This document shows, piece by piece, positions 1 through 64,000 of a stretch of DNA of 64,000 nt (position 1 is the stretch's first letter; each line of letters starts with the position of its first letter). Both the position numbers and the translations under genes were made by a program. The DNA comes from Anaerolineales bacterium (GTDB taxonomy: Bacteria; Chloroflexota; Anaerolineae; Anaerolineales; UBA11579), in the NCBI GenBank assembly GCA_021463845.1, contig JAJTXV010000002.1, forward strand, positions 228,962 through 292,961, in the 5' to 3' direction. The notes beneath the pieces were generated by a model. The model was not told where the DNA came from and made no database searches. It saw only the letters and a program-made list of their open reading frames with translations.

Positions 1-1296
1 CACCCACGCAGCCAGCTGGCCGCTGTCCGAGATTTGCTGCAACCCGCGCGCTTTGATGATGCTGGTCGGGCTGCCGCCTTCGACGAACAACACACCCAGC
101 ACCTCGCGCCCGCCGGCCGCGTTCACCTTGCCAGCCGCCACCTGGTCACACAAGGCCGCCAGTTGCTTGGCGCCAAAGCGCAGGCCTGCTATCTCAACGC
201 CCGCTTCGTTCATCAATCCAAACAACGGGCCAGTCAGCCAGTTGGCGATCAGCTTGGCGTCAGCCGTCTTGGCCGCGGCAACCGTGGCTTCATAGAGATC
301 TGCCACTTCACGCTCGGCTACGATCACATTGGCGTCATACGCTTTCAAGCCATATTTCTTGATAAACCGCTCGCGCCGCGCCTGCGGCAGTTCCGGCAAA
401 CCTTTGCGGATCTTGTCAACCCAGGCTTTCTCCAGCACCAGCGGCGGCAGGTCCGGCTCGGGGAAGTAGCGGTAATCCTCTGCCACTTCCTTGGAGCGCT
501 GTGCCTGCGTGGTGCCGCGGCCGTCGTCCCAGCCCAGGGTCTGCTGCACCACTTGGCCGCCGGCTTCCACCAGCTGTTCCTGGCGCGCCAGTTCATACGT
601 TGTGGCGCGCTCCAGCGAACGGAAGCTGTTGAGGTTCTTGATCTCGGCCCGCGTCCCAAATTCCGTGCTGCCGATGGGGCGGATGGAAATATTGGGCTCG
701 ATGCGCATCAAGCCCTTCTCCAGGTTGCCGGAGTTGACCCCCACATAGCGCAAGATACTACGCAGCGCATACGCGCAGTTGCGCACCGCCTCGACGGAGT
801 GCAGCTCCGGCTCAGTCACGATCTCCAGCAGCGGCACACCGCTGCGGTTCAAGTCCACCAATGAAAACCGCTGGCCTTCGCGCTCCACATGGGTCAGCTT
901 GCCGGTGTCTTCTTCAATATGCACCCGGCGGATGGCGACCCGCTGCTCGCCCTCGGCAGTATCGATCATCAGCCAGCCATTCTGTGCCAGCGGCTGTTCG
1001 TATTGCGAGATCTGGAACCCTTTGGGCAGGTCCGGGTAAAAATAGCTCTTGCGCGCAAAGATGCTGGTCAGGTTGATCGTGCAGTTCAGCGCCAGCGCCA
1101 CCCGCAGCGCATACTCCACCGCCGCCTGGTTGATCACCGGCAGCATGCCGGGCATACCGGCGCACACCGGGCACACCGCAATGTTCGGCTCGCCCACTGT
1201 GGAATCCACCACCGGGCACGCGCAGAACATCTTGCTGCGCGTCTCCAGCACTGCGTGCACTTCAAGCCCGATAACAGGCTGGTACTTGCTGGACAT
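1..1296 (-). CDS. gatB: Asp/Glu-tRNA amidotransferase subunit B (3' end outside window)
   Basis: GatB is the tRNA-binding and kinase-like subunit of the GatCAB amidotransferase, which converts Glu-tRNA(Gln) or Asp-tRNA(Asn) to Gln- or Asn-tRNA in the cytoplasm. Reading leftwards from the ATG at 1296 gives MSSKYQPVIGLEVHAVLETR, the typical GatB N-terminus, then a Cys pair (MFCACPVV, CPVCAG) that matches the Zn site. The frame stays open to base 1 (432 codons); about 50 C-terminal residues of the usual ~480 lie outside the window. The visible end reads ARGLQQISDSGQLAAWV, matching the YqeY-like tail. It is the last gene of the gatC-gatA-nucleotidyltransferase-gatB run and starts 5 nt after the preceding stop. 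Confidence 0.96.
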   Translation of the reverse strand, partial: MSSKYQPVIGLEVHAVLETRSKMFCACPVVDSTVGEPNIAVCPVCAGMPGMLPVINQAAVEYALRVALALNCTINLTSIFARKSYFYPDLPKGFQISQYEQPLAQNGWLMIDTAEGEQRVAIRRVHIEEDTGKLTHVEREGQRFSLVDLNRSGVPLLEIVTEPELHSVEAVRNCAYALRSILRYVGVNSGNLEKGLMRIEPNISIRPIGSTEFGTRAEIKNLNSFRSLERATTYELARQEQLVEAGGQVVQQTLGWDDGRGTTQAQRSKEVAEDYRYFPEPDLPPLVLEKAWVDKIRKGLPELPQARRERFIKKYGLKAYDANVIVAEREVADLYEATVAAAKTADAKLIANWLTGPLFGLMNEAGVEIAGLRFGAKQLAALCDQVAAGKVNAAGGREVLGVLFVEGGSPTSIIKARGLQQISDSGQLAAWV

Positions 1297-1301
1297 ACTA
1301 C

Positions 1302-2318
1302 TTACCCAGCCTCCCCACTTACCGAGGAATCGTCGCCCACGTTGACCTGGCCGCGCACGCCGCGTACTTGGCTGCGCTCGCCGATCAGCGAGTGTTTCAG
1401 TACGCTGTCCTCGATGACGACTTCACGCTCCACCACCGCATCTTCAATTGTGCTGTTGCGCACGGCCGAGCCCGCCCCGATCGAGACATACGGCCCCAGC
1501 TCGCTGTTCTCAACTGTGGCGCTGGGGTGGATGTATACCGGCGGCCGCAGTGTCACACCGGCGCGCTCGGACGCGCCGCTGTTGTCGCGGCCCTTCTCCA
1601 GCAGCTTCTGATTTGTCTCAAGCACCGTATCCGGCAACCCGGCGTCCAGCCATTCGCCCACCACTTCGGTGCGCATGCGCAGCCCCTTCTTGAGCATGAT
1701 GTCGATCGCGTCGGCCAAAAAATACTCGTTCTTGGTCAGCACGCCTTTTTCCATCTGCTCGTCGATGGCGGTCATCAGATCTTCGCCGCGCTTGAAGTAA
1801 TAGATGCCCACCACCGCCAGGTTGTTGCTCATGTCGCTGGGTTTTTCGATCAGGCCGCTCACCAGTCCGTCTGCGCCCAGCGCCGCCACGCCAAAACGGC
1901 GCGGGTCGGGCACGGGTTTCACCCATGCCACCGCGTCCACTTCTTCCTTGTCCAGGGCGGAGAAGTCGGTCTCCACCACCGTATCCACAAAGATCACCAG
2001 GGTCGGCCCGCGCATAAAATCGCGCGCCTGGGCCAGCGCATGTGACTGGCCCTTCATTTCCTTTTGCTCTACAAAGTGGGCTTTCACCTTGGGGTGCTCG
2101 GCCTTCATGTACGCCTGCACCTGCTCGCCCAGCCAGCCTACGATGAACACCATCTCGGCCTGCTCGGCGCCGGGCGCGGTCTGCAGGAGTTTCAGCACAT
2201 GCCCCAATATCGTGTCGCCCGCCGCGGTCAGCAACGGTTTGGGGCGGCTCCAGGTGTGCGGGCGCAGGCGCGTGCCAAAGCCGGCCATGGGCACAATGAT
2301 CTTCAGTGTCTCGCTCAT
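1302..2318 (-). CDS. Sugar-phosphate nucleotidyltransferase with left-handed beta-helix tail
   Basis: The N-terminal half (about 230 residues) is a nucleotidyltransferase of the glucose-1-phosphate thymidylyl/uridylyltransferase superfamily: MAGFGTRLRPHTWSRPKPLL carries the G-x-G-T-R-x-R-P...KP signature that binds NTP, and FVDTVVETDF supplies the metal-binding Asp region. The tail (IHPSATVENSELGPYVSIGAGSA region) has hexapeptide repeats of a beta-helix, as in bifunctional GlmU-like or GDP-mannose enzymes. The exact sugar and nucleotide cannot be told. I start at the second ATG: the GAGGAG ribosome site abuts the first ATG (2324) but sits 6 nt before the one at 2318. The gene lies between gatA and gatB with gaps of 5 and 13 nt, so it is probably co-transcribed with the amidotransferase genes. 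Confidence 0.85.
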   Translation of the reverse strand: MSETLKIIVPMAGFGTRLRPHTWSRPKPLLTAAGDTILGHVLKLLQTAPGAEQAEMVFIVGWLGEQVQAYMKAEHPKVKAHFVEQKEMKGQSHALAQARDFMRGPTLVIFVDTVVETDFSALDKEEVDAVAWVKPVPDPRRFGVAALGADGLVSGLIEKPSDMSNNLAVVGIYYFKRGEDLMTAIDEQMEKGVLTKNEYFLADAIDIMLKKGLRMRTEVVGEWLDAGLPDTVLETNQKLLEKGRDNSGASERAGVTLRPPVYIHPSATVENSELGPYVSIGAGSAVRNSTIEDAVVEREVVIEDSVLKHSLIGERSQVRGVRGQVNVGDDSSVSGEAG

Positions 2319-2331
2319 GGTCATCTCCTCG

Positions 2332-3807
2332 CTACAGCGCTGGCGCCTGTTTGTGCCAGTCCGTCACCTTTTGGTAAGCCGCCGCCACCGCCAGCAGGCG
2401 CTCGTCCGCAAAGTGCGGCCCCAGCATCTGCAGCCCGATCGGCAAGCTTTGTCCGTCAAATCCGGCACACACACACAGGCCGGGCACGCCCGCCAGGTTG
2501 GCGGGCAGGGTGAATACGTCTTCCAGGTACATCTCCAGTGGATCGTTGCCGTGCGCTCCGATGCGAAATGCCGTGCTGGGGGTCGAAGGAGCGGCGATGA
2601 TGTCCACTTTTTTGAATACGTTGTCAAAATCCCGGCGGATCAGCGCGCGCACTTTCTGCGCCTGGCCGTAATAAGCATCGTAGTATCCGGCAGACAACGC
2701 ATACGAGCCGATCATGATACGTCGCTTGACCTCAGGCCCAAACCCTGCCCCTCGGCTGCGCTTAAACATCTCGATCAAGTCATCCTGCGCCACGCGCAGC
2801 CCGTAGCGCACGCCGTCAAAGCGCGCCAGGTTGGCCGAGGCCTCTGCCGGGGCGATGATGTAGTACACCGGCAGGGCGTACTCCGTATGCGGCAGGCTCA
2901 CGGGCACCGCCTTGGCGCCCAAGGCCTCCAGCTGGCGGATCGCTTCCCGAACCCCATTCTCCACTTCAGCCGAAAGGCCGTCAATGAAGTATTCCTTGGG
3001 CACGCCGATGCGCAAGCCTTTGAGCGATTTACCGCTCGGTTTCTCCAGCTTGGGAGTCTTCTCCACCGTGGTGGCATCCCGCGGGTCGTAGCCACCCATC
3101 ACTTTGAGGATCAGGCCCGCGTCCGCGGCATCCCGTGCCAGCACGCCCACCGTATCCAAAGAGGAGCCGAACGCCACCAGCCCATAGCGCGAGACGCGCC
3201 CATAGGTGGTCTTGAGCCCGCTCAGCCCGCAGAACGCCGCCGGCTGGCGCACGCTGCCGCCCGTGTCTGTGCCCAGCGCTACTGGCGCCAGGCGGGCGGC
3301 CACCGCCGCGGCACTGCCGCCGCTGCTGCCGCCCGGCACACGCGTTTCATCCCAGGGGTTGTGCGTAACCCCATAGGCCGAATTCTCGGTGGAGGAACCC
3401 ATGGCAAATTCGTCGGTATTGGTCTTCCCCAGGATCACTACACCAGCGTCCAGCAGCCGCTGGACGCTGGTGGCGGTGTAGCTGGGCACAAAATTTTCGA
3501 GAATGCGGGAGCCGCAGGTGGCCGGCATGCCAGCCACTGCCAGCACGTCCTTCACCGCGATCGGTAGGCCCAGCAACGCCGGCAGCTTGGCGCTCTTGCT
3601 GCGCTTTGCCTTGGCATACTGCTTGTCTGCCGCCGCGGCCGCCTGCAGTGCGCTCTCCGCCGCCACATGCAAATAGGCGTTCAGGCGCGGGTTGTGCTGC
3701 TCAATGCGCTCCAGGTACGCGCGCGTCAGTTCAACGCTCGAGAATTTCCCCGCTCGCAATCCTGCGAGCGCCTGTTTGGCGCTCAGTTCGTGCAGGCCGG
3801 CGCTCAC
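2332..3807 (-). CDS. gatA: Asp/Glu-tRNA amidotransferase subunit A
   Basis: GatA is the amidase subunit that hydrolyses glutamine and channels ammonia to GatB. The 491-residue product has the amidase-signature Ser-cisSer-Lys triad: Lys in PIAVKDVL (near residue 85), and the Ser residues in PGGSSGGSAAAVA (near 160), followed by GTDTGGSVRQPAAFCGLSG, the diagnostic GatA block. Length is normal (~485). The start is GTG at 3805-3807, overlapping the gatC TGA stop (GTGA), so translation is probably coupled. This is a complete and ordinary GatA; with GatC and GatB it implies that this organism uses transamidation for at least one of Gln-tRNA or Asn-tRNA. Confidence 0.97.
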   Translation of the reverse strand: MSAGLHELSAKQALAGLRAGKFSSVELTRAYLERIEQHNPRLNAYLHVAAESALQAAAAADKQYAKAKRSKSAKLPALLGLPIAVKDVLAVAGMPATCGSRILENFVPSYTATSVQRLLDAGVVILGKTNTDEFAMGSSTENSAYGVTHNPWDETRVPGGSSGGSAAAVAARLAPVALGTDTGGSVRQPAAFCGLSGLKTTYGRVSRYGLVAFGSSLDTVGVLARDAADAGLILKVMGGYDPRDATTVEKTPKLEKPSGKSLKGLRIGVPKEYFIDGLSAEVENGVREAIRQLEALGAKAVPVSLPHTEYALPVYYIIAPAEASANLARFDGVRYGLRVAQDDLIEMFKRSRGAGFGPEVKRRIMIGSYALSAGYYDAYYGQAQKVRALIRRDFDNVFKKVDIIAAPSTPSTAFRIGAHGNDPLEMYLEDVFTLPANLAGVPGLCVCAGFDGQSLPIGLQMLGPHFADERLLAVAAAYQKVTDWHKQAPAL

Positions 3808-4100
3808 GGGCCACCATCCAGCACGGGCGGCACCTTGAATTGCTCGTCGCTGGCGTCCGGCGCGTTGGCCAGCAGGTCGGCGCGCGGCATCGCCGCGGCC
3901 GGCTCATCCGGCCGCAGGCGGCTGCGTTCCACCACAATGCTGGCCATGGCCGGCACATCTTTGGTGTCCAGCTCCTGCAGCTTGCCTACATGCTCAAGAA
4001 TGTTGGAGAGTTGTTCCCCAAAACGCTCTTTTTCTTCTTCGCTCAGGTGCAGGCGCGCCAGCAGTGCAATATGTTCAACGTCTTCTTTGGTTAAGCGCAT
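3804..4100 (-). CDS. gatC: Asp/Glu-tRNA amidotransferase subunit C
   Basis: GatC is the small stabilising subunit of the amidotransferase. The 98-residue product begins MRLTKEDVEHIALLARLHLS and continues with LSNILEHVGKLQELDT, both typical of GatC, and ends in a Pro/Asp-rich segment (RPDEP...VPPVLDGG) that wraps GatA in known structures. It is the first gene of the run and overlaps gatA by 4 nt. A TATAAT box on the coding strand ends 8 nt before the ATG and there is no Shine-Dalgarno sequence, so this mRNA may be leaderless. Confidence 0.95.
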   Translation of the reverse strand: MRLTKEDVEHIALLARLHLSEEEKERFGEQLSNILEHVGKLQELDTKDVPAMASIVVERSRLRPDEPAAAMPRADLLANAPDASDEQFKVPPVLDGGP

Positions 4101-4108
4101 ACGGGCTA

Positions 4109-4114
4109 ATTATA
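4109..4114 (-). promoter_or_regulatory. -10 box of gatC (leaderless layout)
   Basis: The minus strand reads TATAAT at 4114-4109, with 8 nt before the gatC ATG at 4100. No convincing -35 hexamer is seen at normal spacing. The distance places the transcription start at or next to the start codon. Confidence 0.5.
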
Positions 4115-4157
4115 AATCGGCGCACCCTTCGCCGCCCTGCAATGTACCCAGGCAGGC

Positions 4158-5123
4158 TTACCAATCCTGTGCATACCAGCGCAGGTATTGCTCCACATGG
4201 CTGCTCCAGTACGTCTCGCTGTGGTCGCCGCTGAACAGATACCACTCGTGCGGGATGTTGCGCTCGGTCAGTAACTCCTCGAACCAGATGGCCGAGTTCA
4301 AAATGACGCGCTGGTCGCGCTCGCCAATGTCCAGCCAGATGCGCGGCATCAATTCTGCAGGCATCTCGTCCAGCCAGCCGCGCATCTGTGGTGCATCTTC
4401 CTGGAACACGGGTGGGCTGTGCCCACCCACCGCGGAGAACAACTCGGGGTGATTGAAGGCAAAGTGGATCGCCCACGAGGCCCCGCGCGACAGGCCGCCA
4501 ATGACGCGGTTCTCGCGCTCCGCCAGCGTGCGGTAGTGATCATCCACCCAGGGCAGCAATTCCTCGATCAGCGCTTGCCTGAACGGGTCTTGTGAGGGCT
4601 GGTTCGACGCGCGGTCATACGGCATCACAATGATGAACGGGGCCACTTCGCCCGCGGCGATCAGCGCGCTGGCCGTGTCATCCGCTCCCAGCCGGTCCCA
4701 TTGGTCATCGTTGTAGGTCTGGCCGTGCACCAGGTACAGCACCGGGTAGCGCTCCACGCTCTGGTCATAGCACGGCGGTGTATACACGCGGAAGCGCAGT
4801 CCGTAATCCAGAAACGCGGAAGGCTCCTCGTGATACTCCACCTGGCCGCCCACATCCAGGCACTCCGCCTTCACCAGCTGGGTGGCCAGCGCCGCCTGCG
4901 TCTCGGTCGCCTTCACCAAATTCACGTCCAGTGTCGCCGTGGCCGCGATCGTCGAAGGCTGCGCTGTTTCCGTCGCATCCGCCCCTTGCGTGGCCACCAC
5001 TCCCTGGTTGTCGCCGGCACACGCCGCCAGCAGCAAGGCCCCCAAAGTAAGCACCAGCAACGCCACAGTCCGTCCTTGCGAGGAGCGATGCCCAGGAGAA
5101 TATCTGTGTTTATCTGTGTTCAT
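4158..5123 (-). CDS. Putative lipoprotein esterase, alpha/beta-hydrolase (Esterase D / enterochelin-esterase type)
   Basis: The product has a hydrophobic N-terminal stretch ending in the lipobox LLLAAC (Cys near residue 35), a low-complexity Thr/Ala linker, and from about residue 100 an alpha/beta-hydrolase domain of the esterase PHB/enterochelin family: YPVLYLVHGQTYNDDQW (oxyanion region), the nucleophile elbow GGLSRGASWA with Ser, and a late SGDHSETYW that offers the catalytic His. It would be an exported, lipid-anchored serine hydrolase; the substrate is unknown. The first 20 residues (MNTDKHRYSPGHRSSQGR) are encoded by copies of dispersed repeats A and B; a GTG at 5066 with AAGGA 7 nt upstream is an alternative start, but it would lack a positively charged n-region. 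It stands alone, with gaps of 57 and 45 nt to its neighbours. Confidence 0.8.
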   Translation of the reverse strand: MNTDKHRYSPGHRSSQGRTVALLVLTLGALLLAACAGDNQGVVATQGADATETAQPSTIAATATLDVNLVKATETQAALATQLVKAECLDVGGQVEYHEEPSAFLDYGLRFRVYTPPCYDQSVERYPVLYLVHGQTYNDDQWDRLGADDTASALIAAGEVAPFIIVMPYDRASNQPSQDPFRQALIEELLPWVDDHYRTLAERENRVIGGLSRGASWAIHFAFNHPELFSAVGGHSPPVFQEDAPQMRGWLDEMPAELMPRIWLDIGERDQRVILNSAIWFEELLTERNIPHEWYLFSGDHSETYWSSHVEQYLRWYAQDW

Positions 5124-5131
5124 CTGTGGTT
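5071..5131. repeat. Dispersed repeats B and A overlapping the esterase start
   Basis: Positions 5071-5087 (CGTCCTTGCGAGGAGCG) match repeat B with one change. Positions 5101-5131 hold three tandem ATCTGTG(T)T(T/C)ATC units of repeat A. Both lie inside or against the 5' end of the esterase gene. Confidence 0.7.
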
Positions 5132-5168
5132 AAACAAAAAAAAAGAAAACGCTATGCCTCACGGCTCA

Positions 5169-5813
5169 TTAGCCGCGGGCGAAGCGCTCTTCTTTCCACA
5201 CATTGGCGTTGTTGTGATACCCCGCCTGCTCCCAGAAGCCCAACTGGTCCTCGTTCAAAAACTCCAGGCCGCGCAGCCACTTGGCGCCCTTCCATAGATA
5301 CGGCGTCTCCAGATCCTCACGCCCACGGATGTAGCCCACCACGCCGCGCAACGGCAGCCCATGGTCAGGATCCAACAGCTGCCCGTTGAACATATCCGCC
5401 AGCAGAAAGTTCTCCGCCAGCGCCACTTCGATCGGCAAATTGACTGTAAATCCATACTCGGCATGCTGCAGCAGATGCTTCGCCGTCGGCTTGAGTCTGA
5501 TCAGGCCATGGTCCACCAGGTCCTTCAGGCCCACACCTTCCCACTCGGTGTCAAACTTGCTCCAGCGCGTGACGCAGTGCAGGTCCATCACCACTTTGCG
5601 CCGCGGCAGCTGCTTGAACGCGTCCCAGCTCCAGCGCTGCTCTTGCTCTACCTCGCCCCACACGCGCAGGTCCCAGGTCTCGGGATTAAAGAGCGGCACC
5701 GGCCCGTAATGCAGCACCGGGAACTTCTGCGTCAGCGATTGTCCCGGCGGCAGCCGCCCCTCGCTGCGCACCCGCGCTTCTTCCTCGCGTCGATCCTTTG
5801 AGAAGTCAAACAT
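5169..5813 (-). CDS. Molybdopterin-dependent oxidoreductase (sulfite-oxidase fold)
   Basis: The 214-residue product is a short, single-domain protein of the oxidoreductase-molybdopterin-binding family (the YedY/sulfite-oxidase fold without the dimerisation domain). The key feature is VVMDLHCVTRWSKFD near residue 80, where the Cys is the expected Mo ligand, followed by the HAEYGFTVNLP and GLPLRGVVGYIRG blocks that contact the cofactor. There is no Tat signal or membrane segment, so it is predicted to be cytoplasmic, unlike YedY. Its electron partner is not next to it. A -10 box TATACT lies 6 nt before the ATG with a TTGTGA -35 at 16 nt, and there is no ribosome site. Confidence 0.85.
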   Translation of the reverse strand: MFDFSKDRREEEARVRSEGRLPPGQSLTQKFPVLHYGPVPLFNPETWDLRVWGEVEQEQRWSWDAFKQLPRRKVVMDLHCVTRWSKFDTEWEGVGLKDLVDHGLIRLKPTAKHLLQHAEYGFTVNLPIEVALAENFLLADMFNGQLLDPDHGLPLRGVVGYIRGREDLETPYLWKGAKWLRGLEFLNEDQLGFWEQAGYHNNANVWKEERFARG

Positions 5814-5819
5814 GGCTTC

Positions 5820-5847
5820 AGTATACGGCGGCTCGCTCCGCTCACAA
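5820..5847 (-). promoter_or_regulatory. Promoter of the molybdopterin oxidoreductase gene (leaderless layout)
   Basis: On the minus strand TTGTGA (5847-5842) and TATACT (5825-5820) are separated by 16 nt. Only 6 nt separate the -10 box from the ATG, so transcription should begin at or within 2 nt of the start codon. Confidence 0.55.
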
Positions 5848-5859
5848 GATGAGCGTGGC

Positions 5860-6543
5860 TTAAATCTCCAGCGAATCTCCGGGCTGCATCACAAACGCCT
5901 TGGCCTCCGTTTCCGCGTTCACCCGCTTGACCCAGGCATGCTCGTCCTGCTTGATCACATCCCAGGTCGAATAGTGATACGGCTGCACGCGCTTGGGGCG
6001 CAGCAGCTTGACCGCCTTCAGCGCATCATCCGGCCCCATCGTGAAGTTATCGCCGATCGGCAGGGCCGCGAACTCCACGCCCTCGTCGCCGATCAACGCC
6101 ATGTCGCCGAACAAGCCAGTATCGCATCCCAAGTAGACCTTCTTGCCCTCCGGCGTGGTCAGCAAAAATCCGCTCGCCGTGCCCCCCGGGAAGCCGTCCG
6201 GAAACCCAGACCCGTGCGCGGCTTGCGTCAGCTTCAAATAGCCAAACGGGTGCGTGAAACCGCCGCCAATATGCTGCCCATGGGTCTTGAAGCCTTTGGC
6301 GGCGTAATAGCGCGCGATCTCATCATTGGCAATGATGGTGGCGCCGGTCCGCTGGGCAATAGGCTCCACATCCCCCGAGTGATCCCAGTGCCCGTGGCTC
6401 ACCAATATATAGTCCGCTGGCACGTCATCCATAGCGATCGAGGCCTGGGCGTTCTCCCTAAAGAACGGATCCACGACCACATGCAGTCCGTTGATCACAA
6501 AGCCACAGGTGGCGTGTCCATACCAAATATAGGTAGAGGTCAT
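5860..6543 (-). CDS. UPF0173-type metal-dependent hydrolase (metallo-beta-lactamase fold)
   Basis: The 227-residue protein contains the metallo-beta-lactamase signature HGHWDHSGD (near residue 52), the following metal His in PYHYSTWD and the early Asp in VVDPFF. Length and motif order fit the UPF0173 (YtkL-like) family, whose physiological substrate is not established. AAGGAG 5 nt upstream of the ATG supports the start, in contrast with the leaderless genes nearby. The 402 nt upstream are non-coding and AT-richer than the genes. Confidence 0.85.
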   Translation of the reverse strand: MTSTYIWYGHATCGFVINGLHVVVDPFFRENAQASIAMDDVPADYILVSHGHWDHSGDVEPIAQRTGATIIANDEIARYYAAKGFKTHGQHIGGGFTHPFGYLKLTQAAHGSGFPDGFPGGTASGFLLTTPEGKKVYLGCDTGLFGDMALIGDEGVEFAALPIGDNFTMGPDDALKAVKLLRPKRVQPYHYSTWDVIKQDEHAWVKRVNAETEAKAFVMQPGDSLEI

Positions 6544-6951
6544 ATATCTCCTTGGAATAAAGGGTAGCTTATTTCTATAAACCCTAACTATCCTTATAGT
6601 TATTGTGTCTATGTATTTAGTATTCGTACTAGGGCCTGTGGATTTGTGGATACCCGTCCAGTTAAGGGGAGTTTGCTGAAGATACGGGAGTTATACAAGA
6701 TTGAGGCGGTGTATATGTGGGTACGTTTATAAAAACTTACCCACGTTCATAAATCTAAACAATTGGGGATAGAACCGCCCTTTTTCGCACTGCGTATGGA
6801 GGAGGACTACTTGTCAGTACATATCCACACAAAGGCCCACAGGTGTCCCCTAATAACTTAGGCAGGTGGTCGCAGGGTTTTCCACAAGCTAGACCCAGGT
6901 TTCACCCGCAGTTCTCCACAGAATAGCCCTGGTTATCCACAGTAGAGATAA
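6544..6951. other. AT-richer non-coding block with DnaA-box-like sites (candidate origin or DnaA-controlled region)
   Basis: About 400 bases with no plausible gene in a GC-rich window. I see a perfect DnaA box TTATCCACA at 6933-6941 and one-mismatch versions at 6912-6920 (TTCTCCACA), 6878-6886 (TTTTCCACA) and 6821-6829 (ATATCCACA) on the plus strand, plus GTATCCACA on the minus strand (6653-6645). An inverted repeat GTGGGTA / TACCCAC (6717-6723, 6738-6744) encloses an A/T-rich 14-nt spacer, and 6565-6625 is strongly A/T-rich. DnaA boxes plus an A/T-rich stretch is the usual oriC layout, but dnaA, dnaN and similar genes are absent here, so this is a candidate only. Confidence 0.45.
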
Positions 6952-6986
6952 AAAACCGCCGTAGACACACTGTCTACGGCGGTTTT
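6952..6986 (-). terminator. Rho-independent terminator of the PadR operon
   Basis: Perfect 16-bp inverted repeat (6952-6967 with 6971-6986, loop CAC) ending in T-runs on both strands. It lies 20 nt beyond the stop of the 58-residue membrane protein gene on the minus strand. Confidence 0.85.
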
Positions 6987-7005
6987 GTGCCTGGTTTGAG
7001 CGAGG

Positions 7006-7182
7006 CTACTTGGACTGCTTGCGGGCACGCGTCACGAGCGTGAACACAGCAGACAGCACAGCATAGATCGTCAGAATGATCCACCAGGCATCCTCATACC
7101 CCATAAGGGACGCAATGATCATGGCCGCGGCCACCACCAGAGCCACCAGCACAGCTCCATAGTCTTTCAGAAATTTACTCAT
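7006..7182 (-). CDS. Small membrane protein, partial paralogue of the upstream gene
   Basis: A 58-residue product (start ATG at 7182, AAAGGA upstream) with two hydrophobic segments. It aligns along its whole length with the C-terminal half of the preceding 134-residue protein: both have E/KFLK.(F/Y)G, TIIASL/MIIASL, GYE(D/N)AWW and VSAVFTL in order. This looks like a tandem partial duplication that kept only the two-helix membrane module. The start overlaps the upstream stop by 4 nt (ATGA), so it is translated as part of the PadR operon. Function unknown. Confidence 0.75.
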   Translation of the reverse strand: MSKFLKDYGAVLVALVVAAAMIIASLMGYEDAWWIILTIYAVLSAVFTLVTRARKQSK

Positions 7183-7583
7183 GGCAGATGTCCTTTCTTT
7201 TGAAGAAAACGATACAGCAGCGTGAATACGGCAGAAACCACCGCATGCACAACCAACATGAACCACCAGGCATTTTCATAACCTCTGAGAGAAGCGATGA
7301 TTGTCACGGTTGCAACCGCCAGCGACCAGAACAGCCCGCCAAATACTTTCAAAAATTCAACCACAGGCAGCTTCTGTTCCTGGAGGATGCCCACGGAAGT
7401 CTCCGTGAACACCCAGGCCGCCAAACCCGGCAAGCTGCGGCCCGCTGCGCTCCGTTCCCTGAGCAGATCGTTGAAAGTCTGCTCCAATCCTTCGCCGAAC
7501 GTCTCCAGATACGGCTTAGGGTATAAGCCGATCAGCGCCTTGTACCATTTGCGATACCGAGCGTGCTCTCGTGTTGCTGTCAT
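7179..7583 (-). CDS. PadR-associated two-helix membrane protein
   Basis: The 134-residue product has a basic, tyrosine-rich N-terminus (HARYRKWYKALIGLYPKPY), a short helical region ending near TETSVGILQEQ, and two C-terminal membrane helices (LFWSLAVATVTIIASL and FMLVVHAVVSAVFTLLYRF). Proteins of this layout are often encoded directly after PadR regulators in Gram-positive and Chloroflexota genomes and are thought to be its regulated membrane partner; no activity is known. It overlaps the padR stop and the downstream start by 4 nt each, so the three genes are a tight operon. Confidence 0.75.
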   Translation of the reverse strand: MTATREHARYRKWYKALIGLYPKPYLETFGEGLEQTFNDLLRERSAAGRSLPGLAAWVFTETSVGILQEQKLPVVEFLKVFGGLFWSLAVATVTIIASLRGYENAWWFMLVVHAVVSAVFTLLYRFLQKKGHLP

Positions 7584-7936
7584 AGGCGGAACGCTTTCGG
7601 CAGCAGCCGCTGCTGCCTGGCCACCGCAACCACCTCGCGGTAGCGCTCCAGCTCGGCGGCCAGCGCTTTCTGGCCCAGCGCGGTGATCTTGTAGTACACG
7701 CGGCGCTCTTCGTCCAGTTCCGGGTCGCGCTTCTTGTCGCTCTTGCTGACCAGCCCTGCAGCCAGCATTCGGTTCAGCGAGCCGTACAGCGTGCCCGGCC
7801 CCATGTTCACCTTGCCCTTTGTATCCTGCTCGACCTGCTTCATGATCCCGTAACCGTGCCGCTCTCTTATGGAGAGCGCCATAAGGATGTGCAAGACCGC
7901 CGGGGTAAGCGGCGAGTTGGCGTCCGTGGTCGTCAT
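7580..7936 (-). CDS. PadR-family transcriptional regulator
   Basis: The 118-residue protein is a winged-helix PadR regulator: PLTPAVLHILMALSIRERHGYG, then GPGTLYGSLNRMLAAGL (recognition helix and turn) and the RRVYYKITALG wing with a C-terminal dimerisation helix. PadR proteins usually repress their own operon and respond to small molecules. I start at the ATG at 7936 and not the upstream ones because a consensus promoter ends 6 nt before it. The operator-like dyad in that promoter suggests autorepression of the padR-membrane-protein operon. Confidence 0.92.
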   Translation of the reverse strand: MTTTDANSPLTPAVLHILMALSIRERHGYGIMKQVEQDTKGKVNMGPGTLYGSLNRMLAAGLVSKSDKKRDPELDEERRVYYKITALGQKALAAELERYREVVAVARQQRLLPKAFRL

Positions 7937-7942
7937 GTTGGC

Positions 7943-7971
7943 ATGATACATCCGCAGCGGATATATGTCAA
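7943..7971 (-). promoter_or_regulatory. padR promoter with embedded operator dyad
   Basis: On the minus strand TTGACA (7971-7966), a 17-nt spacer and TATCAT (7948-7943). The spacer holds the dyad ATCCGC-T-GCGGAT, and a half copy (ATATCCGC) lies just upstream of the -35. The ATG follows the -10 by 6 nt, so the transcript is likely leaderless and a PadR dimer on the dyad would block polymerase. Confidence 0.75.
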
Positions 7972-7984
7972 GTGCGGATATACG

Positions 7985-8016
7985 CAAACAGGACAGCCTC
8001 GAGGCTGTCCTGTTTG
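7985..8016. terminator. Perfect 32-nt palindrome downstream of tRNA-Leu
   Basis: Two 16-nt arms with no loop base between them (centre at 8000/8001), 5 nt beyond the 3' end of the tRNA gene. No long T-run follows on the minus strand, so the termination role is inferred from its position. Confidence 0.6.
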
Positions 8017-8021
8017 CCTTG

Positions 8022-8103
8022 TGCCGAAGGTGGGAATCGAACCCACACTCCCAAGGGAACGCGATTTTGAGTCGCGCGCGTCTGCCAGTTCCGCCACTTC
8101 GGC
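8022..8103 (-). tRNA. tRNA-Leu (CAA)
   Basis: The minus strand gives an 82-nt class II tRNA: acceptor GCCGAAG pairing with CTTCGGC, D-arm with the GGCAGAC segment, anticodon stem CGCGA/TCGCG with loop CTCAAAA (anticodon CAA, reading UUG), a long variable arm (TTCCCTTGGGAG) and a TGTGGGTTCGATTCCCAC T-arm. CCA is not encoded. Confidence 0.97.
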
Positions 8104-8189
8104 TAGATGTGAGCGCAAAGTATAATCACCAGAAAACCAAGGGTCAACAACAAGTTTGTAAAACCTGAACGCGAAGTCACCCTATCTGT

Positions 8190-8227
8190 GGAGTAGCGTC
8201 GCCGAGCGTCAGCTCGGCAGCTACTCC
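8190..8227. repeat. Intergenic two-step hairpin
   Basis: GGAGTAGC (8190-8197) pairs with GCTACTCC (8220-8227), and inside it GCCGAGC (8201-8207) with GCTCGGC (8212-8218). It lies between the divergent tRNA-Leu and ychF. It has no T-tail, so it is more like a REP-type element than a terminator. Confidence 0.55.
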
Positions 8228-8283
8228 AAAAGTTGTACGGGTTTGTGTGTCACCTTGGCTAACTATAAGGACTAGTGCAACGT

Positions 8284-9342
8284 ATGAAGTTAGCAATCAT
8301 CGGCCTGCCGCAAGCCGGCAAGACCACCATCTTCAACGCCCTCACTCGCAGCAACCGCCCGCTCAGCATGAGCGCCGGCCGCATCGAGACCACCACCGCC
8401 GTCGTAGACGTGCCTGATGAGCGCCTCCACAAACTGGCCGCCCTCTTCGCCTCCAAGAAGATCGTCCACGCCCAGATCTCCTTCGCCGATGTGGCCGGCA
8501 TGGGCTCCGCCGACTCCGGCCAGGGCCTCAGTGGCCAGCTGCTCAATGCCCTCAGCGGCATGGACGGCCTGCTCATCATCCTGCGCGCCTTCGAGGATGA
8601 CAGTGTGGCCCACCCCGCCCTCACCGTTGACGCCGCCCGAGACCTGCGCTCCATCGAGGACGAGCTGCTGCTCAATGACCTTATCATCGTCGAGCGCAAG
8701 CTGCAGAAGCTCAAAGAAGAGCGCGGCAAGGGCGGCCGAGACATCGCCGCCCTTGATCGCCAGATCGCCCACTTCGAAAAGCTGCACGCCGCCCTCTCAG
8801 ACAACAAGCCGCTGCGCGTCGCCGGCCTCACCGAAGACGAGCAAACCGCCAGCGCCGGCATCGGCCTGCTGACCCTTAAGCCCATCCTCGCCGTGGTCAA
8901 CCTCGGCGAAGGCCAGGCCCAACCCGCTTTCGACACGCTCTTGCCCGTGCTTGCCTTGCAAGGCAAACTTGAAATGGAACTGGCCCAACTGCCCGCCGAC
9001 GAACAAACCATATTCTTACAAGAATATGGTTTGCAGGAGCCCGGCTCGCTGCGCGTCATCCGCGCCGCCTACGACCTGATGGACACGCAGACCTTCTACA
9101 CCGTCGGCGAGCCCGAGGCCCACGCTTGGATGCTGCGCAAGCACGCCAGCGCCCTGGAGGCCGCCGGTGCCATCCACTCCGATATCGCCCGCGGCTTCAT
9201 CCGCGCCGAAATCGTCTCCGGCGACGAGCTCCTCGAGCTCGGCGGCATGGCCCAGGCTCGCGACAAGGGCCGCCTCCGCCTTGAAGGCAAGGAGTACCCC
9301 ATGCAAGACGGCGACATTATCAACGTTAGGTTTAATGTGTAG
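8284..9342 (+). CDS. ychF: Redox-regulated ATPase / GTP-binding protein YchF
   Basis: YchF (Obg-like ATPase, OLA1 family) is a ribosome-associated P-loop protein. The product starts MKLAIIGLPQAGKTTIFNAL (P-loop G-L-P-Q-A-G-K-T), has the DVAG of switch II (FADVAGMGSADSGQG), a coiled-coil insertion around ERKLQKLKEERGKG, and the C-terminal TGS domain with IRAEIVSGDELLELGG and GDIINVRFNV. The usual NKxE base-recognition motif is replaced by AVVNLGEGQ, compatible with the family's ATP preference. About 352 residues is normal. A GTG at 8275 lies closer to AAGGA, but the family N-terminus favours the ATG at 8284. Confidence 0.93.
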   Translation: MKLAIIGLPQAGKTTIFNALTRSNRPLSMSAGRIETTTAVVDVPDERLHKLAALFASKKIVHAQISFADVAGMGSADSGQGLSGQLLNALSGMDGLLIILRAFEDDSVAHPALTVDAARDLRSIEDELLLNDLIIVERKLQKLKEERGKGGRDIAALDRQIAHFEKLHAALSDNKPLRVAGLTEDEQTASAGIGLLTLKPILAVVNLGEGQAQPAFDTLLPVLALQGKLEMELAQLPADEQTIFLQEYGLQEPGSLRVIRAAYDLMDTQTFYTVGEPEAHAWMLRKHASALEAAGAIHSDIARGFIRAEIVSGDELLELGGMAQARDKGRLRLEGKEYPMQDGDIINVRFNV

Positions 9343-9356
9343 GGAGGACTTCTAGA

Positions 9357-10055
9357 GTGAAAGAAACGGGGAAATTCGTCAGGCCGTTACTAATCGCCAC
9401 ATCTGGATTGCTTGGGTTTGTTGTTTTAAGAAGCGCAGTCGTCGAAGAGAATTTCTTAACGAGCCTATACGAGGTTTTAACAGGCAGCATAAATTCAGTT
9501 TGGAGTGCTCTTGCCGCTCCTCCTGTTTTGGCGTCTTTGATAATTGCAGTGGCAATTTATGCCAGTAGAGAGTTCTTGGTGGATTTAGTGAAAGCCCGAG
9601 AGACCGAGTTCAAATTTGGAGCAGCATCCATAAAACTCAGCAAAGAACAGGTTGTCACAGCTCTGGTTGAGGAAGAACAGAGGGAACAACCCATCATCGA
9701 GCAACATGACACCGATAGCGAGCTTCAAGAGAAGGTTTTGCTGACAAGCCGATACATAAGAGGGCTTTCTAGCGACCACCGGAATTTACTACTTAAGCTT
9801 GATATTCATGGACAAACGTTTGAACAGCTTTTTGATATTGGCGTACAGCACATTATGGAAACAAGGGAAGAGCGAGATTCTATAGAAAAAATGTTTGCAA
9901 TAGGCTACTTAGGAGCCTTTTTGTCTTTGACAATGATATTCATTCCCCTAAAGCGCGAAGGGAAAAATCAAGCAGGCAAAGATTTAGCAAGGCTTGACCT
10001 AACAAAAGAAGTTAGAGACTTAATCCACGAGTTAAATTCCTCAAAACCCAAATGA
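9357..10055 (+). CDS. Unknown membrane-anchored protein, AT-rich
   Basis: The 232-residue product starts at GTG 9357 after GGAGG. Two hydrophobic segments lie near residues 9-28 and 50-68 (LLIATSGLLGFVVL and VLASLIIAVAIYAS). They are followed by a charged cytoplasmic part rich in Glu/Gln (VEEEQREQPIIEQHD), a helical stretch GLSSDHRNLLLKLDIHGQTF and a weakly hydrophobic region near 185. I do not recognise a family. Base composition is clearly more AT-rich than ychF before it and the methyltransferase after it, and codons end in A/T often, which suggests acquired DNA. It follows ychF by 14 nt and may be read from the same transcript. Confidence 0.75.
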   Translation: MKETGKFVRPLLIATSGLLGFVVLRSAVVEENFLTSLYEVLTGSINSVWSALAAPPVLASLIIAVAIYASREFLVDLVKARETEFKFGAASIKLSKEQVVTALVEEEQREQPIIEQHDTDSELQEKVLLTSRYIRGLSSDHRNLLLKLDIHGQTFEQLFDIGVQHIMETREERDSIEKMFAIGYLGAFLSLTMIFIPLKREGKNQAGKDLARLDLTKEVRDLIHELNSSKPK

Positions 10056-10216
10056 AGCAAAGAACCGAGTAAAAATCTCCCCGCTTCCAAATCATCTTTA
10101 GTTACACAGCTCGCCCCATACACAAACGAACAAATACCTGTTTTTGTTTCCCAACGCGGGTCTCAGAGGAAGCTTATAAGAATGCAAAACTCACATGAGC
10201 GTCTGCGGAGGGGGCT

Positions 10217-10437
10217 CGGGGGAACCAACTTTGGTTCCCCCGACGGGGTCGCAGGGGCAGCGCCCCTGCAAGAAAATTCACGATTGCAAACACCCTGCAA
10301 TCTTTCTAAGCGCAGCAGTCCGCTTAATTCAAAACAAGCCACATCTGCTGCAAAAACACATTCCTAATGACGCAGCATGCTGCGCCCGCACTTATCTGCG
10401 TTCATCTGCCGTCAAACATCTGTGTCCATCTGTGGAC
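10217..10437. repeat. Intergenic block of dispersed palindromes (10056-10497 non-coding)
   Basis: The 442-nt gap before the methyltransferase holds a 12-bp inverted repeat (10217-10228 with 10231-10242), an 8-bp one (GCAGGGGC 10251-10258 with 10262-10269), the core of repeat E (GCAGCATGCTGC, 10372-10383) and degenerate repeat A copies (10392-10437). I see no gene in the gap. Confidence 0.65.
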
Positions 10438-10497
10438 TCCATTCTCAAGCGCAAAATCACCCCCTTCTCCATAATAGGCGCTGGAGCCCACACACCC

Positions 10498-11595
10498 ATG
10501 CCGCGCCCCGCATCACTGCCCCTCAACACTATCCTCCACGGCGACTGCCTCGACGAATTGGCCAAGCTCCCCGCCAACTCGGTAGACCTCGTCTTCGCCG
10601 ATCCCCCCTACAATCTCCAACTCGGCGGCGAGCTACGCCGCCCCAACAACACCAAAGTCCGCGGCGTCCAGGAAGCCTGGGATCGCTTTGATGACTTCGC
10701 CGCCTACGATGATTTCACCCGCGCCTGGCTCGCCGCCTGCCGCCGCGTCCTCAAGCCCACCGGCACCCTGTGGGTCATCGGCAGCTATCACAACATCCAC
10801 CGCGTCGGCAGCATCCTGCAAGACCTCGGCTACTGGCTGCTCAACTCCATCGTCTGGGTCAAAGCCAACCCCACGCCCAACTTCCGCGGCACCCGCTTCA
10901 CCAACGCCCACGAAACCCTGCTCTGGGCGCAGAAGGAGCAGGGCGCGCCGTATACCTTCAACTATCACGCCATGAAGTCGCTCAACGAGGACAAACAGAT
11001 GCGCAGCGATTGGCTCCTGCCCATCGCCTCCGGCCGTGAGCGCTTGCGCGCCGATGGCGAGTCTGCCCACCCGACCCAGAAGCCGGAATCCCTTCTCTAC
11101 CGCGTCCTGCTCTCCAGCACCAACCCGGGCGATGTTGTTCTCGACCCGTTCTTCGGCTCCGGCACCACCGGCGCCGTCGCCAAGCGCCTGCACCGCAACT
11201 GGCTCGGCATCGAGCGCGACGCCGCCTACGTCCGCCTCGCCCGCCGCCGCATCGGCCAGATCGAGCCCGTCGCTTATGAGAGCGGGCTCTTCGAATCTTA
11301 CGAACCCCGCCGCGAGCCGCGCGTCCCCTTCGGCAACCTGCTCGAAGCCGGCCTGCTCGAAGCCGGCCAGCGCCTCTATCTAGGCGAAAAGGGCCGCGAG
11401 AGCGCCCGCATCCTCGCCGACGGCTCGCTCAAGTTCAACGGCCGCCGCGGCTCCATCCACCAGCTCGCCAAAGACGCTCTGGATGGCCCTGCCAACGGGT
11501 GGCAGCACTGGCACTACATCGACCCAGACACCGGCCAGCGCCGCCCCATCGACCACCTCCGCCAATTGTTGCGCCAGGCAACAAAAGTGAAGTAG
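10498..11595 (+). CDS. ccrM: CcrM-type adenine DNA methyltransferase with C-terminal RAMA domain
   Basis: This is a beta-class N6-adenine methyltransferase. Motif IV is FADPPYNLQ (DPPY at residues 35-38). The block WVIGSYHNIHRVG...NFRGTRFTNAHETLLWA is characteristic of the CcrM/HinfI group that methylates GANTC. HPTQKPE and the AdoMet motif DPFFGSGTTG (216-225) follow. From about residue 273 to the end there is a RAMA-type DNA-binding tail (VPFGNLLEAGLLEAGQRLY, GSIHQLAKDAL, PIDHLRQL), as in Caulobacter CcrM. Length (365) fits CcrM (~358). No restriction endonuclease gene is adjacent, so it looks like a solitary regulatory methyltransferase. GANTC specificity is inferred from similarity. The frame is open upstream to 10195, but the first part is repeat-derived, so I use the ATG at 10498. 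Confidence 0.92.
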   Translation: MPRPASLPLNTILHGDCLDELAKLPANSVDLVFADPPYNLQLGGELRRPNNTKVRGVQEAWDRFDDFAAYDDFTRAWLAACRRVLKPTGTLWVIGSYHNIHRVGSILQDLGYWLLNSIVWVKANPTPNFRGTRFTNAHETLLWAQKEQGAPYTFNYHAMKSLNEDKQMRSDWLLPIASGRERLRADGESAHPTQKPESLLYRVLLSSTNPGDVVLDPFFGSGTTGAVAKRLHRNWLGIERDAAYVRLARRRIGQIEPVAYESGLFESYEPRREPRVPFGNLLEAGLLEAGQRLYLGEKGRESARILADGSLKFNGRRGSIHQLAKDALDGPANGWQHWHYIDPDTGQRRPIDHLRQLLRQATKVK

Positions 11596-11610
11596 ATTAA
11601 ACTATCCGGG

Positions 11611-11660
11611 TTATCTGCGCAGCGTGGCGCAGCCACGCATCTGTGTTCATCTGTGGATAA
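11611..11660. repeat. Dispersed repeat A with inserted hairpin
   Basis: TTATCTGCG... CATCTGTGTTCATCTGTGG. Between the halves sits GCGTGGCGCAGCCACGC, a 17-nt hairpin element. A related insertion occurs at 62405-62423. Confidence 0.65.
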
Positions 11661-11701
11661 TTTCCCGGCAAACTAAATATGAAGTCAAGAAAAGGAACAC
11701 C

Positions 11702-13471
11702 ATGACCGAATACACCCTTAGCCGCTGGTCTCTCAAAGACCTCTTCCCCGGCGCCGACAGCTCCGAGATGAAAGCCGCCATCAAAAAGCTCGAGAGCAAC
11801 GTCACCGCCTTTGAAAAGCAGCGCGAAAAACTCACCGACACCATCAGTGACGCCGACTTCAAAGCCATCGTCACCCAGATGGAGCAAAACACCCGCCTCG
11901 CCGCTCGCATCGATCAGTTCGCCGGGCTCTGGTTCAGCGAAGACACCCAGAACCAGGAAGCCCAGGCCTTCCAGGCCCGCGTCGATCAGCTCATGGCCGA
12001 GCTCAGCAACAAGACCCTCTTCTTCAGCATTTGGTGGAAGGCGCTCTCTGATGACGTCGCCGCTAAGCTGCAAGCCTCCGCCGGGCCGGAGTTCGACTAC
12101 TGGCTGCGTCAGATCCGCAACTTCAAACCCTACACCCTCACCGAGGCCGAAGAGAAGATCATCAACCTCAAAGACGTCACCGGCGCCAAAGCCATGCAGG
12201 CCCTCTACTCCGCCATCACTGACCGCTACGTCTTCAAAGTTGACGTAGACGGCGACATCAAAGAGCTCACCCGTGGCGAGCTGATGAAGCTGGCCTACAG
12301 CCCCAACCCAGACCATCGCCGCAACGCCTATCAGGAGCTCTACCGCGTCTATGGCGACGATGCGCCCATCCTCGGCCAGATGTACCAGACCGTCACGCGT
12401 GACTGGAAGTCCGAGAATCTCGACCTGCGCAAGTTCGAGAGCGCCATCTCCGTCCGCAACCTCGGCAACGACATCTCAGATGAGGTCGTCGACACCCTGC
12501 TCGGCGTCTCGGAGGAGAACACCCGCATCTTCCAGCGCTTCTTCAAAATGAAGGCCAAAGTCCTCGGCATGGACAAGCTGCGCCGTTACGATATCTATGC
12601 CCCGGTCGCCAAGTCCACCAAGGAATATTCCTACGACAAGGCCGTCGCCCTCACCCTCGAATCCTTCGGCAGCTTTGACCCCCAATTGGCCGATATCTCC
12701 CGCCGCATCTTTGATGCCGGCCACGTGGATAGCGAAGTCCGCAAGGGCAAGCGCGGCGGGGCCTTCTGCTCCTCCGCCGATCCGGCCCTGCTGCCGTATG
12801 TGTTGATCAACTACACCGGCGCCGCCCGCGATGTGTCCACTCTGGCCCACGAATTCGGCCATGCTGTGCACGCCGTCCTGGCCGACAAGCACAACGCCTT
12901 CAACTTCCACTCCTCGCTGCCGCTCGCTGAGACCGCATCCACCTTCGGTGAGATGCTGCTCATCGACCGCCTGCTCGAAGAAGAAACCGACCCCGCCGTC
13001 CGCCGAGACATCCTCTTCGGCCAGGTGGACGATGCCTACGCCACCATCATGCGCCAGGTCGGCTTCGCCCTCTTCGAGCGCCAGGCCCACGAGATGGTCG
13101 GCCAAGGCGCCAGCGTAGATGAGCTCTCCGCTGCCTACATGGCCAACTTGGACAGCCAATTCGGCGACTCCATGACCATTCCGGACGAGTTCAAGTATGA
13201 GTGGGTATCCATCCCGCACATCTACTATTACCCGTTCTATGTCTACGCCTACTCCTTCGGCCAGCTGCTGGTGTTCTCTCTCTACCAGCAGTACAAAGCC
13301 GAAGGCGACTCGTTCAAGCCGCGCTACATCCAGCTCCTGTCTGCAGGCGGCTCTGACTCGCCCGAGAATATCCTCAAGAACGCCGGCGTAGACATCAAAG
13401 ACCCGGCCTTCTGGCAGGGCGGCTACGATGTCGTCGCCAACATGGTCAACGAGCTCGAGAAGCTGTCTTGA
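11702..13471 (+). CDS. pepF: Oligoendopeptidase F family metallopeptidase (M3B)
   Basis: The 589-residue product is a cytoplasmic M3 zinc peptidase that would degrade short peptides. The zinc site HEFGHAVH is seen in STLAHEFGHAVHAVLADKHN, with the third ligand Glu in PLAETASTFGEMLL 22-30 residues later. The N-terminal half is the helical M3 N-domain. The C-terminal YYYPFYVYAYSFGQLLVFSLY block is typical of PepF. There is no signal peptide. AAAGGA lies 6 nt upstream of the ATG at 11702; upstream in-frame codons fall in repeat A and are ignored. The gene is flanked by repeat DNA on both sides and appears to be a single transcription unit with its own terminator. Confidence 0.93.
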   Translation: MTEYTLSRWSLKDLFPGADSSEMKAAIKKLESNVTAFEKQREKLTDTISDADFKAIVTQMEQNTRLAARIDQFAGLWFSEDTQNQEAQAFQARVDQLMAELSNKTLFFSIWWKALSDDVAAKLQASAGPEFDYWLRQIRNFKPYTLTEAEEKIINLKDVTGAKAMQALYSAITDRYVFKVDVDGDIKELTRGELMKLAYSPNPDHRRNAYQELYRVYGDDAPILGQMYQTVTRDWKSENLDLRKFESAISVRNLGNDISDEVVDTLLGVSEENTRIFQRFFKMKAKVLGMDKLRRYDIYAPVAKSTKEYSYDKAVALTLESFGSFDPQLADISRRIFDAGHVDSEVRKGKRGGAFCSSADPALLPYVLINYTGAARDVSTLAHEFGHAVHAVLADKHNAFNFHSSLPLAETASTFGEMLLIDRLLEEETDPAVRRDILFGQVDDAYATIMRQVGFALFERQAHEMVGQGASVDELSAAYMANLDSQFGDSMTIPDEFKYEWVSIPHIYYYPFYVYAYSFGQLLVFSLYQQYKAEGDSFKPRYIQLLSAGGSDSPENILKNAGVDIKDPAFWQGGYDVVANMVNELEKLS

Positions 13472-13508
13472 CCGTCTTTGCGAGCGGAGCGAAGCAAACT
13501 CCAATCCA
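13472..13508. repeat. Dispersed repeat B copy
   Basis: CGTCTTTGCGAGCGGAGCG ... CAATCC directly after the pepF stop matches the repeat B core with small changes. Confidence 0.6.
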
Positions 13509-13516
13509 GCACAAAA

Positions 13517-13549
13517 AAAGGCCGGTGCAATTGCACCGGCCTTTCTTTT
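13517..13549. terminator. Bidirectional terminator between pepF and a convergent small gene
   Basis: Perfect 14-bp inverted repeat (13517-13530 with 13531-13544) with A- and T-runs on either side. It serves pepF on the plus strand and the 66-residue gene on the minus strand. Confidence 0.85.
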
Positions 13550-13564
13550 CCGTCCTGAACAGCG

Positions 13565-13765
13565 CTAGATCGGTTCCTCGTTGATCTCGTTCTGCTCATC
13601 TTCGCGGCGGCGTTCGCGCTGGGCATCGTACTCGCGCTCCTGCGTGCCGCTCACACGACCCTGGTCGTGCTCACGCGGGTCCTGCGCCGCAGAACCTCGC
13701 TTCTCGGACTGCTCGCCGTTCCCGGTTCGCAGCTCCTTGTCCTTGTTAGCTTTGTTGCCAGCCAT
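13565..13765 (-). CDS. Small, highly charged hypothetical protein
   Basis: A 66-residue, very hydrophilic product (MAGNKANKDKELRTGNGEQS...) made mostly of Glu, Asp, Arg, Lys, Gln and Asn, with no hydrophobic core, so probably disordered. A strong GGAGGA ribosome site 6 nt before the ATG and a terminator 16 nt after the stop support it as a real gene. The composition recalls small stress or hydrophilin-like proteins, but I do not recognise a family and give no function. Confidence 0.6.
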   Translation of the reverse strand: MAGNKANKDKELRTGNGEQSEKRGSAAQDPREHDQGRVSGTQEREYDAQRERRREDEQNEINEEPI

Positions 13766-13943
13766 TTTCTTCCTCCAGAGGCATTGGATTTAGTGATTGG
13801 CCTCACTTCGGCTAACGCCACCCCCTCATGGGCGTTACCGGATTGACCTGTCTCTCACATTAGCTTTGTCTGTGAAGCATGAGAGCCATATTGGAAACCA
13901 ACGCCTCGCCTTGCAGATGTGTCAAGTGATCGACCTTGTAATA

Positions 13944-13972
13944 AAAAAGCCGGTGCACTGCACCGGCTTTTT
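13944..13972 (-). terminator. Terminator of the Thr/Pro-linker lipoprotein gene
   Basis: 14-bp inverted repeat (13944-13957 with 13959-13972) around a single C, with T-runs on both sides; its stem sequence resembles the terminator at 13517. It is 64 nt past the lipoprotein stop on the minus strand. Confidence 0.8.
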
Positions 13973-14035
13973 ATGTTCTCGGAATTCAACTGGAGTTTGC
14001 TACGCAAACCCCGCGCTGCGTAGCAGCGCACGCAC

Positions 14036-14893
14036 TCAGTCAAGCCGCCAATACCACAGCTCGTCAATGCGATAGGTGTAATCCGCGGTCGTGGCCGCGT
14101 TCACATACAAACCAAAGCGGCCACCGGCAAAGTTTCCGTCTTCGATCTCGTCGATCTCGAATTGGTTGGCGTACAGCGTGATCACATCGCCGATCAAACG
14201 AATGCCGATGGTGTTGGTCTCCTGGCTGCCACGGCGGATGTAGTCGTTCTCCGTCCAGCCGATCAGCTCGGTCTTCGTATATGGCGCGGTGGAGTCGAGC
14301 CGGTCCAGGCGGTAGTGGCCATCACACGAGAATGCAACAATGTAGCCGCGGGCGCCGGCGCCAGTGGTCTGCGGCCCGCGCACTATGAAGCCATAGGCTT
14401 GTTTGCCGCTGCAGTTGTCGGTGCGCACCGTCATCTGCAGGAACATGTCATTGGGGGAGGGAGCTGTGAACCACCAAGTGTCAAAGCCGGCCTGCTTGCC
14501 CGTCACGTTCAGGAAACCGCCGCCCAGCGCCAGGCGCAGCAGGTTGTCATTCGGCAGCCCGTTGGAATCGGCCCAGTTGCGGTCCGAATCCATGCTGTCG
14601 TACAGCGTAGGCGTGTTGCCATACTGGCTGCGCGGGTCAAACGGCAGCGGCGTCGGGGTGGGGGTGAAGGTTGGCGTTTCCGTGGGCGGCAGAGTCTCTG
14701 TTGGGGGCAGGGTCTCGGTCGGCTCCGGCGTGTTGGTTGGCAGTGGAGTTTCGGTGGCGGTGGCGGCCAGCGTTGGCGTTTCGCTGGGCGGCGGCAGCGG
14801 GGTTTCCGTGGCAGTGGGGGTGGGCGCGAACGGCAGCGCGCACGCGCTCAGCATCAGGCTGAGGACAGCCAGTAAGGGCAAGGTTCGTTTCAT
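14036..14893 (-). CDS. Lipoprotein with Thr/Pro/Glu linker and C-terminal beta domain
   Basis: The 285-residue product (ATG at 14893, AAGGA upstream) has a lipoprotein signal MKRTLPLLAVLSLMLSACAL with lipobox LSAC, then about 65 residues of TPTATETPLPPPSETPT-type linker, and a globular domain of about 185 residues: LYDSMDSDRNWADSNGL, FDTWWFTAPSPNDMFLQMTVRTD, GYIVAFSCDGHYRLDRLD and a final GRFGLYVNAATTADYTYRIDEL. This pattern resembles concanavalin-like/LamG-type glycan-binding domains of Anaerolineae surface lipoproteins; that assignment is by eye. It would be anchored outside the membrane. The linker-coding DNA is itself repetitive (short GGCGTTTCCGT-like units at 14640-14830). Confidence 0.8.
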   Translation of the reverse strand: MKRTLPLLAVLSLMLSACALPFAPTPTATETPLPPPSETPTLAATATETPLPTNTPEPTETLPPTETLPPTETPTFTPTPTPLPFDPRSQYGNTPTLYDSMDSDRNWADSNGLPNDNLLRLALGGGFLNVTGKQAGFDTWWFTAPSPNDMFLQMTVRTDNCSGKQAYGFIVRGPQTTGAGARGYIVAFSCDGHYRLDRLDSTAPYTKTELIGWTENDYIRRGSQETNTIGIRLIGDVITLYANQFEIDEIEDGNFAGGRFGLYVNAATTADYTYRIDELWYWRLD

Positions 14894-14994
14894 GGGTCGT
14901 TCCTTATTCTCCGCTTGAACTATAGAGCAAGCCTGCCTTTTTTGCACAAAAAGTACGCCTGCGTAATTGTTAAGCTGCAAAATGACCCAGTTGC

Positions 14995-15023
14995 TTGATT
15001 ACCCCCGCCCACGCTGGTATAAG
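14995..15023 (+). promoter_or_regulatory. Promoter of the deoxynucleoside kinase gene
   Basis: TTGATT (14995-15000), 17-nt spacer, TATAAG (15018-15023). The ATG is only 10 nt after the -10 box and no Shine-Dalgarno sequence fits, so the leader is at most a few nucleotides. Confidence 0.6.
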
Positions 15024-15033
15024 AAATCTTGCC

Positions 15034-15669
15034 ATGTATATTGCCATTGAAGGCGTGATCGGGGTGGGCAAGACCACCCTGGCACGCCTGCTCCAGGAAC
15101 GTTTTGATGCAGAGCTGCGCCTTGAGGTGTTTGACGAAAACCCCTTTTTGTCAGATTTTTATGCTGACCGGGCGCGGTATGCATTCCAGACCCAGATCTT
15201 CTTTCTGCTCAGCCGCTATCACCAACAGAACGGGTTTGCCCCCGACATTCTCACCAAGGGCAAGAACCTCATCACAGACTACACCTTTGCCAAGGACGCG
15301 CTTTTTGCGCGCATCAACCTGGTGGGGGATGAGCTGGAGATGTACTACAACGTGCACGACGCGTTGGCCGAAAAGATCCAGCTGCCCGAGCTCATTGTGT
15401 ACTTGCAGGCCTCCACCGATGTGCTCATGCAGCGCATCGCCCGCCGTGACCGCCCGTACGAGCGCCAGATGGAGCGGGCTTACATTGATACGCTCAATCA
15501 GGCCTATGAGGGCTTTTTTGACGATTACATCAAGGGTGTGCCGGTGTTGCGCATCCCGACCGATGAGCTCGATATTGTCAGCAGCCCGCAGGCGCAGGAT
15601 CATGTAGAGCAGTTGATCCGTGACGCCATACAGTCAGCGCCGCGCCAAACCCAGCTTCCGCTTGAATAA
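15034..15669 (+). CDS. Deoxynucleoside kinase (dNK family)
   Basis: The 211-residue protein would phosphorylate deoxynucleosides for salvage in the cytoplasm. It has the P-loop IEGVIGVGKTTLARLL, the FDENPFLSDFYADRARYAFQTQIFFLLSRY block of the dCK/dGK family (the Glu and Gln that hold the base), the DYTFAKDALFA segment with the DRS-like motif altered to D-Y-T, and the LID arginines in RIARRDRPYERQME. The substrate (dA, dG or dC) cannot be assigned. The ATG at 15034 begins the family N-terminus MYIAIEG; the frame is open 39 nt further upstream but that part lies in the promoter. Confidence 0.9.
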   Translation: MYIAIEGVIGVGKTTLARLLQERFDAELRLEVFDENPFLSDFYADRARYAFQTQIFFLLSRYHQQNGFAPDILTKGKNLITDYTFAKDALFARINLVGDELEMYYNVHDALAEKIQLPELIVYLQASTDVLMQRIARRDRPYERQMERAYIDTLNQAYEGFFDDYIKGVPVLRIPTDELDIVSSPQAQDHVEQLIRDAIQSAPRQTQLPLE

Positions 15670-15696
15670 AAAAGACCTGCATCGCAGGTCTTTTTT
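15668..15696. terminator. Bidirectional terminator after the kinase gene
   Basis: GACCTGC (15674-15680) pairs with GCAGGTC (15684-15690), flanked by six A and six T. Convergent genes lie on both sides. Confidence 0.85.
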
Positions 15697-15708
15697 ATTT
15701 GAACAACA

Positions 15709-16440
15709 CTAATTTTCATATCGACTATCATCTATTTGTTGGTCTCTCCGGCTGATGCGTGGTGTGGCTTCGGTCGGCGCGTCCAACGCGGCCCAGCGTG
15801 CTTCGGCCGCTGCCAGGTCTTCCTTGCTGGCCCGGCGCACCAGTGACCATTTGCCGCAATGCGGGCAGCGGTCAAATTTCTTGGCGCCCATATTGAAACT
15901 AAAGAAGCGCAGCGGGTACGGCAAACCGCACTTGGGGCACACCGCGCCGCCGCTTACACCATACTTGCCGCGCTGCGGCTTTTTGCTGCTCAACATGGCC
16001 GGCACTACCGTCGCCAACAGCGTCACTGCCAACACAACCCCCAGGATGGGGAAGACCAGCTCAACCATCTTGCCGCGGGCCTGCTCGGCCGAAAGAAAAA
16101 TGCGCGTGATCTCATTCGAACGCAGCTGGCTGCCATCGCTTAGATAGCCCAGCGCATACATGGTGCGCTCACCGGGCGCATAGTCCTTGGTGGTGAACTG
16201 CACCCGGAACGGCTCTTCGTCAACGTTGCCGATCAGCTCGCTGTCGACATAAAACTCCACGCGCTGCAGGTTGCTGGGCCCGCTGGCGCGCAGGCTGAAC
16301 AAGCCTTCAATGTCGCTGCCAAAACCAGCGTAGCCAAAGTCTCGGCTCATGCTGAGCGTCAGGCCGGCGTCCTGCGCGTGCGCAGGTATGACGGCGATGA
16401 ATAGGGCGGCGAGAACTACAAATAAAGCAAGTTTTTTCAA
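15709..16440 (-). CDS. Exported-domain membrane protein with cytoplasmic zinc ribbon
   Basis: The 243-residue product has a signal peptide (KKLALFVVLAALFIAVIPAHAQ), an Ig-like extracytoplasmic domain of about 90 residues (VEFYVDSELIGNVDEEPFRVQF, typical of bacterial Ig repeats), one membrane helix (VFPILGVVLAVTLLATVVPAM) and a cytoplasmic four-Cys zinc ribbon CPKCGLPYPLRFFSFN... CPHCGKW, then a charged tail. I know no named family with this order. It begins 4 nt after the ABC permease stop on the same strand, so it is probably the last gene of the GntR-ABC operon and could be an accessory or sensing subunit. Confidence 0.75.
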   Translation of the reverse strand: MKKLALFVVLAALFIAVIPAHAQDAGLTLSMSRDFGYAGFGSDIEGLFSLRASGPSNLQRVEFYVDSELIGNVDEEPFRVQFTTKDYAPGERTMYALGYLSDGSQLRSNEITRIFLSAEQARGKMVELVFPILGVVLAVTLLATVVPAMLSSKKPQRGKYGVSGGAVCPKCGLPYPLRFFSFNMGAKKFDRCPHCGKWSLVRRASKEDLAAAEARWAALDAPTEATPRISRRDQQIDDSRYEN

Positions 16441-16444
16441 TGGA

Positions 16445-17236
16445 TTACCTCCAACGCGTCAGGATCGTCTCGCGTTGAAACAAGCGGACTGCAAAATATA
16501 GTAGCGCAAGATCAATGAACACCAGCGCTCCGGCAATGCTGAGCATCAGCGATTGATTGAGCGCCACGGCCCCAAACATCTGGCCGAGGAAGAGAGCCAT
16601 TACCGGAAGGATCAGCAGCGCCGCCAGCTGCTCCGCGGCACGCGGGTCGTTCACGCGCGAGGAGATCATGATCGCCAGGCTTACCCCGGTCACCGAGACC
16701 AGCGGGCCGACCACAAAGATGCCCAGCAGCCACAGCGGTGACAGCAGGCGCGTCGCCACCGGGCCGCCGGCTATCACGCTGGTGCCGATGGCAAAAATGG
16801 TGAAGCTGGCCAGGCTGGCAAACAGCGCCGGCAGCGCCGCCGCCAGCGCTTTACCGGTCAGCAGCTCAGCCGTGGTGATGGGGGTTGCCAGCAAAGGTTC
16901 CAGGGTGCGTGTGGTCTTTTCGCCCACGATACTGTAGGACGCGATCGTGATGGGGATGATGGCCGGCATTAGCAGGAACAACACAAGGAACTGCTGCAGC
17001 AAAATAAGCTGCGTACACTGCAAGCCCTCCAGCGGGCCGCAGGCAGTTTCGAGCGCGGCCAGCAGCGGCCCAAACTCGGATTGCACTGCGCTTAGGTCGG
17101 CGCCGACGGTGGTGTACAGCAGGCCCAATGGAATGAGCGCAAAGACCAGCGGCATGAACACTACGCTGAAGATCACCAGCTTGTTGCGGAATACCTCCGC
17201 CCATTCCTTGCTGATAAGTACGCCTATCTTTTTCAT
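16445..17236 (-). CDS. ABC-2 type transporter permease (NatB-like)
   Basis: The 263-residue protein has six hydrophobic segments, including VIFSVVFMPLVFALIPLGLLY at the N-terminus and the ABC-2 core AIIPITIASYSIVGEKTTRTLEPLLATPITTAELLTGKALA, the strongly conserved SIVGEKxxxTLExLLxTPxxxxEL signature of NatB/ABC-2 permeases. An extracytoplasmic loop near residues 40-70 has two Cys residues. It overlaps the stop of the upstream CPBP-ATPase gene by 4 nt and is clearly its partner. The substrate is unknown; Na+ export and drug or peptide export are the common roles of this family. Confidence 0.88.
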   Translation of the reverse strand: MKKIGVLISKEWAEVFRNKLVIFSVVFMPLVFALIPLGLLYTTVGADLSAVQSEFGPLLAALETACGPLEGLQCTQLILLQQFLVLFLLMPAIIPITIASYSIVGEKTTRTLEPLLATPITTAELLTGKALAAALPALFASLASFTIFAIGTSVIAGGPVATRLLSPLWLLGIFVVGPLVSVTGVSLAIMISSRVNDPRAAEQLAALLILPVMALFLGQMFGAVALNQSLMLSIAGALVFIDLALLYFAVRLFQRETILTRWR

Positions 17237-19155
17237 GTCGCCGCCTCTGGCTGGGCCTGGGCGCCTAGCAGTTGAAAGTACACGTCTTCCAGGCTCTGGC
17301 GGATCTCGCCTACGAACTGCACGTCAGCGCCTAGCCCAACCAGCTCGCGCAGCAGTTCAGGGTTGTGGGCTTCTGGGTCGTCCAGCTTCACCACGATCTT
17401 GTCGCCGCGCAGATCGGCCTCATGGACATAGCTTTTCTGGCGCAGCGCATTGACAAATGCTTCTTTGGCTGCGGCCAGATGGAAAACCACCGAGCGGCCA
17501 AACAACTTGCGCCGCAAGCTGTTTGGCGTGTCCACTGCCAGCAGCTTGGACTTGAAGACCGCGATACGGTCGCATAGACGGTCGGCCTCGTCGAGGTTGT
17601 GGGTGGTGACAATGATGGTGCGGCCCTCGCCGCGCAGCTGCTCGATAAAATCGCGCACTACTCGCGAAGCCTCGGGGTCCAGGCCGCTGGTCGGCTCATC
17701 CAGAAAGATGACTTTGGGCTCGTGCAGCAGGGCGCGGGCAATGGCCAGCTTCTGGCGCATACCCTTCGAGAAGCCGCCCACAGCTTCGTGGCGGCGGCCC
17801 CACAGGCCCAGCATGCGCAGATAGCGTTCCACCTGACCGGGGATGTTGTCCACTTCGTACATCCTGGCAAAGAAATCCAGGTTGCGCTCGGCACTTAGTT
17901 GCTCGTACATGCCGGGTGTCTCGGTCAGAATGCCGATGTCCTTGCGCAGTTGGGTATTGTCGTCGCCCACGCGGTGGCCGGCCACCCAGGCTTCGCCTTC
18001 GGTGGGCGAGATCAGCGCCGCTAGCATGCGGATGGTGGTGGTCTTGCCGGCCCCGTTAGGGCCGAGCAGACCAAACACTTCACCCACCGGGATCTTGAGG
18101 TCAATATGGTCCACCGCCTCCAGGCTGCCGAAGCGCTTGGTCAAGCCGCTGGCAATGATCGCATCGGCGCTGGGCGGCGTGGCCGGGCCTGCAGACGGGC
18201 CGGATGTTTCACGTGAAACATCGCTGGTCGTTCCGCCCACCTCGCCATTCTTCCACAGCAGATAGGCTGCCAGCAGGGCGCTGGGTAGGCCACCGATCAG
18301 GCCGGTCGGCAGCGGCCCCAGCAGGGAGTTCAGGCCGGGAGCATCCAGATGGGTCATGTAAATGCCCACGCCGGCGATGGCGTTGATGCTGCCGTGGGCG
18401 ATGACCGCCGGCCACACACTGCCGCCGCGCAAGGTGAGCCAGCCGATGATGACCGCCAGCGGGATGGTGAACCACACCATCGCCAGAATACCGGTCCAGG
18501 GCTCGCCCCAATAGCCGAAGCCGTAGTTGTGACCCATGGCAATGATCGGCGCGTGCCACAAACCCCAGATGACGCCGACCGCCAGCATGGCCTTGCGGAA
18601 ACCGAGTGGCATCAGCTTGGGCTGCAGATAGGCCCGCCAGCCAAACTCTTCGCCGAAGGTAAAGATGCCGTTGATGATCGGCCCAAGCAATACGCCTTGC
18701 CCGATCTGGATCAGCATCACTGTCCAAACATCAAAGGGCAATTCCTGCCCCGCCATAGCGGCCGCATTGTCCAGTACGGTTTGCAGCGGGGTCAGGTTGC
18801 TGTCAAAGTGGCTGGGGTAAATGGCAAAGTACACCACCAAGCCCAACAAGGTCAGGATCGGCGGCAGCACCCAGGCCAGGACCCAGCTCATCCAGTTGCG
18901 GCCGGCCTGCGGGCGCAGCCACATGTCCTTCCAGCCTTCGCGCGTGATCACGCGGGTCAGCAGGTGCGCAACCGCGGGCGCCCACATACAGCCCAGCGCC
19001 AGCAGCGCGGTGGCCAACGTGATGCCAGTGCCCGGCAGGATCTCGGGGCTGTTGACCAGGCCACCGTTGAGATAGATCACGCCCGCGATCGCCCAACAAA
19101 GGCCAAAGGCCAGGCCTACAAAGATCCAAATACGTCGTGTGTCTAGAGTGTTCAT
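17233..19155 (-). CDS. Fusion of CPBP intramembrane metalloprotease and ABC transporter ATPase
   Basis: The 640-residue protein joins two domains. Residues about 1-310 are a multi-span CPBP (CAAX protease and bacteriocin-processing) domain with all three motifs intact: EEFGWRAYLQ (EExxxR), VIWGLWHAP (FxxxH type) and VIAHGSINA (HxxxN). A polar linker of about 35 residues follows. Residues about 345-640 are an ABC ATPase: Walker A LLGPNGAGKTTT, signature GFSKGMRQKLAIARAL, Walker B VIFLDEPTSGLDPEASR and switch His in IIVTTHNLDEADRLCDR. The start at 19155 has GGAG 5 nt upstream. A perfect parS sequence encodes part of the linker (DVSRET). The ATPase would power the permease encoded next; the fused protease may act on a peptide handled by the exporter, but that is inference. 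Confidence 0.88.
   Translation of the reverse strand: MNTLDTRRIWIFVGLAFGLCWAIAGVIYLNGGLVNSPEILPGTGITLATALLALGCMWAPAVAHLLTRVITREGWKDMWLRPQAGRNWMSWVLAWVLPPILTLLGLVVYFAIYPSHFDSNLTPLQTVLDNAAAMAGQELPFDVWTVMLIQIGQGVLLGPIINGIFTFGEEFGWRAYLQPKLMPLGFRKAMLAVGVIWGLWHAPIIAMGHNYGFGYWGEPWTGILAMVWFTIPLAVIIGWLTLRGGSVWPAVIAHGSINAIAGVGIYMTHLDAPGLNSLLGPLPTGLIGGLPSALLAAYLLWKNGEVGGTTSDVSRETSGPSAGPATPPSADAIIASGLTKRFGSLEAVDHIDLKIPVGEVFGLLGPNGAGKTTTIRMLAALISPTEGEAWVAGHRVGDDNTQLRKDIGILTETPGMYEQLSAERNLDFFARMYEVDNIPGQVERYLRMLGLWGRRHEAVGGFSKGMRQKLAIARALLHEPKVIFLDEPTSGLDPEASRVVRDFIEQLRGEGRTIIVTTHNLDEADRLCDRIAVFKSKLLAVDTPNSLRRKLFGRSVVFHLAAAKEAFVNALRQKSYVHEADLRGDKIVVKLDDPEAHNPELLRELVGLGADVQFVGEIRQSLEDVYFQLLGAQAQPEAAT
18205..18220. 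promoter_or_regulatory. parS-like site (perfect consensus), inside a coding sequence
   Basis: TGTTTCACGTGAAACA, identical to the 16-bp palindromic consensus bound by chromosomal ParB. It lies in the linker-coding part of the CPBP-ATPase gene. Confidence 0.8.
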
Positions 19156-19165
19156 GCTGCTCCTA

Positions 19166-19181
19166 TGTTTCACGTGAAACT
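19166..19181. promoter_or_regulatory. Second parS-like site (15 of 16 bases)
   Basis: TGTTTCACGTGAAACT in the 30-nt gap between two genes of the ABC operon, 961 bp from the perfect site and also palindromic over its central 14 bases. Confidence 0.75.
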
Positions 19182-19185
19182 ATCT

Positions 19186-19581
19186 TCAGTTTATAAAGTA
19201 CACCAGCCCGCCGATGATCACAGCGCATAACAGCAGCGTGCCGGTGACGATGTAGATCGCAAAGCGCCCATCACTGATCCCGTATTGCGTGCGGTAGGGG
19301 TCTGTGCCTGCGCCGGCGCCAGTGTTGACGCGTGACTTGGCGCCGCGCGGTCGCTTGAGACGGATGCGCGCGTCGTCAAACTTCTCCACCAGCTGCCAGC
19401 CATGCACTGACTCTTCTTCCAGCGCCTTGGCCAGCGTTTCCGGTGACCGGAAACCTGATATGGCCGAGCGCAAGATCTTGAACTCATAGTTGTTCAGGTC
19501 ATCGTGCGTGTAGTTGGTCATCTCTTCCTCCTCTTCCATCATTGCTTGCAATGCGGCTTGTGCTGCTCCAGCGAAAGCCAT
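19186..19581 (-). CDS. Small protein with C-terminal membrane helix, GntR-ABC operon
   Basis: The 131-residue product (ATG at 19581, AAGGAGG 5 nt upstream) has an acidic N-terminal stretch (MMEEEEEMTNYTHDDL), a folded part YEFKILRSAISGFRSPETLAKALEEESVHGWQLVEKFDDARIRLKR, and one C-terminal helix YIVTGTLLLCAVIIGGLVYFIN. The central part resembles small DUF4177-like domains (E-x-K-I-L-R...GWQLVEKF), which is a tentative link. It lies between the GntR regulator (34 nt upstream) and the CPBP-ATPase gene, so it likely belongs to the same operon. Confidence 0.75.
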   Translation of the reverse strand: MAFAGAAQAALQAMMEEEEEMTNYTHDDLNNYEFKILRSAISGFRSPETLAKALEEESVHGWQLVEKFDDARIRLKRPRGAKSRVNTGAGAGTDPYRTQYGISDGRFAIYIVTGTLLLCAVIIGGLVYFIN

Positions 19582-19615
19582 GGTGGCCTCCTTGTCTAAT
19601 AGATAATGAAGTCTC

Positions 19616-20020
19616 TTATCTTTTGCTCGTTTCCCAGGCCGCGATCTTTTCATCCATCAGCTTGCGCAGCTCGGCGGGCTCAAAGCCCAGCTTCTCCGCT
19701 TCTTCCACCAAGTGTTTGCCCAGCACGCCAAGCTGTTGCTTGCGCAGGCGCTGCAGGTCTTTGCCCGTCGGGGCATCGAGGATGAAGGTGCCGCGGCCAT
19801 GTTGGGTAGAGATGATGCCCTTTTCATCCAGCAGGCGATAGGCGCGCGCCACGGTGTTGAAGTTGATCTGCAGATCGGCCGCCAACTGGCGCACAGTTGG
19901 CAGCTGGTCACCCGGCTTAAGCTCGCCGTTGGCGATCGCCAGCCGGATCTGATCCATGATCTGCAGATAGGCGGGGGTATGGATGGTAAGGTCCACATGG
20001 AGTCTTGAAAGTGGGCTCAT
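19616..20020 (-). CDS. GntR-family regulator, YtrA subfamily
   Basis: The 134-residue protein has the GntR winged helix at its N-terminus (AYLQIMDQIRLAIANGELKPGDQLPTVRQLAADLQINFNTVARAYRLLDEKGIISTQHGRGTF) and only a short helical tail of about 45 residues, which is the YtrA type that controls ABC transporter operons. It heads the operon with the membrane protein, CPBP-ATPase, permease and zinc-ribbon genes, so it probably represses them and itself. I start at the ATG at 20020 because the family motif begins right after and a promoter lies 35 nt upstream. Confidence 0.92.
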   Translation of the reverse strand: MSPLSRLHVDLTIHTPAYLQIMDQIRLAIANGELKPGDQLPTVRQLAADLQINFNTVARAYRLLDEKGIISTQHGRGTFILDAPTGKDLQRLRKQQLGVLGKHLVEEAEKLGFEPAELRKLMDEKIAAWETSKR

Positions 20021-20054
20021 TGCTTCGCGTACCTCTGTATGAGTGTATATGTGT

Positions 20055-20083
20055 ATTATTGTATGAATCTCGTGCTTTGTCAA
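20055..20083 (-). promoter_or_regulatory. Promoter of the GntR-ABC operon
   Basis: On the minus strand TTGACA (20083-20078), 17-nt spacer, AATAAT (20060-20055). Around it GTAT/ATAC half-sites recur (TGTATTATTGTATGA and GTGTATATG), the kind of A/T-rich operator used by YtrA-type GntR proteins. Confidence 0.65.
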
Positions 20084-20227
20084 GTGCCAACACTCCTTTG
20101 TATCGCTTAAAAACAAAACTTTTTAAAGTAGAAGAAAAACTGTGCATATCTTTCCGCTCCATACTGTGTAGTTGGTGATCCGTGAAACGGGAACAACATA
20201 CTCGTAAGGTTTGGGCCGCGCGCTCGT

Positions 20228-20233
20228 TATAAT
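20228..20233 (+). promoter_or_regulatory. -10 box of the polyamine operon (leaderless layout)
   Basis: TATAAT ends 6 nt before the ATG of the deoxyhypusine-synthase-like gene; there is no ribosome site. No good -35 is visible. Confidence 0.55.
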
Positions 20234-20239
20234 GCGCGT

Positions 20240-21274
20240 ATGGATAAGAAAACTTTGCTCAGCCAGACCATTGAGCACATCGACATCAAGTCGTTTGACC
20301 CCACCCCCCTGGTGGACCAGTACGAGCGCATGGCATTTCAGGCGCGTAATCTAGCTCGGGCGGCTCGCATTTACGACAACATGTTGGCCGATACTGAGTG
20401 CGCGGTGATCCTGTGCCTTGCCGGCTCCCTGGTCAGCGCTGGGCTCAAGCGGGTGATCTATGACCTGGTGGATAACCACATGGTGGATGCGATCGTCTCC
20501 ACCGGCGCCAACGTGGTCGACCAGGACTTCTTTGAAGGCCTGGGCTTCAAGCACTACATGGGCGACCCCAAGTCAGATGATGATGCGCTGATGAACCTGC
20601 GCATTGACCGCATCTACGACACCTACATTGACGAAGACGAACTGCGCATCTGTGATGACACCATCAAGCAGATCGCCGACAGCCTGCCGCCCCACCCCTA
20701 CTCCTCGCGTGAGTTCATCTGGCACATGGGCAAATATCTTGTCGACAACGGCAAGGGTGAAGGCTGCTTCGTACGCCGCGCCTACGAGGTCGGCGTGCCC
20801 ATCTTCGTTCCGGCGTTCTCAGACTCCAGCGCCGGCTTCGGCCTGGTGGACCACCAATACCGCGCCACCGGCGGTGTGGTCTCCATTGACTCCGCCAAAG
20901 ACTTCCTGGAACTGACCAAGATCAAGATCGCCGCTGGCACCACCGGCCTGCTCATGATCGGCGGCGGCGTGCCCAAGAATTTTGCCCAGGACATTACCGT
21001 GGCCGCCGAGATCCTCGAAGGCGAAGCTGACATGCACAAGTACGCCATCCAGATCACCGTCGCCGACGAGCGTGACGGCGGCCTGTCCGGCTCCACCCTG
21101 CAGGAGGCCCACTCCTGGGGCAAGGTGGAGCAGGAGAGCGAGCAGATGGTGTTCGCCGAGGCCACCCTGGCCATGCCGCTCATTGCTGGCTACGCCTATC
21201 ACAAGGGCAGCTGGAAGAAGCGCCGCCACAAAGACTTCAACGCCGTGCTCGATAAGAGCGCTCAGGCCGCCTGA
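20240..21274 (+). CDS. Deoxyhypusine-synthase-like enzyme (probable polyamine aminobutyltransferase)
   Basis: The 344-residue protein belongs to the deoxyhypusine synthase family. It has the NAD-binding blocks ILCLAGSLVSAGLKRVIYDLVDN, VSTGANVVDQDFFEGLG and TTGLLMIGGGVPKNFAQD, and the catalytic Lys in HSWGKVEQ (Lys295), the residue that forms the imine with the aminobutyl group in eukaryotic DHS. Bacteria lack eIF5A, so the likely role is transfer of an aminobutyl group to a small amine, for example homospermidine synthesis from putrescine, as proposed for bacterial DHS homologues. It is followed within 21 nt by pyruvoyl arginine decarboxylase and agmatinase genes, which would supply putrescine. 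The transcript appears to be leaderless. Confidence 0.9.
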   Translation: MDKKTLLSQTIEHIDIKSFDPTPLVDQYERMAFQARNLARAARIYDNMLADTECAVILCLAGSLVSAGLKRVIYDLVDNHMVDAIVSTGANVVDQDFFEGLGFKHYMGDPKSDDDALMNLRIDRIYDTYIDEDELRICDDTIKQIADSLPPHPYSSREFIWHMGKYLVDNGKGEGCFVRRAYEVGVPIFVPAFSDSSAGFGLVDHQYRATGGVVSIDSAKDFLELTKIKIAAGTTGLLMIGGGVPKNFAQDITVAAEILEGEADMHKYAIQITVADERDGGLSGSTLQEAHSWGKVEQESEQMVFAEATLAMPLIAGYAYHKGSWKKRRHKDFNAVLDKSAQAA

Positions 21275-21295
21275 CCCGCGCCACAAGGAGACTAC

Positions 21296-21847
21296 ATGAT
21301 CCCGAACAAGATTTTCTTCACCAAGGGCGTAGGTGTGCACAAGGACCGCCTGGCTTCCTTTGAAGCCGCGCTGCGCAGCGCCAAGATCGAGAAATTCAAC
21401 CTGGTCTACGTATCCAGCATCTTTCCGCCCAACTGCAAGATGGTCTCGCCGGACGAGGGCCTCAAGCATCTCTCGCCCGGCGAAGTCGTGTTCTGCGTGA
21501 TGGCCCGCAGCGACACCAACGAGCCGAACCGCCTGGTGTCCTCTGCCATCGGTGTCGCCCTGCCGCAAGACACCACCCGCTATGGCTACCTGTCTGAGCA
21601 CCATGCCCACGGTGAGACCGGCGAAAAAAGCGGTGAGTACGCCGAAGACCTGGCCGCCACAATGCTGGCCACTACGATGGGCCTCGAATTTGACCCGGAT
21701 ATGGCCTGGGATGAGCGCAAGCAGATCTACGATGCCAACCCGCACATCTTCAAAACCCGCCACTATGTGCAGTCTGCCGAGGGCAACAAAAATGGGCTTT
21801 GGACCACGGTGCTGGCTGCTGCCGTGCTGATCCGTTCGGAAGACTGA
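21296..21847 (+). CDS. Pyruvoyl-dependent arginine decarboxylase
   Basis: The 183-residue proenzyme converts arginine to agmatine after self-cleavage at a Ser-Ser bond. [11 protein letters not shown] places this pair at residues 40-41, so Ser41 would become the pyruvoyl group. GHxxxRA-like surroundings, [26 protein letters not shown], and [24 protein letters not shown] are typical of PvlArgDC. AAGGAG stands 6 nt before the ATG. It is the middle gene of the polyamine cluster; the gap to the agmatinase gene is 10 nt. Confidence 0.94.
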
Positions 21848-21857
21848 TCCGCGGCAC

Positions 21858-22727
21858 ATGGCTGGCACCGGCACCCATACCCCGCCCTATAACTTCGGCG
21901 GCCTGCCTGACGAGTTCACCGCCTATGACTCCGCCAAGGTGGCGGTGGTGCCGGTGCCTTTTGACCTGACCACCTCGTGGATGCCTGGCACCGCCAAAGG
22001 CCCGCGCGCCCTCATCGAGGCCTCGGGTTACCTCGAGCTCTACGATATTGAGACCGATAGCGAGCCTTACGAGCACGGCATCTTCACCGATCAGGCCGTA
22101 ACTGCCGACGACACACTGGCGCTGAATGACAACGTGTACGCGCGCGTCAGACAGCATATCGAGGCCGGCAAGTTCGTCGTCACTTTGGGCGGCGAGCACT
22201 CCATCGCCTACGGGGCGGCCAAGGCCCACATCGAGGCCTACGACCAGCTCAGCATCCTGCACTTCGATGCCCACACCGACCGCCGCGAGGAGTTCGAGGG
22301 CGATAGGTTCAGCCACGCCTGTACGCTGCGCCGCATCTCTGAGCTCAACGATGACATCATTTCGGTGGGCATCCGCAGCCTGGATAGCGAAGAGCTGCAA
22401 TACCTTGACCGCGGCAAGGTCTTCTTTGCCGAAAACATCTACAACTCACAGGCATGGATCGACAAGATGGTTGGCTTACTCAAGCCCAACGTCTACATCA
22501 CCTTTGATCTCGACGTGTTCGACCCTGCCATCATGCCCTCCACCGGCACGCCGGAGCCGGGCGGCCTGCACTGGTATCCGGTCCTCGAGGCGCTGCGCGC
22601 TGTAAGCCGCAGACGCAACATCGTGGGCTGTGATGTGGTGGAGCTCAGCCCCAATGACGAGAATAAAGGGCCTGACTTTCTGGCCGCCAAGCTGATCTAC
22701 AAGCTGCTTGCATATAAATTCGCCTAA
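21858..22727 (+). CDS. speB: Agmatinase
   Basis: The 289-residue ureohydrolase would cleave agmatine to putrescine and urea. The Mn-binding motifs are all present: GGEHS (near residue 114), FDAHTDRR (about 134) and ITFDLDVFDPAIMP (about 215), followed by GGLHWYPVLEAL and VVELSPNDE. Length is normal for bacterial agmatinase. The N-terminal PPYNFGGLPDEFTAYDSAKVAVVPVPFD also fits. With the two preceding genes it forms an arginine-agmatine-putrescine route feeding the DHS-like enzyme. No strong ribosome site precedes the ATG; coupling to the upstream gene is likely. Confidence 0.95.
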   Translation: MAGTGTHTPPYNFGGLPDEFTAYDSAKVAVVPVPFDLTTSWMPGTAKGPRALIEASGYLELYDIETDSEPYEHGIFTDQAVTADDTLALNDNVYARVRQHIEAGKFVVTLGGEHSIAYGAAKAHIEAYDQLSILHFDAHTDRREEFEGDRFSHACTLRRISELNDDIISVGIRSLDSEELQYLDRGKVFFAENIYNSQAWIDKMVGLLKPNVYITFDLDVFDPAIMPSTGTPEPGGLHWYPVLEALRAVSRRRNIVGCDVVELSPNDENKGPDFLAAKLIYKLLAYKFA

Positions 22728-22754
22728 GCGATACGCTAGGCGCCCGGAGGCACC

Positions 22755-23300
22755 ATGAGAAAAGTCGTCTTTGCCATCAATATGACCATAGACGGCTATT
22801 GCGGCCACGAAACCGGCATCGCCGACGACGAGTTGCACCAATACTTCACTGACCTGTTGCACCAGTCAGGTGTGCATATTCTGGGCCGCAACACCTATGA
22901 GCTTATGTATCCCTTCTGGCACGATGTCGCCGTGGCACAGTCGGAAAGCCCGCTGATCAATGAATTTGCGCGTGTTTTTGATTCAATCCCCAAGATCCTC
23001 TTTTCGACGACGATGAAGACCGCCGAGTGGAGCAACACCACGCTGTTGCACTCAGGTCTGCGTGAAGAGATAGTGAAACTCAAACAGCAGCCAGGCAAGG
23101 ACATTGCCATCGGCAGCATCAACACTGCCGCTCAGGCGGAGCAATGGGGCCTGATCGATGAGTATCACTTCGTCGTCCATCCCATCATCGCCGGCAAAGG
23201 CCCGCGCTTGTTCGAACCGGGTGGCGGCCGTTCACTCACGCTGGTGAGCTCAAAGGTGTTCGGTTCGGGGGTCGTCGCCCTGCACTACCAGAAGTCATGA
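22755..23300 (+). CDS. Dihydrofolate-reductase-like (RibD C-terminal) protein
   Basis: The 181-residue product is of the RibD-C/YyaP-YwjB type: it starts RKVVFAINMTIDGYCG, has GVHILGRNTYELMYPFW, and the NADPH-binding stretch IAIGSINTAAQAEQWGLIDEYHFVVHPIIAGKGPRLFE. Members reduce pterin- or pyrimidine-like substrates or are uncharacterised; the specific reaction is unknown. GGAGG is 3-4 nt before the ATG. The next gene follows immediately, so these may be co-transcribed. Confidence 0.88.
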   Translation: MRKVVFAINMTIDGYCGHETGIADDELHQYFTDLLHQSGVHILGRNTYELMYPFWHDVAVAQSESPLINEFARVFDSIPKILFSTTMKTAEWSNTTLLHSGLREEIVKLKQQPGKDIAIGSINTAAQAEQWGLIDEYHFVVHPIIAGKGPRLFEPGGGRSLTLVSSKVFGSGVVALHYQKS

Positions 23301-23312
23301 AGTTCCGCGAAG

Positions 23313-23846
23313 TTGACCAAACAAAACTGGGATGATTTCGTAACCCTCTTCGAGGGCAAAGGCTGCCCTTCGTATTGCTGGTGCATGGCCTGGCGCCCGC
23401 TGACCGGCGACCGAGCCAGGGCCAGCAACGCCGACCGCAAGAACGCCATGCACCAGATCGTGAAGGCCGGCACGCCGGTGGGCATTTTGGCCTATGAGGG
23501 CGAAGTGCCAGTGGCGTGGTGCTCGATCGCACCGCGCGCCAGCTATACACCGCTCGGCGGCGAAGCGTACGAAGGCGTAGCCGAAGATAAAGTATGGTCG
23601 CTGGCCTGCTTCTTTGTGCCCCGCGCCCGCCGCGGTCAAGGCATTGGCAAGCAGCTCTTGGCCGCCGCCGTCAAGACCGCTCGCAAACGCGGCGCCAAGG
23701 TTGTGGAGGCGTATCCCGTCGATCCTGATTCGCCCTCCTATCGCTTCATGGGCTTTGTGGAGAATTTCGAGAGAGCAGGTTTCACTGAGACCGGCCGGGC
23801 TGGCAAGCGCCGCCATGTGATGCACCTGCGCCTGGATGGCAAATAG
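23313..23846 (+). CDS. GNAT acetyltransferase (TTG start or frameshifted N-terminus)
   Basis: The 177-residue frame encodes a GNAT N-acetyltransferase: CoA motif VPRARRGQGIGKQLLAAAVKTARKRGAKVVEAYPVD, with VWSLACFFV just before. An N-terminal Cys pair CWCMAW corresponds to C-x-C in the two paralogues at 54906 and 55534. In this frame only TTG (23313) is available as start. An ATG at 23297 encodes MKFREVD in the other frame; removing one base near 23314 would join it as MKFREV-TKQNWDDF, which is how such proteins usually begin. So either translation starts at TTG or a one-base insertion is present. Substrate unknown. Confidence 0.8.
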   Translation: MTKQNWDDFVTLFEGKGCPSYCWCMAWRPLTGDRARASNADRKNAMHQIVKAGTPVGILAYEGEVPVAWCSIAPRASYTPLGGEAYEGVAEDKVWSLACFFVPRARRGQGIGKQLLAAAVKTARKRGAKVVEAYPVDPDSPSYRFMGFVENFERAGFTETGRAGKRRHVMHLRLDGK

Positions 23847-24711
23847 CCGGCTGCCTATGCTGCCCAACATGCCCATTCACAGTGCAGCCCGGCCGCCTGT
23901 GCCACCCCTGGACCGGTATATCGAGGTGCTGTGGTATCAGCACATCCCCATCTACAGTGCCCGCGAGATCATTCTGCCCAGCCCGCACATTGAGCTCATC
24001 TTCAACTTTGGCCAGCCGCACAAAGTTTTCCTCACGCCAGACTTGGCTGACTTCGCCAGCCACGATCAAGCCTGGCTGGCCGGGTTGCAAAGCCGCTACT
24101 TCACCATCGAATCCACCACCAGCCACCTGATGGGCGCCCGCCTCAAACCCGGCGGCGCGGCGGCTTTCTTCCCCGGCGATATCAGCGCCTTCACCGACCG
24201 GGTCACCCCGCTGCACGCTGCCATTAACCCAGCCGCAGCCGCCGAACTGCACGCGGCCCTCAGCGCGGCCGGTGACGACGCGGCCCGTTTTGCTGTCCTT
24301 CAAGGCTTCCTGCTCCAGCGCCTCGATCAGGGCCGCCCGGGTCTCGACCTGGCGCTGGATGCGGTTGGCCGCATCCAGGCCGCCCAGGGCAACCTCGGCA
24401 TCGCTGAACTCAGCGATGGGCTGCATGTTAGCCACAAGCACCTGATCGAAGTCTTCGCCTCCACCGTGGGCCTCCGCCCCAAACAGTTCGCCCGCGTCAT
24501 CCGCTTCAGCGCCATGCTGCCAGATCTACTCGGCGGTACCCAGCCTGACTGGGCCGCGCTGGCGCAAAAAGCCGGCTATCACGACCAATCGCATTTCAAT
24601 CGTGAGTTCCAGCTTTTCGCTGGGCTGACGCCTAGCCAGTATCTCGAACTGCGCACCCATTACCGCGATTACGGCTCCACCGAAGATTCGCGCTTCGTCC
24701 CACTCGGTTAA
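23836..24711 (+). CDS. AraC-family transcriptional regulator
   Basis: The 291-residue protein has an N-terminal ligand-type domain (YIEVLWYQHIPIYSAREIILPSPHIELIFNFGQPHK, found in AraC proteins of the DUF6597 type) and a C-terminal AraC double helix-turn-helix: LGIAELSDGLHVSHKHLIEVFASTVGLRPKQFARVIRF and WAALAQKAGYHDQSHFNREFQLFAGLTPSQYLE. It overlaps the preceding GNAT gene by 11 nt, so the two are probably translated from one mRNA. Targets are unknown; the neighbouring reductase and acetyltransferase genes are candidates. Confidence 0.92.
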   Translation: MANSRLPMLPNMPIHSAARPPVPPLDRYIEVLWYQHIPIYSAREIILPSPHIELIFNFGQPHKVFLTPDLADFASHDQAWLAGLQSRYFTIESTTSHLMGARLKPGGAAAFFPGDISAFTDRVTPLHAAINPAAAAELHAALSAAGDDAARFAVLQGFLLQRLDQGRPGLDLALDAVGRIQAAQGNLGIAELSDGLHVSHKHLIEVFASTVGLRPKQFARVIRFSAMLPDLLGGTQPDWAALAQKAGYHDQSHFNREFQLFAGLTPSQYLELRTHYRDYGSTEDSRFVPLG

Positions 24712-24765
24712 TTTTTTCCAATACAAGCTCGGCCAGTCCTCCTACACTGCTGTGTGAGGAGGCGC

Positions 24766-25200
24766 ATGAGCAATATACATATCCTTTCGAATCTCGTAGG
24801 TGGTGAGTGGCACTACCTGCCCAGTGGTGGCCAGCCAGGCCTCAGCATGGTGCACACATTTACCTGGCAAGTTCCAGACGCACTGCTGGTTTCCAAAAGC
24901 GCCTCATCCGGCGGGGATAGTTTTGGCTATTGGTACTGGCACCCCGGCGAGCAGAAGGTCAAGATGATCGCGCTCGGCAAGGCCCTGGATGGCGTCAGCC
25001 TGGCCGAGTACACCGAGGTCACCCGTCAGGGCGACCTGCTGACCTGCCATCTGTTGACTCACGATAACTCTGGCACCAAGCGCTACCGCGAGGAATGGCG
25101 CTTCACTGACGATGACCACTATGAGTGGACCCTGTATGCGCTCTCAGCTTCCGGCGAACAGCAAGCCATGCAGGCCAGCTTTGAACGCCGGACGGAATAA
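24766..25200 (+). CDS. Hypothetical beta-rich protein (DUF1579-like)
   Basis: The 144-residue product starts at the ATG at 24766 with GAGGAGG 3 nt upstream. It lacks signal or membrane segments. The pattern LVGGEWHYL... GYWYWHPGEQKVKMIALGK... EEWRFTDDDHYEWTLYALS resembles small lipocalin-like DUF1579 proteins. A tentative assignment from the W/Y pattern only. It precedes a membrane protein gene by 11 nt. Confidence 0.75.
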   Translation: MSNIHILSNLVGGEWHYLPSGGQPGLSMVHTFTWQVPDALLVSKSASSGGDSFGYWYWHPGEQKVKMIALGKALDGVSLAEYTEVTRQGDLLTCHLLTHDNSGTKRYREEWRFTDDDHYEWTLYALSASGEQQAMQASFERRTE

Positions 25201-25211
25201 TTGGAGGAACA

Positions 25212-25571
25212 ATGTTGATGGATATTCTGGCAGTCGTGGCGGGCTTTGCCGCCTGGAGCGTGTTGTGGCTGGGTGGCAGCCCGCAGATGCTTAAGCTGTT
25301 CCCGGGCGCCTTACAAAAAGACGGCTCGGTGCGCCACACCGGCGCTCTGCTCACCATGCTGGTGTTCGCCACCCTGGTATCGTTGGCGGCTGGCTATGTG
25401 GTCACCCTGGTGGGTGCCGGCCCCAACCTGCCGCTGATCCTTGGCGTCATCCTGCTCCTGGTGGGCATCATGGTGCAGCGACAATACTGGAAGCTGATGC
25501 CAGTTTGGTATCACCTGCTATTCTTGGCGCTGCTCGTGCCGGCAACGCTGTACGGAGCGGGTCTAGGATAA
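25212..25571 (+). CDS. Small integral membrane protein
   Basis: The 119-residue product has four hydrophobic segments (ILAVVAGFAAWSVLWLGG, LLTMLVFATLVSLAAGYVVTL, LPLILGVILLLVGIMVQ, YHLLFLALLVPATLYGAGL). GGAGG lies 5 nt before the ATG. No family is recognised; length and topology recall DUF1761-type proteins. It is the last gene before a strong terminator. Confidence 0.75.
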   Translation: MLMDILAVVAGFAAWSVLWLGGSPQMLKLFPGALQKDGSVRHTGALLTMLVFATLVSLAAGYVVTLVGAGPNLPLILGVILLLVGIMVQRQYWKLMPVWYHLLFLALLVPATLYGAGLG

Positions 25572-25576
25572 GGTTC

Positions 25577-25609
25577 AAAAAAAGCCCCGGCGAATGCCGG
25601 GGCTTTTTT
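25577..25609. terminator. Bidirectional terminator
   Basis: GCCCCGGC (25584-25591) pairs with GCCGGGGC (25596-25603), flanked by seven A and six T. Its end overlaps the stop codon of the convergent gene. Confidence 0.9.
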
Positions 25610-25997
25610 AGTTCAGTTTGGCGTGTACCCAGGAGCGAGCCTGCTCCACATCCGTGAACATATCAAAAGGGAAGCCATACATTTTTCCAGCTACCTTCTG
25701 CACCAGCGGCTTGTAGATCGCCAGCATGGCGCTGGTGGGCACTAGAGATGCCATGCCAACACACAGGCGTTGAAGTGCGGGCTTGTTGTCTTTGACCCAC
25801 TGGGTCAGCACCGCGTTGGCGCCTTTTTCGCGTTCCTTGCCGTCGCCACCGTCATTCACGATCACTAAGCCGAATGGCTGGCCTTTGGCGATCAGCTCGT
25901 CGCCGGCGCTCGTGATGGCAAACATGTCAGCCTTCATGATCGGCTCATAGGTGTGCATTACGATCAATGGGTTTTCTGAAGCGTCTATCTTGTGCAT
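25608..25997 (-). CDS. STAS/SpoIIAA-like protein (tentative)
   Basis: The 129-residue soluble product has the pattern of the SpoIIAA-like/STAS fold that lacks enzymatic residues: PLIVMHTYEPIMKADMFAI, QPFGLVIVNDGG, then a loop, and ending PFDMFTDVEQARSWVHAKL, the F-x-x-x-E-A-x-x-W ending common to this group. It stands alone on the minus strand. No partner kinase or anti-sigma factor is nearby. The role is unknown. Confidence 0.7.
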   Translation of the reverse strand: MHKIDASENPLIVMHTYEPIMKADMFAITSAGDELIAKGQPFGLVIVNDGGDGKEREKGANAVLTQWVKDNKPALQRLCVGMASLVPTSAMLAIYKPLVQKVAGKMYGFPFDMFTDVEQARSWVHAKLN

Positions 25998-26180
25998 ACG
26001 GATCTTTCGCGCACAGTATAGATAGGCCCTGTTACCAAATCCAGCTCCCGCTACGAACCTTGGTTTTCACATCCTTGAACCATATGTTCACCGTATGTGG
26101 TGATTAAGCCCCGAAAATACCCAAAACCGTGGGTGGTAGAATCGCCGCGTACTCGAAAATTGCCCGCAAGGAGCTGCTGC

Positions 26181-27068
<888 letters not shown>

Positions 27069-27078
27069 ATCACCCAAA

Positions 27079-27126
27079 AATCTCCAGTCTCTAATCTCAT
27101 CAATTGGAGATTAGAGACTGGAGATT
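27079..27126. repeat. Perfect 20-bp inverted repeat between pdxS and pdxT
   Basis: 27079-27098 is the exact reverse complement of 27107-27126, with an 8-nt loop. The motif AATCTCC(A)GTCTCTAATC recurs in degenerate form at 30439-30450, so it is a dispersed element. It lacks a T-run, so pdxT may still be read from pdxS. Confidence 0.75.
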
Positions 27127-27135
27127 CAGCTAGCT

Positions 27136-27729
27136 ATGATTTCCTCTACCACCATCGGCGTCCTTGCCCTTCAGGGTGACTTTGCAGAACATGCCAGCAT
27201 GCTGGCCCGCCTCGGCGCCCAGGTGCGCGAGGTGCGTCTGCCCGAGGAGCTCGAGGGCCTGGATGGCCTCGTGCTGCCCGGCGGCGAATCCACCACCATC
27301 GGCAAACTTGCCACCGACTATGGCTTGATGGAGCCCCTGCGCAAATTCGGCCAAACGAAAGCTATCTACGGCACCTGCGCCGGCGCCATCTTCCTTTCGA
27401 AGGACGCTGAGCGCAAACAGCCGCTGTTGGGCGTTATGGACATCACCGTGGAACGCAATGCCTACGGCCGCCAGGTCGAAAGCTTCGATGTCGAAGTGGA
27501 CGTGCCTGCTGTGAAAGGGCTGGCCCCCGGTGACCCGCCGGTGCGCGCCGTCTTCATTCGCGCTCCGCTCATCAAATCTGTCAGCGGCGACGCCGAGGCG
27601 CTGGCCAGCCTGCCGGATGGGCGCATCATCGCCGCCCAGCAGGGCAAGCTGCTCGCCACCGCCTTCCACCCGGAGATCTCGGGTGATGACCGCTTCCACC
27701 GCCTCTTCCTGAACCTGGCCAAAAGTTAA
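27136..27729 (+). CDS. pdxT: Pyridoxal 5'-phosphate synthase glutaminase PdxT
   Basis: PdxT is the class I glutamine amidotransferase that supplies ammonia to PdxS. The 197-residue protein has the oxyanion region LVLPGGESTTIGKL, the nucleophile Cys in IYGTCAGAIFLS and the His-Glu dyad in TAFHPEIS near the end. The IGVLALQGDFAEH N-terminus is diagnostic. It acts with PdxS as a 12+12 complex in the cytoplasm. Confidence 0.97.
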   Translation: MISSTTIGVLALQGDFAEHASMLARLGAQVREVRLPEELEGLDGLVLPGGESTTIGKLATDYGLMEPLRKFGQTKAIYGTCAGAIFLSKDAERKQPLLGVMDITVERNAYGRQVESFDVEVDVPAVKGLAPGDPPVRAVFIRAPLIKSVSGDAEALASLPDGRIIAAQQGKLLATAFHPEISGDDRFHRLFLNLAKS

Positions 27730-27762
27730 CATAACCTTGATGCAGCGCCAAAACCGCTGTTG

Positions 27763-27768
27763 TAGAAT
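27763..27768 (+). promoter_or_regulatory. -10 box upstream of a GTG start (leaderless layout)
   Basis: TAGAAT ends 6 nt before the GTG at 27775. A TTGATG hexamer lies 20 nt upstream of it, which is long for a -35, so this promoter is less certain than others. Confidence 0.4.
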
Positions 27769-27774
27769 AGCAGG

Positions 27775-28722
27775 GTGTTGCACGACTTTACAATTTCAGA
27801 CTATGGGGCGCTAAACACCGCCCGCCATCACGCTCTGTTTCTCCACAATCAATCCGTGCTCACTCGCGGCACGGCGGCTCTCACCCGCCGTGCCCTGCTG
27901 TCGCCGCTGTGCTCCCTCACTGGGGTGCACACCGCCGTCAATCCAGAAGAGGGCTTGATACTGCAAGCCCAGCGCTTCCCTGGCCGCTCGCTCGCCGCGC
28001 TCGTGTTCCTGGCGCCGCAGGTGGCCACTGGCGCCGTGCTGACCGGGGCCATCGAGTACATGCTCAAGCAGCTTGGTCCATATGGCGCCCAGGGCATCTT
28101 TGCTGAGCTGGACGAGCACAGCGCCGCCAATGCTGCTCTGCAGCATGCCGGCCTCAGCGTGCAGACCCACCAGCGCGTCTGGCGGCTCACTCGCACGCCG
28201 CAGGCAGGTTACGACAACCTGCTCTGGCAGCCGCACCTCACCCGTCACGCGCTGGCAGTCAGCCTGTTGCGTAACAGGTTGGTCCCTGCCCAGTTACAGC
28301 ATCTGGATTGTGGCTCGGCCGATACGCGTGACAGTTTTGTTTTACATGAAGACGGCGAGCTCGCCGCCTTTGCTGATGTGCAGCGCGGTCCCCAGGGCAT
28401 CTGGGTCCAGCTGCTGATCGAGCCAGGTCATGCCCTGGCCGACCGCCTGATGGCGCTCATGCTGCGCCTGCGCCCGCGGCCCGGCCGCCCTGTGTATGTA
28501 TGCGTACGCGCCCACCAGGACTGGCTCGAACCGGTGCTGGAAGGCTTGGATGCCCAGCCTGGCCCGCGCCAGGCCGTGCTGGTGCGCCGCATGGTGCAGC
28601 CGGTAAAAGTAAAAGACTTGCAAAAGATTGCCAAAGCCGCCGGGGTGGAAGCCTCCACCATCCAATTTCCCGTGCAGCCCACCGCAACCATGGTGAAAAA
28701 TGACAAGACGCCAAATCACTGA
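27775..28722 (+). CDS. Hypothetical protein upstream of the R3H ATPase gene (possible GNAT-like fold)
   Basis: The 315-residue product has no signal peptide. The C-terminal half (LLRNRLVPAQLQHLDC... FVLHEDGELAAFADVQRGPQGIWVQLLIEPGHALADRLMALMLRL) has the strand-helix rhythm of a GNAT-like domain: a lone V-x-L-L-I-x-P-x strand followed by an amphipathic helix. The N-terminal part (LFLHNQSVLTRGTAAL ... RSLAALVFLAPQ) may be a second, degenerate copy. This is by eye and weak. The start is GTG. It overlaps the next gene by 23 nt, so its product is probably linked functionally to that ATPase. Confidence 0.7.
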   Translation: MLHDFTISDYGALNTARHHALFLHNQSVLTRGTAALTRRALLSPLCSLTGVHTAVNPEEGLILQAQRFPGRSLAALVFLAPQVATGAVLTGAIEYMLKQLGPYGAQGIFAELDEHSAANAALQHAGLSVQTHQRVWRLTRTPQAGYDNLLWQPHLTRHALAVSLLRNRLVPAQLQHLDCGSADTRDSFVLHEDGELAAFADVQRGPQGIWVQLLIEPGHALADRLMALMLRLRPRPGRPVYVCVRAHQDWLEPVLEGLDAQPGPRQAVLVRRMVQPVKVKDLQKIAKAAGVEASTIQFPVQPTATMVKNDKTPNH

Positions 28723-30403
28723 CGACCTTGACGCTTTGCTCGGCGTGCTCCCGCCCGATGTACAGGCCGCGGTCCGCGAACACAATAACAGTTCAGACCT
28801 GCTCGAGATCATTCTTGACCTCGGGCGGGTTCCCACCACGCGCCTGGTCAACGAAGAGGTTGTGCTGCTTGACCGCGAGATAAACAAGGATGACATCGAC
28901 TACGTCGTCCAGCGCCTGCGTGACTTTGACGAAGACAACCGCGCTGGCATTGAGCGCAGCCTGCACCGCATATCGGCCATCCGCAACCGCCGCGGCGATG
29001 TGGTTGGCCTGACCCTGCGTGTCGGCCGCGCCGTTTACGGCACCATCGACATCATTCAGGACCTGATCCAGGACGGCAAGAGCCTGCTCATTCTCGGCCG
29101 CCCCGGCGTGGGCAAGACCACTCTGCTGCGCGAGGCGGCCCGCATCCTGGCCGAGAAGAATCGCGTCGTCATCGTCGACACCTCCAACGAGATCGGCGGC
29201 GATGGTGATGTGCCCCACCCGGCCGTCGGCCGCGCCCGCCGCATGCAAGTCGCCACACCCTCCATGCAGCACGAAGTGATGATCGAAGCGGTGGAGAACC
29301 ACAATCCGCAGGTCATCGTGATCGACGAAATCGGCCGCGAGCTGGAAGCCAAGGCCGCCCGCACCATCGCCGAGCGCGGTGTCCAGCTCATCGGCACCGC
29401 CCACGGCAACTCGCTGGAGAATTTGCTGCTCAACCCCACTTTGTCTGACTTGGTGGGCGGTATCGAATCCGTCACCCTGTCTGACGAAGAGGCCCGCCGC
29501 CGCGGCACGCAAAAGACCGTGCTCGAGCGCCGCTCACCGCCTACGTTCGATGTGCTGGTCGAGATCCAGTCCCGCAGCCAGTTCGCCGTGCACCGAGACG
29601 TTGCCATCGCCGTGGACGGCCTGCTGCGCGGCCACCCCATCGATCCCGAACAGCGCACCCGCGGCGAGGACGGCGAGATCAAGATCACAGCCGCCCAGGC
29701 CGCGGCCGCGCCGCCGCGTGGCCGCGCAGAAGCCGCCCCGCGCACCAGCGGTCGTCTGGCTAAGAACGCGCCTACGGGCCGCCAGCCCGCTGGCGGCACC
29801 ATGGGCGGCGGACCCCGCCGCCGTGAGCCCGTTTCTGACCCCGAGCCTGGCGCGGGCTATGAAGCTTTCGCCCGCACCCAGCCTGCGCCGGCCGCAGTCG
29901 CGGTGCCCAGCGTTGCCCCACGCAGCAGCGCCAGCCTGCAGCCCGTGCGCATCTATCCCTTCGGTGTGGCCCGCAATCGCTTGGTGAACGCCGCCAAGCG
30001 CGTTGGCGTGCCGGTCATCCCGGTCAAGGAGCCGGGTGAGGCGGATGTGCTCGTCACCCTGCGCACCTACTACCGCAAGCGCCAACGCCCGATTGTGGAC
30101 GCCGAGCAGCGCGGCATGCCCGTCTACGTGCTGCGCGCCAACACCGTCTCCCAGATGGAGCGCTTCCTCTCCGGTATCTTCGACCTGCCGGGCGGCGCAG
30201 AAGAGCCCGGCGATATGGACGAGCAGCTCGGCCAGACCCGCCAGGCCATTGACGCCGTGCTCAACGGCGAGCGCTGGGTCGAGCTGCCGCCGGCCACCTC
30301 TCACATCCGCCGTCTGCAGCACCAAATGGTGGAGGAGTCCAAGCTGGTTTCGCACTCCTACGGGAAAGAGCCGAATAGGCGCGTTAGAATTTTTAGGGAG
30401 TAG
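28700..30403 (+). CDS. Ycf45-type AAA ATPase with C-terminal R3H domain
   Basis: The 567-residue protein has an N-terminal region of the SpoIIIAA/Ycf45 type (DLLEIILDLGRVPTTRLVNEEVVL), a P-loop GRPGVGKTTLLREAAR (near residue 132), Walker B VIVIDEIGRELEAKAA (about 210), and GTAHGNSLENLLLNP. After about residue 330 there is an Ala/Pro/Arg-rich linker of 60-70 residues, a second folded region (PVRIYPFGVARNRLVNAAKRV... ADVLVTLRTYYRKRQ), and an R3H single-strand nucleic acid-binding motif at the end (RRLQHQMVEESKLVSHSYGKEPNRRVRI). Such proteins occur in cyanobacteria, plastids and Chloroflexota; their role is not settled. It overlaps the preceding unknown gene. Confidence 0.88.
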   Translation: MTRRQITDDLDALLGVLPPDVQAAVREHNNSSDLLEIILDLGRVPTTRLVNEEVVLLDREINKDDIDYVVQRLRDFDEDNRAGIERSLHRISAIRNRRGDVVGLTLRVGRAVYGTIDIIQDLIQDGKSLLILGRPGVGKTTLLREAARILAEKNRVVIVDTSNEIGGDGDVPHPAVGRARRMQVATPSMQHEVMIEAVENHNPQVIVIDEIGRELEAKAARTIAERGVQLIGTAHGNSLENLLLNPTLSDLVGGIESVTLSDEEARRRGTQKTVLERRSPPTFDVLVEIQSRSQFAVHRDVAIAVDGLLRGHPIDPEQRTRGEDGEIKITAAQAAAAPPRGRAEAAPRTSGRLAKNAPTGRQPAGGTMGGGPRRREPVSDPEPGAGYEAFARTQPAPAAVAVPSVAPRSSASLQPVRIYPFGVARNRLVNAAKRVGVPVIPVKEPGEADVLVTLRTYYRKRQRPIVDAEQRGMPVYVLRANTVSQMERFLSGIFDLPGGAEEPGDMDEQLGQTRQAIDAVLNGERWVELPPATSHIRRLQHQMVEESKLVSHSYGKEPNRRVRIFRE

Positions 30404-30408
30404 CATGA

Positions 30409-30471
30409 GTGAACAGTGACGCTAGGATAGGAGTCCTAATCTCCAATCTCTACTAACTAATCACTGTTCAC
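30409..30471. repeat. Intergenic inverted-repeat element
   Basis: GTGAACAGTGA (30409-30419) is repeated inverted at 30461-30471, enclosing a shorter hairpin (TAGGA/TCCTA, 30428-30437 area) and a degenerate copy of the AATCTCCAATCTCTA motif of the 27079 element. Confidence 0.6.
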
Positions 30472-30486
30472 CCAATCACCTAACTT

Positions 30487-31173
30487 ATGAAACACATCGG
30501 CATCGTTGGCGTCTCGTATGAAGGTGCGGCTCTGTGCTACCGCACCATCATCCAGGAAAGTAAAGAGTTCTTCGGTCCCTTCAACAACCCCGAAGTCACT
30601 CTGCACAATTTCAACATGGGCCAGTACCACTTCCCTTCTGAGGAAGGCAAGTGGGATCAGGTCAGCGAAACCATCCTGGAATCGGCCCACAAGCTCGCCG
30701 GTATCGGCGCCGAATTCCTGATCTGTCCCGACAACACCGTCCACGTATCCATCGACCCCATCATTGAGCGCTCGCCGCTGCCCTGGCTGCACATTGCCGA
30801 AGAAGTTGGGCGCGAGGCTCAGGCTCGCGGCTACAAACGTGTCGGCATCCTCGGCACCCAACCGCTGATGGAAGGCCCGGTCTACCCGCGCAAGCTGGAG
30901 CCGATGGGCATTGAGCTCAAGTTCCCTGACCTGGCCCAGCGCCAGCAGGTGCACAAGCACATTGTGGATGAGTTGATCTACGGCGCCATGCTGCCCGAGA
31001 CGCGGCGCTACTTCCAATCCCTGATGGAGCAGTTCGCCGAGCAGGGTTGCGACGCGGTCGGTCTGTGCTGCACCGAGATCCCCCTGCTCATCGAGCCGCA
31101 GGATTCGGTCCTGCCCACTTTGGACTCGACCCGCTTGCTGGCCCGCGCCGCTTTGCGCTACGCTGCCGACTAA
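30487..31173 (+). CDS. Aspartate/glutamate racemase family protein
   Basis: The 228-residue protein has both catalytic Cys motifs of the PLP-independent Asp/Glu racemases: ICPDNTVH (Cys near residue 81) and GLCCTEIPLLI (near 190). Starts KHIGIVGVSYEGAALCY and holds the YKRVGILGTQPLMEGPVYPRKL central motif. It would interconvert D- and L-amino acids, or act on a related 2-substituted acid; the substrate is not evident. Single gene with its own terminator; no ribosome site is seen before the ATG. Confidence 0.88.
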   Translation: MKHIGIVGVSYEGAALCYRTIIQESKEFFGPFNNPEVTLHNFNMGQYHFPSEEGKWDQVSETILESAHKLAGIGAEFLICPDNTVHVSIDPIIERSPLPWLHIAEEVGREAQARGYKRVGILGTQPLMEGPVYPRKLEPMGIELKFPDLAQRQQVHKHIVDELIYGAMLPETRRYFQSLMEQFAEQGCDAVGLCCTEIPLLIEPQDSVLPTLDSTRLLARAALRYAAD

Positions 31174-31175
31174 TA

Positions 31176-31203
31176 AAAAACGCCTGCTGAAGCAGGCGTT
31201 TTT
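31176..31203 (+). terminator. Terminator of the racemase gene
   Basis: AAAAACGCCTGCT (31176-31188) pairs with AGCAGGCGTTTTT (31191-31203), 2-nt loop as written, with a T-run. Confidence 0.88.
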
Positions 31204-31313
31204 ATCTAATCGTGCCATTCCGAGCGGATGTCTAAGTCGATACCAGATCGCCGAACCAGGCTCAGCGAGGAATCCTTATAGTCACATCTTCCAAGTAGGC
31301 CTAATCTACTAAC

Positions 31314-32315
31314 CTAACGCCCTATCGTCAGCTTCTTGACGTAACGGTTCACCGCCCCAAAGCGGTACTTGTATTCCTCATCGCCGCGCATAAAGTCGAA
31401 CACGGTCTTCTTGTCCTCGATGCTGCGCTGCATCATCTCGGCCATCATCAGCCAGCCCGGCGAAAGCTGCGCATGCGCATTGCTGAAGCCGGCGTTGTAG
31501 CCCCAGATGCGGTTGTCGTAGTCAAAGTTCATGTACGCCGCTGCCCGCTGCCTGCCCACCTTGAGGAACACCAGCTGCAGCCAGCCACCGGCGAACGCCG
31601 CCCGCGCGATCGCTTCCATTTGCGCCCGCATGGCGGGCGTCAGGAATTTTAGCTTATCCTCTTCCTGCGTCATCAGGCCGAAGAAATCATCCAACGCCTG
31701 GTCCAGCTCGCTCGCCTCGCTCACCAGCTCGGTGCTCACCGGCAGCACGTTCCGGGCCGCCTTGCGCATCTTGCGCCGTAGTTCGTGCGCCTGTTTGCTG
31801 TCGAGGCTTTCCAGGTACGCGTCAAAACTCTCCGGCAGCGCGATGTATGGGCACGGCTGCAATGTTTCCTCGCTCACCGTCAGCCCGGCAGCCTGTACCG
31901 CCGCTTTCACGCTTTCAATGGTCTTGGACTCGTCCAGGAGGTTGTACAGGGTCAGTTGCGCCGAGTTTTCATCGGCTTTGATTGCCCCCAGCACAGCGCG
32001 CACAAAATCATCCAGATCCTGCGGCCGGGCAATAAAGTCCAGGTAATCGGCAATTTCATGGCTGCCGATCAAATACAGCTGCCCTTCCACGCGGAACAAG
32101 GGCGCGATCCCCAACAGCGCGCCGTCCTCGCCGCGACCGGTGATGATGTACAGCTCGGCGTTCTGCCACTCACCGCCGCCCTGGTGTTGCCACCAGGCCT
32201 GCTGGAACGCAAAGGTCAGGAAGGGGAGGTTGAGATGGCTTTTTTGCAAAAGCTCATCCCACTCCTGCTGCATAGCTGCCCAGGAGTCTGTGCTGCGAAT
32301 GATGTCTATCTTCAT
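31314..32315 (-). CDS. BcsL/CelD-type GNAT acetyltransferase
   Basis: The 333-residue product is a double-GNAT protein of the cellulose-biosynthesis CelD/BcsL (FemAB-like) type: WDELLQKSHLNLPFLTFAFQQAWW at the N-terminus, LYLIGSHEIADYLDFIARPQ, and WLQLVFLKVGRQRAAAYMNFDYDNRIWGYNAGFSNAHAQLSPGWLMMAEMMQRSIEDKKTVFDFMRGDEEYKYRFG, the strongest family block. Such enzymes acylate cell-surface polymers or small molecules. It is predicted to be cytoplasmic. The ATG at 32315 is preferred over one 39 nt upstream because the domain begins there; no strong ribosome site is seen for either. Confidence 0.85.
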   Translation of the reverse strand: MKIDIIRSTDSWAAMQQEWDELLQKSHLNLPFLTFAFQQAWWQHQGGGEWQNAELYIITGRGEDGALLGIAPLFRVEGQLYLIGSHEIADYLDFIARPQDLDDFVRAVLGAIKADENSAQLTLYNLLDESKTIESVKAAVQAAGLTVSEETLQPCPYIALPESFDAYLESLDSKQAHELRRKMRKAARNVLPVSTELVSEASELDQALDDFFGLMTQEEDKLKFLTPAMRAQMEAIARAAFAGGWLQLVFLKVGRQRAAAYMNFDYDNRIWGYNAGFSNAHAQLSPGWLMMAEMMQRSIEDKKTVFDFMRGDEEYKYRFGAVNRYVKKLTIGR

Positions 32316-32422
32316 GGATGATTGTTGCGGTGGGATTTGTGCAAAATGACTCAAGGGATTTTACCAGTATAATTTTTGCGCGCGTAGTACATGCAGTGCG
32401 TACAATTGCGGCGCTTATCCAT

Positions 32423-34648
32423 ATGCCTAACGCGCTCGATCTCTTCGTAGTACCCCTCTACAGACGCGACGGACAAGACCAGGCTTACCTGCCCGGCGTA
32501 TACCTGCTCGATTCGCCGCGCCGCGCCGCCCGCGGCCGCGCCGGCGAACGGCTGGTGCTGCACCTCACCCTGCCGCCCGAGATCACGCTCAGCGCTGACC
32601 AGCAGCACGCCCTGCTCGGCGATCTGGCCGAGGGCTACTTCCGCACCCCCGGCTCGGTCACCGCCGCCCTGCGCGAGCAGTTCGATCGTATCAACACCTA
32701 CTTTTTGCAGCTCAACCAGCGCGGCCAGGCTGTGCCTGCCCGCCTGGCCGCGCTCTCGATTCGCGAGGACCGCACCACGCTGGCCCAGGCCGGCCCGCAG
32801 CACGGTTTCGTGCTCAACAACAGCATCCAGCACTTTTACGATGCGCCCGCCTCCGGCCGCGGCCTTGGCATGGGCAGCCAAACCGATATTCGCTTCTACC
32901 AGACCGAGCTCAACGCCGGCGACTGTCTGCTGCTGGTTCCTGACGTTCCCTCCGGTTGGAATGAAAAGACTCTCGCCAACGTCAGCGGCCAAAAACTCTC
33001 CACCCTGCGCCGCCGCTTCCTTAGCGAGGCCGGCGCACACCTGCGCGCCCTGATGCTGCTGGCCCAACCGGGCAGCGGCCGCCTTAGCCTTATGACCAGC
33101 TTTGAGGATGCGCCCCCCGCTGCCCGCCCGCAAACCGCGGCGGCCGCCCCGACAGCCGCAGCCCATGCCGCGCCGCCTGCCGCCCCCGAGCCCAGCCCGG
33201 CCGCTTGGGAGCAGCTGCCTGACCCTGAGGTTGAAGACACGGGCGCCTATCCACGCGCTGCCGCTCCGGCTGAGTTGCCAAGCCAACCACAGCCTGCCTA
33301 CGAAGACTGGCCCGCGCAACACGAACCTGAGGAGCCCAGCGGTTTTTCGGCGCTTATAGATGAAATCACCACTCGCGCCCGCCAATTTTGGCTACGCGTC
33401 TCGCCTGGCCGGCGCAGTTTCCTCCTGCGCCTGCTGCCAGACGAGCCGGTCTTCAACTTGCCCCGGCAGACTCTCGCTATCATCGCCATTGCCGTCCCGC
33501 TGGCGGTGGTCATCCTGGTCTCGGTCATCTATTTGCAGTTCGGCCGTGTTCAGCTCTACGAGAACTACCTCGCCCAGGCCCAGAGCGCGGCGGCCTTGGC
33601 CCAGGCGCGTGAAAACCCGGTCGAGATTCGCCAAGCTTGGATCGTTGCCGTCCACTACGCTGAGCGCGCCTCTGCCTACGAGCAAGACGCCCAGGCTGCC
33701 GCTGAATTGTTAGCCCAGGCCCGCCTTGCTCTGGATGATCTTGACTTCATCGAGCGCATGAATCTGCAGCCGGCCCTCTTCACCAATCTGCCCCGCGCCA
33801 CCAACATTACCCAGATGGTGGCCGACAACCGCGACCTGTACATGCTGGATGCCAGCACTGGCAAGGTGCTGCGCGCCTTCCTCACCTCCAGCGGTTACCA
33901 GCTCGACAATGATTTCTCTTGCGAGCCAGCCTCTTATGCCGGCACCATTGTGAGCAACTTGGTGGATATGGCCCTTCTGCCTTCGGGCTCGCATGTTCTG
34001 GGCGCTAACCTCGCCGCCATTGATGCCAATGGCAACATCATTTATTGCATCGTTGGTGAGCCTCCTGCAGCTGGCGTTCTCAACGAGCCCGACAGCCATT
34101 GGGGCAAGCCCGCGGCGATAGCCATAGAGAATAACAATCTCTACATTCTCGACCCTGTCACCAATGCGGTTTGGATCTATTTTGGCGAGGGTGGCTCGTT
34201 CACTGGTGAGCCGCGCTTCTTTTTCGGCGCAGAAGTGCCCAGCATGCAGCAAGCTGTCGACATTGTGATGGATGGCGATACGCTGTATGTTTTGAACGAG
34301 ACCGGCCGCGTGGCTGCCTGCGTCTTCAGCGATGATCTGGATAACCCCACCACCTGCACTGACCCGCTGGAGTTTGGCGACACGCGCCCTGGCCAGCAAA
34401 GCGGCCCTACCGTGGCCGGTGCCAACTTCTCCCAGTTTTTTCTCACCGACCCTCCAGGCCCCTCACTGTTCTTCCTTGACCCCATCGTGCCCTCGGTCTA
34501 TCAATTCAGCACCCGCCTCAGCATGACCCGTCAGTTGCGCGCCCAAGGCGAGCTGCCCACCGGGCTCGTTACCGCCTTCACCATCTCGCCCAATCGCTTT
34601 GTCTTCCTCGCTTTCGAGAACCAGGTCTACTTTGGCCCCATGCCATAG
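32423..34648 (+). CDS. Membrane protein with phosphatase-like N-terminal domain and C-terminal propeller-like domain
   Basis: The 741-residue product (ATG 32423) has three parts. Residues 1-230 resemble a PP2C/PPM fold (VTAALREQFDRINTYFLQLNQRGQAVPARLAALSIREDRTTLAQAGPQHGFVLN... LNAGDCLLLVPDVPSGWNEKTL) but the metal-binding Asp residues are not evident, so it may be inactive. An Ala/Pro-rich linker leads to a helix at about 365-390 (TLAIIAIAVPLAVVILVSVIYL) and a coiled-coil-like ARxNPVEIRQAWIVAVHYAERA region. The last 250 residues have repeated D-x-LY-LD/N strands (MVADNRDLYMLDASTGKVLRAF, NNLYILDPVTNAVWIYF, DTLYVLNETGRV), a beta-propeller pattern, predicted outside. Role unknown; priA follows by 27 nt. 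Confidence 0.78.
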   Translation: MPNALDLFVVPLYRRDGQDQAYLPGVYLLDSPRRAARGRAGERLVLHLTLPPEITLSADQQHALLGDLAEGYFRTPGSVTAALREQFDRINTYFLQLNQRGQAVPARLAALSIREDRTTLAQAGPQHGFVLNNSIQHFYDAPASGRGLGMGSQTDIRFYQTELNAGDCLLLVPDVPSGWNEKTLANVSGQKLSTLRRRFLSEAGAHLRALMLLAQPGSGRLSLMTSFEDAPPAARPQTAAAAPTAAAHAAPPAAPEPSPAAWEQLPDPEVEDTGAYPRAAAPAELPSQPQPAYEDWPAQHEPEEPSGFSALIDEITTRARQFWLRVSPGRRSFLLRLLPDEPVFNLPRQTLAIIAIAVPLAVVILVSVIYLQFGRVQLYENYLAQAQSAAALAQARENPVEIRQAWIVAVHYAERASAYEQDAQAAAELLAQARLALDDLDFIERMNLQPALFTNLPRATNITQMVADNRDLYMLDASTGKVLRAFLTSSGYQLDNDFSCEPASYAGTIVSNLVDMALLPSGSHVLGANLAAIDANGNIIYCIVGEPPAAGVLNEPDSHWGKPAAIAIENNNLYILDPVTNAVWIYFGEGGSFTGEPRFFFGAEVPSMQQAVDIVMDGDTLYVLNETGRVAACVFSDDLDNPTTCTDPLEFGDTRPGQQSGPTVAGANFSQFFLTDPPGPSLFFLDPIVPSVYQFSTRLSMTRQLRAQGELPTGLVTAFTISPNRFVFLAFENQVYFGPMP

Positions 34649-34675
34649 GCTTGCTGCCAGACCCTAGGCGCGACG

Positions 34676-37114
34676 ATGCCCGAATATGTTGAACTAGCGG
34701 TCAACGTTTCCAAAGTTTCCGGCGTATTCCATTATCACGTCCCGCCTGAGCTCGAGCACACCCTGCGCCCCGGCCACCTCGTGCTGGCCCCGTTTGGCAA
34801 ACTCATTGTCCAGGGCGTTGTCCTGCGCGCCGTTGCCCAGCCGGAGGTCGCCGAGACCCGCGCCATCGAAAGCCTGCTGGATGACCAGCCGGTGCTCACC
34901 GCCGCCCAAATTGAGCTCGCTTACCAGATGGCTCACACCACCCTGGCGCCGCTGGCCGCCTGCATTGCACTCATGCTGCCGCCCGGCATCGGCCAGGCAG
35001 CCGATGTACTCTACAACCTCGCTGGCGTCGCCCTCCCTGCCGAGCTGCCCGCCCCGCAGCAGCTGGTAGTCGATACGCTCACCAAGCGCGGTCCGCTGCG
35101 TGCCCGCCAGTTGGATAAAGCTCTGCCTCGCCGCAACTGGCGCGCCTCCATCCGCGCCCTGCAGGGGCGCGGCCTCATTACCACTCAGCCGGTCATCCCG
35201 CTCCCGCGCCAAAAGGCCAAGCTGGTGCGCACCGCCCGCCTGCTGCACGCCCCGCCGCCGGATACCAGGCTCGGCAAAACCGCCGCCGTCCATACGCGCC
35301 GCGCCGCCCTGCTGGATGCGTTGCAGCGCGAACGCGGCTTCATTGCCACCGAATGGCTCTACGCTGAAAGCGGCGCAAACCTGGCCGATCTTCGCTATTT
35401 GGAAGAGCAAGGCTATGCAGAACTCGGTGAGGCTGAGCAGCTGCGCGACCCGCTTGTGGGATTGCAAACCGCCATGGATGTCGCCCTAACCTTAACCCCC
35501 GCCCAGGATGCGGCTTGGCGTGCCGTCGAAGCCGCCCTCGCCGCCCCCCAGCCTAAGCCCATCCTGCTGCACGGTGTTACCAGCTCCGGCAAGACCGAGA
35601 TCTACCTGCGCGCTGTCGCCCATGCGCTGCAGGCGGGCCGTACCGCGCTGGTGCTGGTGCCCGAGATCGCCCTGACCCCTCAAACGGTCCAACGCTTCTT
35701 CGCTCGCTTCGGTAGCCCGGTCGGCCTGCTGCACTCCGAGCTCTCCGAAGGCGAACGCTACGACACCTGGCGTCGTGCTCGCCGCGGCGAGCTACGCGTA
35801 GTTGTTGGCCCGCGCAGCGCCCTATTCGCCCCACTTGAGAACATCGGCCTCATCGTCCTCGACGAAGAGCACGATGACAGCTACTACGAAGCTCAGCAAG
35901 ATGTCCACTATCACGCCCGTACCGCCGCGTTGCAGCTTGGCAAAATTTCCAACGCGCTGGTGCTACTCGGCTCCGCCACGCCGGATGTCGGCAGCTACAC
36001 CCAGGCTCGCAGCGGCGCCTGGCAGCTGCTGCACCTGCCAGAGCGCGTCCAGGCGCACGGCGCCATCGGCAAACCACCCGAACTTCCGCCCGTTGAAATC
36101 ATCGATATGCGCCGCGAGCTCAAGGCTGGCAATCGCTCCATCTTCAGCCGCGCCTTGCAGGGCGAGCTGGAGCAGGTGCTGCAGCGCGGCCAGCAGGCCA
36201 TTCTCTTCCTCAACCGCCGCGGCAGCGCCACCTACGTTTTCTGCCGTGACTGCGGCCATGTGATGCGCTGCCCCAACTGCGAAACCCCACTCACCCAACA
36301 CGCCGCCGGCGAACTATCTCATGAGTTGGTCTGCCACCAGTGCGGCTACCAACGCACCCTGCCGCAGCAGTGCCCCAATTGTGAAAGTACCCAGATCCGC
36401 CATTACGGCACCGGCACTGAAACTGTGGTGACGGAACTGGCCCGCCTGCTGCCTGCCGCCCGCAGCCTGCGCTGGGATCGTGACAGTACCCGCACCAAAG
36501 GCGCCCACCAGCGCATCCTTTCCCAATTCGCTGAGCACCAGGCCGATGTGCTTGTCGGCACCCAAATGCTCACCAAAGGGCTTGATCTGCCCAAAGTGAC
36601 CCTGGTGGGCGTGGTGCTGGCCGATGTCGGTTTGCAGATGCCGCACTACCGCGCCGCCGAGCGCGTCTTCCAACTCCTCACCCAGGTCGCCGGCCGCGCC
36701 GGGCGCAGTGCGCTGGGCGGCCGCGTCATCTTCCAGACCTTCCAGCCGGAACACTACGCCATCCAGGCCGCTGCTGCCCACGACTATGCCGGTTTCTACG
36801 AAACCGAGAGCGCCTACCGCCGCCAGCTGCGCTACCCGCCCTTCGCCCAGCTGTTGCGTTTGGAATTCCGCCATCTCGATGTCCGCAAAGCGGAGCAGGA
36901 AGCCGGCGCTCTGGCTGCCGAGCTGCACGCCCAGATCGCCCGCCAGGGCCGCGGCTTCACCGATGTCATTGGCCCGGCGCCCAGCTTCCACGCCCGCGTC
37001 AACAAGGAATACCGCTGGCAGATCCTGCTGCGCGGCCCGCAACCCGCCGAGCTCGTGCGCGGCGTGCGATTGCCCGGCTGGAGCGTGGAAATTGATCCTC
37101 CCGCGCCACTATAA
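34676..37114 (+). CDS. priA: Primosomal protein N' (PriA helicase)
   Basis: PriA restarts stalled replication forks by loading the primosome. The 812-residue protein has the 3'-binding domain at the N-terminus (YHVPPELEHTLRPGHLVLAPFG), Walker A HGVTSSGKTEIYLRAV (near residue 300), the DEEHD box in IVLDEEHDDSYYE, and the Zn cluster CRDCGHVMRCPNCETPL... CHQCGYQRTLPQQCPNC. Motif V-VI TQMLTKGLDLPKVTLVGV and QVAGRAGRSALGG follow. Its length is slightly above the usual 730-800 because of an extra winged-helix-like region around 130-260. It is followed 18 nt later by a phosphoribosyltransferase gene. Confidence 0.96.
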   Translation: MPEYVELAVNVSKVSGVFHYHVPPELEHTLRPGHLVLAPFGKLIVQGVVLRAVAQPEVAETRAIESLLDDQPVLTAAQIELAYQMAHTTLAPLAACIALMLPPGIGQAADVLYNLAGVALPAELPAPQQLVVDTLTKRGPLRARQLDKALPRRNWRASIRALQGRGLITTQPVIPLPRQKAKLVRTARLLHAPPPDTRLGKTAAVHTRRAALLDALQRERGFIATEWLYAESGANLADLRYLEEQGYAELGEAEQLRDPLVGLQTAMDVALTLTPAQDAAWRAVEAALAAPQPKPILLHGVTSSGKTEIYLRAVAHALQAGRTALVLVPEIALTPQTVQRFFARFGSPVGLLHSELSEGERYDTWRRARRGELRVVVGPRSALFAPLENIGLIVLDEEHDDSYYEAQQDVHYHARTAALQLGKISNALVLLGSATPDVGSYTQARSGAWQLLHLPERVQAHGAIGKPPELPPVEIIDMRRELKAGNRSIFSRALQGELEQVLQRGQQAILFLNRRGSATYVFCRDCGHVMRCPNCETPLTQHAAGELSHELVCHQCGYQRTLPQQCPNCESTQIRHYGTGTETVVTELARLLPAARSLRWDRDSTRTKGAHQRILSQFAEHQADVLVGTQMLTKGLDLPKVTLVGVVLADVGLQMPHYRAAERVFQLLTQVAGRAGRSALGGRVIFQTFQPEHYAIQAAAAHDYAGFYETESAYRRQLRYPPFAQLLRLEFRHLDVRKAEQEAGALAAELHAQIARQGRGFTDVIGPAPSFHARVNKEYRWQILLRGPQPAELVRGVRLPGWSVEIDPPAPL

Positions 37115-37132
37115 TGTTCTCAGGAGTTGTCC

Positions 37133-37627
37133 GTGCGCCGTGAATTAGTCAGTTGGGAAGAAGTCCAGCACCTCATCAACCTGCTCATCCAGCAGTTCGA
37201 GCACGACTTTCAGGCCATGCTGCTCATCACCCGCGGCGGCATTGTGCCCGGCGGCATGCTGGCCGAGCGCATGGGCCTGGCCGAGATCCTCACCGCCGCA
37301 GTAGACTTTCCCGCCCAGATGGAAATTGCTCGCCAAAAAATGCTGGTATTCCCTAAATTTGTGCAGTTCCCCGACGATGAACTACTGCGCGCCCGCCGTA
37401 TATTGGTAGTGGATGATGTATGGGGTTCCGGCCGCACCAGCACCGCGGTTAAGAACCGCGTCTCCGCTGCGGGCGGCATGCCCTTCACCAGTGTGTTGCA
37501 CTTCAACCCCCATCGCAACCTCTTCGATAACACCCGCCCCGATTACTTCGCCGCCAGCACTGACGCCTTCATCGTTTACCCTTGGGAGCACGAGCCCACC
37601 GCTGGCTGGGCCATGCGGGACTACTAG
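37133..37627 (+). CDS. Purine-type phosphoribosyltransferase
   Basis: The 164-residue protein has the PRPP-binding motif RILVVDDVWGSGRTSTAVKNRV and a flexible-loop region before it. Topology fits the xanthine/hypoxanthine PRT group (MLLITRGGIVPGGMLAERMG is the PPi loop). Substrate base not certain. The start is GTG at 37133: AGGAG ends at 37126 and the alternative TTG (37127) would touch it, while the GTG is 6 nt away. It is probably co-transcribed with priA. Confidence 0.85.
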   Translation: MRRELVSWEEVQHLINLLIQQFEHDFQAMLLITRGGIVPGGMLAERMGLAEILTAAVDFPAQMEIARQKMLVFPKFVQFPDDELLRARRILVVDDVWGSGRTSTAVKNRVSAAGGMPFTSVLHFNPHRNLFDNTRPDYFAASTDAFIVYPWEHEPTAGWAMRDY

Positions 37628-37666
37628 GCTGGGCAAACGGTCATAGCCTAAACCTGTTTTCATTTT

Positions 37667-37823
37667 GTCATCCCGAACGAGGCCCGTAGGCCGAGGAGGG
37701 ATCCGTTATGGGTTCTTTATACTATTGCCTCGTCTGTTAAAGTAATAGCCCCTTTCCGTCATTGCGAGGGGCTACTGAAGTTGCATGTTCATGCAACTTT
37801 CAGTCCCGAAGTAATCCCCAAGC
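37667..37823. repeat. Dispersed repeats C and B, tandem
   Basis: Repeat C runs 37667-37707 (GTCATCCCGAACGA ... GGGATCCGTT). Repeat B runs 37757-37823 (CGTCATTGCGAGG ... AATCCCC) and contains a 10-bp hairpin (37778-37787 with 37790-37799). This explains most of the 256-nt gap before the msrA terminator. Confidence 0.7.
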
Positions 37824-37853
37824 TATTCCATCAGCTAACAACCTCAAAAAGAA

Positions 37854-37881
37854 AAAAAGGCGAGGAATTCCTCGCCTTTTT
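37854..37881 (-). terminator. Terminator of msrA
   Basis: Perfect 14-bp palindrome with no loop base between arms (37854-37867, 37868-37881), flanked by A- and T-runs. Confidence 0.88.
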
Positions 37882-37883
37882 GT

Positions 37884-38420
37884 TTATTCTGCCACCAACT
37901 CCGCATACTTGCTGCGCAGCTTGCCCAACTTCGGCGGGATCACCGCCATGCAATAGCCTGAGAACGGATTGCGCTCGAAGTAATTGTGGTGATACTCCTC
38001 GGCCACGTGGAAATCGCCCAGCGGGGCCACTTCCGTCACGATCGGGCGCGCATATTCGCCGGCATGCTCACTGATGAACGCTTCGGCTTCCGCCTTCTGC
38101 GTCTCGTCCGCGGACAGGATCACCGAACGATACTGCGTGCCGATGTCGTTGCCCTGGCGGTTCATCGTCGTCGGGTCGTGGGTGGCGAAGAACGCCGTCA
38201 GCAGGTCGCCGTAGCTCACCACCGCCGGGTCGTATTCCACTCGCACCACCTCGGCGAAGCCCGTGCGCCCGGTGCACACCTGCTCATACGTGGGCGCCTT
38301 GGCGCCTACTGGCCCGCCGGCGTAGCCGGGTTCTATCCGCGTGACGCCCTTCAATATCTTGAGCGCGGCCTCAGTGCACCAAAAGCACCCGCCGCCAAAG
38401 ACTGCTGTTTGCGTTGTCAT
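37884..38420 (-). CDS. msrA: Peptide-methionine (S)-S-oxide reductase
   Basis: MsrA repairs oxidised methionine. The 178-residue protein has the catalytic Cys in GGGCFWCTEAALKI, the substrate site GYAGGPVGAKAPTYEQVCTG, and VEYDPAVVSYGDLLTAFFATHDPTTMNRQGNDIGTQYRSVI, all diagnostic. Only one further Cys (in FSGYCMAVI) is present near the C-terminus, a possible resolving Cys. The start is 9 nt after the stop of the upstream gene on the same strand, so both are likely to be in one transcript. Confidence 0.97.
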   Translation of the reverse strand: MTTQTAVFGGGCFWCTEAALKILKGVTRIEPGYAGGPVGAKAPTYEQVCTGRTGFAEVVRVEYDPAVVSYGDLLTAFFATHDPTTMNRQGNDIGTQYRSVILSADETQKAEAEAFISEHAGEYARPIVTEVAPLGDFHVAEEYHHNYFERNPFSGYCMAVIPPKLGKLRSKYAELVAE

Positions 38421-38429
38421 AGTGAATTC

Positions 38430-40121
38430 TTACTGCTTGCCGCGCCGGCCTTCGTCCTCGTTGATCGCCACCCAGCCGGCCATCTCGCCGATCTCGAAGC
38501 GGTCATCGTCGGCCCACTCGCGCACCGCCGAATACGAGCGATCAAAGCGCGACGAGCTGTCGCTGCCATCCAGCTGCTCCTTCACCATGGCGCGGATGCC
38601 CTGCAGGCGTTGCTGCCACTGCGCCATATTCGCCACCGTCAGGTCCACCCAGCCGTTGTGGGCGTTCTCAGACTTCACCACCGGCCCGCGCAGGATGCGC
38701 TGGCCGTCCGCCAGCAGGATCGGCAGCCCCACCGAGATGATCTCCTGGCGCAGCTTGGCATCGCTGCCGATGCGTGCTTCCAGCTTGGCCGCCATCTGCT
38801 CGGGCGTGTCGGCCAGGGCGTTGGCCATCTTGTTGCCGTACTCCTGCTTGAGCAGGAAGGCCTCGAACATGAGCTTGGACATGCGCGGCGGCCCGAGGAT
38901 CTCGAACGCCACCGATTCGCCGTGCTGCTCGCTCAGCTCGCGCAGGCGGCGCAGCGCCGAATCGCGCAGCGTGCCGGCCCGGAAGCTGGGCCCCATCACC
39001 GCGCTGTCCAGCGCGGCCACAATGTCGCGGCCGGTGTTGCCGCCCATGATCTCGCGCACCACGTTGAAGGCGATCTCCTCCGGCGTCACGAACTCCATCT
39101 GCCCGTACGAGGTGATCGCGGCGAAATCGCCAGCCGCGAACAGGCCGTTCTCGCCGGTGTTGATGTACACCGCCTCCATCGCCTTGCCAGTCGGCGCCCC
39201 AAACTCGCCGCTCGGTTTCAAGTTTGCGTCGTTCAGCGGCAGAGCTTGCTCCGGCGGGCAGTCGTACAGCATGAAGTCTTTGCCGCCGCGGCTGATCTTG
39301 CCGTAGCCGATCTCTTTCCAGGCGATCAGCGCCGTGGGCTTGAACTCCTTGACCACTGTCGGGCCGCCGGGCGTGCGCGCCATCAGGAAGGTCAGCAGTG
39401 ACTGCGCGCCGGCCAGGGCTGCCTTCGACATCAGCACCCGCGAAGGCTTCTCTTCGCCGTGGGTATACGGAATATTGAGGCCCATGCCGCCGGTGCCGCT
39501 GGTGCCCACCTTGACGTAGGCGTCCGTGCCGGCCGCCAGCATGGCCTCGTGCATGATCTGGATGTGGCGCACCAGCTGCGGGATATATAGCGAGGCCAGC
39601 AGCTGCTCGATCTCGTCGGGCCAGTTGGTTTCCGGGTTGCCTTTGGCGATCTCGCTCTGCAGCTTGCGCGCATAGGCGTAGATGTTCTGATAGGCCACGC
39701 CGGTGGAGGTATTGATGGCGTCCACTACGATGTGGGCCGGCTCGCCGTCCAGGCCGGGGGCCGTGCCGGTGATGATCTGGTATAGCAGGGATGCGTTGAG
39801 GATCTCGTCGTTCAGCTCGTCGACAATATCGTTGATGAGCACCTTGCGCTTGGCCGGGTCGGCCAGAATGGCGTTGCGGGGCGGGTTCTCCGCCTCCTGC
39901 CACTCGCTGCGCACAAAAATGTCTCCCCAGGCGGAGAGGAACTTGGTCTTACTATTCGGGAAAGCTGCTTTCAGCTCTGCGATGGCCTGATCTGATTCGG
40001 ATCTCTTTAGTGAGGCGACTACCAACCGGGCAGGCTCGTGCGCCAACAGCTCCCGGCACACGGCGTTGCCCACCAACCCAAAACCACCCAAGACAAGGGC
40101 ATTCTTTCCACGAATATCCAT
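38430..40121 (-). CDS. NAD(P)-binding protein of unknown function, 563 residues
   Basis: The N-terminus is a Rossmann fold: NALVLGGFGLVGNAVCREL (GxxGxxG) followed by LVVASLKRSE, as in short-chain or extended dehydrogenases, but the usual YxxxK motif is not obvious. The rest is a large, well-ordered, soluble region: VVDAINTSTGVAYQNIYAY, VKVGTSGTGGMGLNIPYTHGEEKPSRVLMSKAALAGAQSLLTFLMARTPGG, AVYINTGENGLFAAGDFAAITSYGQMEFVTPEEIAFNVVREIMGG. The last block looks like a cofactor-binding or lyase-type site, yet I cannot name the family. GGAG 9 nt before the ATG. msrA follows 9 nt downstream, suggesting a link with redox stress or none. Confidence 0.8.
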   Translation of the reverse strand: MDIRGKNALVLGGFGLVGNAVCRELLAHEPARLVVASLKRSESDQAIAELKAAFPNSKTKFLSAWGDIFVRSEWQEAENPPRNAILADPAKRKVLINDIVDELNDEILNASLLYQIITGTAPGLDGEPAHIVVDAINTSTGVAYQNIYAYARKLQSEIAKGNPETNWPDEIEQLLASLYIPQLVRHIQIMHEAMLAAGTDAYVKVGTSGTGGMGLNIPYTHGEEKPSRVLMSKAALAGAQSLLTFLMARTPGGPTVVKEFKPTALIAWKEIGYGKISRGGKDFMLYDCPPEQALPLNDANLKPSGEFGAPTGKAMEAVYINTGENGLFAAGDFAAITSYGQMEFVTPEEIAFNVVREIMGGNTGRDIVAALDSAVMGPSFRAGTLRDSALRRLRELSEQHGESVAFEILGPPRMSKLMFEAFLLKQEYGNKMANALADTPEQMAAKLEARIGSDAKLRQEIISVGLPILLADGQRILRGPVVKSENAHNGWVDLTVANMAQWQQRLQGIRAMVKEQLDGSDSSSRFDRSYSAVREWADDDRFEIGEMAGWVAINEDEGRRGKQ

Positions 40122-40182
40122 TCACACGCTCCATAGGAATTTGCACCCGATCAGGCGCTCCTTTAAGGATACTACGCCTTAA

Positions 40183-40227
40183 GCCTAACAAAAAAGCACT
40201 CCTGAAAGGAGTGCTTTTTTGTTAGGC
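40183..40227 (-). terminator. Long perfect-stem terminator
   Basis: 21-bp arms (40183-40203 with 40207-40227) around a GAA loop. It follows the 40229 gene on the minus strand and separates it from the next unit. Confidence 0.9.
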
Positions 40228-40228
40228 A

Positions 40229-41209
40229 CTACTGCCCGCCCACCTTGGGGAGGCCGAGGGCCTCCTCCGGGGTGGGCTTGGGCACTAGCAGCCTGCGCAC
40301 CTGGTTGGCGGCGGTGCCCAGCGTGATGACGATGATCACGATCATCGTCCAGGCGATGCTGGCGAAGACGCGGTCATCCCAGGGGCCGGGCTGTAGGATG
40401 CGGATGATTACCCCGCTGGCATAGCCGAGCAGGAACACGCTGCCCAGGCTTTGCAGCACGGTGGCCCAGCGAGTGAGCCGGGTCCAGCGGCCCTGGAATA
40501 GCTTGAGGGCCTGGATGAGTACATCCACCGCCGAGAGGGCGATGAACCAGGGCAGCAAGCCGGTCAGCCGGGTGAGCACATCATGGATGAGCGCCCAGCT
40601 TGGCCCGCTGGGCAGCGTGATGTCCCAGGGCAGCGAGCTGAACACGCCGACCATGGCGATCTGGGTGATCAGCTCGGCGATGGTGTCGGCATAGTCCAGC
40701 CGGTCGGCGGCGGGCAGCAGGGCCGGCAGCGTGGCCGGGTCCCACTCCGGCTCTTTGATCTGCAGGTCCGGCAGGGTGCGGTCGATGACGGCGAAGACGA
40801 TGGTGATGACGCCGAAGCTCATCAGCAGCACTTTGATGTAGTTGCCGATGACATCGCCCACGGTGAAGTCGAAGCCGGTATTGCGGATGACCAGCATCAG
40901 CCCGACAAGATGGATGAGCGTGATGATGGCGCCGCTGATGGTAAGCACGCGGCGGTAGGCCGGCATGACCTGCGGGTGGATGAGGGCGTTGCCGCTGCCG
41001 TAGCTGGCGGCCATCCCCTCCGGCGGGCCGTATTCCTTCAGCAGGGCGATGATGCCCGGCTGGTCGTGCTCGGCGGCGGGGTTGAGGCCGCGGGTTTCGG
41101 CCGCGTCCAGCAGGGCGGTGCGCAGCTCCAGCTGCACGTCCCCGCGGGTCTTGGCGGGCAGACGGCGGCCCACAGCTTGTACGTAACGATCGATCAAGGT
41201 TTCTTTCAT
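40229..41209 (-). CDS. HAAS-domain membrane protein, second copy
   Basis: The 326-residue product begins with a helical HAAS-type domain (LIDRYVQAVGRRLPAKTRGDVQLELRTALLDAAETRG... ALLKEYGPPEGMAASY), then about six to seven membrane helices (VLTISGAIITLIHLVGLMLVI, VLLMSFGVITIVFAVI and others) in a C-terminal module. It is a paralogue of the protein encoded just upstream (HAAS block nearly identical). HAAS-type proteins are typically encoded beside PadR regulators and are thought to be the sensor/effector partner; no biochemical role is assigned. ATG at 41209. Confidence 0.8.
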   Translation of the reverse strand: MKETLIDRYVQAVGRRLPAKTRGDVQLELRTALLDAAETRGLNPAAEHDQPGIIALLKEYGPPEGMAASYGSGNALIHPQVMPAYRRVLTISGAIITLIHLVGLMLVIRNTGFDFTVGDVIGNYIKVLLMSFGVITIVFAVIDRTLPDLQIKEPEWDPATLPALLPAADRLDYADTIAELITQIAMVGVFSSLPWDITLPSGPSWALIHDVLTRLTGLLPWFIALSAVDVLIQALKLFQGRWTRLTRWATVLQSLGSVFLLGYASGVIIRILQPGPWDDRVFASIAWTMIVIIVITLGTAANQVRRLLVPKPTPEEALGLPKVGGQ

Positions 41210-41234
41210 AGTTCTCTCTGCGCGTATGCGCTGT

Positions 41235-42209
41235 TTATTTTCCAATTCTTTCGATGATGCGCTCAAGGCTGGGCGCGGGCCGGCCGCCGCGCAGCAGGGC
41301 GTAGAGCTGCTGGGCCGCCTCCACCACCATGACCGCCACGGCCACCGAGAGGCCGAACTTGACCAGGCCGTTCACGATGGGGATGTGAATGATCTCGGCA
41401 GTCTGCAGGATGGTGTAGACCACGAAGATGCTGGCCAGCTGCAGCACGAACTCGCCGATGCGCAGGATGCGGTTCCAGCGGCCGCGGCGGTAGACCAGCA
41501 GCTTGAGGGCCAGTTCGCCCAGCCACAGGGCGGTCAGCCAGGGCACGTAGGCCAGGAAGCCTTCGGCCAGCATGGGGAAGACCCGCGGGCCGCCTTCGTC
41601 CCAGGTGATGATGCCGATCCACTCCGGGGCGAAGTTGAACACCAGCAGGGCGGCGATGGTGAAGATGATGCCGACCAGCTCCTCGGTGCGGTTGATGCGG
41701 TCCGCATCTTTGATGGCGGGCAGTTTGCGCGGGTCCCAGCTGGCGTCAGGCTTGGCGGGCTTGATGACCTTGAAGCCTTCGAGCAGATAGAAGACGAAGG
41801 TCACCACGCCGAGGTTGAGCAGCATGTTGTCAACATAGTTGGCCATGAAGCTGCCCCACCATTCGAAGCTGAGGCCGCCGCGGTTGATCTGCAACGCCAG
41901 GCCGATGAGATGGACGATGGTGACCACGATGGCGGCGATGCCGTAGCTGAGGCGGAAGGCGGGGAAGGCCGCCGGGCTGATGAGGAAGCGCTCCGGCTGG
42001 TAGCGGGAGGCGAAGTGCTCCGGCTCGCCGAACTCGCGCAGCAGGGCGGCCACGCCTTCGGCGTCCTCCGGCTTGCTGGCGTCGAGGCCGCGCTCGGCCA
42101 GGGCGTCCTGCAGGGTGCTGCGCAGCTCCAGGACTACGTCGGCGCGGGTCTTGGCGGGCAGGTGCATGCCGACCTCGTGGACGTAGCGGTCGATCAAGGT
42201 GTCAGTCAT
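41235..42209 (-). CDS. HAAS-domain membrane protein, first copy
   Basis: The 324-residue protein has the HAAS domain at residues 1-70 (LIDRYVHEVGMHLPAKTRADVVLELRSTLQDALAERGLDASK... ALLREFGEPEHFASRY) and membrane helices from about residue 85 (LSYGIAAIVVTIVHLIGLAL, MLLNLGVVTFVFYLLEGF, IIFTIAALLVFNF, IHIPIVNGLVKFGLSVAVAVMVV). GGAGG is 6 nt before the ATG. The start overlaps the padR stop by 4 nt, and the second copy starts 25 nt beyond its stop. The pair arose by tandem duplication. Confidence 0.82.
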   Translation of the reverse strand: MTDTLIDRYVHEVGMHLPAKTRADVVLELRSTLQDALAERGLDASKPEDAEGVAALLREFGEPEHFASRYQPERFLISPAAFPAFRLSYGIAAIVVTIVHLIGLALQINRGGLSFEWWGSFMANYVDNMLLNLGVVTFVFYLLEGFKVIKPAKPDASWDPRKLPAIKDADRINRTEELVGIIFTIAALLVFNFAPEWIGIITWDEGGPRVFPMLAEGFLAYVPWLTALWLGELALKLLVYRRGRWNRILRIGEFVLQLASIFVVYTILQTAEIIHIPIVNGLVKFGLSVAVAVMVVEAAQQLYALLRGGRPAPSLERIIERIGK

Positions 42210-42562
42210 TTGGTTCCTCCGGTGAGCAGGCTGTTCAGAGCGGCGCTGATGACCTGCCATTCGTGTGTAAGGTCGCCCAGCGCCTGGCGGCCCTGGGGGC
42301 TGATGCGGTAGTAGCGGCGCGGCCGCGCCTCATCCACCACGCGCCATTCGCTCTCGAGCAGGCCCTGGGCCTCCAGCCGGCGCAGCAGGGGGTACAGCGT
42401 GCCCTCGGGGATATCCATGCCTTGGGCGGCCAGTTGCTGCTTGAGCGAGTAGCCGTATTCGGGCTGGCCGAGCTGGCTAAGCACGGCGAGGCCCAGGGCG
42501 CCACGGCGCAGCTCGCCGATCAGCCCCTCGAGCAGGGTTGGGTACTCCTCTTTGGTTACCAT
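42206..42562 (-). CDS. PadR-family transcriptional regulator
   Basis: The 118-residue winged-helix regulator has the PadR core LRRGALGLAVLSQLGQPEYGYSLKQQLAAQGMDIPEGTLYPLLRRLEAQGLLESEW and the RPRRYYRISPQGRQAL wing. It leads the operon with the two HAAS membrane proteins and probably represses it. The promoter ends 7 nt before the ATG and contains a perfect 7-bp dyad, so its own transcript is likely leaderless and autorepressed. Same design as the padR at 7580-7936. Confidence 0.93.
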   Translation of the reverse strand: MVTKEEYPTLLEGLIGELRRGALGLAVLSQLGQPEYGYSLKQQLAAQGMDIPEGTLYPLLRRLEAQGLLESEWRVVDEARPRRYYRISPQGRQALGDLTHEWQVISAALNSLLTGGTK

Positions 42563-42569
42563 ACGGGAT

Positions 42570-42599
42570 ACTATACTGTATATAACACAGTATTGTCAA
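42570..42599 (-). promoter_or_regulatory. padR promoter with embedded operator dyad
   Basis: On the minus strand TTGACA (42599-42594), 18-nt spacer, TATAGT (42575-42570). ATACTGT (42573-42579) and ACAGTAT (42587-42593) form an inverted repeat across the spacer and -10 box. Start codon 7 nt after the -10. Confidence 0.75.
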
Positions 42600-42661
42600 G
42601 GGCAAGTATTTACTAACTTGCCTAAGACATTTGATATTCTTGAGCTCCAAAAGACTAAGTC

Positions 42662-43564
42662 ATGGAGTGCCACATGTGGGATTCTTGGGATCAGTACTCA
42701 GAAAAAATATCACCAGTTTTTGTTACGCAAGGAAGTTTTCGCGGCTATGCAGATATGCACTTAGCAGAAAGCGCTCTTAATAAAGCTAAATATCTGTTTA
42801 AAGTTGAGCAGTCACTTCTTGAACTCAGGAAGCTTGTACAAGAAGCGAGCACTGATGAAAATAAGCCTTTAGAAAATATTGTTGATGAACTTGTGGACTC
42901 TGGAGAGAGATTGCTGCTCTTTCATAAGCAACTTGCTCAAACTAATCATGCATATGGATTCTTGAATCAACATGAAATCTCCCGAAGAGACAATTGGGAT
43001 CGATATAACTCGAAAAGACAAAAACTAGAGGCAAATCAATTAGTCCAAGATGCCACAGAGTTAGTCAAGGGTTTCTATGAATTGCAAGAAAAAGAAAGGA
43101 ATTTCCTAGTTGATCGGGCTGAATTGCCACCAGAGCTTTTGGCGGACTTCAAGCAAGCCAGAGATTTGTTTTCTGTAGGTCTTGGCGATGCTGGATTACT
43201 TTTGGTTTCTAGGGGACTAGAGAATGTTCTCAAGACCATAGCGGCAAATCAAAAATTGATACTAGTTAGCCAAAGGAAAGGAAAAATCCCTGTACAGGAT
43301 ATTGATTTGCATAAAGTTATTGAAGTAATGGCGAAATTAGAATGGGTCGACACGCAGGCCACTGTAATCAACAAGGAAGATGTAGCCCTAATGCATTATC
43401 TCCGAGAGGCGAGGAATGGACGAGCGCATCCTAATAGAAAGGGGTTGTCACAATCGCCAGAGTTAACAGCTCGGTTGGGTGCACAAATGGCGTCTTCACT
43501 TTGGAGGATATTAGGAGATGCAAAAACGTCCTCGCCACTGGCAAAGAAAGAAATACAACTCTAA
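42662..43564 (+). CDS. AT-rich hypothetical protein with HEPN-like C-terminal motif
   Basis: The 300-residue product is helical and charged throughout with no membrane segment. Residues about 80-145 look like a coiled coil (ELVDSGERLLLFHKQL... KRQKLEANQLVQDATELVKGFYELQEKERN). The last third has LADFKQARDLFSVGLGDAGLLLVSRGLENVLKTI and MHYLREARNGRAHPNRKG, where R251-N-x3-H256 matches the HEPN R-x4-H signature in the setting seen in DUF4145-type proteins. HEPN proteins are often RNases in defence or toxin modules, but this is inference. The base composition is far lower in GC than neighbouring genes, indicating recent acquisition. There is no good ribosome site; the start could be the ATG at 42662 or 42674. 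Confidence 0.75.
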   Translation: MECHMWDSWDQYSEKISPVFVTQGSFRGYADMHLAESALNKAKYLFKVEQSLLELRKLVQEASTDENKPLENIVDELVDSGERLLLFHKQLAQTNHAYGFLNQHEISRRDNWDRYNSKRQKLEANQLVQDATELVKGFYELQEKERNFLVDRAELPPELLADFKQARDLFSVGLGDAGLLLVSRGLENVLKTIAANQKLILVSQRKGKIPVQDIDLHKVIEVMAKLEWVDTQATVINKEDVALMHYLREARNGRAHPNRKGLSQSPELTARLGAQMASSLWRILGDAKTSSPLAKKEIQL

Positions 43565-43646
43565 AGAATTTTACAGGGGCTGTAAATTCCCTTGACACCG
43601 CCCGTCAATCACGCCTGTTCGCCGCTCCCCGTGGCATAACAGGCGC

Positions 43647-44549
43647 ATGCCCCATCAAAGTTCCGCGCCATCAAGCCCATCGATTGCCAGCCCAGGCTCC
43701 CTCACCCTCCTGCTCGGCCCGCTTGGCGTCGGCAAGACCGCCCTCGGTATTGACCTCGCTGTATCCGCCGCCATCGGCCGCGGCTGGCTTGGCCTCGGCT
43801 GCCTCCAGCCGCCCGCGCTGTTCGTTGATTACGCCTCTGGGCTGCATATCATGCGCCAGCGAACCCGTGCTGTGCTCGAGGCCCATCAGGCGCCACCCAG
43901 CACTCCCTTCTACTTCACTACGAGTCCGTATTTGCTTTCCGAATCCGGGGAAGCCGTGGCTCAGCTAGATGCACAGATAACTTCGTTGTGTGCTCGTACC
44001 GTTGTCCTGGATTCGCCCTTCGGCTACCTGCCTCGCCTTTCACGCGCGCACATCTGCGCATTTGCAGCAACTTTCATGCGCTTGCAGCAAATGGCTGTAA
44101 GCACAAACGCAGCCATTGTGGTGCTCCATGATCTCGCTCGCCAGCGCACCTCACTAGCGCCGCTCCTCAACGCGGTCGGAGTCGATCATGTCCTTATGCT
44201 GTCTTCCCTCGCACACGGCTGTGTGCACCTGCGCTCCCTCGTTTCTCAACATGTGCCCGCTGTCAGCATCTTTGCCGAATTTGCGGCCGGCCGTTTTCAC
44301 TCACTCGCTCCGTCCTATGCTTCAGGCTCATTAGGTCCTGCTGCACTGGAGATCCTGGCTGCTCTCAAGAAGGCCGGCGCGGCCTCTACAGCCGACCTTC
44401 AGGCTGCCTGCCGCTCCTCTGTTCCCACTCGCACCCGTACCCTTATCGCCGAGCTTGTCCAGGATGGCTACATTTACAGAGCCAACCCGGGTGGCAAAGG
44501 AACTCCAGCATTCTTTCGCCTCTCGCCCGCCGGAGAAGGCCATGTATAG
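43647..44549 (+). CDS. RecA-like P-loop ATPase with C-terminal winged helix (RepA/AAA_25 type)
   Basis: The 300-residue protein begins with a RecA/RepA-like ATPase: Walker A GPLGVGKT (24-31) and Walker B RTVVLDSPFG (about 125-130), followed by AAIVVLHDLARQRTSLAPLLNAVGVDHVLML, which fits the AAA_25/RepA pattern where H-x-x-R follows a strand. The last 75 residues form a winged helix (SLGPAALEILAALKKAGAASTADLQAACRSSVPTRTRTLIAELVQDGYIYRA). These proteins are common on plasmids, phages and integrated elements as primases/helicase loaders. It lies beside the AT-rich HEPN-like gene, yet its own base composition is GC-rich with strong C bias. No rep, integrase or att site is seen nearby. Confidence 0.75.
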   Translation: MPHQSSAPSSPSIASPGSLTLLLGPLGVGKTALGIDLAVSAAIGRGWLGLGCLQPPALFVDYASGLHIMRQRTRAVLEAHQAPPSTPFYFTTSPYLLSESGEAVAQLDAQITSLCARTVVLDSPFGYLPRLSRAHICAFAATFMRLQQMAVSTNAAIVVLHDLARQRTSLAPLLNAVGVDHVLMLSSLAHGCVHLRSLVSQHVPAVSIFAEFAAGRFHSLAPSYASGSLGPAALEILAALKKAGAASTADLQAACRSSVPTRTRTLIAELVQDGYIYRANPGGKGTPAFFRLSPAGEGHV

Positions 44550-44598
44550 CCGTCAAGTTGTATCGAGGCCACCCACCCTCTCTCCGAACAACAACTGG

Positions 44599-44618
44599 CC
44601 CTCTCCCATGGGAGAGGG
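44599..44618. repeat. 20-nt palindrome CCCTCTCCC type
   Basis: Perfect palindrome CCCTCTCCCATGGGAGAGGG in the 244-nt gap upstream of clpC, flanked by GCGAGCGCAAGCGAGCGGGTGA. Similar sequences are common dispersed elements in bacterial genomes. Confidence 0.6.
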
Positions 44619-44683
44619 CGCGAGCGCAAGCGAGCGGGTGAGGGCCAATTGACAAGAATCCAACATTTCTCTTACGCGTTTCT

Positions 44684-44713
44684 ACGACAGTCCAAAACCC
44701 GCTCCTATATAAT
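44684..44713 (+). promoter_or_regulatory. Candidate clpC promoter
   Basis: ACGACA (44684-44689), 18-nt spacer, TATAAT (44708-44713). The implied 75-nt leader contains a small hairpin CCCCG/CGGGG and ends with AGGTAGGA 7 nt before the clpC ATG. No CIRCE-like inverted repeat is seen. Confidence 0.5.
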
Positions 44714-44793
44714 CGCCTCATCCCCGCTACGGGGCGATTTATGACTTTCAATGCGATTGTCGCCTGCGGGCGGCGGTTAGGTAGGAACCCACA

Positions 44794-47271
<2,478 letters not shown>

Positions 47272-47282
47272 GAGCCAACAAA

Positions 47283-47310
47283 AAAGAGCCGCCCAAACGG
47301 GCGGCTCTTT
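47283..47310 (+). terminator. Terminator of clpC
   Basis: AAAGAGCCGCCC (47283-47294) pairs with GGGCGGCTCTTT (47299-47310), loop AAAC, tail TGTTT. Almost the same stem recurs at 49022-49050. Confidence 0.9.
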
Positions 47311-47332
47311 TGTTTCAAGGGGGAAATGGGTC

Positions 47333-49021
47333 ATGCTAGAATTCTGGCAAAGAGACTACAGCATGGATAGAGGGAAAGTATCCCGCGCCCTGGCGCTGGC
47401 GGTCATTCTGTGTCTTGTGCTGGCCGGAAGCGTGTACGCTGCCGCGCCAACCATCGTCACGGTAGATACCGGCGGCGCCGACGTGGTTGGCTACTACTCT
47501 TCGCTTGCGATCAATTCCAGCGGCAACGCCGTCATCGGCTATTTTGACGACAGCAACAATGACCTGAAGCTGGCCATTTGCAATGATCTGGCCTGCAGCG
47601 CGCCCAGCGTGCAGACGCTGGCGCCCTCTGGCGGCCAGGGTACGTACACGTCGCTGCAATTGGCCTCTGGCAACATCCCGGTCATCGCATATTACACCTT
47701 CCCCGCGGAAGACATGCGCCTACTGCGCTGCAATGATGCCACTTGCAGCACTTTCAGCGACACCATTGTGGATAGCGGCCAAGCCGGTTCGCACAACTCC
47801 ATGGTGCTTAATTCATCCGGCAACCCGGTCATGAGCTATTACGATGCCGGCGGCGTCAACGGCGACCTACGGGTGGGCATCTGCGCCAATGCCACCTGCA
47901 CCGTCAGCACGATCACTTCGGTGGATGTGGGCGCCAACGACGCCGGTCTGTTCACTTCGCTGCGTTTGGATGCAAGCGGCTTCCCGGTGGTGGCCTATTA
48001 CGATGCGGATGCTGACAGCGTCAACTTGGCGCGTTGCCATGATGCCGTTTGCACCACTTCAACACTTACTGTGGTGGACTCAAGTAGCCATGTCGGGTTT
48101 GACGGCATCTCGCTGCAGTTGGATTCGTCAGGCAACCCGGTGATGAGCTATTACGATGTGGACAATACCCGTCTCAAGCTGGCGCATTGCACCAATGCCA
48201 CCTGTACGGGCGTTGTTATCAATGAAGTGGACAATGCTGGCAATGTAGGCCAGTATTCTTCAATGAAACTGGATGGTGGCAACCCGGTCATCAGTTATTA
48301 CGACAGCACCAACGGCGACCTTAAACTGGCCCGCTGCCAGGATGCCAATTGCGCCTCTGCCGACATCAGTGTGGTGGATAGCACAGGCGATGTGGGGTGG
48401 GACACCTCGCTGCAATTGGGTAGTGTTTATATAAGCTACTTTGACCAGAGCAACGGCGATCTGAAGTTGGCATATCTTCCGGATGCGCAAGCGGCTGTAG
48501 AAGAGAGCGCCCCGGCGACACTCCCCGAGACCGGTTTTGCACGCGGGCGCAGCACGCAGCTGGCGCCGCAGGCTGTGGCCTATGTGGCCACAGACCTGCG
48601 CCTAAGCATCCCCAGCCAGGGCGTGGACGCCCGCATTGTGGGCGTGCCAGCGGCGGATGGCAACTGGGATGTGAGCTGGCTGGGCAGCCAAGTAGGCCAC
48701 CTTGAGGGTACGGCCTGGCCCACCTGGGTGGGCAACAGCGTGCTGACCGGCCATGTGTGGAACGCCGACAACACGCCCGGCGTGTTTGCCGGTGTGCGCA
48801 GCCTGGCTTACGGTGACCAGATCGAAGTGCAGGCTGACGGGCAGACTTACGTCTACGAAGTACGCGAGACGCGCCTGGTACTGCCGCGCAACCTCGGCGT
48901 ATTGAACCGGTATGATGGCTACGCCTGGCTGACCCTGGTAACCTGCGAAGGGTATAACCCCTTCACGCAGGACTACATATTCCGGCGGGTGGTCAGCGCC
49001 GTGCTGGTGAATGTAAAATAA
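47333..49021 (+). CDS. Secreted seven-repeat (propeller) protein with internal LPETG motif and C-terminal sortase domain
   Basis: The 562-residue product has a signal peptide (RALALAVILCLVLAGSVYAAAP). Residues about 45-385 are seven repeats of about 48 residues, each with a D-x-x-GNPVMSYYD-type strand block and a Cys pair (C-x(3-5)-C) in most copies, so a seven-bladed propeller is likely. Next is LPETG (397-401), then a class E/F-like sortase domain to the end, with catalytic His in TGHVWN (474), Cys in LVTCEGYN (538) and Arg in FRRVVSA (551-552). It thus carries a sorting motif and a sortase in one chain. ATG at 47333 or the ATG at 47363 (10 residues shorter) can start. Flanked by two nearly identical terminators. 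Confidence 0.85.
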   Translation: MLEFWQRDYSMDRGKVSRALALAVILCLVLAGSVYAAAPTIVTVDTGGADVVGYYSSLAINSSGNAVIGYFDDSNNDLKLAICNDLACSAPSVQTLAPSGGQGTYTSLQLASGNIPVIAYYTFPAEDMRLLRCNDATCSTFSDTIVDSGQAGSHNSMVLNSSGNPVMSYYDAGGVNGDLRVGICANATCTVSTITSVDVGANDAGLFTSLRLDASGFPVVAYYDADADSVNLARCHDAVCTTSTLTVVDSSSHVGFDGISLQLDSSGNPVMSYYDVDNTRLKLAHCTNATCTGVVINEVDNAGNVGQYSSMKLDGGNPVISYYDSTNGDLKLARCQDANCASADISVVDSTGDVGWDTSLQLGSVYISYFDQSNGDLKLAYLPDAQAAVEESAPATLPETGFARGRSTQLAPQAVAYVATDLRLSIPSQGVDARIVGVPAADGNWDVSWLGSQVGHLEGTAWPTWVGNSVLTGHVWNADNTPGVFAGVRSLAYGDQIEVQADGQTYVYEVRETRLVLPRNLGVLNRYDGYAWLTLVTCEGYNPFTQDYIFRRVVSAVLVNVK

Positions 49022-49050
49022 AAAAGAGCCGCCCGAAGGGCGGCTCTTTT
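49022..49050. terminator. Terminator of the propeller-sortase gene
   Basis: AAAAGAGCCGCCC (49022-49034) pairs with GGGCGGCTCTTTT (49038-49050), loop GAA. Also serves the convergent lipoprotein gene that ends at 49066. Confidence 0.9.
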
Positions 49051-49065
49051 GTTTGAAAGTGCATC

Positions 49066-49719
49066 TTAGGGGGTGATGGCGATCAGCGCTTGCCAGGTGA
49101 ATGAGCCTACAACGCCTTCGGCGTTGAGGCCGTAGTTGGTCTGGAAGGCTTTCACAGCGGCCAAGGTTGTGGCGTCGTAGCTTCCGTTGACAGCTACCTG
49201 TGCATAGCCAAACTTATTGCTGAGAAGATATTGCAAAGCCCGCTCAGCCTGGCCGGTGTTGCCCGCATACAGGGTGTGGCCATTGATGAGCGCAGCCCAG
49301 GTTTGCGGGCCAACCACACCGTCGGCAGCCAGCCCGGCGGCGCCCTGAAAGGCGATGACGCGTTGGCGGGTCATGGGGCCAAACTGCCCGTCGGGCGTCA
49401 GGTTGTGGCCGTTGGCGCGCAGCAGGTATTGGATAGCATACACCTCAGGCCCGCTGTCACCGTTGCGGAACAGAGGCCAATCGGGGATCGGGTAGGGTGT
49501 GACCGAGGGGGTCGGCGATGGTTCAGCGGTATTGGTGGCTTCGGGAGTATTGCTGGGGCTGGCCGTCTCGGTCACCTGGGCGGTGAGCGTGGTCGAGTTG
49601 GCGTGCAGCGTAAGCTGCACGGCCATGGCCATGGTGGTGGCCTGCGCCTCGGGCGACATGCCCGGGCTGCAGGCGGCCAGCAGCGCACAAATGAGGAGCA
49701 ACTGGACGAGCAGTTTCAT
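49066..49719 (-). CDS. Peptidoglycan-binding lipoprotein (two PG-binding domains)
   Basis: The 217-residue product has a lipobox in LLLICALLAACSPG, a linker rich in Thr/Pro (PSNTPEATNTAEPSPTPSV), then two copies of the PG_binding_1 fold: PLFRNGDSGPEVYAIQYLLRANGHNLTPDGQFGPMTRQRVIAFQGAAGLAADGVVGPQTWAAL and a second, LQYLLSNKFGYAQVAVNGSYDATTLAAVKAFQTNYGLNAEGVVGSFTWQAL. Both have the D-G-x-F/Y-G/D...T...V..FQ...GL...G-V-G..TW pattern. It would be anchored in the membrane and bind the cell wall. Convergent with the sortase-propeller gene. Confidence 0.92.
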   Translation of the reverse strand: MKLLVQLLLICALLAACSPGMSPEAQATTMAMAVQLTLHANSTTLTAQVTETASPSNTPEATNTAEPSPTPSVTPYPIPDWPLFRNGDSGPEVYAIQYLLRANGHNLTPDGQFGPMTRQRVIAFQGAAGLAADGVVGPQTWAALINGHTLYAGNTGQAERALQYLLSNKFGYAQVAVNGSYDATTLAAVKAFQTNYGLNAEGVVGSFTWQALIAITP

Positions 49720-49775
49720 AGTAGAAGCAAGAACGTGGAGTTTTGGCCTGTTGTTATTGCTTGGTCCCTAAAAGC

Positions 49776-49804
49776 AAAGAGCCTCCCTTTATGGGAGGCT
49801 CTTT
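49776..49804 (-). terminator. Terminator of the sdh operon
   Basis: AAAGAGCCTCCC (49776-49787) pairs with GGGAGGCTCTTT (49793-49804), 5-nt loop. 25 nt beyond the sdhB stop. Confidence 0.88.
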
Positions 49805-49828
49805 TTACTCGCACTTTTAGGCAGCGGC

Positions 49829-50539
49829 TTAGTGCTCGACGCCGCCGCTGGTGATGGCGTTCTTGACCTCGGCGATGGCCTGGGTGACGTGGATCTCGCG
49901 CGGGCAGGCCTCGGTGCAGTTGAAGGCGGTGCGGCAGCGGAAGGCGCCGCCGTGGTCGGCCAGGATCTCGAGGCGGGTGTTGGCGGCCTGGTCGCGGCTG
50001 TCGAAGATAAAGCGGTGCGCATTCACGATGGTGGCCGGGCCGACATACTGCTCATCAGACCAGAACACCGGGCAGGAGGTGGTGCAGGCGGCGCACAGAA
50101 TGCACTTGGTGGTGTCTTCAAAGCGCTCGAGCTGCTCCGGCGTCTGGCGACGCTCCTTGCCATCGGCAGGTACGTCCTCATTGATGAGGAAGGGCATGAG
50201 CGACTTGTAGCTGTTGAAGAACGGCTCCATGTCGACGATCATGTCCTTGAGCACCGGCAGACCCAGGATGGGCTCGACGGTGATCTCGGTGCCGACGTCC
50301 TTCACCAGCGCTTTGCAGGCCAGCATGTTGCGGCCATTGATGCGCATGGCATCCGAGCCGCACACACCGTGGGCGCAGGAGCGGCGGAAGGAGATGGTGC
50401 CGTCTACGTTGCCCTTGACGTGCTCGAGCAGGTCGAGCACGCGGTCGGTGGGCTCGGCCTCGATGTTGTAGGTGTCAAAGCTGGGCACATTGCGGCCAGC
50501 TTCTGGGTTGTAGCGGTAGATTTTCAGATAAACAAGCAT
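49829..50539 (-). CDS. sdhB: Succinate dehydrogenase iron-sulfur subunit
   Basis: SdhB carries electrons from SdhA to the quinone site. The 236-residue protein has the 2Fe-2S ligands in RRSCAHGVCGSDAMRINGRNMLAC, and the ferredoxin-like part with CILCAACTTSCPVFW (4Fe-4S) and CRTAFNCTEACPREIH (3Fe-4S and the last 4Fe ligand). Length and spacing are normal. It is the last gene of sdhCDAB (12 nt after sdhA). Confidence 0.97.
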   Translation of the reverse strand: MLVYLKIYRYNPEAGRNVPSFDTYNIEAEPTDRVLDLLEHVKGNVDGTISFRRSCAHGVCGSDAMRINGRNMLACKALVKDVGTEITVEPILGLPVLKDMIVDMEPFFNSYKSLMPFLINEDVPADGKERRQTPEQLERFEDTTKCILCAACTTSCPVFWSDEQYVGPATIVNAHRFIFDSRDQAANTRLEILADHGGAFRCRTAFNCTEACPREIHVTQAIAEVKNAITSGGVEH

Positions 50540-50551
50540 AGCGCTCCCGGT

Positions 50552-52345
50552 TTAGTAGACGCGTTCTTTCGGCTCGTATTTGGTGATGGTGACCGGCTTG
50601 TACTCCAGGCGCACCTGGTTGCCATCCATCCAGGCCAGCGTGTGCTTGAGCCACTCAGTGTCATTGCGCTTGGGGAAATCCTCGCGGGCGTGGGCGCCGC
50701 GGCTCTCCGGCCGGGCTTCGGCCGAGACGGCAGTGGCCAGGGCCACATCCAGCAGGCAGCCCAGCTCCCAGGCGTTGAGCAGGTCGGTATTGAAGCGCTT
50801 GCCGTGGTCGTCAACGCTGATGTTCTTGTAGCGCTCACGCAGCTCGCGCATCTTCTCGATGGCGCTGGTCATGCCTTCGGCGGTGCGGAAGACGCCAACA
50901 TCATCCATCATCTTGGTCTTCATCTCTTCGCCGAGGGTGACGATCTTCTCACCGCCGCTCTTGCCAAGAATGCGGTCCAGCTGCTGGCGGGTGAAGTCAG
51001 TGGGATTGTTCTCAAGCGGCTTGTAGTCGGCGCCTTTGGCATACTCGGCGGCCATCTTGCCGGCTTCCTTGCCGAAGACCACCAGGTCGAGCAGGGAGTT
51101 GGTGCCGAGACGGTTGGCGCCGTGCACGGACACGCAGGCCACTTCGCCGGCGGCGAAGAGGCCGGGCACGATGGTGCCCTTGGCGTCACTGAGGGCCTGG
51201 CCGTGCATATTGGTGGGGATGCCGCCCATGGCGTAGTGGGCCGTGGGCTGGATGGGCATGGGCTCTTTGATGGGGTCAATGCCCAAGTAGGTTCGGCAAA
51301 AATCCACAATGTCGGGCACTTTGGAGAGCAGCTGCTCGCCGGTGACGCGGTATGGAGTGCCATCCGGCATCTTGCGGCCGTCAAGCTCGGCGTAGTGGTT
51401 GACGACTTCGGGGCGCATGTCGAGATGAACGTAGCGGTCACCCTTGATGCCGTTGCCGTCACGAATTTCGAGATAGATGGAGCGGCTGACGACATCACGC
51501 GAGGCGAGGTCTTTCACGGTGGGGGCGTAGCGCTCCATGAAGCGCTCGCCCTTGCCGTTGATGAGCACGCCGCCCTCACCGCGCACGCCCTCGGTGATGA
51601 GGATGCCGAGTTTGAGGATGCCGGTGGGGTGGAACTGGAAGAACTCCAGGTCCTGGGCGGGCAGGCCGCGGCGCAGGGTGATGGCGACGCCATCACCCGT
51701 GTAGGCGTAGGCGTTGGAAGTCAGCTCCCAAATGCGGCCGTGGCCGCCGGTGGCGAAGACGACCGACTTGGCGTGGAAGACATGCAGCTCACCGGTGGCG
51801 AGCTCAACGGCGACCACGCCGTTGGCCACGCCGTCGTTCATCAGCAGGTCGAGAACGTGGAACTCATCATAGAAGTGAACCTTGTTCTTGATGCAGTTCT
51901 GATAGAGCGTTTGCAGGATCATGTGGCCGGTGCGGTCTGCGGCGTAGCAGGAGCGCAGCACGGGCTGCTTAGTGTCATTGTTGGTGTGGCCACCGAAGCG
52001 GCGCTGGGCGATGGTGCCATCCGCATTGCGGGAGAAGGGCAGGCCCATGTGCTCCAGCTCATAGACGACTTCAGGCGCCTGGGCGCACATGTAATCAATA
52101 GCGTCCTGGTCACCCAGGTAGTCACTGCCTTTGACGGTGTCGAAGCTGTGCCACTCGACCTTGTCAGGCTCCAGGTTGCCGAGGGCGGCGCCAATGCCGC
52201 CCTGGGCCGCGCCAGTGTGCGAGCGGGTGGGATAGAGCTTGCTGAGCACGGCGGTATCGGCGCCGCGCGAAGCGTAGAGGGCGGCCATGAGGCCGGCGCC
52301 GCCAGCGCCTACGATGATGACTTCATGTTGGTGAGTTTGCGTCAT
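50552..52345 (-). CDS. sdhA: Succinate dehydrogenase flavoprotein subunit
   Basis: SdhA oxidises succinate to fumarate with covalent FAD. The 597-residue protein has the Rossmann start [19 protein letters not shown], the flavinylation His in [18 protein letters not shown], and the active-site blocks [26 protein letters not shown] and [21 protein letters not shown] at 52345 lies 2 nt after the sdhD stop, so it is coupled. With SdhC and SdhD it forms complex II in the membrane; icd is encoded 4 kb upstream on the same strand. Confidence 0.97.
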
Positions 52346-52347
52346 GA

Positions 52348-52719
52348 CTATTGAACCAGTTCCGGGCGGGCGCCCATGGCCAGGGCGATGGCCCCGATGG
52401 TGCTGATGACCAGCCACACGATGAGCAGGAGAATGCTGAAGATACGGCGGGTGCGTTCCTTGTGCACATAGTCAAACATGACCTGGCGCAGGCCGTACAT
52501 GCCGTGAGCGAAAGCGAAGAGCAGCAGGAAGAAGTTATAGGTGACCCAGCCGGCGTCAGCCAAACGCACCGCCACGTAATCAATATTGATGGCGTGCACG
52601 CCGACGATGACGTCTTGCAGGTACACATGGAACCAAGCCAGCGGGATGAGCAGGATGCCGCTGTAGCGCATCCAGCGCCAGGCCGTGGTTTCGAATGAGG
52701 GCTTGATCTTGGAGGCCAT
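52348..52719 (-). CDS. sdhD: Succinate dehydrogenase membrane subunit D
   Basis: The 123-residue protein has three hydrophobic segments ([67 protein letters not shown]). The His in [12 protein letters not shown] is placed like a haem b ligand. It follows sdhC by 2 nt and precedes sdhA by 2 nt, which fixes its identity more than its sequence. Confidence 0.9.
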
Positions 52720-52721
52720 GG

Positions 52722-53174
52722 CTACTTTCCGAACGGCAGGTATGCCAGCAAATCAATGTGGAAGTTGTGCAGAAGCATGTTGTAGAACATGACCAGCGCG
52801 CCGGGGGCCCACAGGATGGTAGCAACGACCAGGGCGACGCGCACGGAGACGCGCTGCTTGGCGATGGCCCAGCGCTTGGGCATCCACATGTCGGTTACGG
52901 CGATGCGCAAGCCGTTGACGCCGTGATAGATGACGGCAAAGAGCAGGCCGATCTCGCCCAGCATGAAAGGCGTGGCGCGGTAGAGCTCGATGGCGTGCTC
53001 GTAGAGCGAAGGGTAGAAGTAGACGGTGGAGGTATCCAGGATATGAATGATCAGGAAGAGCAGGACACCCAAGCCGGTCAGGCGATGGAGCAGGAAGGCG
53101 TAATGCCCTTCGCGCCCCATGTAGGTTGCGTATCCCTTTACGGTATTTTTGAGCGGTGTGCTGGGGGCAGCCAC
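52722..53174 (-). CDS. sdhC: Succinate dehydrogenase cytochrome b subunit
   Basis: The 150-residue protein has the SdhC signature HRLTGLGVLLFLIIHILDTSTVYFYPSLY, then LGEIGLLFAVIYHGVNGLRIAVTDMW with the haem-ligand His in YHGVNGLR, and a third helix VSVRVALVVATILWAPGALVMFYNML. I start at GTG 53174: AAGGAG sits 6 nt before it, while the upstream in-frame ATG at 53219 is overlapped by the TATAAT promoter box. This is the first gene of sdhCDAB. Confidence 0.93.
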   Translation of the reverse strand: MAAPSTPLKNTVKGYATYMGREGHYAFLLHRLTGLGVLLFLIIHILDTSTVYFYPSLYEHAIELYRATPFMLGEIGLLFAVIYHGVNGLRIAVTDMWMPKRWAIAKQRVSVRVALVVATILWAPGALVMFYNMLLHNFHIDLLAYLPFGK

Positions 53175-53217
53175 GTACAACTCCTTTGAAAACCAATCTC
53201 CGCGGATGTTAAAAGGC

Positions 53218-53223
53218 ATTATA
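53218..53223 (-). promoter_or_regulatory. -10 box of the sdhCDAB operon
   Basis: TATAAT on the minus strand (53223-53218), with an ACCGCGCGGT palindrome just upstream. Implies a leader of about 37 nt containing the AAGGAG site of sdhC. No clear -35. Confidence 0.5.
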
Positions 53224-53298
53224 GCACCGCGCGGTGTGCGTGCTGTTTTGCACGAACGCGAGCTTGCGTATTCATCTGACGAAATGTGAAACCGTCTT

Positions 53299-53672
53299 CC
53301 ACAGATGAACACAGATGAAACAGATTTGTTTTTTGATGAGTTGATTTGGTCAGATCTGGCAGTGATAACACAGGCACTTAACGGATCCCTCCTCAGCCTT
53401 CGGCTTCGTTCGGGATGACAAGCAGAACAGATTGCCACGTAGCGGCGGGTGGTTTGCGGAGCGTGTGATTCAGTGAGTTGATGCAGATTGCCACGTCGCA
53501 ACAAGCGGTTCGCCAAAGTCAGGCTCGCCCTGTTGCTCCTCGCAATGACGGAAGAGCGACTCGCGTATGGGTGGGCGCAGCATGCTGCGCCCCTACGCGG
53601 ATTGTGAAGAGCAGCCAGCTTGGGGATTGCTTCGTCGGCGCTGCAATGCAGCGCACTCCTCGCAATGACGGT
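53299..53672. repeat. Mosaic of dispersed repeats A, C, B and E
   Basis: The 500-nt gap between sdhC and the glycosyltransferase gene contains repeat A at 53299-53326, repeat C at 53380-53419, repeat B halves at 53486-53552 and 53624-53672 (ending CTCCTCGCAATGACGG) and repeat E at 53571-53602. I see no gene in it. Confidence 0.75.
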
Positions 53673-53720
53673 CAGCGACGCGCGGTGTGAGTGGCACGGC
53701 TGTGCTGGTGCCGGATGCGG

Positions 53721-54875
53721 TTACTTCTTCAGGCGCGAATCAAATTCGATCGCGAGGATGGCAAGTAGAAGCGTGCGCAGCAAGATGGTGATGGGCAGAG
53801 TCCAGAACAGGCCGCGCGAGAGCAACAAGGGCCATTCGAGCAGGTTCGCAAAGATCAGTGTTGCGCCGAACAAAGCAGCTGTCCTCAGCGGCAGCGCCAG
53901 GATCAGCATGGGCAAAAGGTAATACACCCATTGGGGTGACCAGCCTGGCATCCATATAAAGAACAGAGTCCACGCCAGACCAATGAAAGCCATTTCATTC
54001 TTGAGGGTGATCTTGGTGCGGAAGGTGCGCCAGAACCCCAGCGCCAGAAAAAAAGGAAGCGTCACCAGCGGCGAAATCCGGGCAGGGTTGTTTATAGGCA
54101 ACTCTGCTTTGCCGGGCTGCAAACGATCGGCGATGGGGCCAAAGCTGCCCGTATTGAAATTGCCATCCAGAATGGCCCATACCGTTTGCCATGAGCCCTT
54201 GCTGGGCTGGGACTGAAGCGAGGCGAGTGTGAATTCGGGTGAGAGCGCCCACAGCAGGCCGTAGACCAGCGCGACCATCAGGCCGGCGACGGCCAGGATG
54301 CGCAGAAAGCGGTCGCGGGGAAGCTTGCGGGCCAGCCAGCCCAACAGGATCAGCGGAAAGAGCTTGAACAGCGCGCCCAGGCCGATGCTGACGGCGGCGG
54401 ACAGCGGACGGTCTTTGCGAACCAAGTAAATTGATAACAGGACAAAGAAGACAACCAGAGAGTCAAAGTACCACCAGGTGTACGGTAGCGCGCAGATGAA
54501 AACAGCAAAGAGCGCGGTTTGGCGCTGCCCGGCGGGCGTGGAGCCGGCCAACGAACTGAACAAAGCAATGTTGGCCAGATCGGCAGCCAGAAAGAGAATG
54601 ATCAATATATAGCTAAACGCGTACTGGTTGGCATTTGAGAGAACGAAAACCAACTCTGTGATGAAAGGGAACAGAGGTGGGTATTCTGACCACGAGTTTA
54701 AGTAAGGCAACCCTGGAATTTGGGCTAATTGGAAATAGGTTTGGATGTCACCATACCCCAGCGCACTTTCGTAGGGAAGGCCGGCCAACAGCACCATGCG
54801 GATGAAGGCAACTGCAGCCAGAGTGAGCAACAGGGTTTGGCGCTGCGCCAGTTTTTTCGTAAGCTTTGCGATCAA
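53721..54875 (-). CDS. GT-C-fold membrane glycosyltransferase (GT87/DUF2029 type)
   Basis: The 384-residue protein has about nine to ten membrane helices. The N-terminal LGYGDIQTYFQLAQIPGLPYLNSWSEYPPLFPFITEL has the Asp and the YPPLFP segment of polyprenol-phosphate-mannose-dependent GT-C enzymes, and ALFKLFPLILLGWLARK and FFIWMPGWSPQWVYYLLPMLILALPL follow in the DUF2029/mannosyltransferase order. It would extend surface glycans on the outer face. The start is TTG at 54875 with an AAAGGGG-like site upstream; no nearer ATG exists before the first helix. Confidence 0.8.
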   Translation of the reverse strand: MIAKLTKKLAQRQTLLLTLAAVAFIRMVLLAGLPYESALGYGDIQTYFQLAQIPGLPYLNSWSEYPPLFPFITELVFVLSNANQYAFSYILIILFLAADLANIALFSSLAGSTPAGQRQTALFAVFICALPYTWWYFDSLVVFFVLLSIYLVRKDRPLSAAVSIGLGALFKLFPLILLGWLARKLPRDRFLRILAVAGLMVALVYGLLWALSPEFTLASLQSQPSKGSWQTVWAILDGNFNTGSFGPIADRLQPGKAELPINNPARISPLVTLPFFLALGFWRTFRTKITLKNEMAFIGLAWTLFFIWMPGWSPQWVYYLLPMLILALPLRTAALFGATLIFANLLEWPLLLSRGLFWTLPITILLRTLLLAILAIEFDSRLKK

Positions 54876-54905
54876 CCTAAGGACCCCTTTGCAAAAAATG
54901 TTGGC

Positions 54906-55532
54906 TTAGTCAAAATCAATGCGCATGACGGCGCGGCGCGGGAAGGGATGATGGACCAGCTGCATGCCGGCCGATTCGAAGGCGGCGCGGCTGCCGACAT
55001 TCATCTCGCCCCAGCTGATGGTCTGGCCGGGTTTGGGCAGCAGCGGGTAGCCCTCCAGGGCGCGGGCCCCGCGGGCACGCGCATGCTGCACGGCGGCCTG
55101 GGCCAGCGCGTAAGTGATGCGGCGGCCGCGGTAGCCGATGCGCACCACGAAGCAAGCCACTGCCCAGATGCTGTCATCGGCTGGGTCTTCGTCGCGGCCT
55201 TCCCAGGGCGTGGTCTTGTCGAGATAGCGTAGGTAGGCCGGGCGCGGCTCGACCGCGCACCAGCCGACGGGCTCGGTAGCCAGGTAGGCGACCAGCCCGG
55301 TGGTGTAGCGGGCGCGGGGATGCTCGCACTGGGTCTGCTCGCGCAGCATGTACGGGCGGACTTCGCGGGGCAGCTCCCACCAATCGCTGGCGCGCACTTT
55401 GTAATGCTGGCACATGCAGTGGGCGGTCTGGCCGCGCTTGCCGAAGACGGCCTGCAGATCTCCCCACTTGGCCTTGTTAGCGGGCAGGATGGTGAGGGCG
55501 TCTGCTGCGATGGGGGTTTGGTCTTTGGCCAT
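54906..55532 (-). CDS. GNAT-family acetyltransferase, tandem copy 2
   Basis: The 208-residue protein has a GNAT core: GLVAYLATEPVGWCAVEPR, WAVACFVVRIGYRGRRITYALAQAAVQHARARGARALEGYPLLPK with the CoA-binding R-x-x-R-x-x-G/I-R motif, and ISWGEMNVGSRAAFESAGM near the end. An N-terminal C-x-C (TAHCMCQHYK) matches the paralogues. The start is 1 nt after the preceding stop, so the pair is coupled. Substrate unknown. Confidence 0.85.
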   Translation of the reverse strand: MAKDQTPIAADALTILPANKAKWGDLQAVFGKRGQTAHCMCQHYKVRASDWWELPREVRPYMLREQTQCEHPRARYTTGLVAYLATEPVGWCAVEPRPAYLRYLDKTTPWEGRDEDPADDSIWAVACFVVRIGYRGRRITYALAQAAVQHARARGARALEGYPLLPKPGQTISWGEMNVGSRAAFESAGMQLVHHPFPRRAVMRIDFD

Positions 55533-55533
55533 A

Positions 55534-56154
55534 TCAGAAGTCAATGCGCATGACGACGCGGCGTTTGCTGGGCTGGCTGACAGGCTTGAAGCCAACGGCA
55601 ACGAAGATATTGTAGCTGCCGACGTGCAGCTCACCCCAGGTGATGGTCTTGCCGGGCTCGGTGCGCATGGCATAGCCCTCGAGGGCGCGCGCCCCGCGCT
55701 GGCGGGCAAAGTCGACTGCGGCTTGGGCGAGTGCGTAGGTATAACCGCGGCCGCGGTAGCCCTTGCGGATGATGAAGCAGGTGGCGGCCCATACGCCTGG
55801 GTCGGAGAGGTCTTCGTCGCGCCCGGCGGAGAGCATGCGGTTGAGGATGAGGTTGGGATGCTCGAGGCGGGGGGCAACTGCGCACCAGCCGACCGGCTCG
55901 CTGTCGAGGTAGGCGACCAGGCCGCTGGTGTGTTTGGCGGCCGGCTGGCCGCAGTGGGTCTGCGTGCGCAGGTTGTGGGCGAGCTGCTCCTCGTCGACGG
56001 TGAACCAGCCGCGGTCGCGCACCTTGAAGCGCTGGCAGAAGCAGGGCTTGCCGTGGCAGCGGGCTGGGCCGAGTACGGCCATCAGGTCATCCCAGGATGC
56101 CTTGTTGGCGGGGCGGATGGCGAGGGCGTCTGAGGCTTTGCGTCCTTTGACCAT
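55534..56154 (-). CDS. GNAT-family acetyltransferase, tandem copy 1
   Basis: The 206-residue product is a close paralogue of the downstream protein: LAIRPANKASWDDLMAVLG, CFCQRFK, GLVAYLDSEPVGWCAVAPR, WAATCFIIRKGYRGRGYTYALAQAAVDFARQRGARALEGYAM and ITWGELHVGS. A third, less similar member is encoded at 23313. Tandem duplication is clear from order and spacing. Upstream is the D-type repeat (56168-56194). The reaction is acyl-CoA-dependent N-acylation in general; the substrate is not known. Confidence 0.85.
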   Translation of the reverse strand: MVKGRKASDALAIRPANKASWDDLMAVLGPARCHGKPCFCQRFKVRDRGWFTVDEEQLAHNLRTQTHCGQPAAKHTSGLVAYLDSEPVGWCAVAPRLEHPNLILNRMLSAGRDEDLSDPGVWAATCFIIRKGYRGRGYTYALAQAAVDFARQRGARALEGYAMRTEPGKTITWGELHVGSYNIFVAVGFKPVSQPSKRRVVMRIDF

Positions 56155-56167
56155 GACGCTTTAACTT

Positions 56168-56512
56168 AACCACAAAGACACAAAGAGCACAAAGATTAGA
56201 CCTATCTAACCTAATGCTGGGGATTGCTTCGTCGCTGCGCTCCTCGCAATGACGATGATGGCGTGATTGTGGTGAGTAAAGCCAGATTGCCACGTCGTGG
56301 CGGATGGCTTGCGGCCATATGCCGCTTTGTAAGTGAGAGGGTGCCAGGCCGCTACGCCTCGCCACTCCTCGCAATGACGGAAGAGCAGGCTAATGCCCGC
56401 GATGTGAAGTGGGCGCAGCATGCTGCGCCCCTACGCTGGAAATTGACGGAGAGAGCGAGGCGGGCTTGGGGATTGCTTCGTCGTTGCGCTCCTCGCAATG
56501 ACGAGTGATCCT
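56168..56512. repeat. Mosaic of dispersed repeats D, B and E between the GNAT pair and icd
   Basis: Repeat D at 56168-56194; repeat B halves at 56218-56255, 56343-56382 and 56463-56505; repeat E at 56409-56436. The order B-E-B resembles the block at 53486-53672. No gene seen in this gap. Confidence 0.75.
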
Positions 56513-56525
56513 GGCTATTTAAAAA

Positions 56526-56556
56526 AAAGAACGGGCGAAGTATTCGCCCGTTCTTT
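56526..56556 (-). terminator. Terminator of icd
   Basis: 14-bp arms (56526-56539 with 56543-56556), loop GTA, flanked by A- and T-rich runs. Confidence 0.9.
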
Positions 56557-56560
56557 GTTC

Positions 56561-57859
<1,299 letters not shown>

Positions 57860-57889
57860 GCATGCGTCTCCGTAAGTGGTTTTTTGCGA

Positions 57890-57895
57890 TTATAC
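57890..57895 (-). promoter_or_regulatory. -10 box of icd
   Basis: TATAAT on the minus strand (57895-57890), 30 nt before the icd ATG. No good -35. Its -35 region would overlap that of the divergent P-ATPase promoter. Confidence 0.45.
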
Positions 57896-57913
57896 ACTCG
57901 GCCCTCTTGGGAC

Positions 57914-57942
57914 TTTGCAGCCAAAACAAGACTCGCTATAAT
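57914..57942 (+). promoter_or_regulatory. Promoter of the P-type ATPase gene
   Basis: TTTGCA (57914-57919), 17-nt spacer, TATAAT (57937-57942). Divergent from the icd promoter. Confidence 0.6.
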
Positions 57943-57948
57943 AGCAAC

Positions 57949-58063
57949 TCTTGCAGTTGGCCCGCGACATTGGTCGCAAAGTCCCCGCCGGGTATGCCCG
58001 GACCAAAAGCCTGCTTACGAAGTTCAATAGTTACCGCAAGTGTTCCCGAAGGAGGAATCGCTA
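57949..58063 (+). ncRNA. Structured 5' leader of the P-type ATPase mRNA (unassigned)
   Basis: The predicted transcript has a leader of about 115 nt. It contains perfect hairpins GCGAC/GTCGC with loop ATTG (57964-57977) and CCGGG/CCCGG with loop TATG (57988-58001), and ends in GAAGGAGGAATC before the GTG. P-ATPase genes often carry metal-sensing leaders, but the conserved core of the yybP-ykoY Mn riboswitch is not seen. This is offered as a candidate regulatory RNA only. Confidence 0.35.
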
Positions 58064-60886
58064 GTGGCACCTACGTCTTTACCTGTTAACCGACAGGCAC
58101 AAATTGAAGAACCCTGGCACAAGCTTGGCCGCACAGAAGTGGCCGAGCGGCTGGGCACCTCCCGCGAGCAGGGCCTCAGCTCGGCTGAGGCTCAGGCGCG
58201 GTTGGAGAAGTACGGCCCTAACCGGCTGGAAGAAGCCCCGCCCAAGAAATTTATCACCTTGTTGTGGGAACAGCTGAACAACTTTGTGGTGTACCTGCTG
58301 TTCGCGGCGGTGATCATCTCGGCCATTCTGGGCGAGTGGGTCGAGGCTGGGGCGGTGATGGCGATCGTGGTGCTCAATGCCGGCTTCGGCATTGTGCAGG
58401 AGCGCCGCGCCGAACAGGCGCTGGCAGCCTTGCGCCAGCTGGCTTCGCCAGAGGCGCACGTGCTGCGCGACGGCCGCCGGGTGGACGTGCCCTCCTACGA
58501 GGTTGTGCCGGGCGATGTGGTCTTCCTGGAAGCCGGCAACTACATTCCGGCGGATGTGCGTTTGATCGAAGCGGTCAACCTGCGCGTTGAGGAAGCCGCC
58601 CTGACCGGCGAATCGGTGCCGGTGGAAAAGAGCGCCGGCCGGCTCGAAAAGGCCGACGTGGGCCTGGGCGACCGCGTCAACACCACTTTCATGGGTACCT
58701 TGGTGTCTTATGGCCGCGGCAGCGGCATTGTGGTCAACACCGGCATGCGCACCCAGGTGGGCCTGATCGCCGAGATGCTGCAATCCGTGCACCATGAGCC
58801 GACCCCGCTGCAACGCCGCCTGGAGGAACTGGGCCGCTGGCTGGGCTGGGCCGCGCTGGCGATCTGTGCGCTGGTGTTCGCGGTGGGTATTCTGCGCGGG
58901 CAGGAAGCGCTGCACATGTTCGAAGTGGCGGTGACGCTGGCGATCGCGGCGGTGCCTGAGGGCCTGCCGGCGGTGGTGACGATCAGCCTGGCGCTGGGCA
59001 TGCGCGAGATGATCAAGCGCAACGCGCTGATCCGCCGCCTGTCCTCAGTAGAGACGCTGGGCTCGGCGACCGTGATCGGCTCGGACAAGACCGGCACGCT
59101 GACCCAGAATGCCATGACCGTGACGAGTGTATGGGTGGACGGCCGCCGGGTCGAGATCTCGGGCACCGGCTACCAGCCGCAAGGCGAATTCACACTGGAT
59201 GGAAAATCATTTGATCTGGGCAAGCACCACGGCGTGTTCAGCGCACTGTGGCTGGGCGCCCTGAATAACGACGCGATCCTGGAATCGAGCGCCGAGAGCG
59301 GCACCCGTGTAGTGGGTGACCCGACCGAGGCGGCGATGCTGGTGGCGGCGGCCAAGGCCGACGCCGCTTACGGCGAGCTGACACGGCGCTACCCGCGCGT
59401 GCAGGAAATTCCGTTCGACTCGGACCGCAAGCGCATGACCACCATTCACCAGGTGGCCGACCCGCTGACCGCGGACCTCTCGCCTTTCCATGAGGCGCAT
59501 GAGCACAAGGGCTGGCACGTGGTGGCCGTCAAGGGCGCGCCGGATGTAGTGCTGGAGTTGTGCAAGCAATACCAGACGATCGACGATGTGGTGGCCCCGT
59601 TGAACGACAACATGCGGACGCGGATCCTGGAGGCCAATGACCAGATGGCCCAGGACGCGCTGCGCGTGATCGCAGTAGCTTACCGAATCAGCAAAGATGT
59701 GCCGGACAAGCTGACGCCTGAGCATGTGGAGCAGGACCTGGTGTTCGTGGGCCTGCTGGGCATGATCGACCCGCCGCGCCCGGAAGTGAAAGACGCGCTG
59801 GCCAAGGCGCGCAGCGCCGGCATCCGCACCGTGATGATCACCGGCGATTATCCGCAGACGGCGCGAGCGATCGCGCTGCAGATCGGCCTGGTGGATGAGG
59901 CCAACAGCAAGGTGATTCCCGGCGCGGAACTCAACGAGATGACCGATGAGCAGCTGCGCGAAGAGATCAAGCGCACCAGCGTGTTCGCCCGTGTATCGCC
60001 GGAGCACAAGGTGCGGATCGTGCAAGCGCTGCGCGCCAACGGCAACGTGGTTGCGATGACCGGCGACGGCGTCAACGATGCACCGGCGCTGAAGCAGGCC
60101 GACATTGGCGTGGCGATGGGAATCACCGGCACGGATGTGGCCAAGGAAACGGCTGACATGGTGCTGACGGACGACAACTACTCCAGCATTGTGTCGGCAG
60201 TGGAACAGGGCCGCGTGATCTACAGCAACATCCGCAAGTTCGTGTTCTTCCTGCTGTCGTGCAACACGGCCGAGATCATGATCATCTTCACGGCGATCAT
60301 GATGGGGTTGCCCTCGCCGCTGGCGCCGATCCAGCTGCTGTGGCTGAACCTGCTGACCGACGGCGCCCCGGCGCTGGCGCTGGGCACCGAAAAGGGCGAC
60401 CCGGACATCATGAAGCTGCCGCCGCGCCGTAAGGACGAGCCGATCATTGACGGCGAGATGCGGATCGGCATCGGAATCCAGACGGTGGTCAAGACCGCGG
60501 CCACGCTGACGGCCTATGTGTTGGGCCTGCAACTGTTCCCGACCAGCGGGGCCGAGAACCTGACGGCGTCTACGATGGCGTTCATGACCCTGGGTCTGTC
60601 TGAACTGGTGCGGGCTTATACGGCCCGTTCAGAGCACTACTCCATGTTCCATGGCGGCCTGTTCAGCAACAAGAACATGAATGTGGCCGTAATGATCTCG
60701 ACTGTGCTACTGCTGGTGGTGGTTTTCTTCCCGCCCTTCCAGGGAGTGTTTGACACCACCTCGCTGACCTGGCTGCAGTGGGAGATCGTGCTGCCGCTTT
60801 CGGTACTGCCGGCTGTGGCGGCTGAGATCACCAAGTGGTTCATTCGCCGTGGTTTGGAGCGCAAGAGCGCGGCTGCGGCTGCATAG
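58064..60886 (+). CDS. P-type cation ATPase, Ca2+ (P2A/SERCA-like) group
   Basis: The 940-residue protein pumps a cation, most likely Ca2+, out of the cell. It has the actuator TGES in EEAALTGESVPVEK, the phosphorylated Asp in SDKTGTLTQNAMTV, KGAPDVV, and the hinge TGDGVNDAPALKQADIGVAMG. The N-terminal E-PWHKLGRTEVAERLGTS...LS-x-AEA-x-R-LEKYGPNRL is the cation-ATPase N domain. Helix 4 reads AAVPEGLPAVVTI, the PEGL motif of Ca2+ pumps, and helix 6 has LWLNLLTDGAPALALG with the N and D ligands. Start is GTG 58064: AAGGAGG is 8 nt upstream. A cation-ATPase C domain ends the chain. Confidence 0.93.
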   Translation: MAPTSLPVNRQAQIEEPWHKLGRTEVAERLGTSREQGLSSAEAQARLEKYGPNRLEEAPPKKFITLLWEQLNNFVVYLLFAAVIISAILGEWVEAGAVMAIVVLNAGFGIVQERRAEQALAALRQLASPEAHVLRDGRRVDVPSYEVVPGDVVFLEAGNYIPADVRLIEAVNLRVEEAALTGESVPVEKSAGRLEKADVGLGDRVNTTFMGTLVSYGRGSGIVVNTGMRTQVGLIAEMLQSVHHEPTPLQRRLEELGRWLGWAALAICALVFAVGILRGQEALHMFEVAVTLAIAAVPEGLPAVVTISLALGMREMIKRNALIRRLSSVETLGSATVIGSDKTGTLTQNAMTVTSVWVDGRRVEISGTGYQPQGEFTLDGKSFDLGKHHGVFSALWLGALNNDAILESSAESGTRVVGDPTEAAMLVAAAKADAAYGELTRRYPRVQEIPFDSDRKRMTTIHQVADPLTADLSPFHEAHEHKGWHVVAVKGAPDVVLELCKQYQTIDDVVAPLNDNMRTRILEANDQMAQDALRVIAVAYRISKDVPDKLTPEHVEQDLVFVGLLGMIDPPRPEVKDALAKARSAGIRTVMITGDYPQTARAIALQIGLVDEANSKVIPGAELNEMTDEQLREEIKRTSVFARVSPEHKVRIVQALRANGNVVAMTGDGVNDAPALKQADIGVAMGITGTDVAKETADMVLTDDNYSSIVSAVEQGRVIYSNIRKFVFFLLSCNTAEIMIIFTAIMMGLPSPLAPIQLLWLNLLTDGAPALALGTEKGDPDIMKLPPRRKDEPIIDGEMRIGIGIQTVVKTAATLTAYVLGLQLFPTSGAENLTASTMAFMTLGLSELVRAYTARSEHYSMFHGGLFSNKNMNVAVMISTVLLLVVVFFPPFQGVFDTTSLTWLQWEIVLPLSVLPAVAAEITKWFIRRGLERKSAAAAA

Positions 60887-60889
60887 CGC

Positions 60890-60962
60890 AATACTCTAGC
60901 AATAGAGTATTATCCCGGGAGACAGGAAACAAAAAAGCCCGCCATTTTTTGCGGGCTTTTTT
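60890..60962. terminator. Hairpin plus bidirectional terminator after the P-ATPase gene
   Basis: A 9-bp hairpin with GCAA loop (60890-60898 with 60903-60911) is followed by AAAAAAGCCCGC (60931-60942) pairing with GCGGGCTTTTTT (60951-60962). The second is a typical terminator used from both sides. Confidence 0.85.
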
Positions 60963-60978
60963 GTTGTGGTTGAGCAGG

Positions 60979-61329
60979 CTAGGTATCGGCGGCAGCGCGC
61001 TTGGCGACCGATTGGCCGAGGAACATGACGCCAATGCCGAAGATGGGGTGCAGGGCCTTGGCGATGGCCGGGATGTCAGCGCGGATGTAGCCCTGCATGG
61101 CAAGCATGACCAGCGCCAGGGCGGTGAGGCCGATGATGCGCCCGCCCAGCTTACCGACCAGGGCCAGGATGAGCATGACCACCAGCATGAGCAGCATCAG
61201 CATGCCGCTCCAGGCGTGCCAGCTGCTGGGAGCGGCGCCAAAGTAGGCCGCGCCGATGAGGGCGATCTGCAGAAAGCCCCAGAAGAAAACAGTTTTGCCC
61301 AAGCGAATGAATAGATTGCGAACGTCCAT
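60979..61329 (-). CDS. Small integral membrane protein
   Basis: The 116-residue product has four hydrophobic segments (VFFWGFLQIALIGAAYFGA, WSGMLMLLMLVVMLILALVGKL, IIGLTALALVMLAMQGYI, HPIFGIGVMFLGQSVA). The H-x-W-SG-M-x-M... HP-x-x-G pattern resembles small haem/quinone-associated DUF6220-like proteins, a weak resemblance. GAGGAG precedes the ATG by 5 nt. It starts 16 nt after the dus stop and is probably read from the same mRNA. Confidence 0.7.
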   Translation of the reverse strand: MDVRNLFIRLGKTVFFWGFLQIALIGAAYFGAAPSSWHAWSGMLMLLMLVVMLILALVGKLGGRIIGLTALALVMLAMQGYIRADIPAIAKALHPIFGIGVMFLGQSVAKRAAADT

Positions 61330-61345
61330 ACTTCTCCTCTTTTAG

Positions 61346-62311
<966 letters not shown>

Positions 62312-62317
62312 GGAATT

Positions 62318-62323
62318 ATTCTA
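62318..62323 (-). promoter_or_regulatory. -10 box of dus (leaderless layout)
   Basis: TAGAAT on the minus strand (62323-62318), ending 6 nt before the ATG at 62311. The -35 position falls in repeat A and is weak. Confidence 0.45.
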
Positions 62324-62340
62324 GCGCATGGTGAGAAGCA

Positions 62341-62479
62341 TCCACAGATGAACACAGATGCTTAAAGTGATGCATTTGATAAAGGCAAAATCTCAGCCGC
62401 AGATGTGCGTGGCTGCGCTACGCCGCAGATAAACGCAGATTTTGACTTTTATCTGTGTTCATCCGCGTTCATCTGCGGC
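62341..62479. repeat. Dispersed repeat A copies
   Basis: TCCACAGATGAACACAGATG at 62341-62360, a variant with an inserted hairpin at 62396-62440, and ATCTGTGTTCATCCGCG ... ATCTGCGG at 62451-62478. Confidence 0.7.
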
Positions 62480-62533
62480 AATTTTGCATGTTGTGCTTCG
62501 CTTATACTTTCTGAAGCAAAGGACTTCACAAAA

Positions 62534-63796
62534 ATGACCAAGAGCTTTGACCAAAAACTGTCTGGATACGCTGACCTGATCGTGCATATTGGCTTGAATG
62601 TACAGCCGGGCCAGAAGGTAGTAGTGAGCGGTAAGAACCTGTTCCGCGGCGCGCCGCTGCACAGCGCCCCGCTGGTGCGCAAGATCGTGGAGAGCGCCTA
62701 CAAGGCCGGGGCGCGCTTTGTGGATGTGTTCTGGGATGATGACCAGAGCCAGCTGGTGCGCTTTGCGCATGCGCCGCGGGATAGCTTTGAGGAGTTCCCC
62801 ACCTGGCGCACGCGTGCCTTGCATGAGTACGCCGCCAACGGCGATGCGATCGTCTCGATCTATGGTGAGGATCCCGACCTGTTCAACGGGCAGGACGCGG
62901 CGTTGGTGACGCAAGCCCAGCGCACGATGGAGAAGCACATGCAGTCCCAGATGGAACTGCTGATGAAGAACGCCTACAACTGGCTGCTGGTCAGCGTGCC
63001 GCATCCCAACTGGGCGGCCAAGGTGTTCCCTGACCTGCCGGCGGACAAGCAGATGGACGCGATGTGGGAGCAGATATTCACGCTGTGCCGCATCGACCGG
63101 GAGGACCCGGTGGCGGCGTGGAAAGAGCACATCGCCCAGCTGAATGAAGCCGCTAAGTACCTGAATGAGAAGCAGTACGATGCCCTGCACTACACCGCGC
63201 CCGGCACTGACTTTACCGTCGGCCTGCCGGCGGGCCACCTGTGGAACAGCGCCCAATCTGACACGCAGGGTGGCATCACCTTCACGCCCAACCTGCCGAC
63301 TGAGGAAATCTTCACGTTGGGCGACAAGAACCGCGCCGAGGGCACGCTCAAGGCCTCCATGCCGCTGAGCTACGGCGGGCGGCTGATCGAAGACTTCAGC
63401 ATGGTGTTCAAGGACGGCCGCGTGGTTGAGGTGAAGGCCGGCAAGAACGAGCAGGCGCTCAAAGACCTGCTGGACGTGGACGATGGCGCCGGGCGCGTGG
63501 GCGAGATCGCCCTCGTGCCGCACAGCTCACCCATTGCGCAGTCTGGCCGCCTGTTTTACAACACCCTGTACGATGAGAACGCCGCCAGCCACATTGCTGT
63601 GGGCCGCGCCTATCGCTTTACGCTGAAGGGCGGCGAGACGATGAGCGCCGAGGACTTCGCGGCCGCCGGCGGCAACTACAGCCTGGTGCATGTGGACTTC
63701 ATGATCGGCTCGGCCGAGATGGATATTGACGGCATCACCAAGGATGGCGCTAGAGAGCCGCTGATGCGCAAGGGTGAGTGGGCTTACAAAAGCTAA
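62534..63796 (+). CDS. M29 family aminopeptidase (AmpS/PepS type)
   Basis: The 420-residue protein is a thermophilic-type M29 metallo-aminopeptidase removing N-terminal residues from peptides in the cytoplasm. It begins FDQKLSGYADLIVHIGLNVQPGQKVVVSG, as in the family, with FTPNLPTEEIFTLGDKNRAEG (metal-binding Glu), VGEIALVPHSSPI, FYNTLYDENAASHIAVGRAY (Glu/His ligands) and VHVDFMIGSAEMDIDGI (His/Asp). AAAGGA lies 12 nt upstream. Upstream in-frame codons fall in repeat A and are not counted. Confidence 0.93.
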   Translation: MTKSFDQKLSGYADLIVHIGLNVQPGQKVVVSGKNLFRGAPLHSAPLVRKIVESAYKAGARFVDVFWDDDQSQLVRFAHAPRDSFEEFPTWRTRALHEYAANGDAIVSIYGEDPDLFNGQDAALVTQAQRTMEKHMQSQMELLMKNAYNWLLVSVPHPNWAAKVFPDLPADKQMDAMWEQIFTLCRIDREDPVAAWKEHIAQLNEAAKYLNEKQYDALHYTAPGTDFTVGLPAGHLWNSAQSDTQGGITFTPNLPTEEIFTLGDKNRAEGTLKASMPLSYGGRLIEDFSMVFKDGRVVEVKAGKNEQALKDLLDVDDGAGRVGEIALVPHSSPIAQSGRLFYNTLYDENAASHIAVGRAYRFTLKGGETMSAEDFAAAGGNYSLVHVDFMIGSAEMDIDGITKDGAREPLMRKGEWAYKS

Positions 63797-63812
63797 AAAC
63801 ATCAAGAATTTC

Positions 63813-63850
63813 AAAACAGGAGCGCAACAGGCTTGTTGCGCTCCTGTTTT
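63813..63850 (+). terminator. Terminator of the aminopeptidase gene
   Basis: 17-bp arms (63813-63829 with 63834-63850), 4-nt loop, ending in TTTT. Confidence 0.9.
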
Positions 63851-63864
63851 GTTTATCCACCAGC

Positions 63865-63894
63865 TTGATTAAGTAAGAACATTTATTCTATAAT
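63865..63894 (+). promoter_or_regulatory. Promoter of the window-edge gene
   Basis: TTGATT (63865-63870), 18-nt spacer, TATAAT (63889-63894), 20 nt before an ATG with GAGGAGG upstream. Confidence 0.65.
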
Positions 63895-63914
63895 AAACAA
63901 AAGAGGAGGAAGGT

Positions 63915-64000
63915 ATGACAAACGAAACATTTGAAGTGAATGGTGAAAAGAAGCAGGGCTATTTAGCCTTGCCCGCAGGTGGCAGCGGCCCGGGCGTATT
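63915..64000 (+). CDS. Start of a probable dienelactone-hydrolase family gene (truncated by window)
   Basis: Only 28 codons are visible (MTNETFEVNGEKKQGYLALP then AGGSGPGV). The G-Y-L-A-x-P-x-G-x-G-P-G-V pattern is the typical opening of the DLH family, in which an N-terminal strand precedes the alpha/beta-hydrolase core. AGGAGGAAGG precedes the ATG. The catalytic part lies outside the window, so the assignment is tentative. Confidence 0.65.
   Translation, partial: MTNETFEVNGEKKQGYLALPAGGSGPGV

Follow-up and report, generated by a model that had tools for sequence, protein, structure and literature searches.

A predicted chromosomal replication origin with a DnaA-trio-like array in an uncultured Anaerolineales bacterium

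Linkage to dnaA, dnaN or gidA is usual for a chromosomal replication origin (oriC) but does not define it. Among described systems, the closest is the basal unwinding system (BUS) of Bacillus subtilis oriC, which comprises two DnaA boxes, a GC-rich step and DnaA-trios, the latter being at least three consecutive NAN trinucleotides with a conserved middle A (as given in the available portions of PMC8287927). In the oriC of Thermotoga maritima, a DNA unwinding element (DUE) with TAG repeats is followed by five DnaA boxes, according to the available part of PMC10316083, and the accessible text on Ori-Finder 2022 states that in some species oriC is distant from dnaA (PMC10225481). Searches of the PMC open-access literature gave no paper on an Anaerolineae origin and none combining "DnaA-trio" with "Chloroflex"; DoriC or the supplement of PMC8287927 may contain a predicted entry.

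We analyzed a 64-kb stretch of DNA (the window; C12:228962-292961) from an Anaerolineales bacterium whose genome (G000) comprises 2.33 Mb in 20 contigs, the contig in question, C12, being 419,728 bp long. Close relatives are metagenome-assembled genomes labeled "Anaerolineales bacterium". Whole-chromosome tests were carried out in a congener, G007 (matching CP075367.1, ACE_CHL1), which is a complete single-contig chromosome of ~2,242 kb. A sequence-only reading had proposed a replication origin or, alternatively, a DnaA-regulated region in this part of the window. The first alternative gained support from the densest DnaA-box cluster of both the contig and G007, the least stable DNA of the contig, a strand-bias switch at or near the locus, the sole parS pair nearby in 7/7 congeners, dnaN at a distance of 9 kb, and an order-wide element with roughly one copy per genome. 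Window positions 6555-6941 are very probably the oriC of this uncultured organism, as judged from sequence and its comparison. The features of the locus are as follows (window coordinates):

5860-6543, minus strand: metal-dependent hydrolase gene (metallo-beta-lactamase fold; NF001911), neighbor of the predicted oriC in this genus
6555-6624, no strand: predicted DUE, 73% AT, by nearest-neighbor stability; least stable 50-bp core at 6569-6618 (76% AT)
6618-6632, plus strand: five DnaA-trio-like trinucleotides, TAG-TAT-TCG-TAC-TAG, the box-proximal one last; all five are T-[A/C]-N
6633-6636, no strand: GC-rich step GGCC from trinucleotides to boxes, seen in the sequence and in the spacer columns of signature matches
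6637-6653, minus strand: two abutting DnaA boxes, AAATCCACA (6637-6645) and GTATCCACA (6645-6653), offset by 8 nt
6716-6772, no strand: three weak DnaA-box-like words (6716 minus, 6737 plus, 6764 minus), each with two mismatches, around an inverted repeat of 12 nt; candidates from the window sequence alone
6821-6829, plus strand: DnaA box ATATCCACA, one mismatch
6878-6886, plus strand: DnaA box TTTTCCACA, one mismatch
6912-6920, plus strand: DnaA box TTCTCCACA, one mismatch
6933-6941, plus strand: perfect DnaA box TTATCCACA, 21 nt from the preceding box
6952-6986, minus strand: terminator-like hairpin, perfect over 16 bp, with a T-run after it on the minus strand (-26.4 kcal/mol, z -6.7), between the leftward genes and the predicted oriC
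8021-8103, minus strand: tRNA-Leu (CAA)
18205-18220, no strand: parS, perfect 16-mer
19166-19181, no strand: parS, one mismatch

The order and orientation of TAG-type trinucleotides, GC-rich step and tandem DnaA boxes, with further boxes beyond, are the same as in the BUS of Bacillus subtilis oriC as described in the available portions of PMC10316083 and PMC8287927; however, the candidate does not lie in a dnaA-dnaN gap. The DnaA boxes at 6637-6653 (one with at most two mismatches) are no farther from the trinucleotides at 6618-6632 than the 16 nt that a BUS allows. In this genome, three or more consecutive NAN trinucleotides were present in no register and the strict BUS motif test fails, so we call the candidate a BUS-like variant; as such it would be expected to work like a BUS. 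The locus also resembles the T. maritima oriC, in which a DUE with TAG trinucleotides flanks a region of DnaA boxes that point both ways, but the boxes there are of the ACCTACCAC type (from the part of PMC10316083 available), whereas those of the candidate are of the TTATCCACA type, and here ~170 nt with weak boxes separate the twin boxes from the array at 6821-6941. The DnaA of the genus contains the DHTT signature of the box-reading domain, in keeping with TTATCCACA-type boxes.

The region is a non-coding gap, as had been proposed, with no ORF of at least 80 aa inside 6568-7005. The AT-richness ascribed to the whole gap is real but local, reaching 73-76% in 6555-6624. The perfect box at 6933-6941 was confirmed, as were the four near-matches on both strands, since exactly four one-mismatch boxes were found (6645 on the minus strand; 6821, 6878 and 6912 on the plus strand). 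The inverted repeat described as 7 bp exists, but its length had been understated: it spans 6717-6728 and 6733-6744, 12 nt at 92%. The abutting twin boxes and the trinucleotide array had been missed; such a minus-strand pair is the only one on that strand in contig C12, and likewise in the G007 chromosome.

Clustering of DnaA boxes was pronounced. The whole window held two perfect and 19 one-mismatch boxes, 5/21 of which clustered in a 300-bp span at the candidate, and 6/40 of its TCCACA cores fell in 6637-6941. Across contig C12, the candidate was the densest place by cores (6/234 in 420 bp; the runner-up had 4) and had five one-mismatch boxes in 500 bp, compared with at most 2 elsewhere. The orthologous gap of G007 (321,382-321,685) ranked first by TCCACA (6/1250 cores, next 5) and by one-mismatch boxes (4/322, next 3). 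It had been stated that an equal density of box-like words in other gaps would speak against the candidate; the density was unmatched for these two motifs, but TTWTNCACA was more frequent at another place in G007 (3 at 1,635,262, compared with 2 at the candidate). One might suppose that the words cluster by chance, the gap being AT-rich, as such gaps would be expected to be richer in TTATCCACA-like words. When the 420-kb contig was simulated in 60 Markov-1 copies, however, the densest 306 bp contained 2 to 5 cores and none (0/60) reached the observed 6, and the element is conserved order-wide. For these reasons we rejected chance, which is so improbable as to be negligible; apart from TTWTNCACA, the box cluster exceeds chance expectation.

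Outside the window (G000:C12:124478-124507), the minus strand carries a further pair of perfect DnaA boxes with a spacing of 21 nt, located where an ORF encoding a multi-pass membrane protein begins (DUF92-like by eye); the pair is conserved at G007:C1:216871-216900. This pair is perhaps a DnaA-regulated or titration site.

Beside the boxes lies a predicted DUE, AT-rich and, by calculated stability, easily melted. No other 50-bp or 70-bp segment of the 419,728-bp contig is as unstable, and at 100 bp it is one of two peaks; when the 2.24 Mb of G007 are ranked by instability, the orthologue is among the first 11 (50 bp), 20 (70 bp) and 23 (100 bp) peaks. On the other side, the hairpin at 6952-6986 probably stops transcription from the leftward PadR/tRNA side before it reaches the predicted origin. 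Between the latter and tRNA-Leu, positions 7006-7987 contain a PadR-type regulator and two small ORFs without a Pfam match; in G007, a tRNA-like sequence was seen by eye directly after the origin.

We further examined strand bias, using for G007 third-codon-position skew and gene-strand curves based on crude gene calls of our own (1,983 ORFs). The third-position T-A skew was smooth, with a minimum at 323,392 (2.0 kb from the cluster at 321,382) and a maximum at 1,503,473; the gene-strand minimum was at 333,154, 12 kb from the cluster by these crude calls. The raw T-A skew had its minimum at 304,986. On the contig under study, the gene-strand minimum (236,947) was 1.3 kb and the third-position T-A minimum (248,092) 12 kb from the cluster (235,598). 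The cumulative GC skew suggested earlier as a check did not favor the candidate: the raw minimum was at 356,208 in G007, 35 kb to the right of the cluster (maximum 1,512,982), and at 268,418 on the contig, 33 kb to the right. This displacement has the same direction in both genomes and amounts to 1.6% of the chromosome, making GC skew the dissenting measure. The strand-bias switch of G007 is thus 2 kb (third-position T-A), 12 kb (gene strand) or 35 kb (raw GC) from the cluster, in a chromosome of 2,242 kb; for the organism under study, one contig was read.

The same-direction offset in two genomes, together with the agreeing keto skew (minimum 355,078 in G007), is what would be expected if replication fired from the minimum of GC skew (window ~39.5 kb; 356 kb in G007), the candidate being just a DnaA-binding region close by. 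However, no DnaA-box cluster occurs at that minimum, the switches of third-position T-A skew and of gene orientation are closer to the candidate, and the DUE and the class-wide element belong to the candidate. Moreover, GC skew is ragged in these genomes, with several Vs in G007 and C12 (on the contig, a second V at ~100 kb), whereas the third-codon-position T-A skew is smooth. An origin at the GC minimum is therefore very unlikely, and we retain 6555-6941 as the predicted oriC.

The parS-like sites, which had been placed about 11 kb away, were measured at 11.3 kb. They match the 16-bp TGTTTCACGTGAAACA, and parB-family genes are present elsewhere, the best one on another contig (534 kb away in G007). 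In 7/7 congeners searched, the genome had two parS sites and no more (at most one mismatch), 10-24 kb from the element. Those of the window coincide with an ABC-transporter gene (17233-19173), lying inside it or where it begins. The statement that oriC-linked genes are lacking holds for the window, from which dnaA, dnaN and gidA are absent, but dnaN is only 2.4 kb beyond its left edge; it lies 9 kb to the left of the candidate in both genomes searched, so the apparent lack of an oriC gene nearby is partly an accident of where the window ends. To the right, dnaA is 129 kb away in this genome and 132 kb in G007, and gidA is unlinked. Compared with other dnaA-distant origins, dnaN here stays 9 kb away while dnaA is at 129-132 kb.

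Other genes in the vicinity include a CcrM-like adenine methyltransferase gene (10195-11595, ~3.4 kb from the predicted oriC; best NCBIfam match NF050803, 535.9 bits, below the cut-off of 830). A CcrM-like ORF also occurs near the element in loci L059 and L062, yet 6500-7000 contains no GANTC and also no GATC; the expected count of these words is low, which makes their absence uninformative on methylation control of the candidate origin. A deoxynucleoside-kinase-like gene (14995-15669) lies 8 kb from the predicted oriC, and similar ORFs stand beside the element in loci L276, L278, L291 and L298 of family f13, perhaps as a remnant of a common gene order.

Loci of relatives were aligned with MAFFT. 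Upstream of the hydrolase gene, boxes occupied matching positions in 10/10 genus loci examined (of 11 genus genomes) and in three more genera of the family, and in other families no boxes in that arrangement were detected upstream of the same gene. From the family alignment we derived a signature, TAGTAGNNCCTGTGGATNTGTGGAT, which was searched with at most three mismatches and with the reversed pattern as a control. It matched 136/400 genomes of the order (65/130 genera), nearly always once, compared with 4/400 for the control as counted from our own table; within the family it was present in 17/24 genomes by our own count. The other 264/400 genomes of the order, single-contig ones included, had no signature at three mismatches. 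Outside the order, 31/153 genomes of the class had a match (32/160 with G000; control 3/160). The next-best place in G007 had 6 mismatches. In addition, a DnaA-box pair spaced 19-23 nt occurred at +200 to +345 in 43/45 loci, compared with 9/20,000 random G007 places; the 45 loci comprised 30 from the signature search and 15 family loci (G011, G017 and G023 were left out, and G004 was included with 4 mismatches). The element is accordingly conserved in relatives. Genomes G236 and G524 each have two signature matches on different contigs, and in G531 (C59:43203-43523) two matches lie 296 bp apart in opposite directions, possibly a mirrored origin.

The conserved position directly upstream of the hydrolase gene in 10/10 genus loci would also fit a locus that titrates or activates DnaA, or a DnaA-regulated hydrolase promoter, and the other exact box pair in the genome indicates that non-origin DnaA sites may exist. 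Across families, however, the anatomy is kept beside different genes. The neighbor is the hydrolase in this genus; in L059 and L062 it is a YchF GTPase and a CcrM-like gene; and in many f13 loci the element adjoins SpoVS-like, deoxynucleoside-kinase-like and nucleotidyltransferase-like ORFs. In L063 (family f15), a similar arrangement, found by its box array and with 7 mismatches to the signature, is directly downstream of an ORF with a clear DnaA sequence; these names were read from the sequences, and profile scans covered the genes of the window. In other families, boxes in this arrangement were lacking upstream of the same hydrolase gene, and a DUE, trios, parS and a strand switch would be needless for hydrolase regulation. 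We consider a titration or promoter function slightly less likely still than an origin at the GC minimum, and the reading as oriC is preferred.

To characterize the trinucleotides, we collected the 18 upstream letters, all but the first free in the pattern, of 129 matches from 128/400 genomes and reduced them to 106 representatives at <16/18 identity. In the free columns, the three-nucleotide phase extends over another three trinucleotides and no further, the sixth position showing AT-richness alone. Because the search pattern included the two box-proximal trinucleotides, positions 3 to 5 alone are unbiased; the rows are related, and the figures are thus counts rather than independent events. 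Among the 318 trinucleotides at positions 3 to 5, the first base was T in 280 and the third G in 202, and the middle base was A in 187, C in 109, T in 14 and G in 8. At position 3, a middle C was more common than A (59 and 39). A run of five with middle A or C was present in 92/106 representatives (113/129 matches), and three consecutive NAN from the box outward in 31/106 (40/129, TAG register). The Anaerolineales trinucleotides, T-[A/C]-N with a middle C in 109/318, thus differ from the BUS rule of a conserved middle A, as that rule appears in the available portions of PMC8287927. The strict published trio rule was dropped as a marker, as it did not discriminate here: three NAN in any register with a spacer of 0-16 were present in 22/45 loci, compared with 32% of random 40-mers of like composition.

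With trinucleotide counts from the order and, beyond it, the signature search alone, the chances are about even that origins of the whole class use a DnaA-trio variant consisting of exactly five phased T-[A/C]-N trinucleotides with middle C favored in the third. In that case, what DnaA recognizes would be not a middle A but either the amino group common to A and C or the leading T, and a cassette of ~300 nt would have kept its anatomy, lost its bond with dnaA and swapped neighbors from family to family.

From the observed elements, how they are conserved and where they lie on the chromosome, we propose how DnaA may bind, open and fire the candidate. ATP-bound DnaA would occupy the abutting pair (6637-6653) as well as the phased boxes at 6878, 6912 and 6933, together with that at 6821. 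On the twin boxes, DnaA would nucleate a filament running leftwards over the five plus-strand trinucleotides (6632-6618), which would stretch the plus strand and melt the AT-rich DUE (6555-6624); helicase loaded there would start bidirectional replication. The box array 170-290 nt away may add DnaA by looping, and ParB, loaded at the parS sites 11 kb from the candidate, would then separate the new origins.

These data provide a predicted origin and a searchable signature for a large, mostly uncultured group. The predicted origin would aid growth-rate estimates from metagenome read depth as well as genome finishing, and the shifting gene neighbors should make relocation of the origin relative to dnaA traceable. 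The T-[A/C]-N phasing would make possible a direct test of how DnaA recognizes single-stranded origin DNA.

Follow-up and report, generated by a model that had tools for sequence, protein, structure and literature searches.

The two palindromic 16-mers which are located inside and directly in front of a gene for a CPBP protease-ABC ATPase fusion protein are very probably the parS sites of the chromosome, i.e., the places where ParB would nucleate for segregation of the origin region. This assignment, which had also been made in the initial annotation of the DNA, follows from the identity of the sites, their rarity, the presence of parAB elsewhere in the genome, a cluster of DnaA boxes nearby and conservation in 22 relatives, all of which agree. 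The function of the sites would be an ordinary one of known kind; the new details are a protein linker made from parS and the remote positions of parAB and dnaA. The DNA analysed (the window) comprised 64,000 nucleotides and corresponds to C12:228962-292961 of a genome in 20 contigs. The two sites are as follows:

18205-18220, no strand assigned: parS site 1, TGTTTCACGTGAAACA, a perfect 16-bp palindrome with 0 mismatches, encoding VSRET within the linker of the fusion protein
19166-19181, no strand assigned: parS site 2, TGTTTCACGTGAAACT, with 1 mismatch at the final base, located within the 5' leader of the fusion gene

Site 2 directly precedes the ribosome-binding site and ATG of the fusion gene. 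The genes and domains of the host operon were obtained from Pfam searches and synteny:

15709-16440, minus strand: conserved protein of the operon, containing a Big_7 domain and a stretch similar to a zinc ribbon (Pfam search; synteny)
16445-17236, minus strand: ABC-2 permease in the same operon as the fusion gene (PF12679; synteny)
17233-19155, minus strand: fusion of a CPBP (Rce1-like) intramembrane protease and an ABC ATPase, 640 aa, with a continuous frame in 12 genomes
17686-18111, minus strand: ABC_tran domain of the fusion protein (Pfam PF00005, aa 349-490)
18376-18666, minus strand: CPBP/Rce1-like domain of the fusion protein (Pfam PF02517, aa 164-260)
19186-19545, minus strand: conserved small operon protein (synteny; no match to a Pfam family)
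19616-20020, minus strand: GntR-family regulator heading the operon (PF00392; synteny)

Adjoining genes at 20240-22727, named by eye as deoxyhypusine-synthase-like, arginine-decarboxylase-like and agmatinase-like, form a probable polyamine cluster.

Both sites were recovered with the positions and mismatches reported initially. A scan of the window with up to three mismatches to the parS 16-mer yielded these two matches, against 0.12 expected, and the scan of all 20 contigs of the genome, 2.33 Mb in total, with up to one mismatch, which had been proposed as a check for 16-mers scattered at random, gave sites 1 and 2 only, both in the window. The reversed pattern, used as a control, gave 0 matches in the whole genome. 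From the base composition of the region, the number of occurrences expected in 2.33 Mb is 0.00015 for an exact match and 0.008 for one mismatch (about 0.01 in total). Given this number and the fact that 22 relatives carry a pair in the same operon, it is vanishingly improbable that both sites are chance matches; conservation refutes this explanation. A place with two mismatches, C12:133823, which is 113 kb from the pair, was treated as chance. The palindrome matches the 16-bp parS consensus, is conserved beyond its flanking sequence, and is present in few copies (two), which lie within the 20% of the chromosome nearest to the origin if oriC is assigned as described below.

The cognate ParB and ParA are encoded in the genome. 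The statement that the window lacks parAB was correct, and no ParB-family match was obtained on its contig; an intact parA-parB operon is present on another contig, C14. A parB homologue, on whose existence the initial annotation had made its interpretation dependent, is therefore available. The ParA, the gene of which adjoins parB, showed the deviant Walker motif KGGVGKTT when read from the sequence. The ParB contains the domains ParB_N, HTH_ParB and ParB_C, and the nearest solved chains are those of Spo0J/ParB, with Thermus Spo0J being closest. Counted from the GKSR motif, the equivalents of residues 173, 179, 184 and 201 are R, T, E and G, respectively. The residues for parS-type specificity (R173, T179, G201) are present, of which R173 and G201 are stated to be absolutely conserved among ParB proteins (PMC7383237); position 162 deviates, with H in place of the usual Q. 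The Noc/NBS system of nucleoid occlusion is similar, since there related 16-bp palindromes are bound by a ParB paralogue, but the sequence found here is parS and not NBS, and the ParB possesses R173/G201 versus Q/R in Noc (PMC7383237). A gene for an SMC-hinge protein is also present in the genome. Two further ParB-family proteins, encoded close together at C1:456287 and C1:458068 of G000 (L005, L006), were set aside as likely element-borne; one of them has about 625 aa, and an integrated element is possible.

A position of parAB near oriC is usual, but it does not define the parS sites themselves. Such a position was not found in two single-contig relatives (G005, G007), where parAB is unusually remote: its distance from dnaA is about 380-400 kb, in the direction leading away from parS, and that from parS is about 480-520 kb, which is about one fifth of the chromosome of 2.24 Mb.

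Exactly two parS sites with up to one mismatch were found in 21 of 23 relatives of the same family; G017, with a second site at two mismatches, brings the number of genomes with a pair to 22, and in these the pair is always in one operon. The congener G006 has no sites, but was rejected as a counterexample, since it lacks the fusion gene and its genome is 68% complete. In most genera the sites are 46-117 bp apart, just upstream of genes for YhfC, an ABC protein and a permease. In 12 genomes from three genera the distance is about 925-970 bp; the CPBP domain is located between the sites and is fused in frame to the ATPase, and a YhfC gene is absent. A maximum-likelihood tree of ATPase and permease placed the 12 fusion genomes on one branch with a support of 100/100, so that the fusion had a single origin. 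YhfC is present in G027 and G030, which belong to other families, and the fusion is therefore the derived state. The simplest history, with the order of events being conjectural, would be insertion of CPBP between the parS sites, loss of YhfC and fusion to the ATPase. A small membrane-protein gene is situated between the two sites in G033 (L088:8609-9314), independently of the CPBP case; thus, genes came and went at this place more than once. With respect to gene content, the host operon resembles operons of YhfC or CPBP proteases with ABC exporters and GntR; the difference is that in the present case a single polypeptide contains both CPBP and ATPase, joined by a linker that is encoded by a parS site.

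The location of both sites in a GntR-headed operon, which was observed in nearly all family members with a contig covering the operon, would also be expected if the palindromes were operators of this regulator and not parS. This explanation is highly unlikely, since in other families the 16-mer occurs away from the host operon (G029, G031, G032, G034, G038), and the orthologous ABC gene away from a parS site (G029, G032, G036, G038). The palindrome is not tied to the operon and promoter of the regulator; the sequence is the universal parS, and the sites are inside the operon instead of at the GntR promoter. Points against the parS assignment are that five relatives of the order possess ParB and have no parS at up to one mismatch, the residue H at position 162 of ParB, the remote parAB, and the position of the DnaA boxes in G016 (see below).

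Another possibility is a second role of the parS sites, with ParB occupancy regulating the exporter/protease operon. The association with the operon is maintained throughout family f1 and also in f8, and a partial GntR-SPFH-parS arrangement was found in f5, f11, f13 and f14; furthermore, P. aeruginosa ParB is reported to repress promoters adjoining parS3 and parS4 (PMC5521831). On the other hand, the order includes genomes without this association, parS may stay in place merely because it is hard to move, and regulation by ParB is known for few species and genes (review PMC7022226), so that a second role appears unlikely on balance. A specific form, in which ParB over the GntR-SPFH-protease-ABC operon would couple expression of the membrane protease and exporter to origin segregation, is rather doubtful. 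If such double duty existed, the parS inside the fusion gene would be under selection for regulation instead of being just tolerated.

That site 1 encodes part of the linker between CPBP and ATPase, as had been stated, is evident from the reading frame, which gives DVSRET. Intragenic parS sites are common, e.g., 9 of the 10 sites in P. aeruginosa PAO1 (PMC4368675). For an analysis of codons, the 12 fusion genes were aligned, and columns with a fully conserved residue, M and W excluded, were considered (n = 241). Ten columns were identical in their codons, four of which are V-S-R-E of the linker, with six among the other 237; nowhere else in the fusion gene do two or more such columns directly follow one another. 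The codons GTT TCA CGT GAA are invariant in 12 of 12 genes from three genera, and three of them are rare in the fusion genes (GTT, TCA and CGT with fractions of 0.108, 0.088 and 0.106, respectively, of the codons for their amino acids); the product of usage for the four codons is 0.00045. The adjoining linker residues vary freely, and none is fixed outside VSRET.

Identity of VSRET in 12 of 12 proteins could also mean that the peptide is kept, for example as a cleavage site, with the DNA palindrome as a by-product. This is extremely improbable in view of the identity of the four codons, of which three are rare, the lack of any further fixed linker residue, and the occurrence of the same 16-mer in untranslated form at site 2 and upstream of YhfC in other genera. 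To judge from the codons, conservation of the linker is due to selection on DNA and not on the peptide. The initial annotation had ascribed a constraint on these codons to ParB binding; the constraint at the DNA level is supported by the codon identity, and ParB would be its presumed cause. The linker is thus a natural example of a DNA-binding site which was absorbed into a protein and is frozen at the codon level in three genera.

According to current knowledge, ParB nucleates at parS near oriC and spreads, and ParA moves the complex; a single parS near oriC suffices in the species studied (review PMC7022226). By analogy, the ParB encoded together with ParA on the other contig would nucleate at the two palindromes, load as CTP-dependent clamps and spread to adjoining DNA; ParA could then separate the origin regions, and ParB may also load SMC. 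The common ancestor of the fusion clade would have gained a CPBP gene between the sites, which replaced the YhfC gene and was fused to the ATPase. The downstream parS would thereby have become translated as a tolerated linker, VSRET, with its DNA kept fixed by selection.

The chromosomal ParABS systems of B. subtilis (Spo0J/parS), C. crescentus and P. aeruginosa are similar in having the identical 16-bp sequence, a ParA/ParB pair in the genome and parS near oriC, which is here a probable one. They differ from the present case, where only two sites exist, parAB and dnaA are far from parS and oriC, and a fusion gene specific to the lineage has one of the sites as its linker. A literature search yielded neither a paper on a CPBP-ATPase fusion with a parS linker nor a study of parS in Chloroflexi. 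New aspects would be the arrangement in the ancestor, the fact that the fusion arose once, its evolutionary history, and the separation of oriC and parS from dnaA and parAB.

The probable origin of replication was located by its DnaA boxes:

6645-6941, no strand assigned: candidate oriC with five DnaA boxes; the surrounding intergenic stretch (6544-7178) is AT-richer

This cluster is 11.3 kb from parS site 1 and was the single one in the genome when a pattern of three boxes was searched. The pattern matched in 17 of 41 genomes, nearly always at one place each, and its reversed control gave 0 matches in 41 of 41 genomes. In five congeners with the same genes flanking the cluster, the boxes are 9.5-12.3 kb from parS; the distance is 18.7 kb in G004, 23-24 kb in G009 and G010, and 29 kb in G033, which belongs to another family. 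G003 has weak boxes only, at a similar distance from parS, and in G016 cluster and parS are on separate contigs, with a distance of at least about 360 kb between them. The gene dnaA is 117 kb from the parS sites in this genome and about 100-165 kb in those congeners where a single contig carries both; in G033 it is far from parS and from the DnaA boxes. It was therefore dropped as a marker of the origin. The GC skew has a local minimum in the window at about 39-48 kb. A plot of skew versus sites, as had been suggested, was only weakly informative: skew values sampled from a relative with a complete genome gave a multi-lobed curve, with one of two near-equal minima close to the candidate oriC. 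This is compatible with oriC near parS, but was not used as proof, and the oriC assignment is derived from the DnaA boxes. A centromere and, probably, a replication origin are thus located for an uncultured Anaerolineales lineage with oriC far from dnaA and parAB. Since oriC and parS can be located by sequence, segregation in Anaerolineales should become testable by assays with heterologous ParB.

The origin may have moved within the family. In other genera (L202, L204, L205, L206, L208, L213) the DnaA-box cluster adjoins a DUF92 gene; in this genus it is situated between genes for an MBL-fold protein and a YchF-like GTPase (5860-9342 of the window), with DUF92 about 112 kb away.
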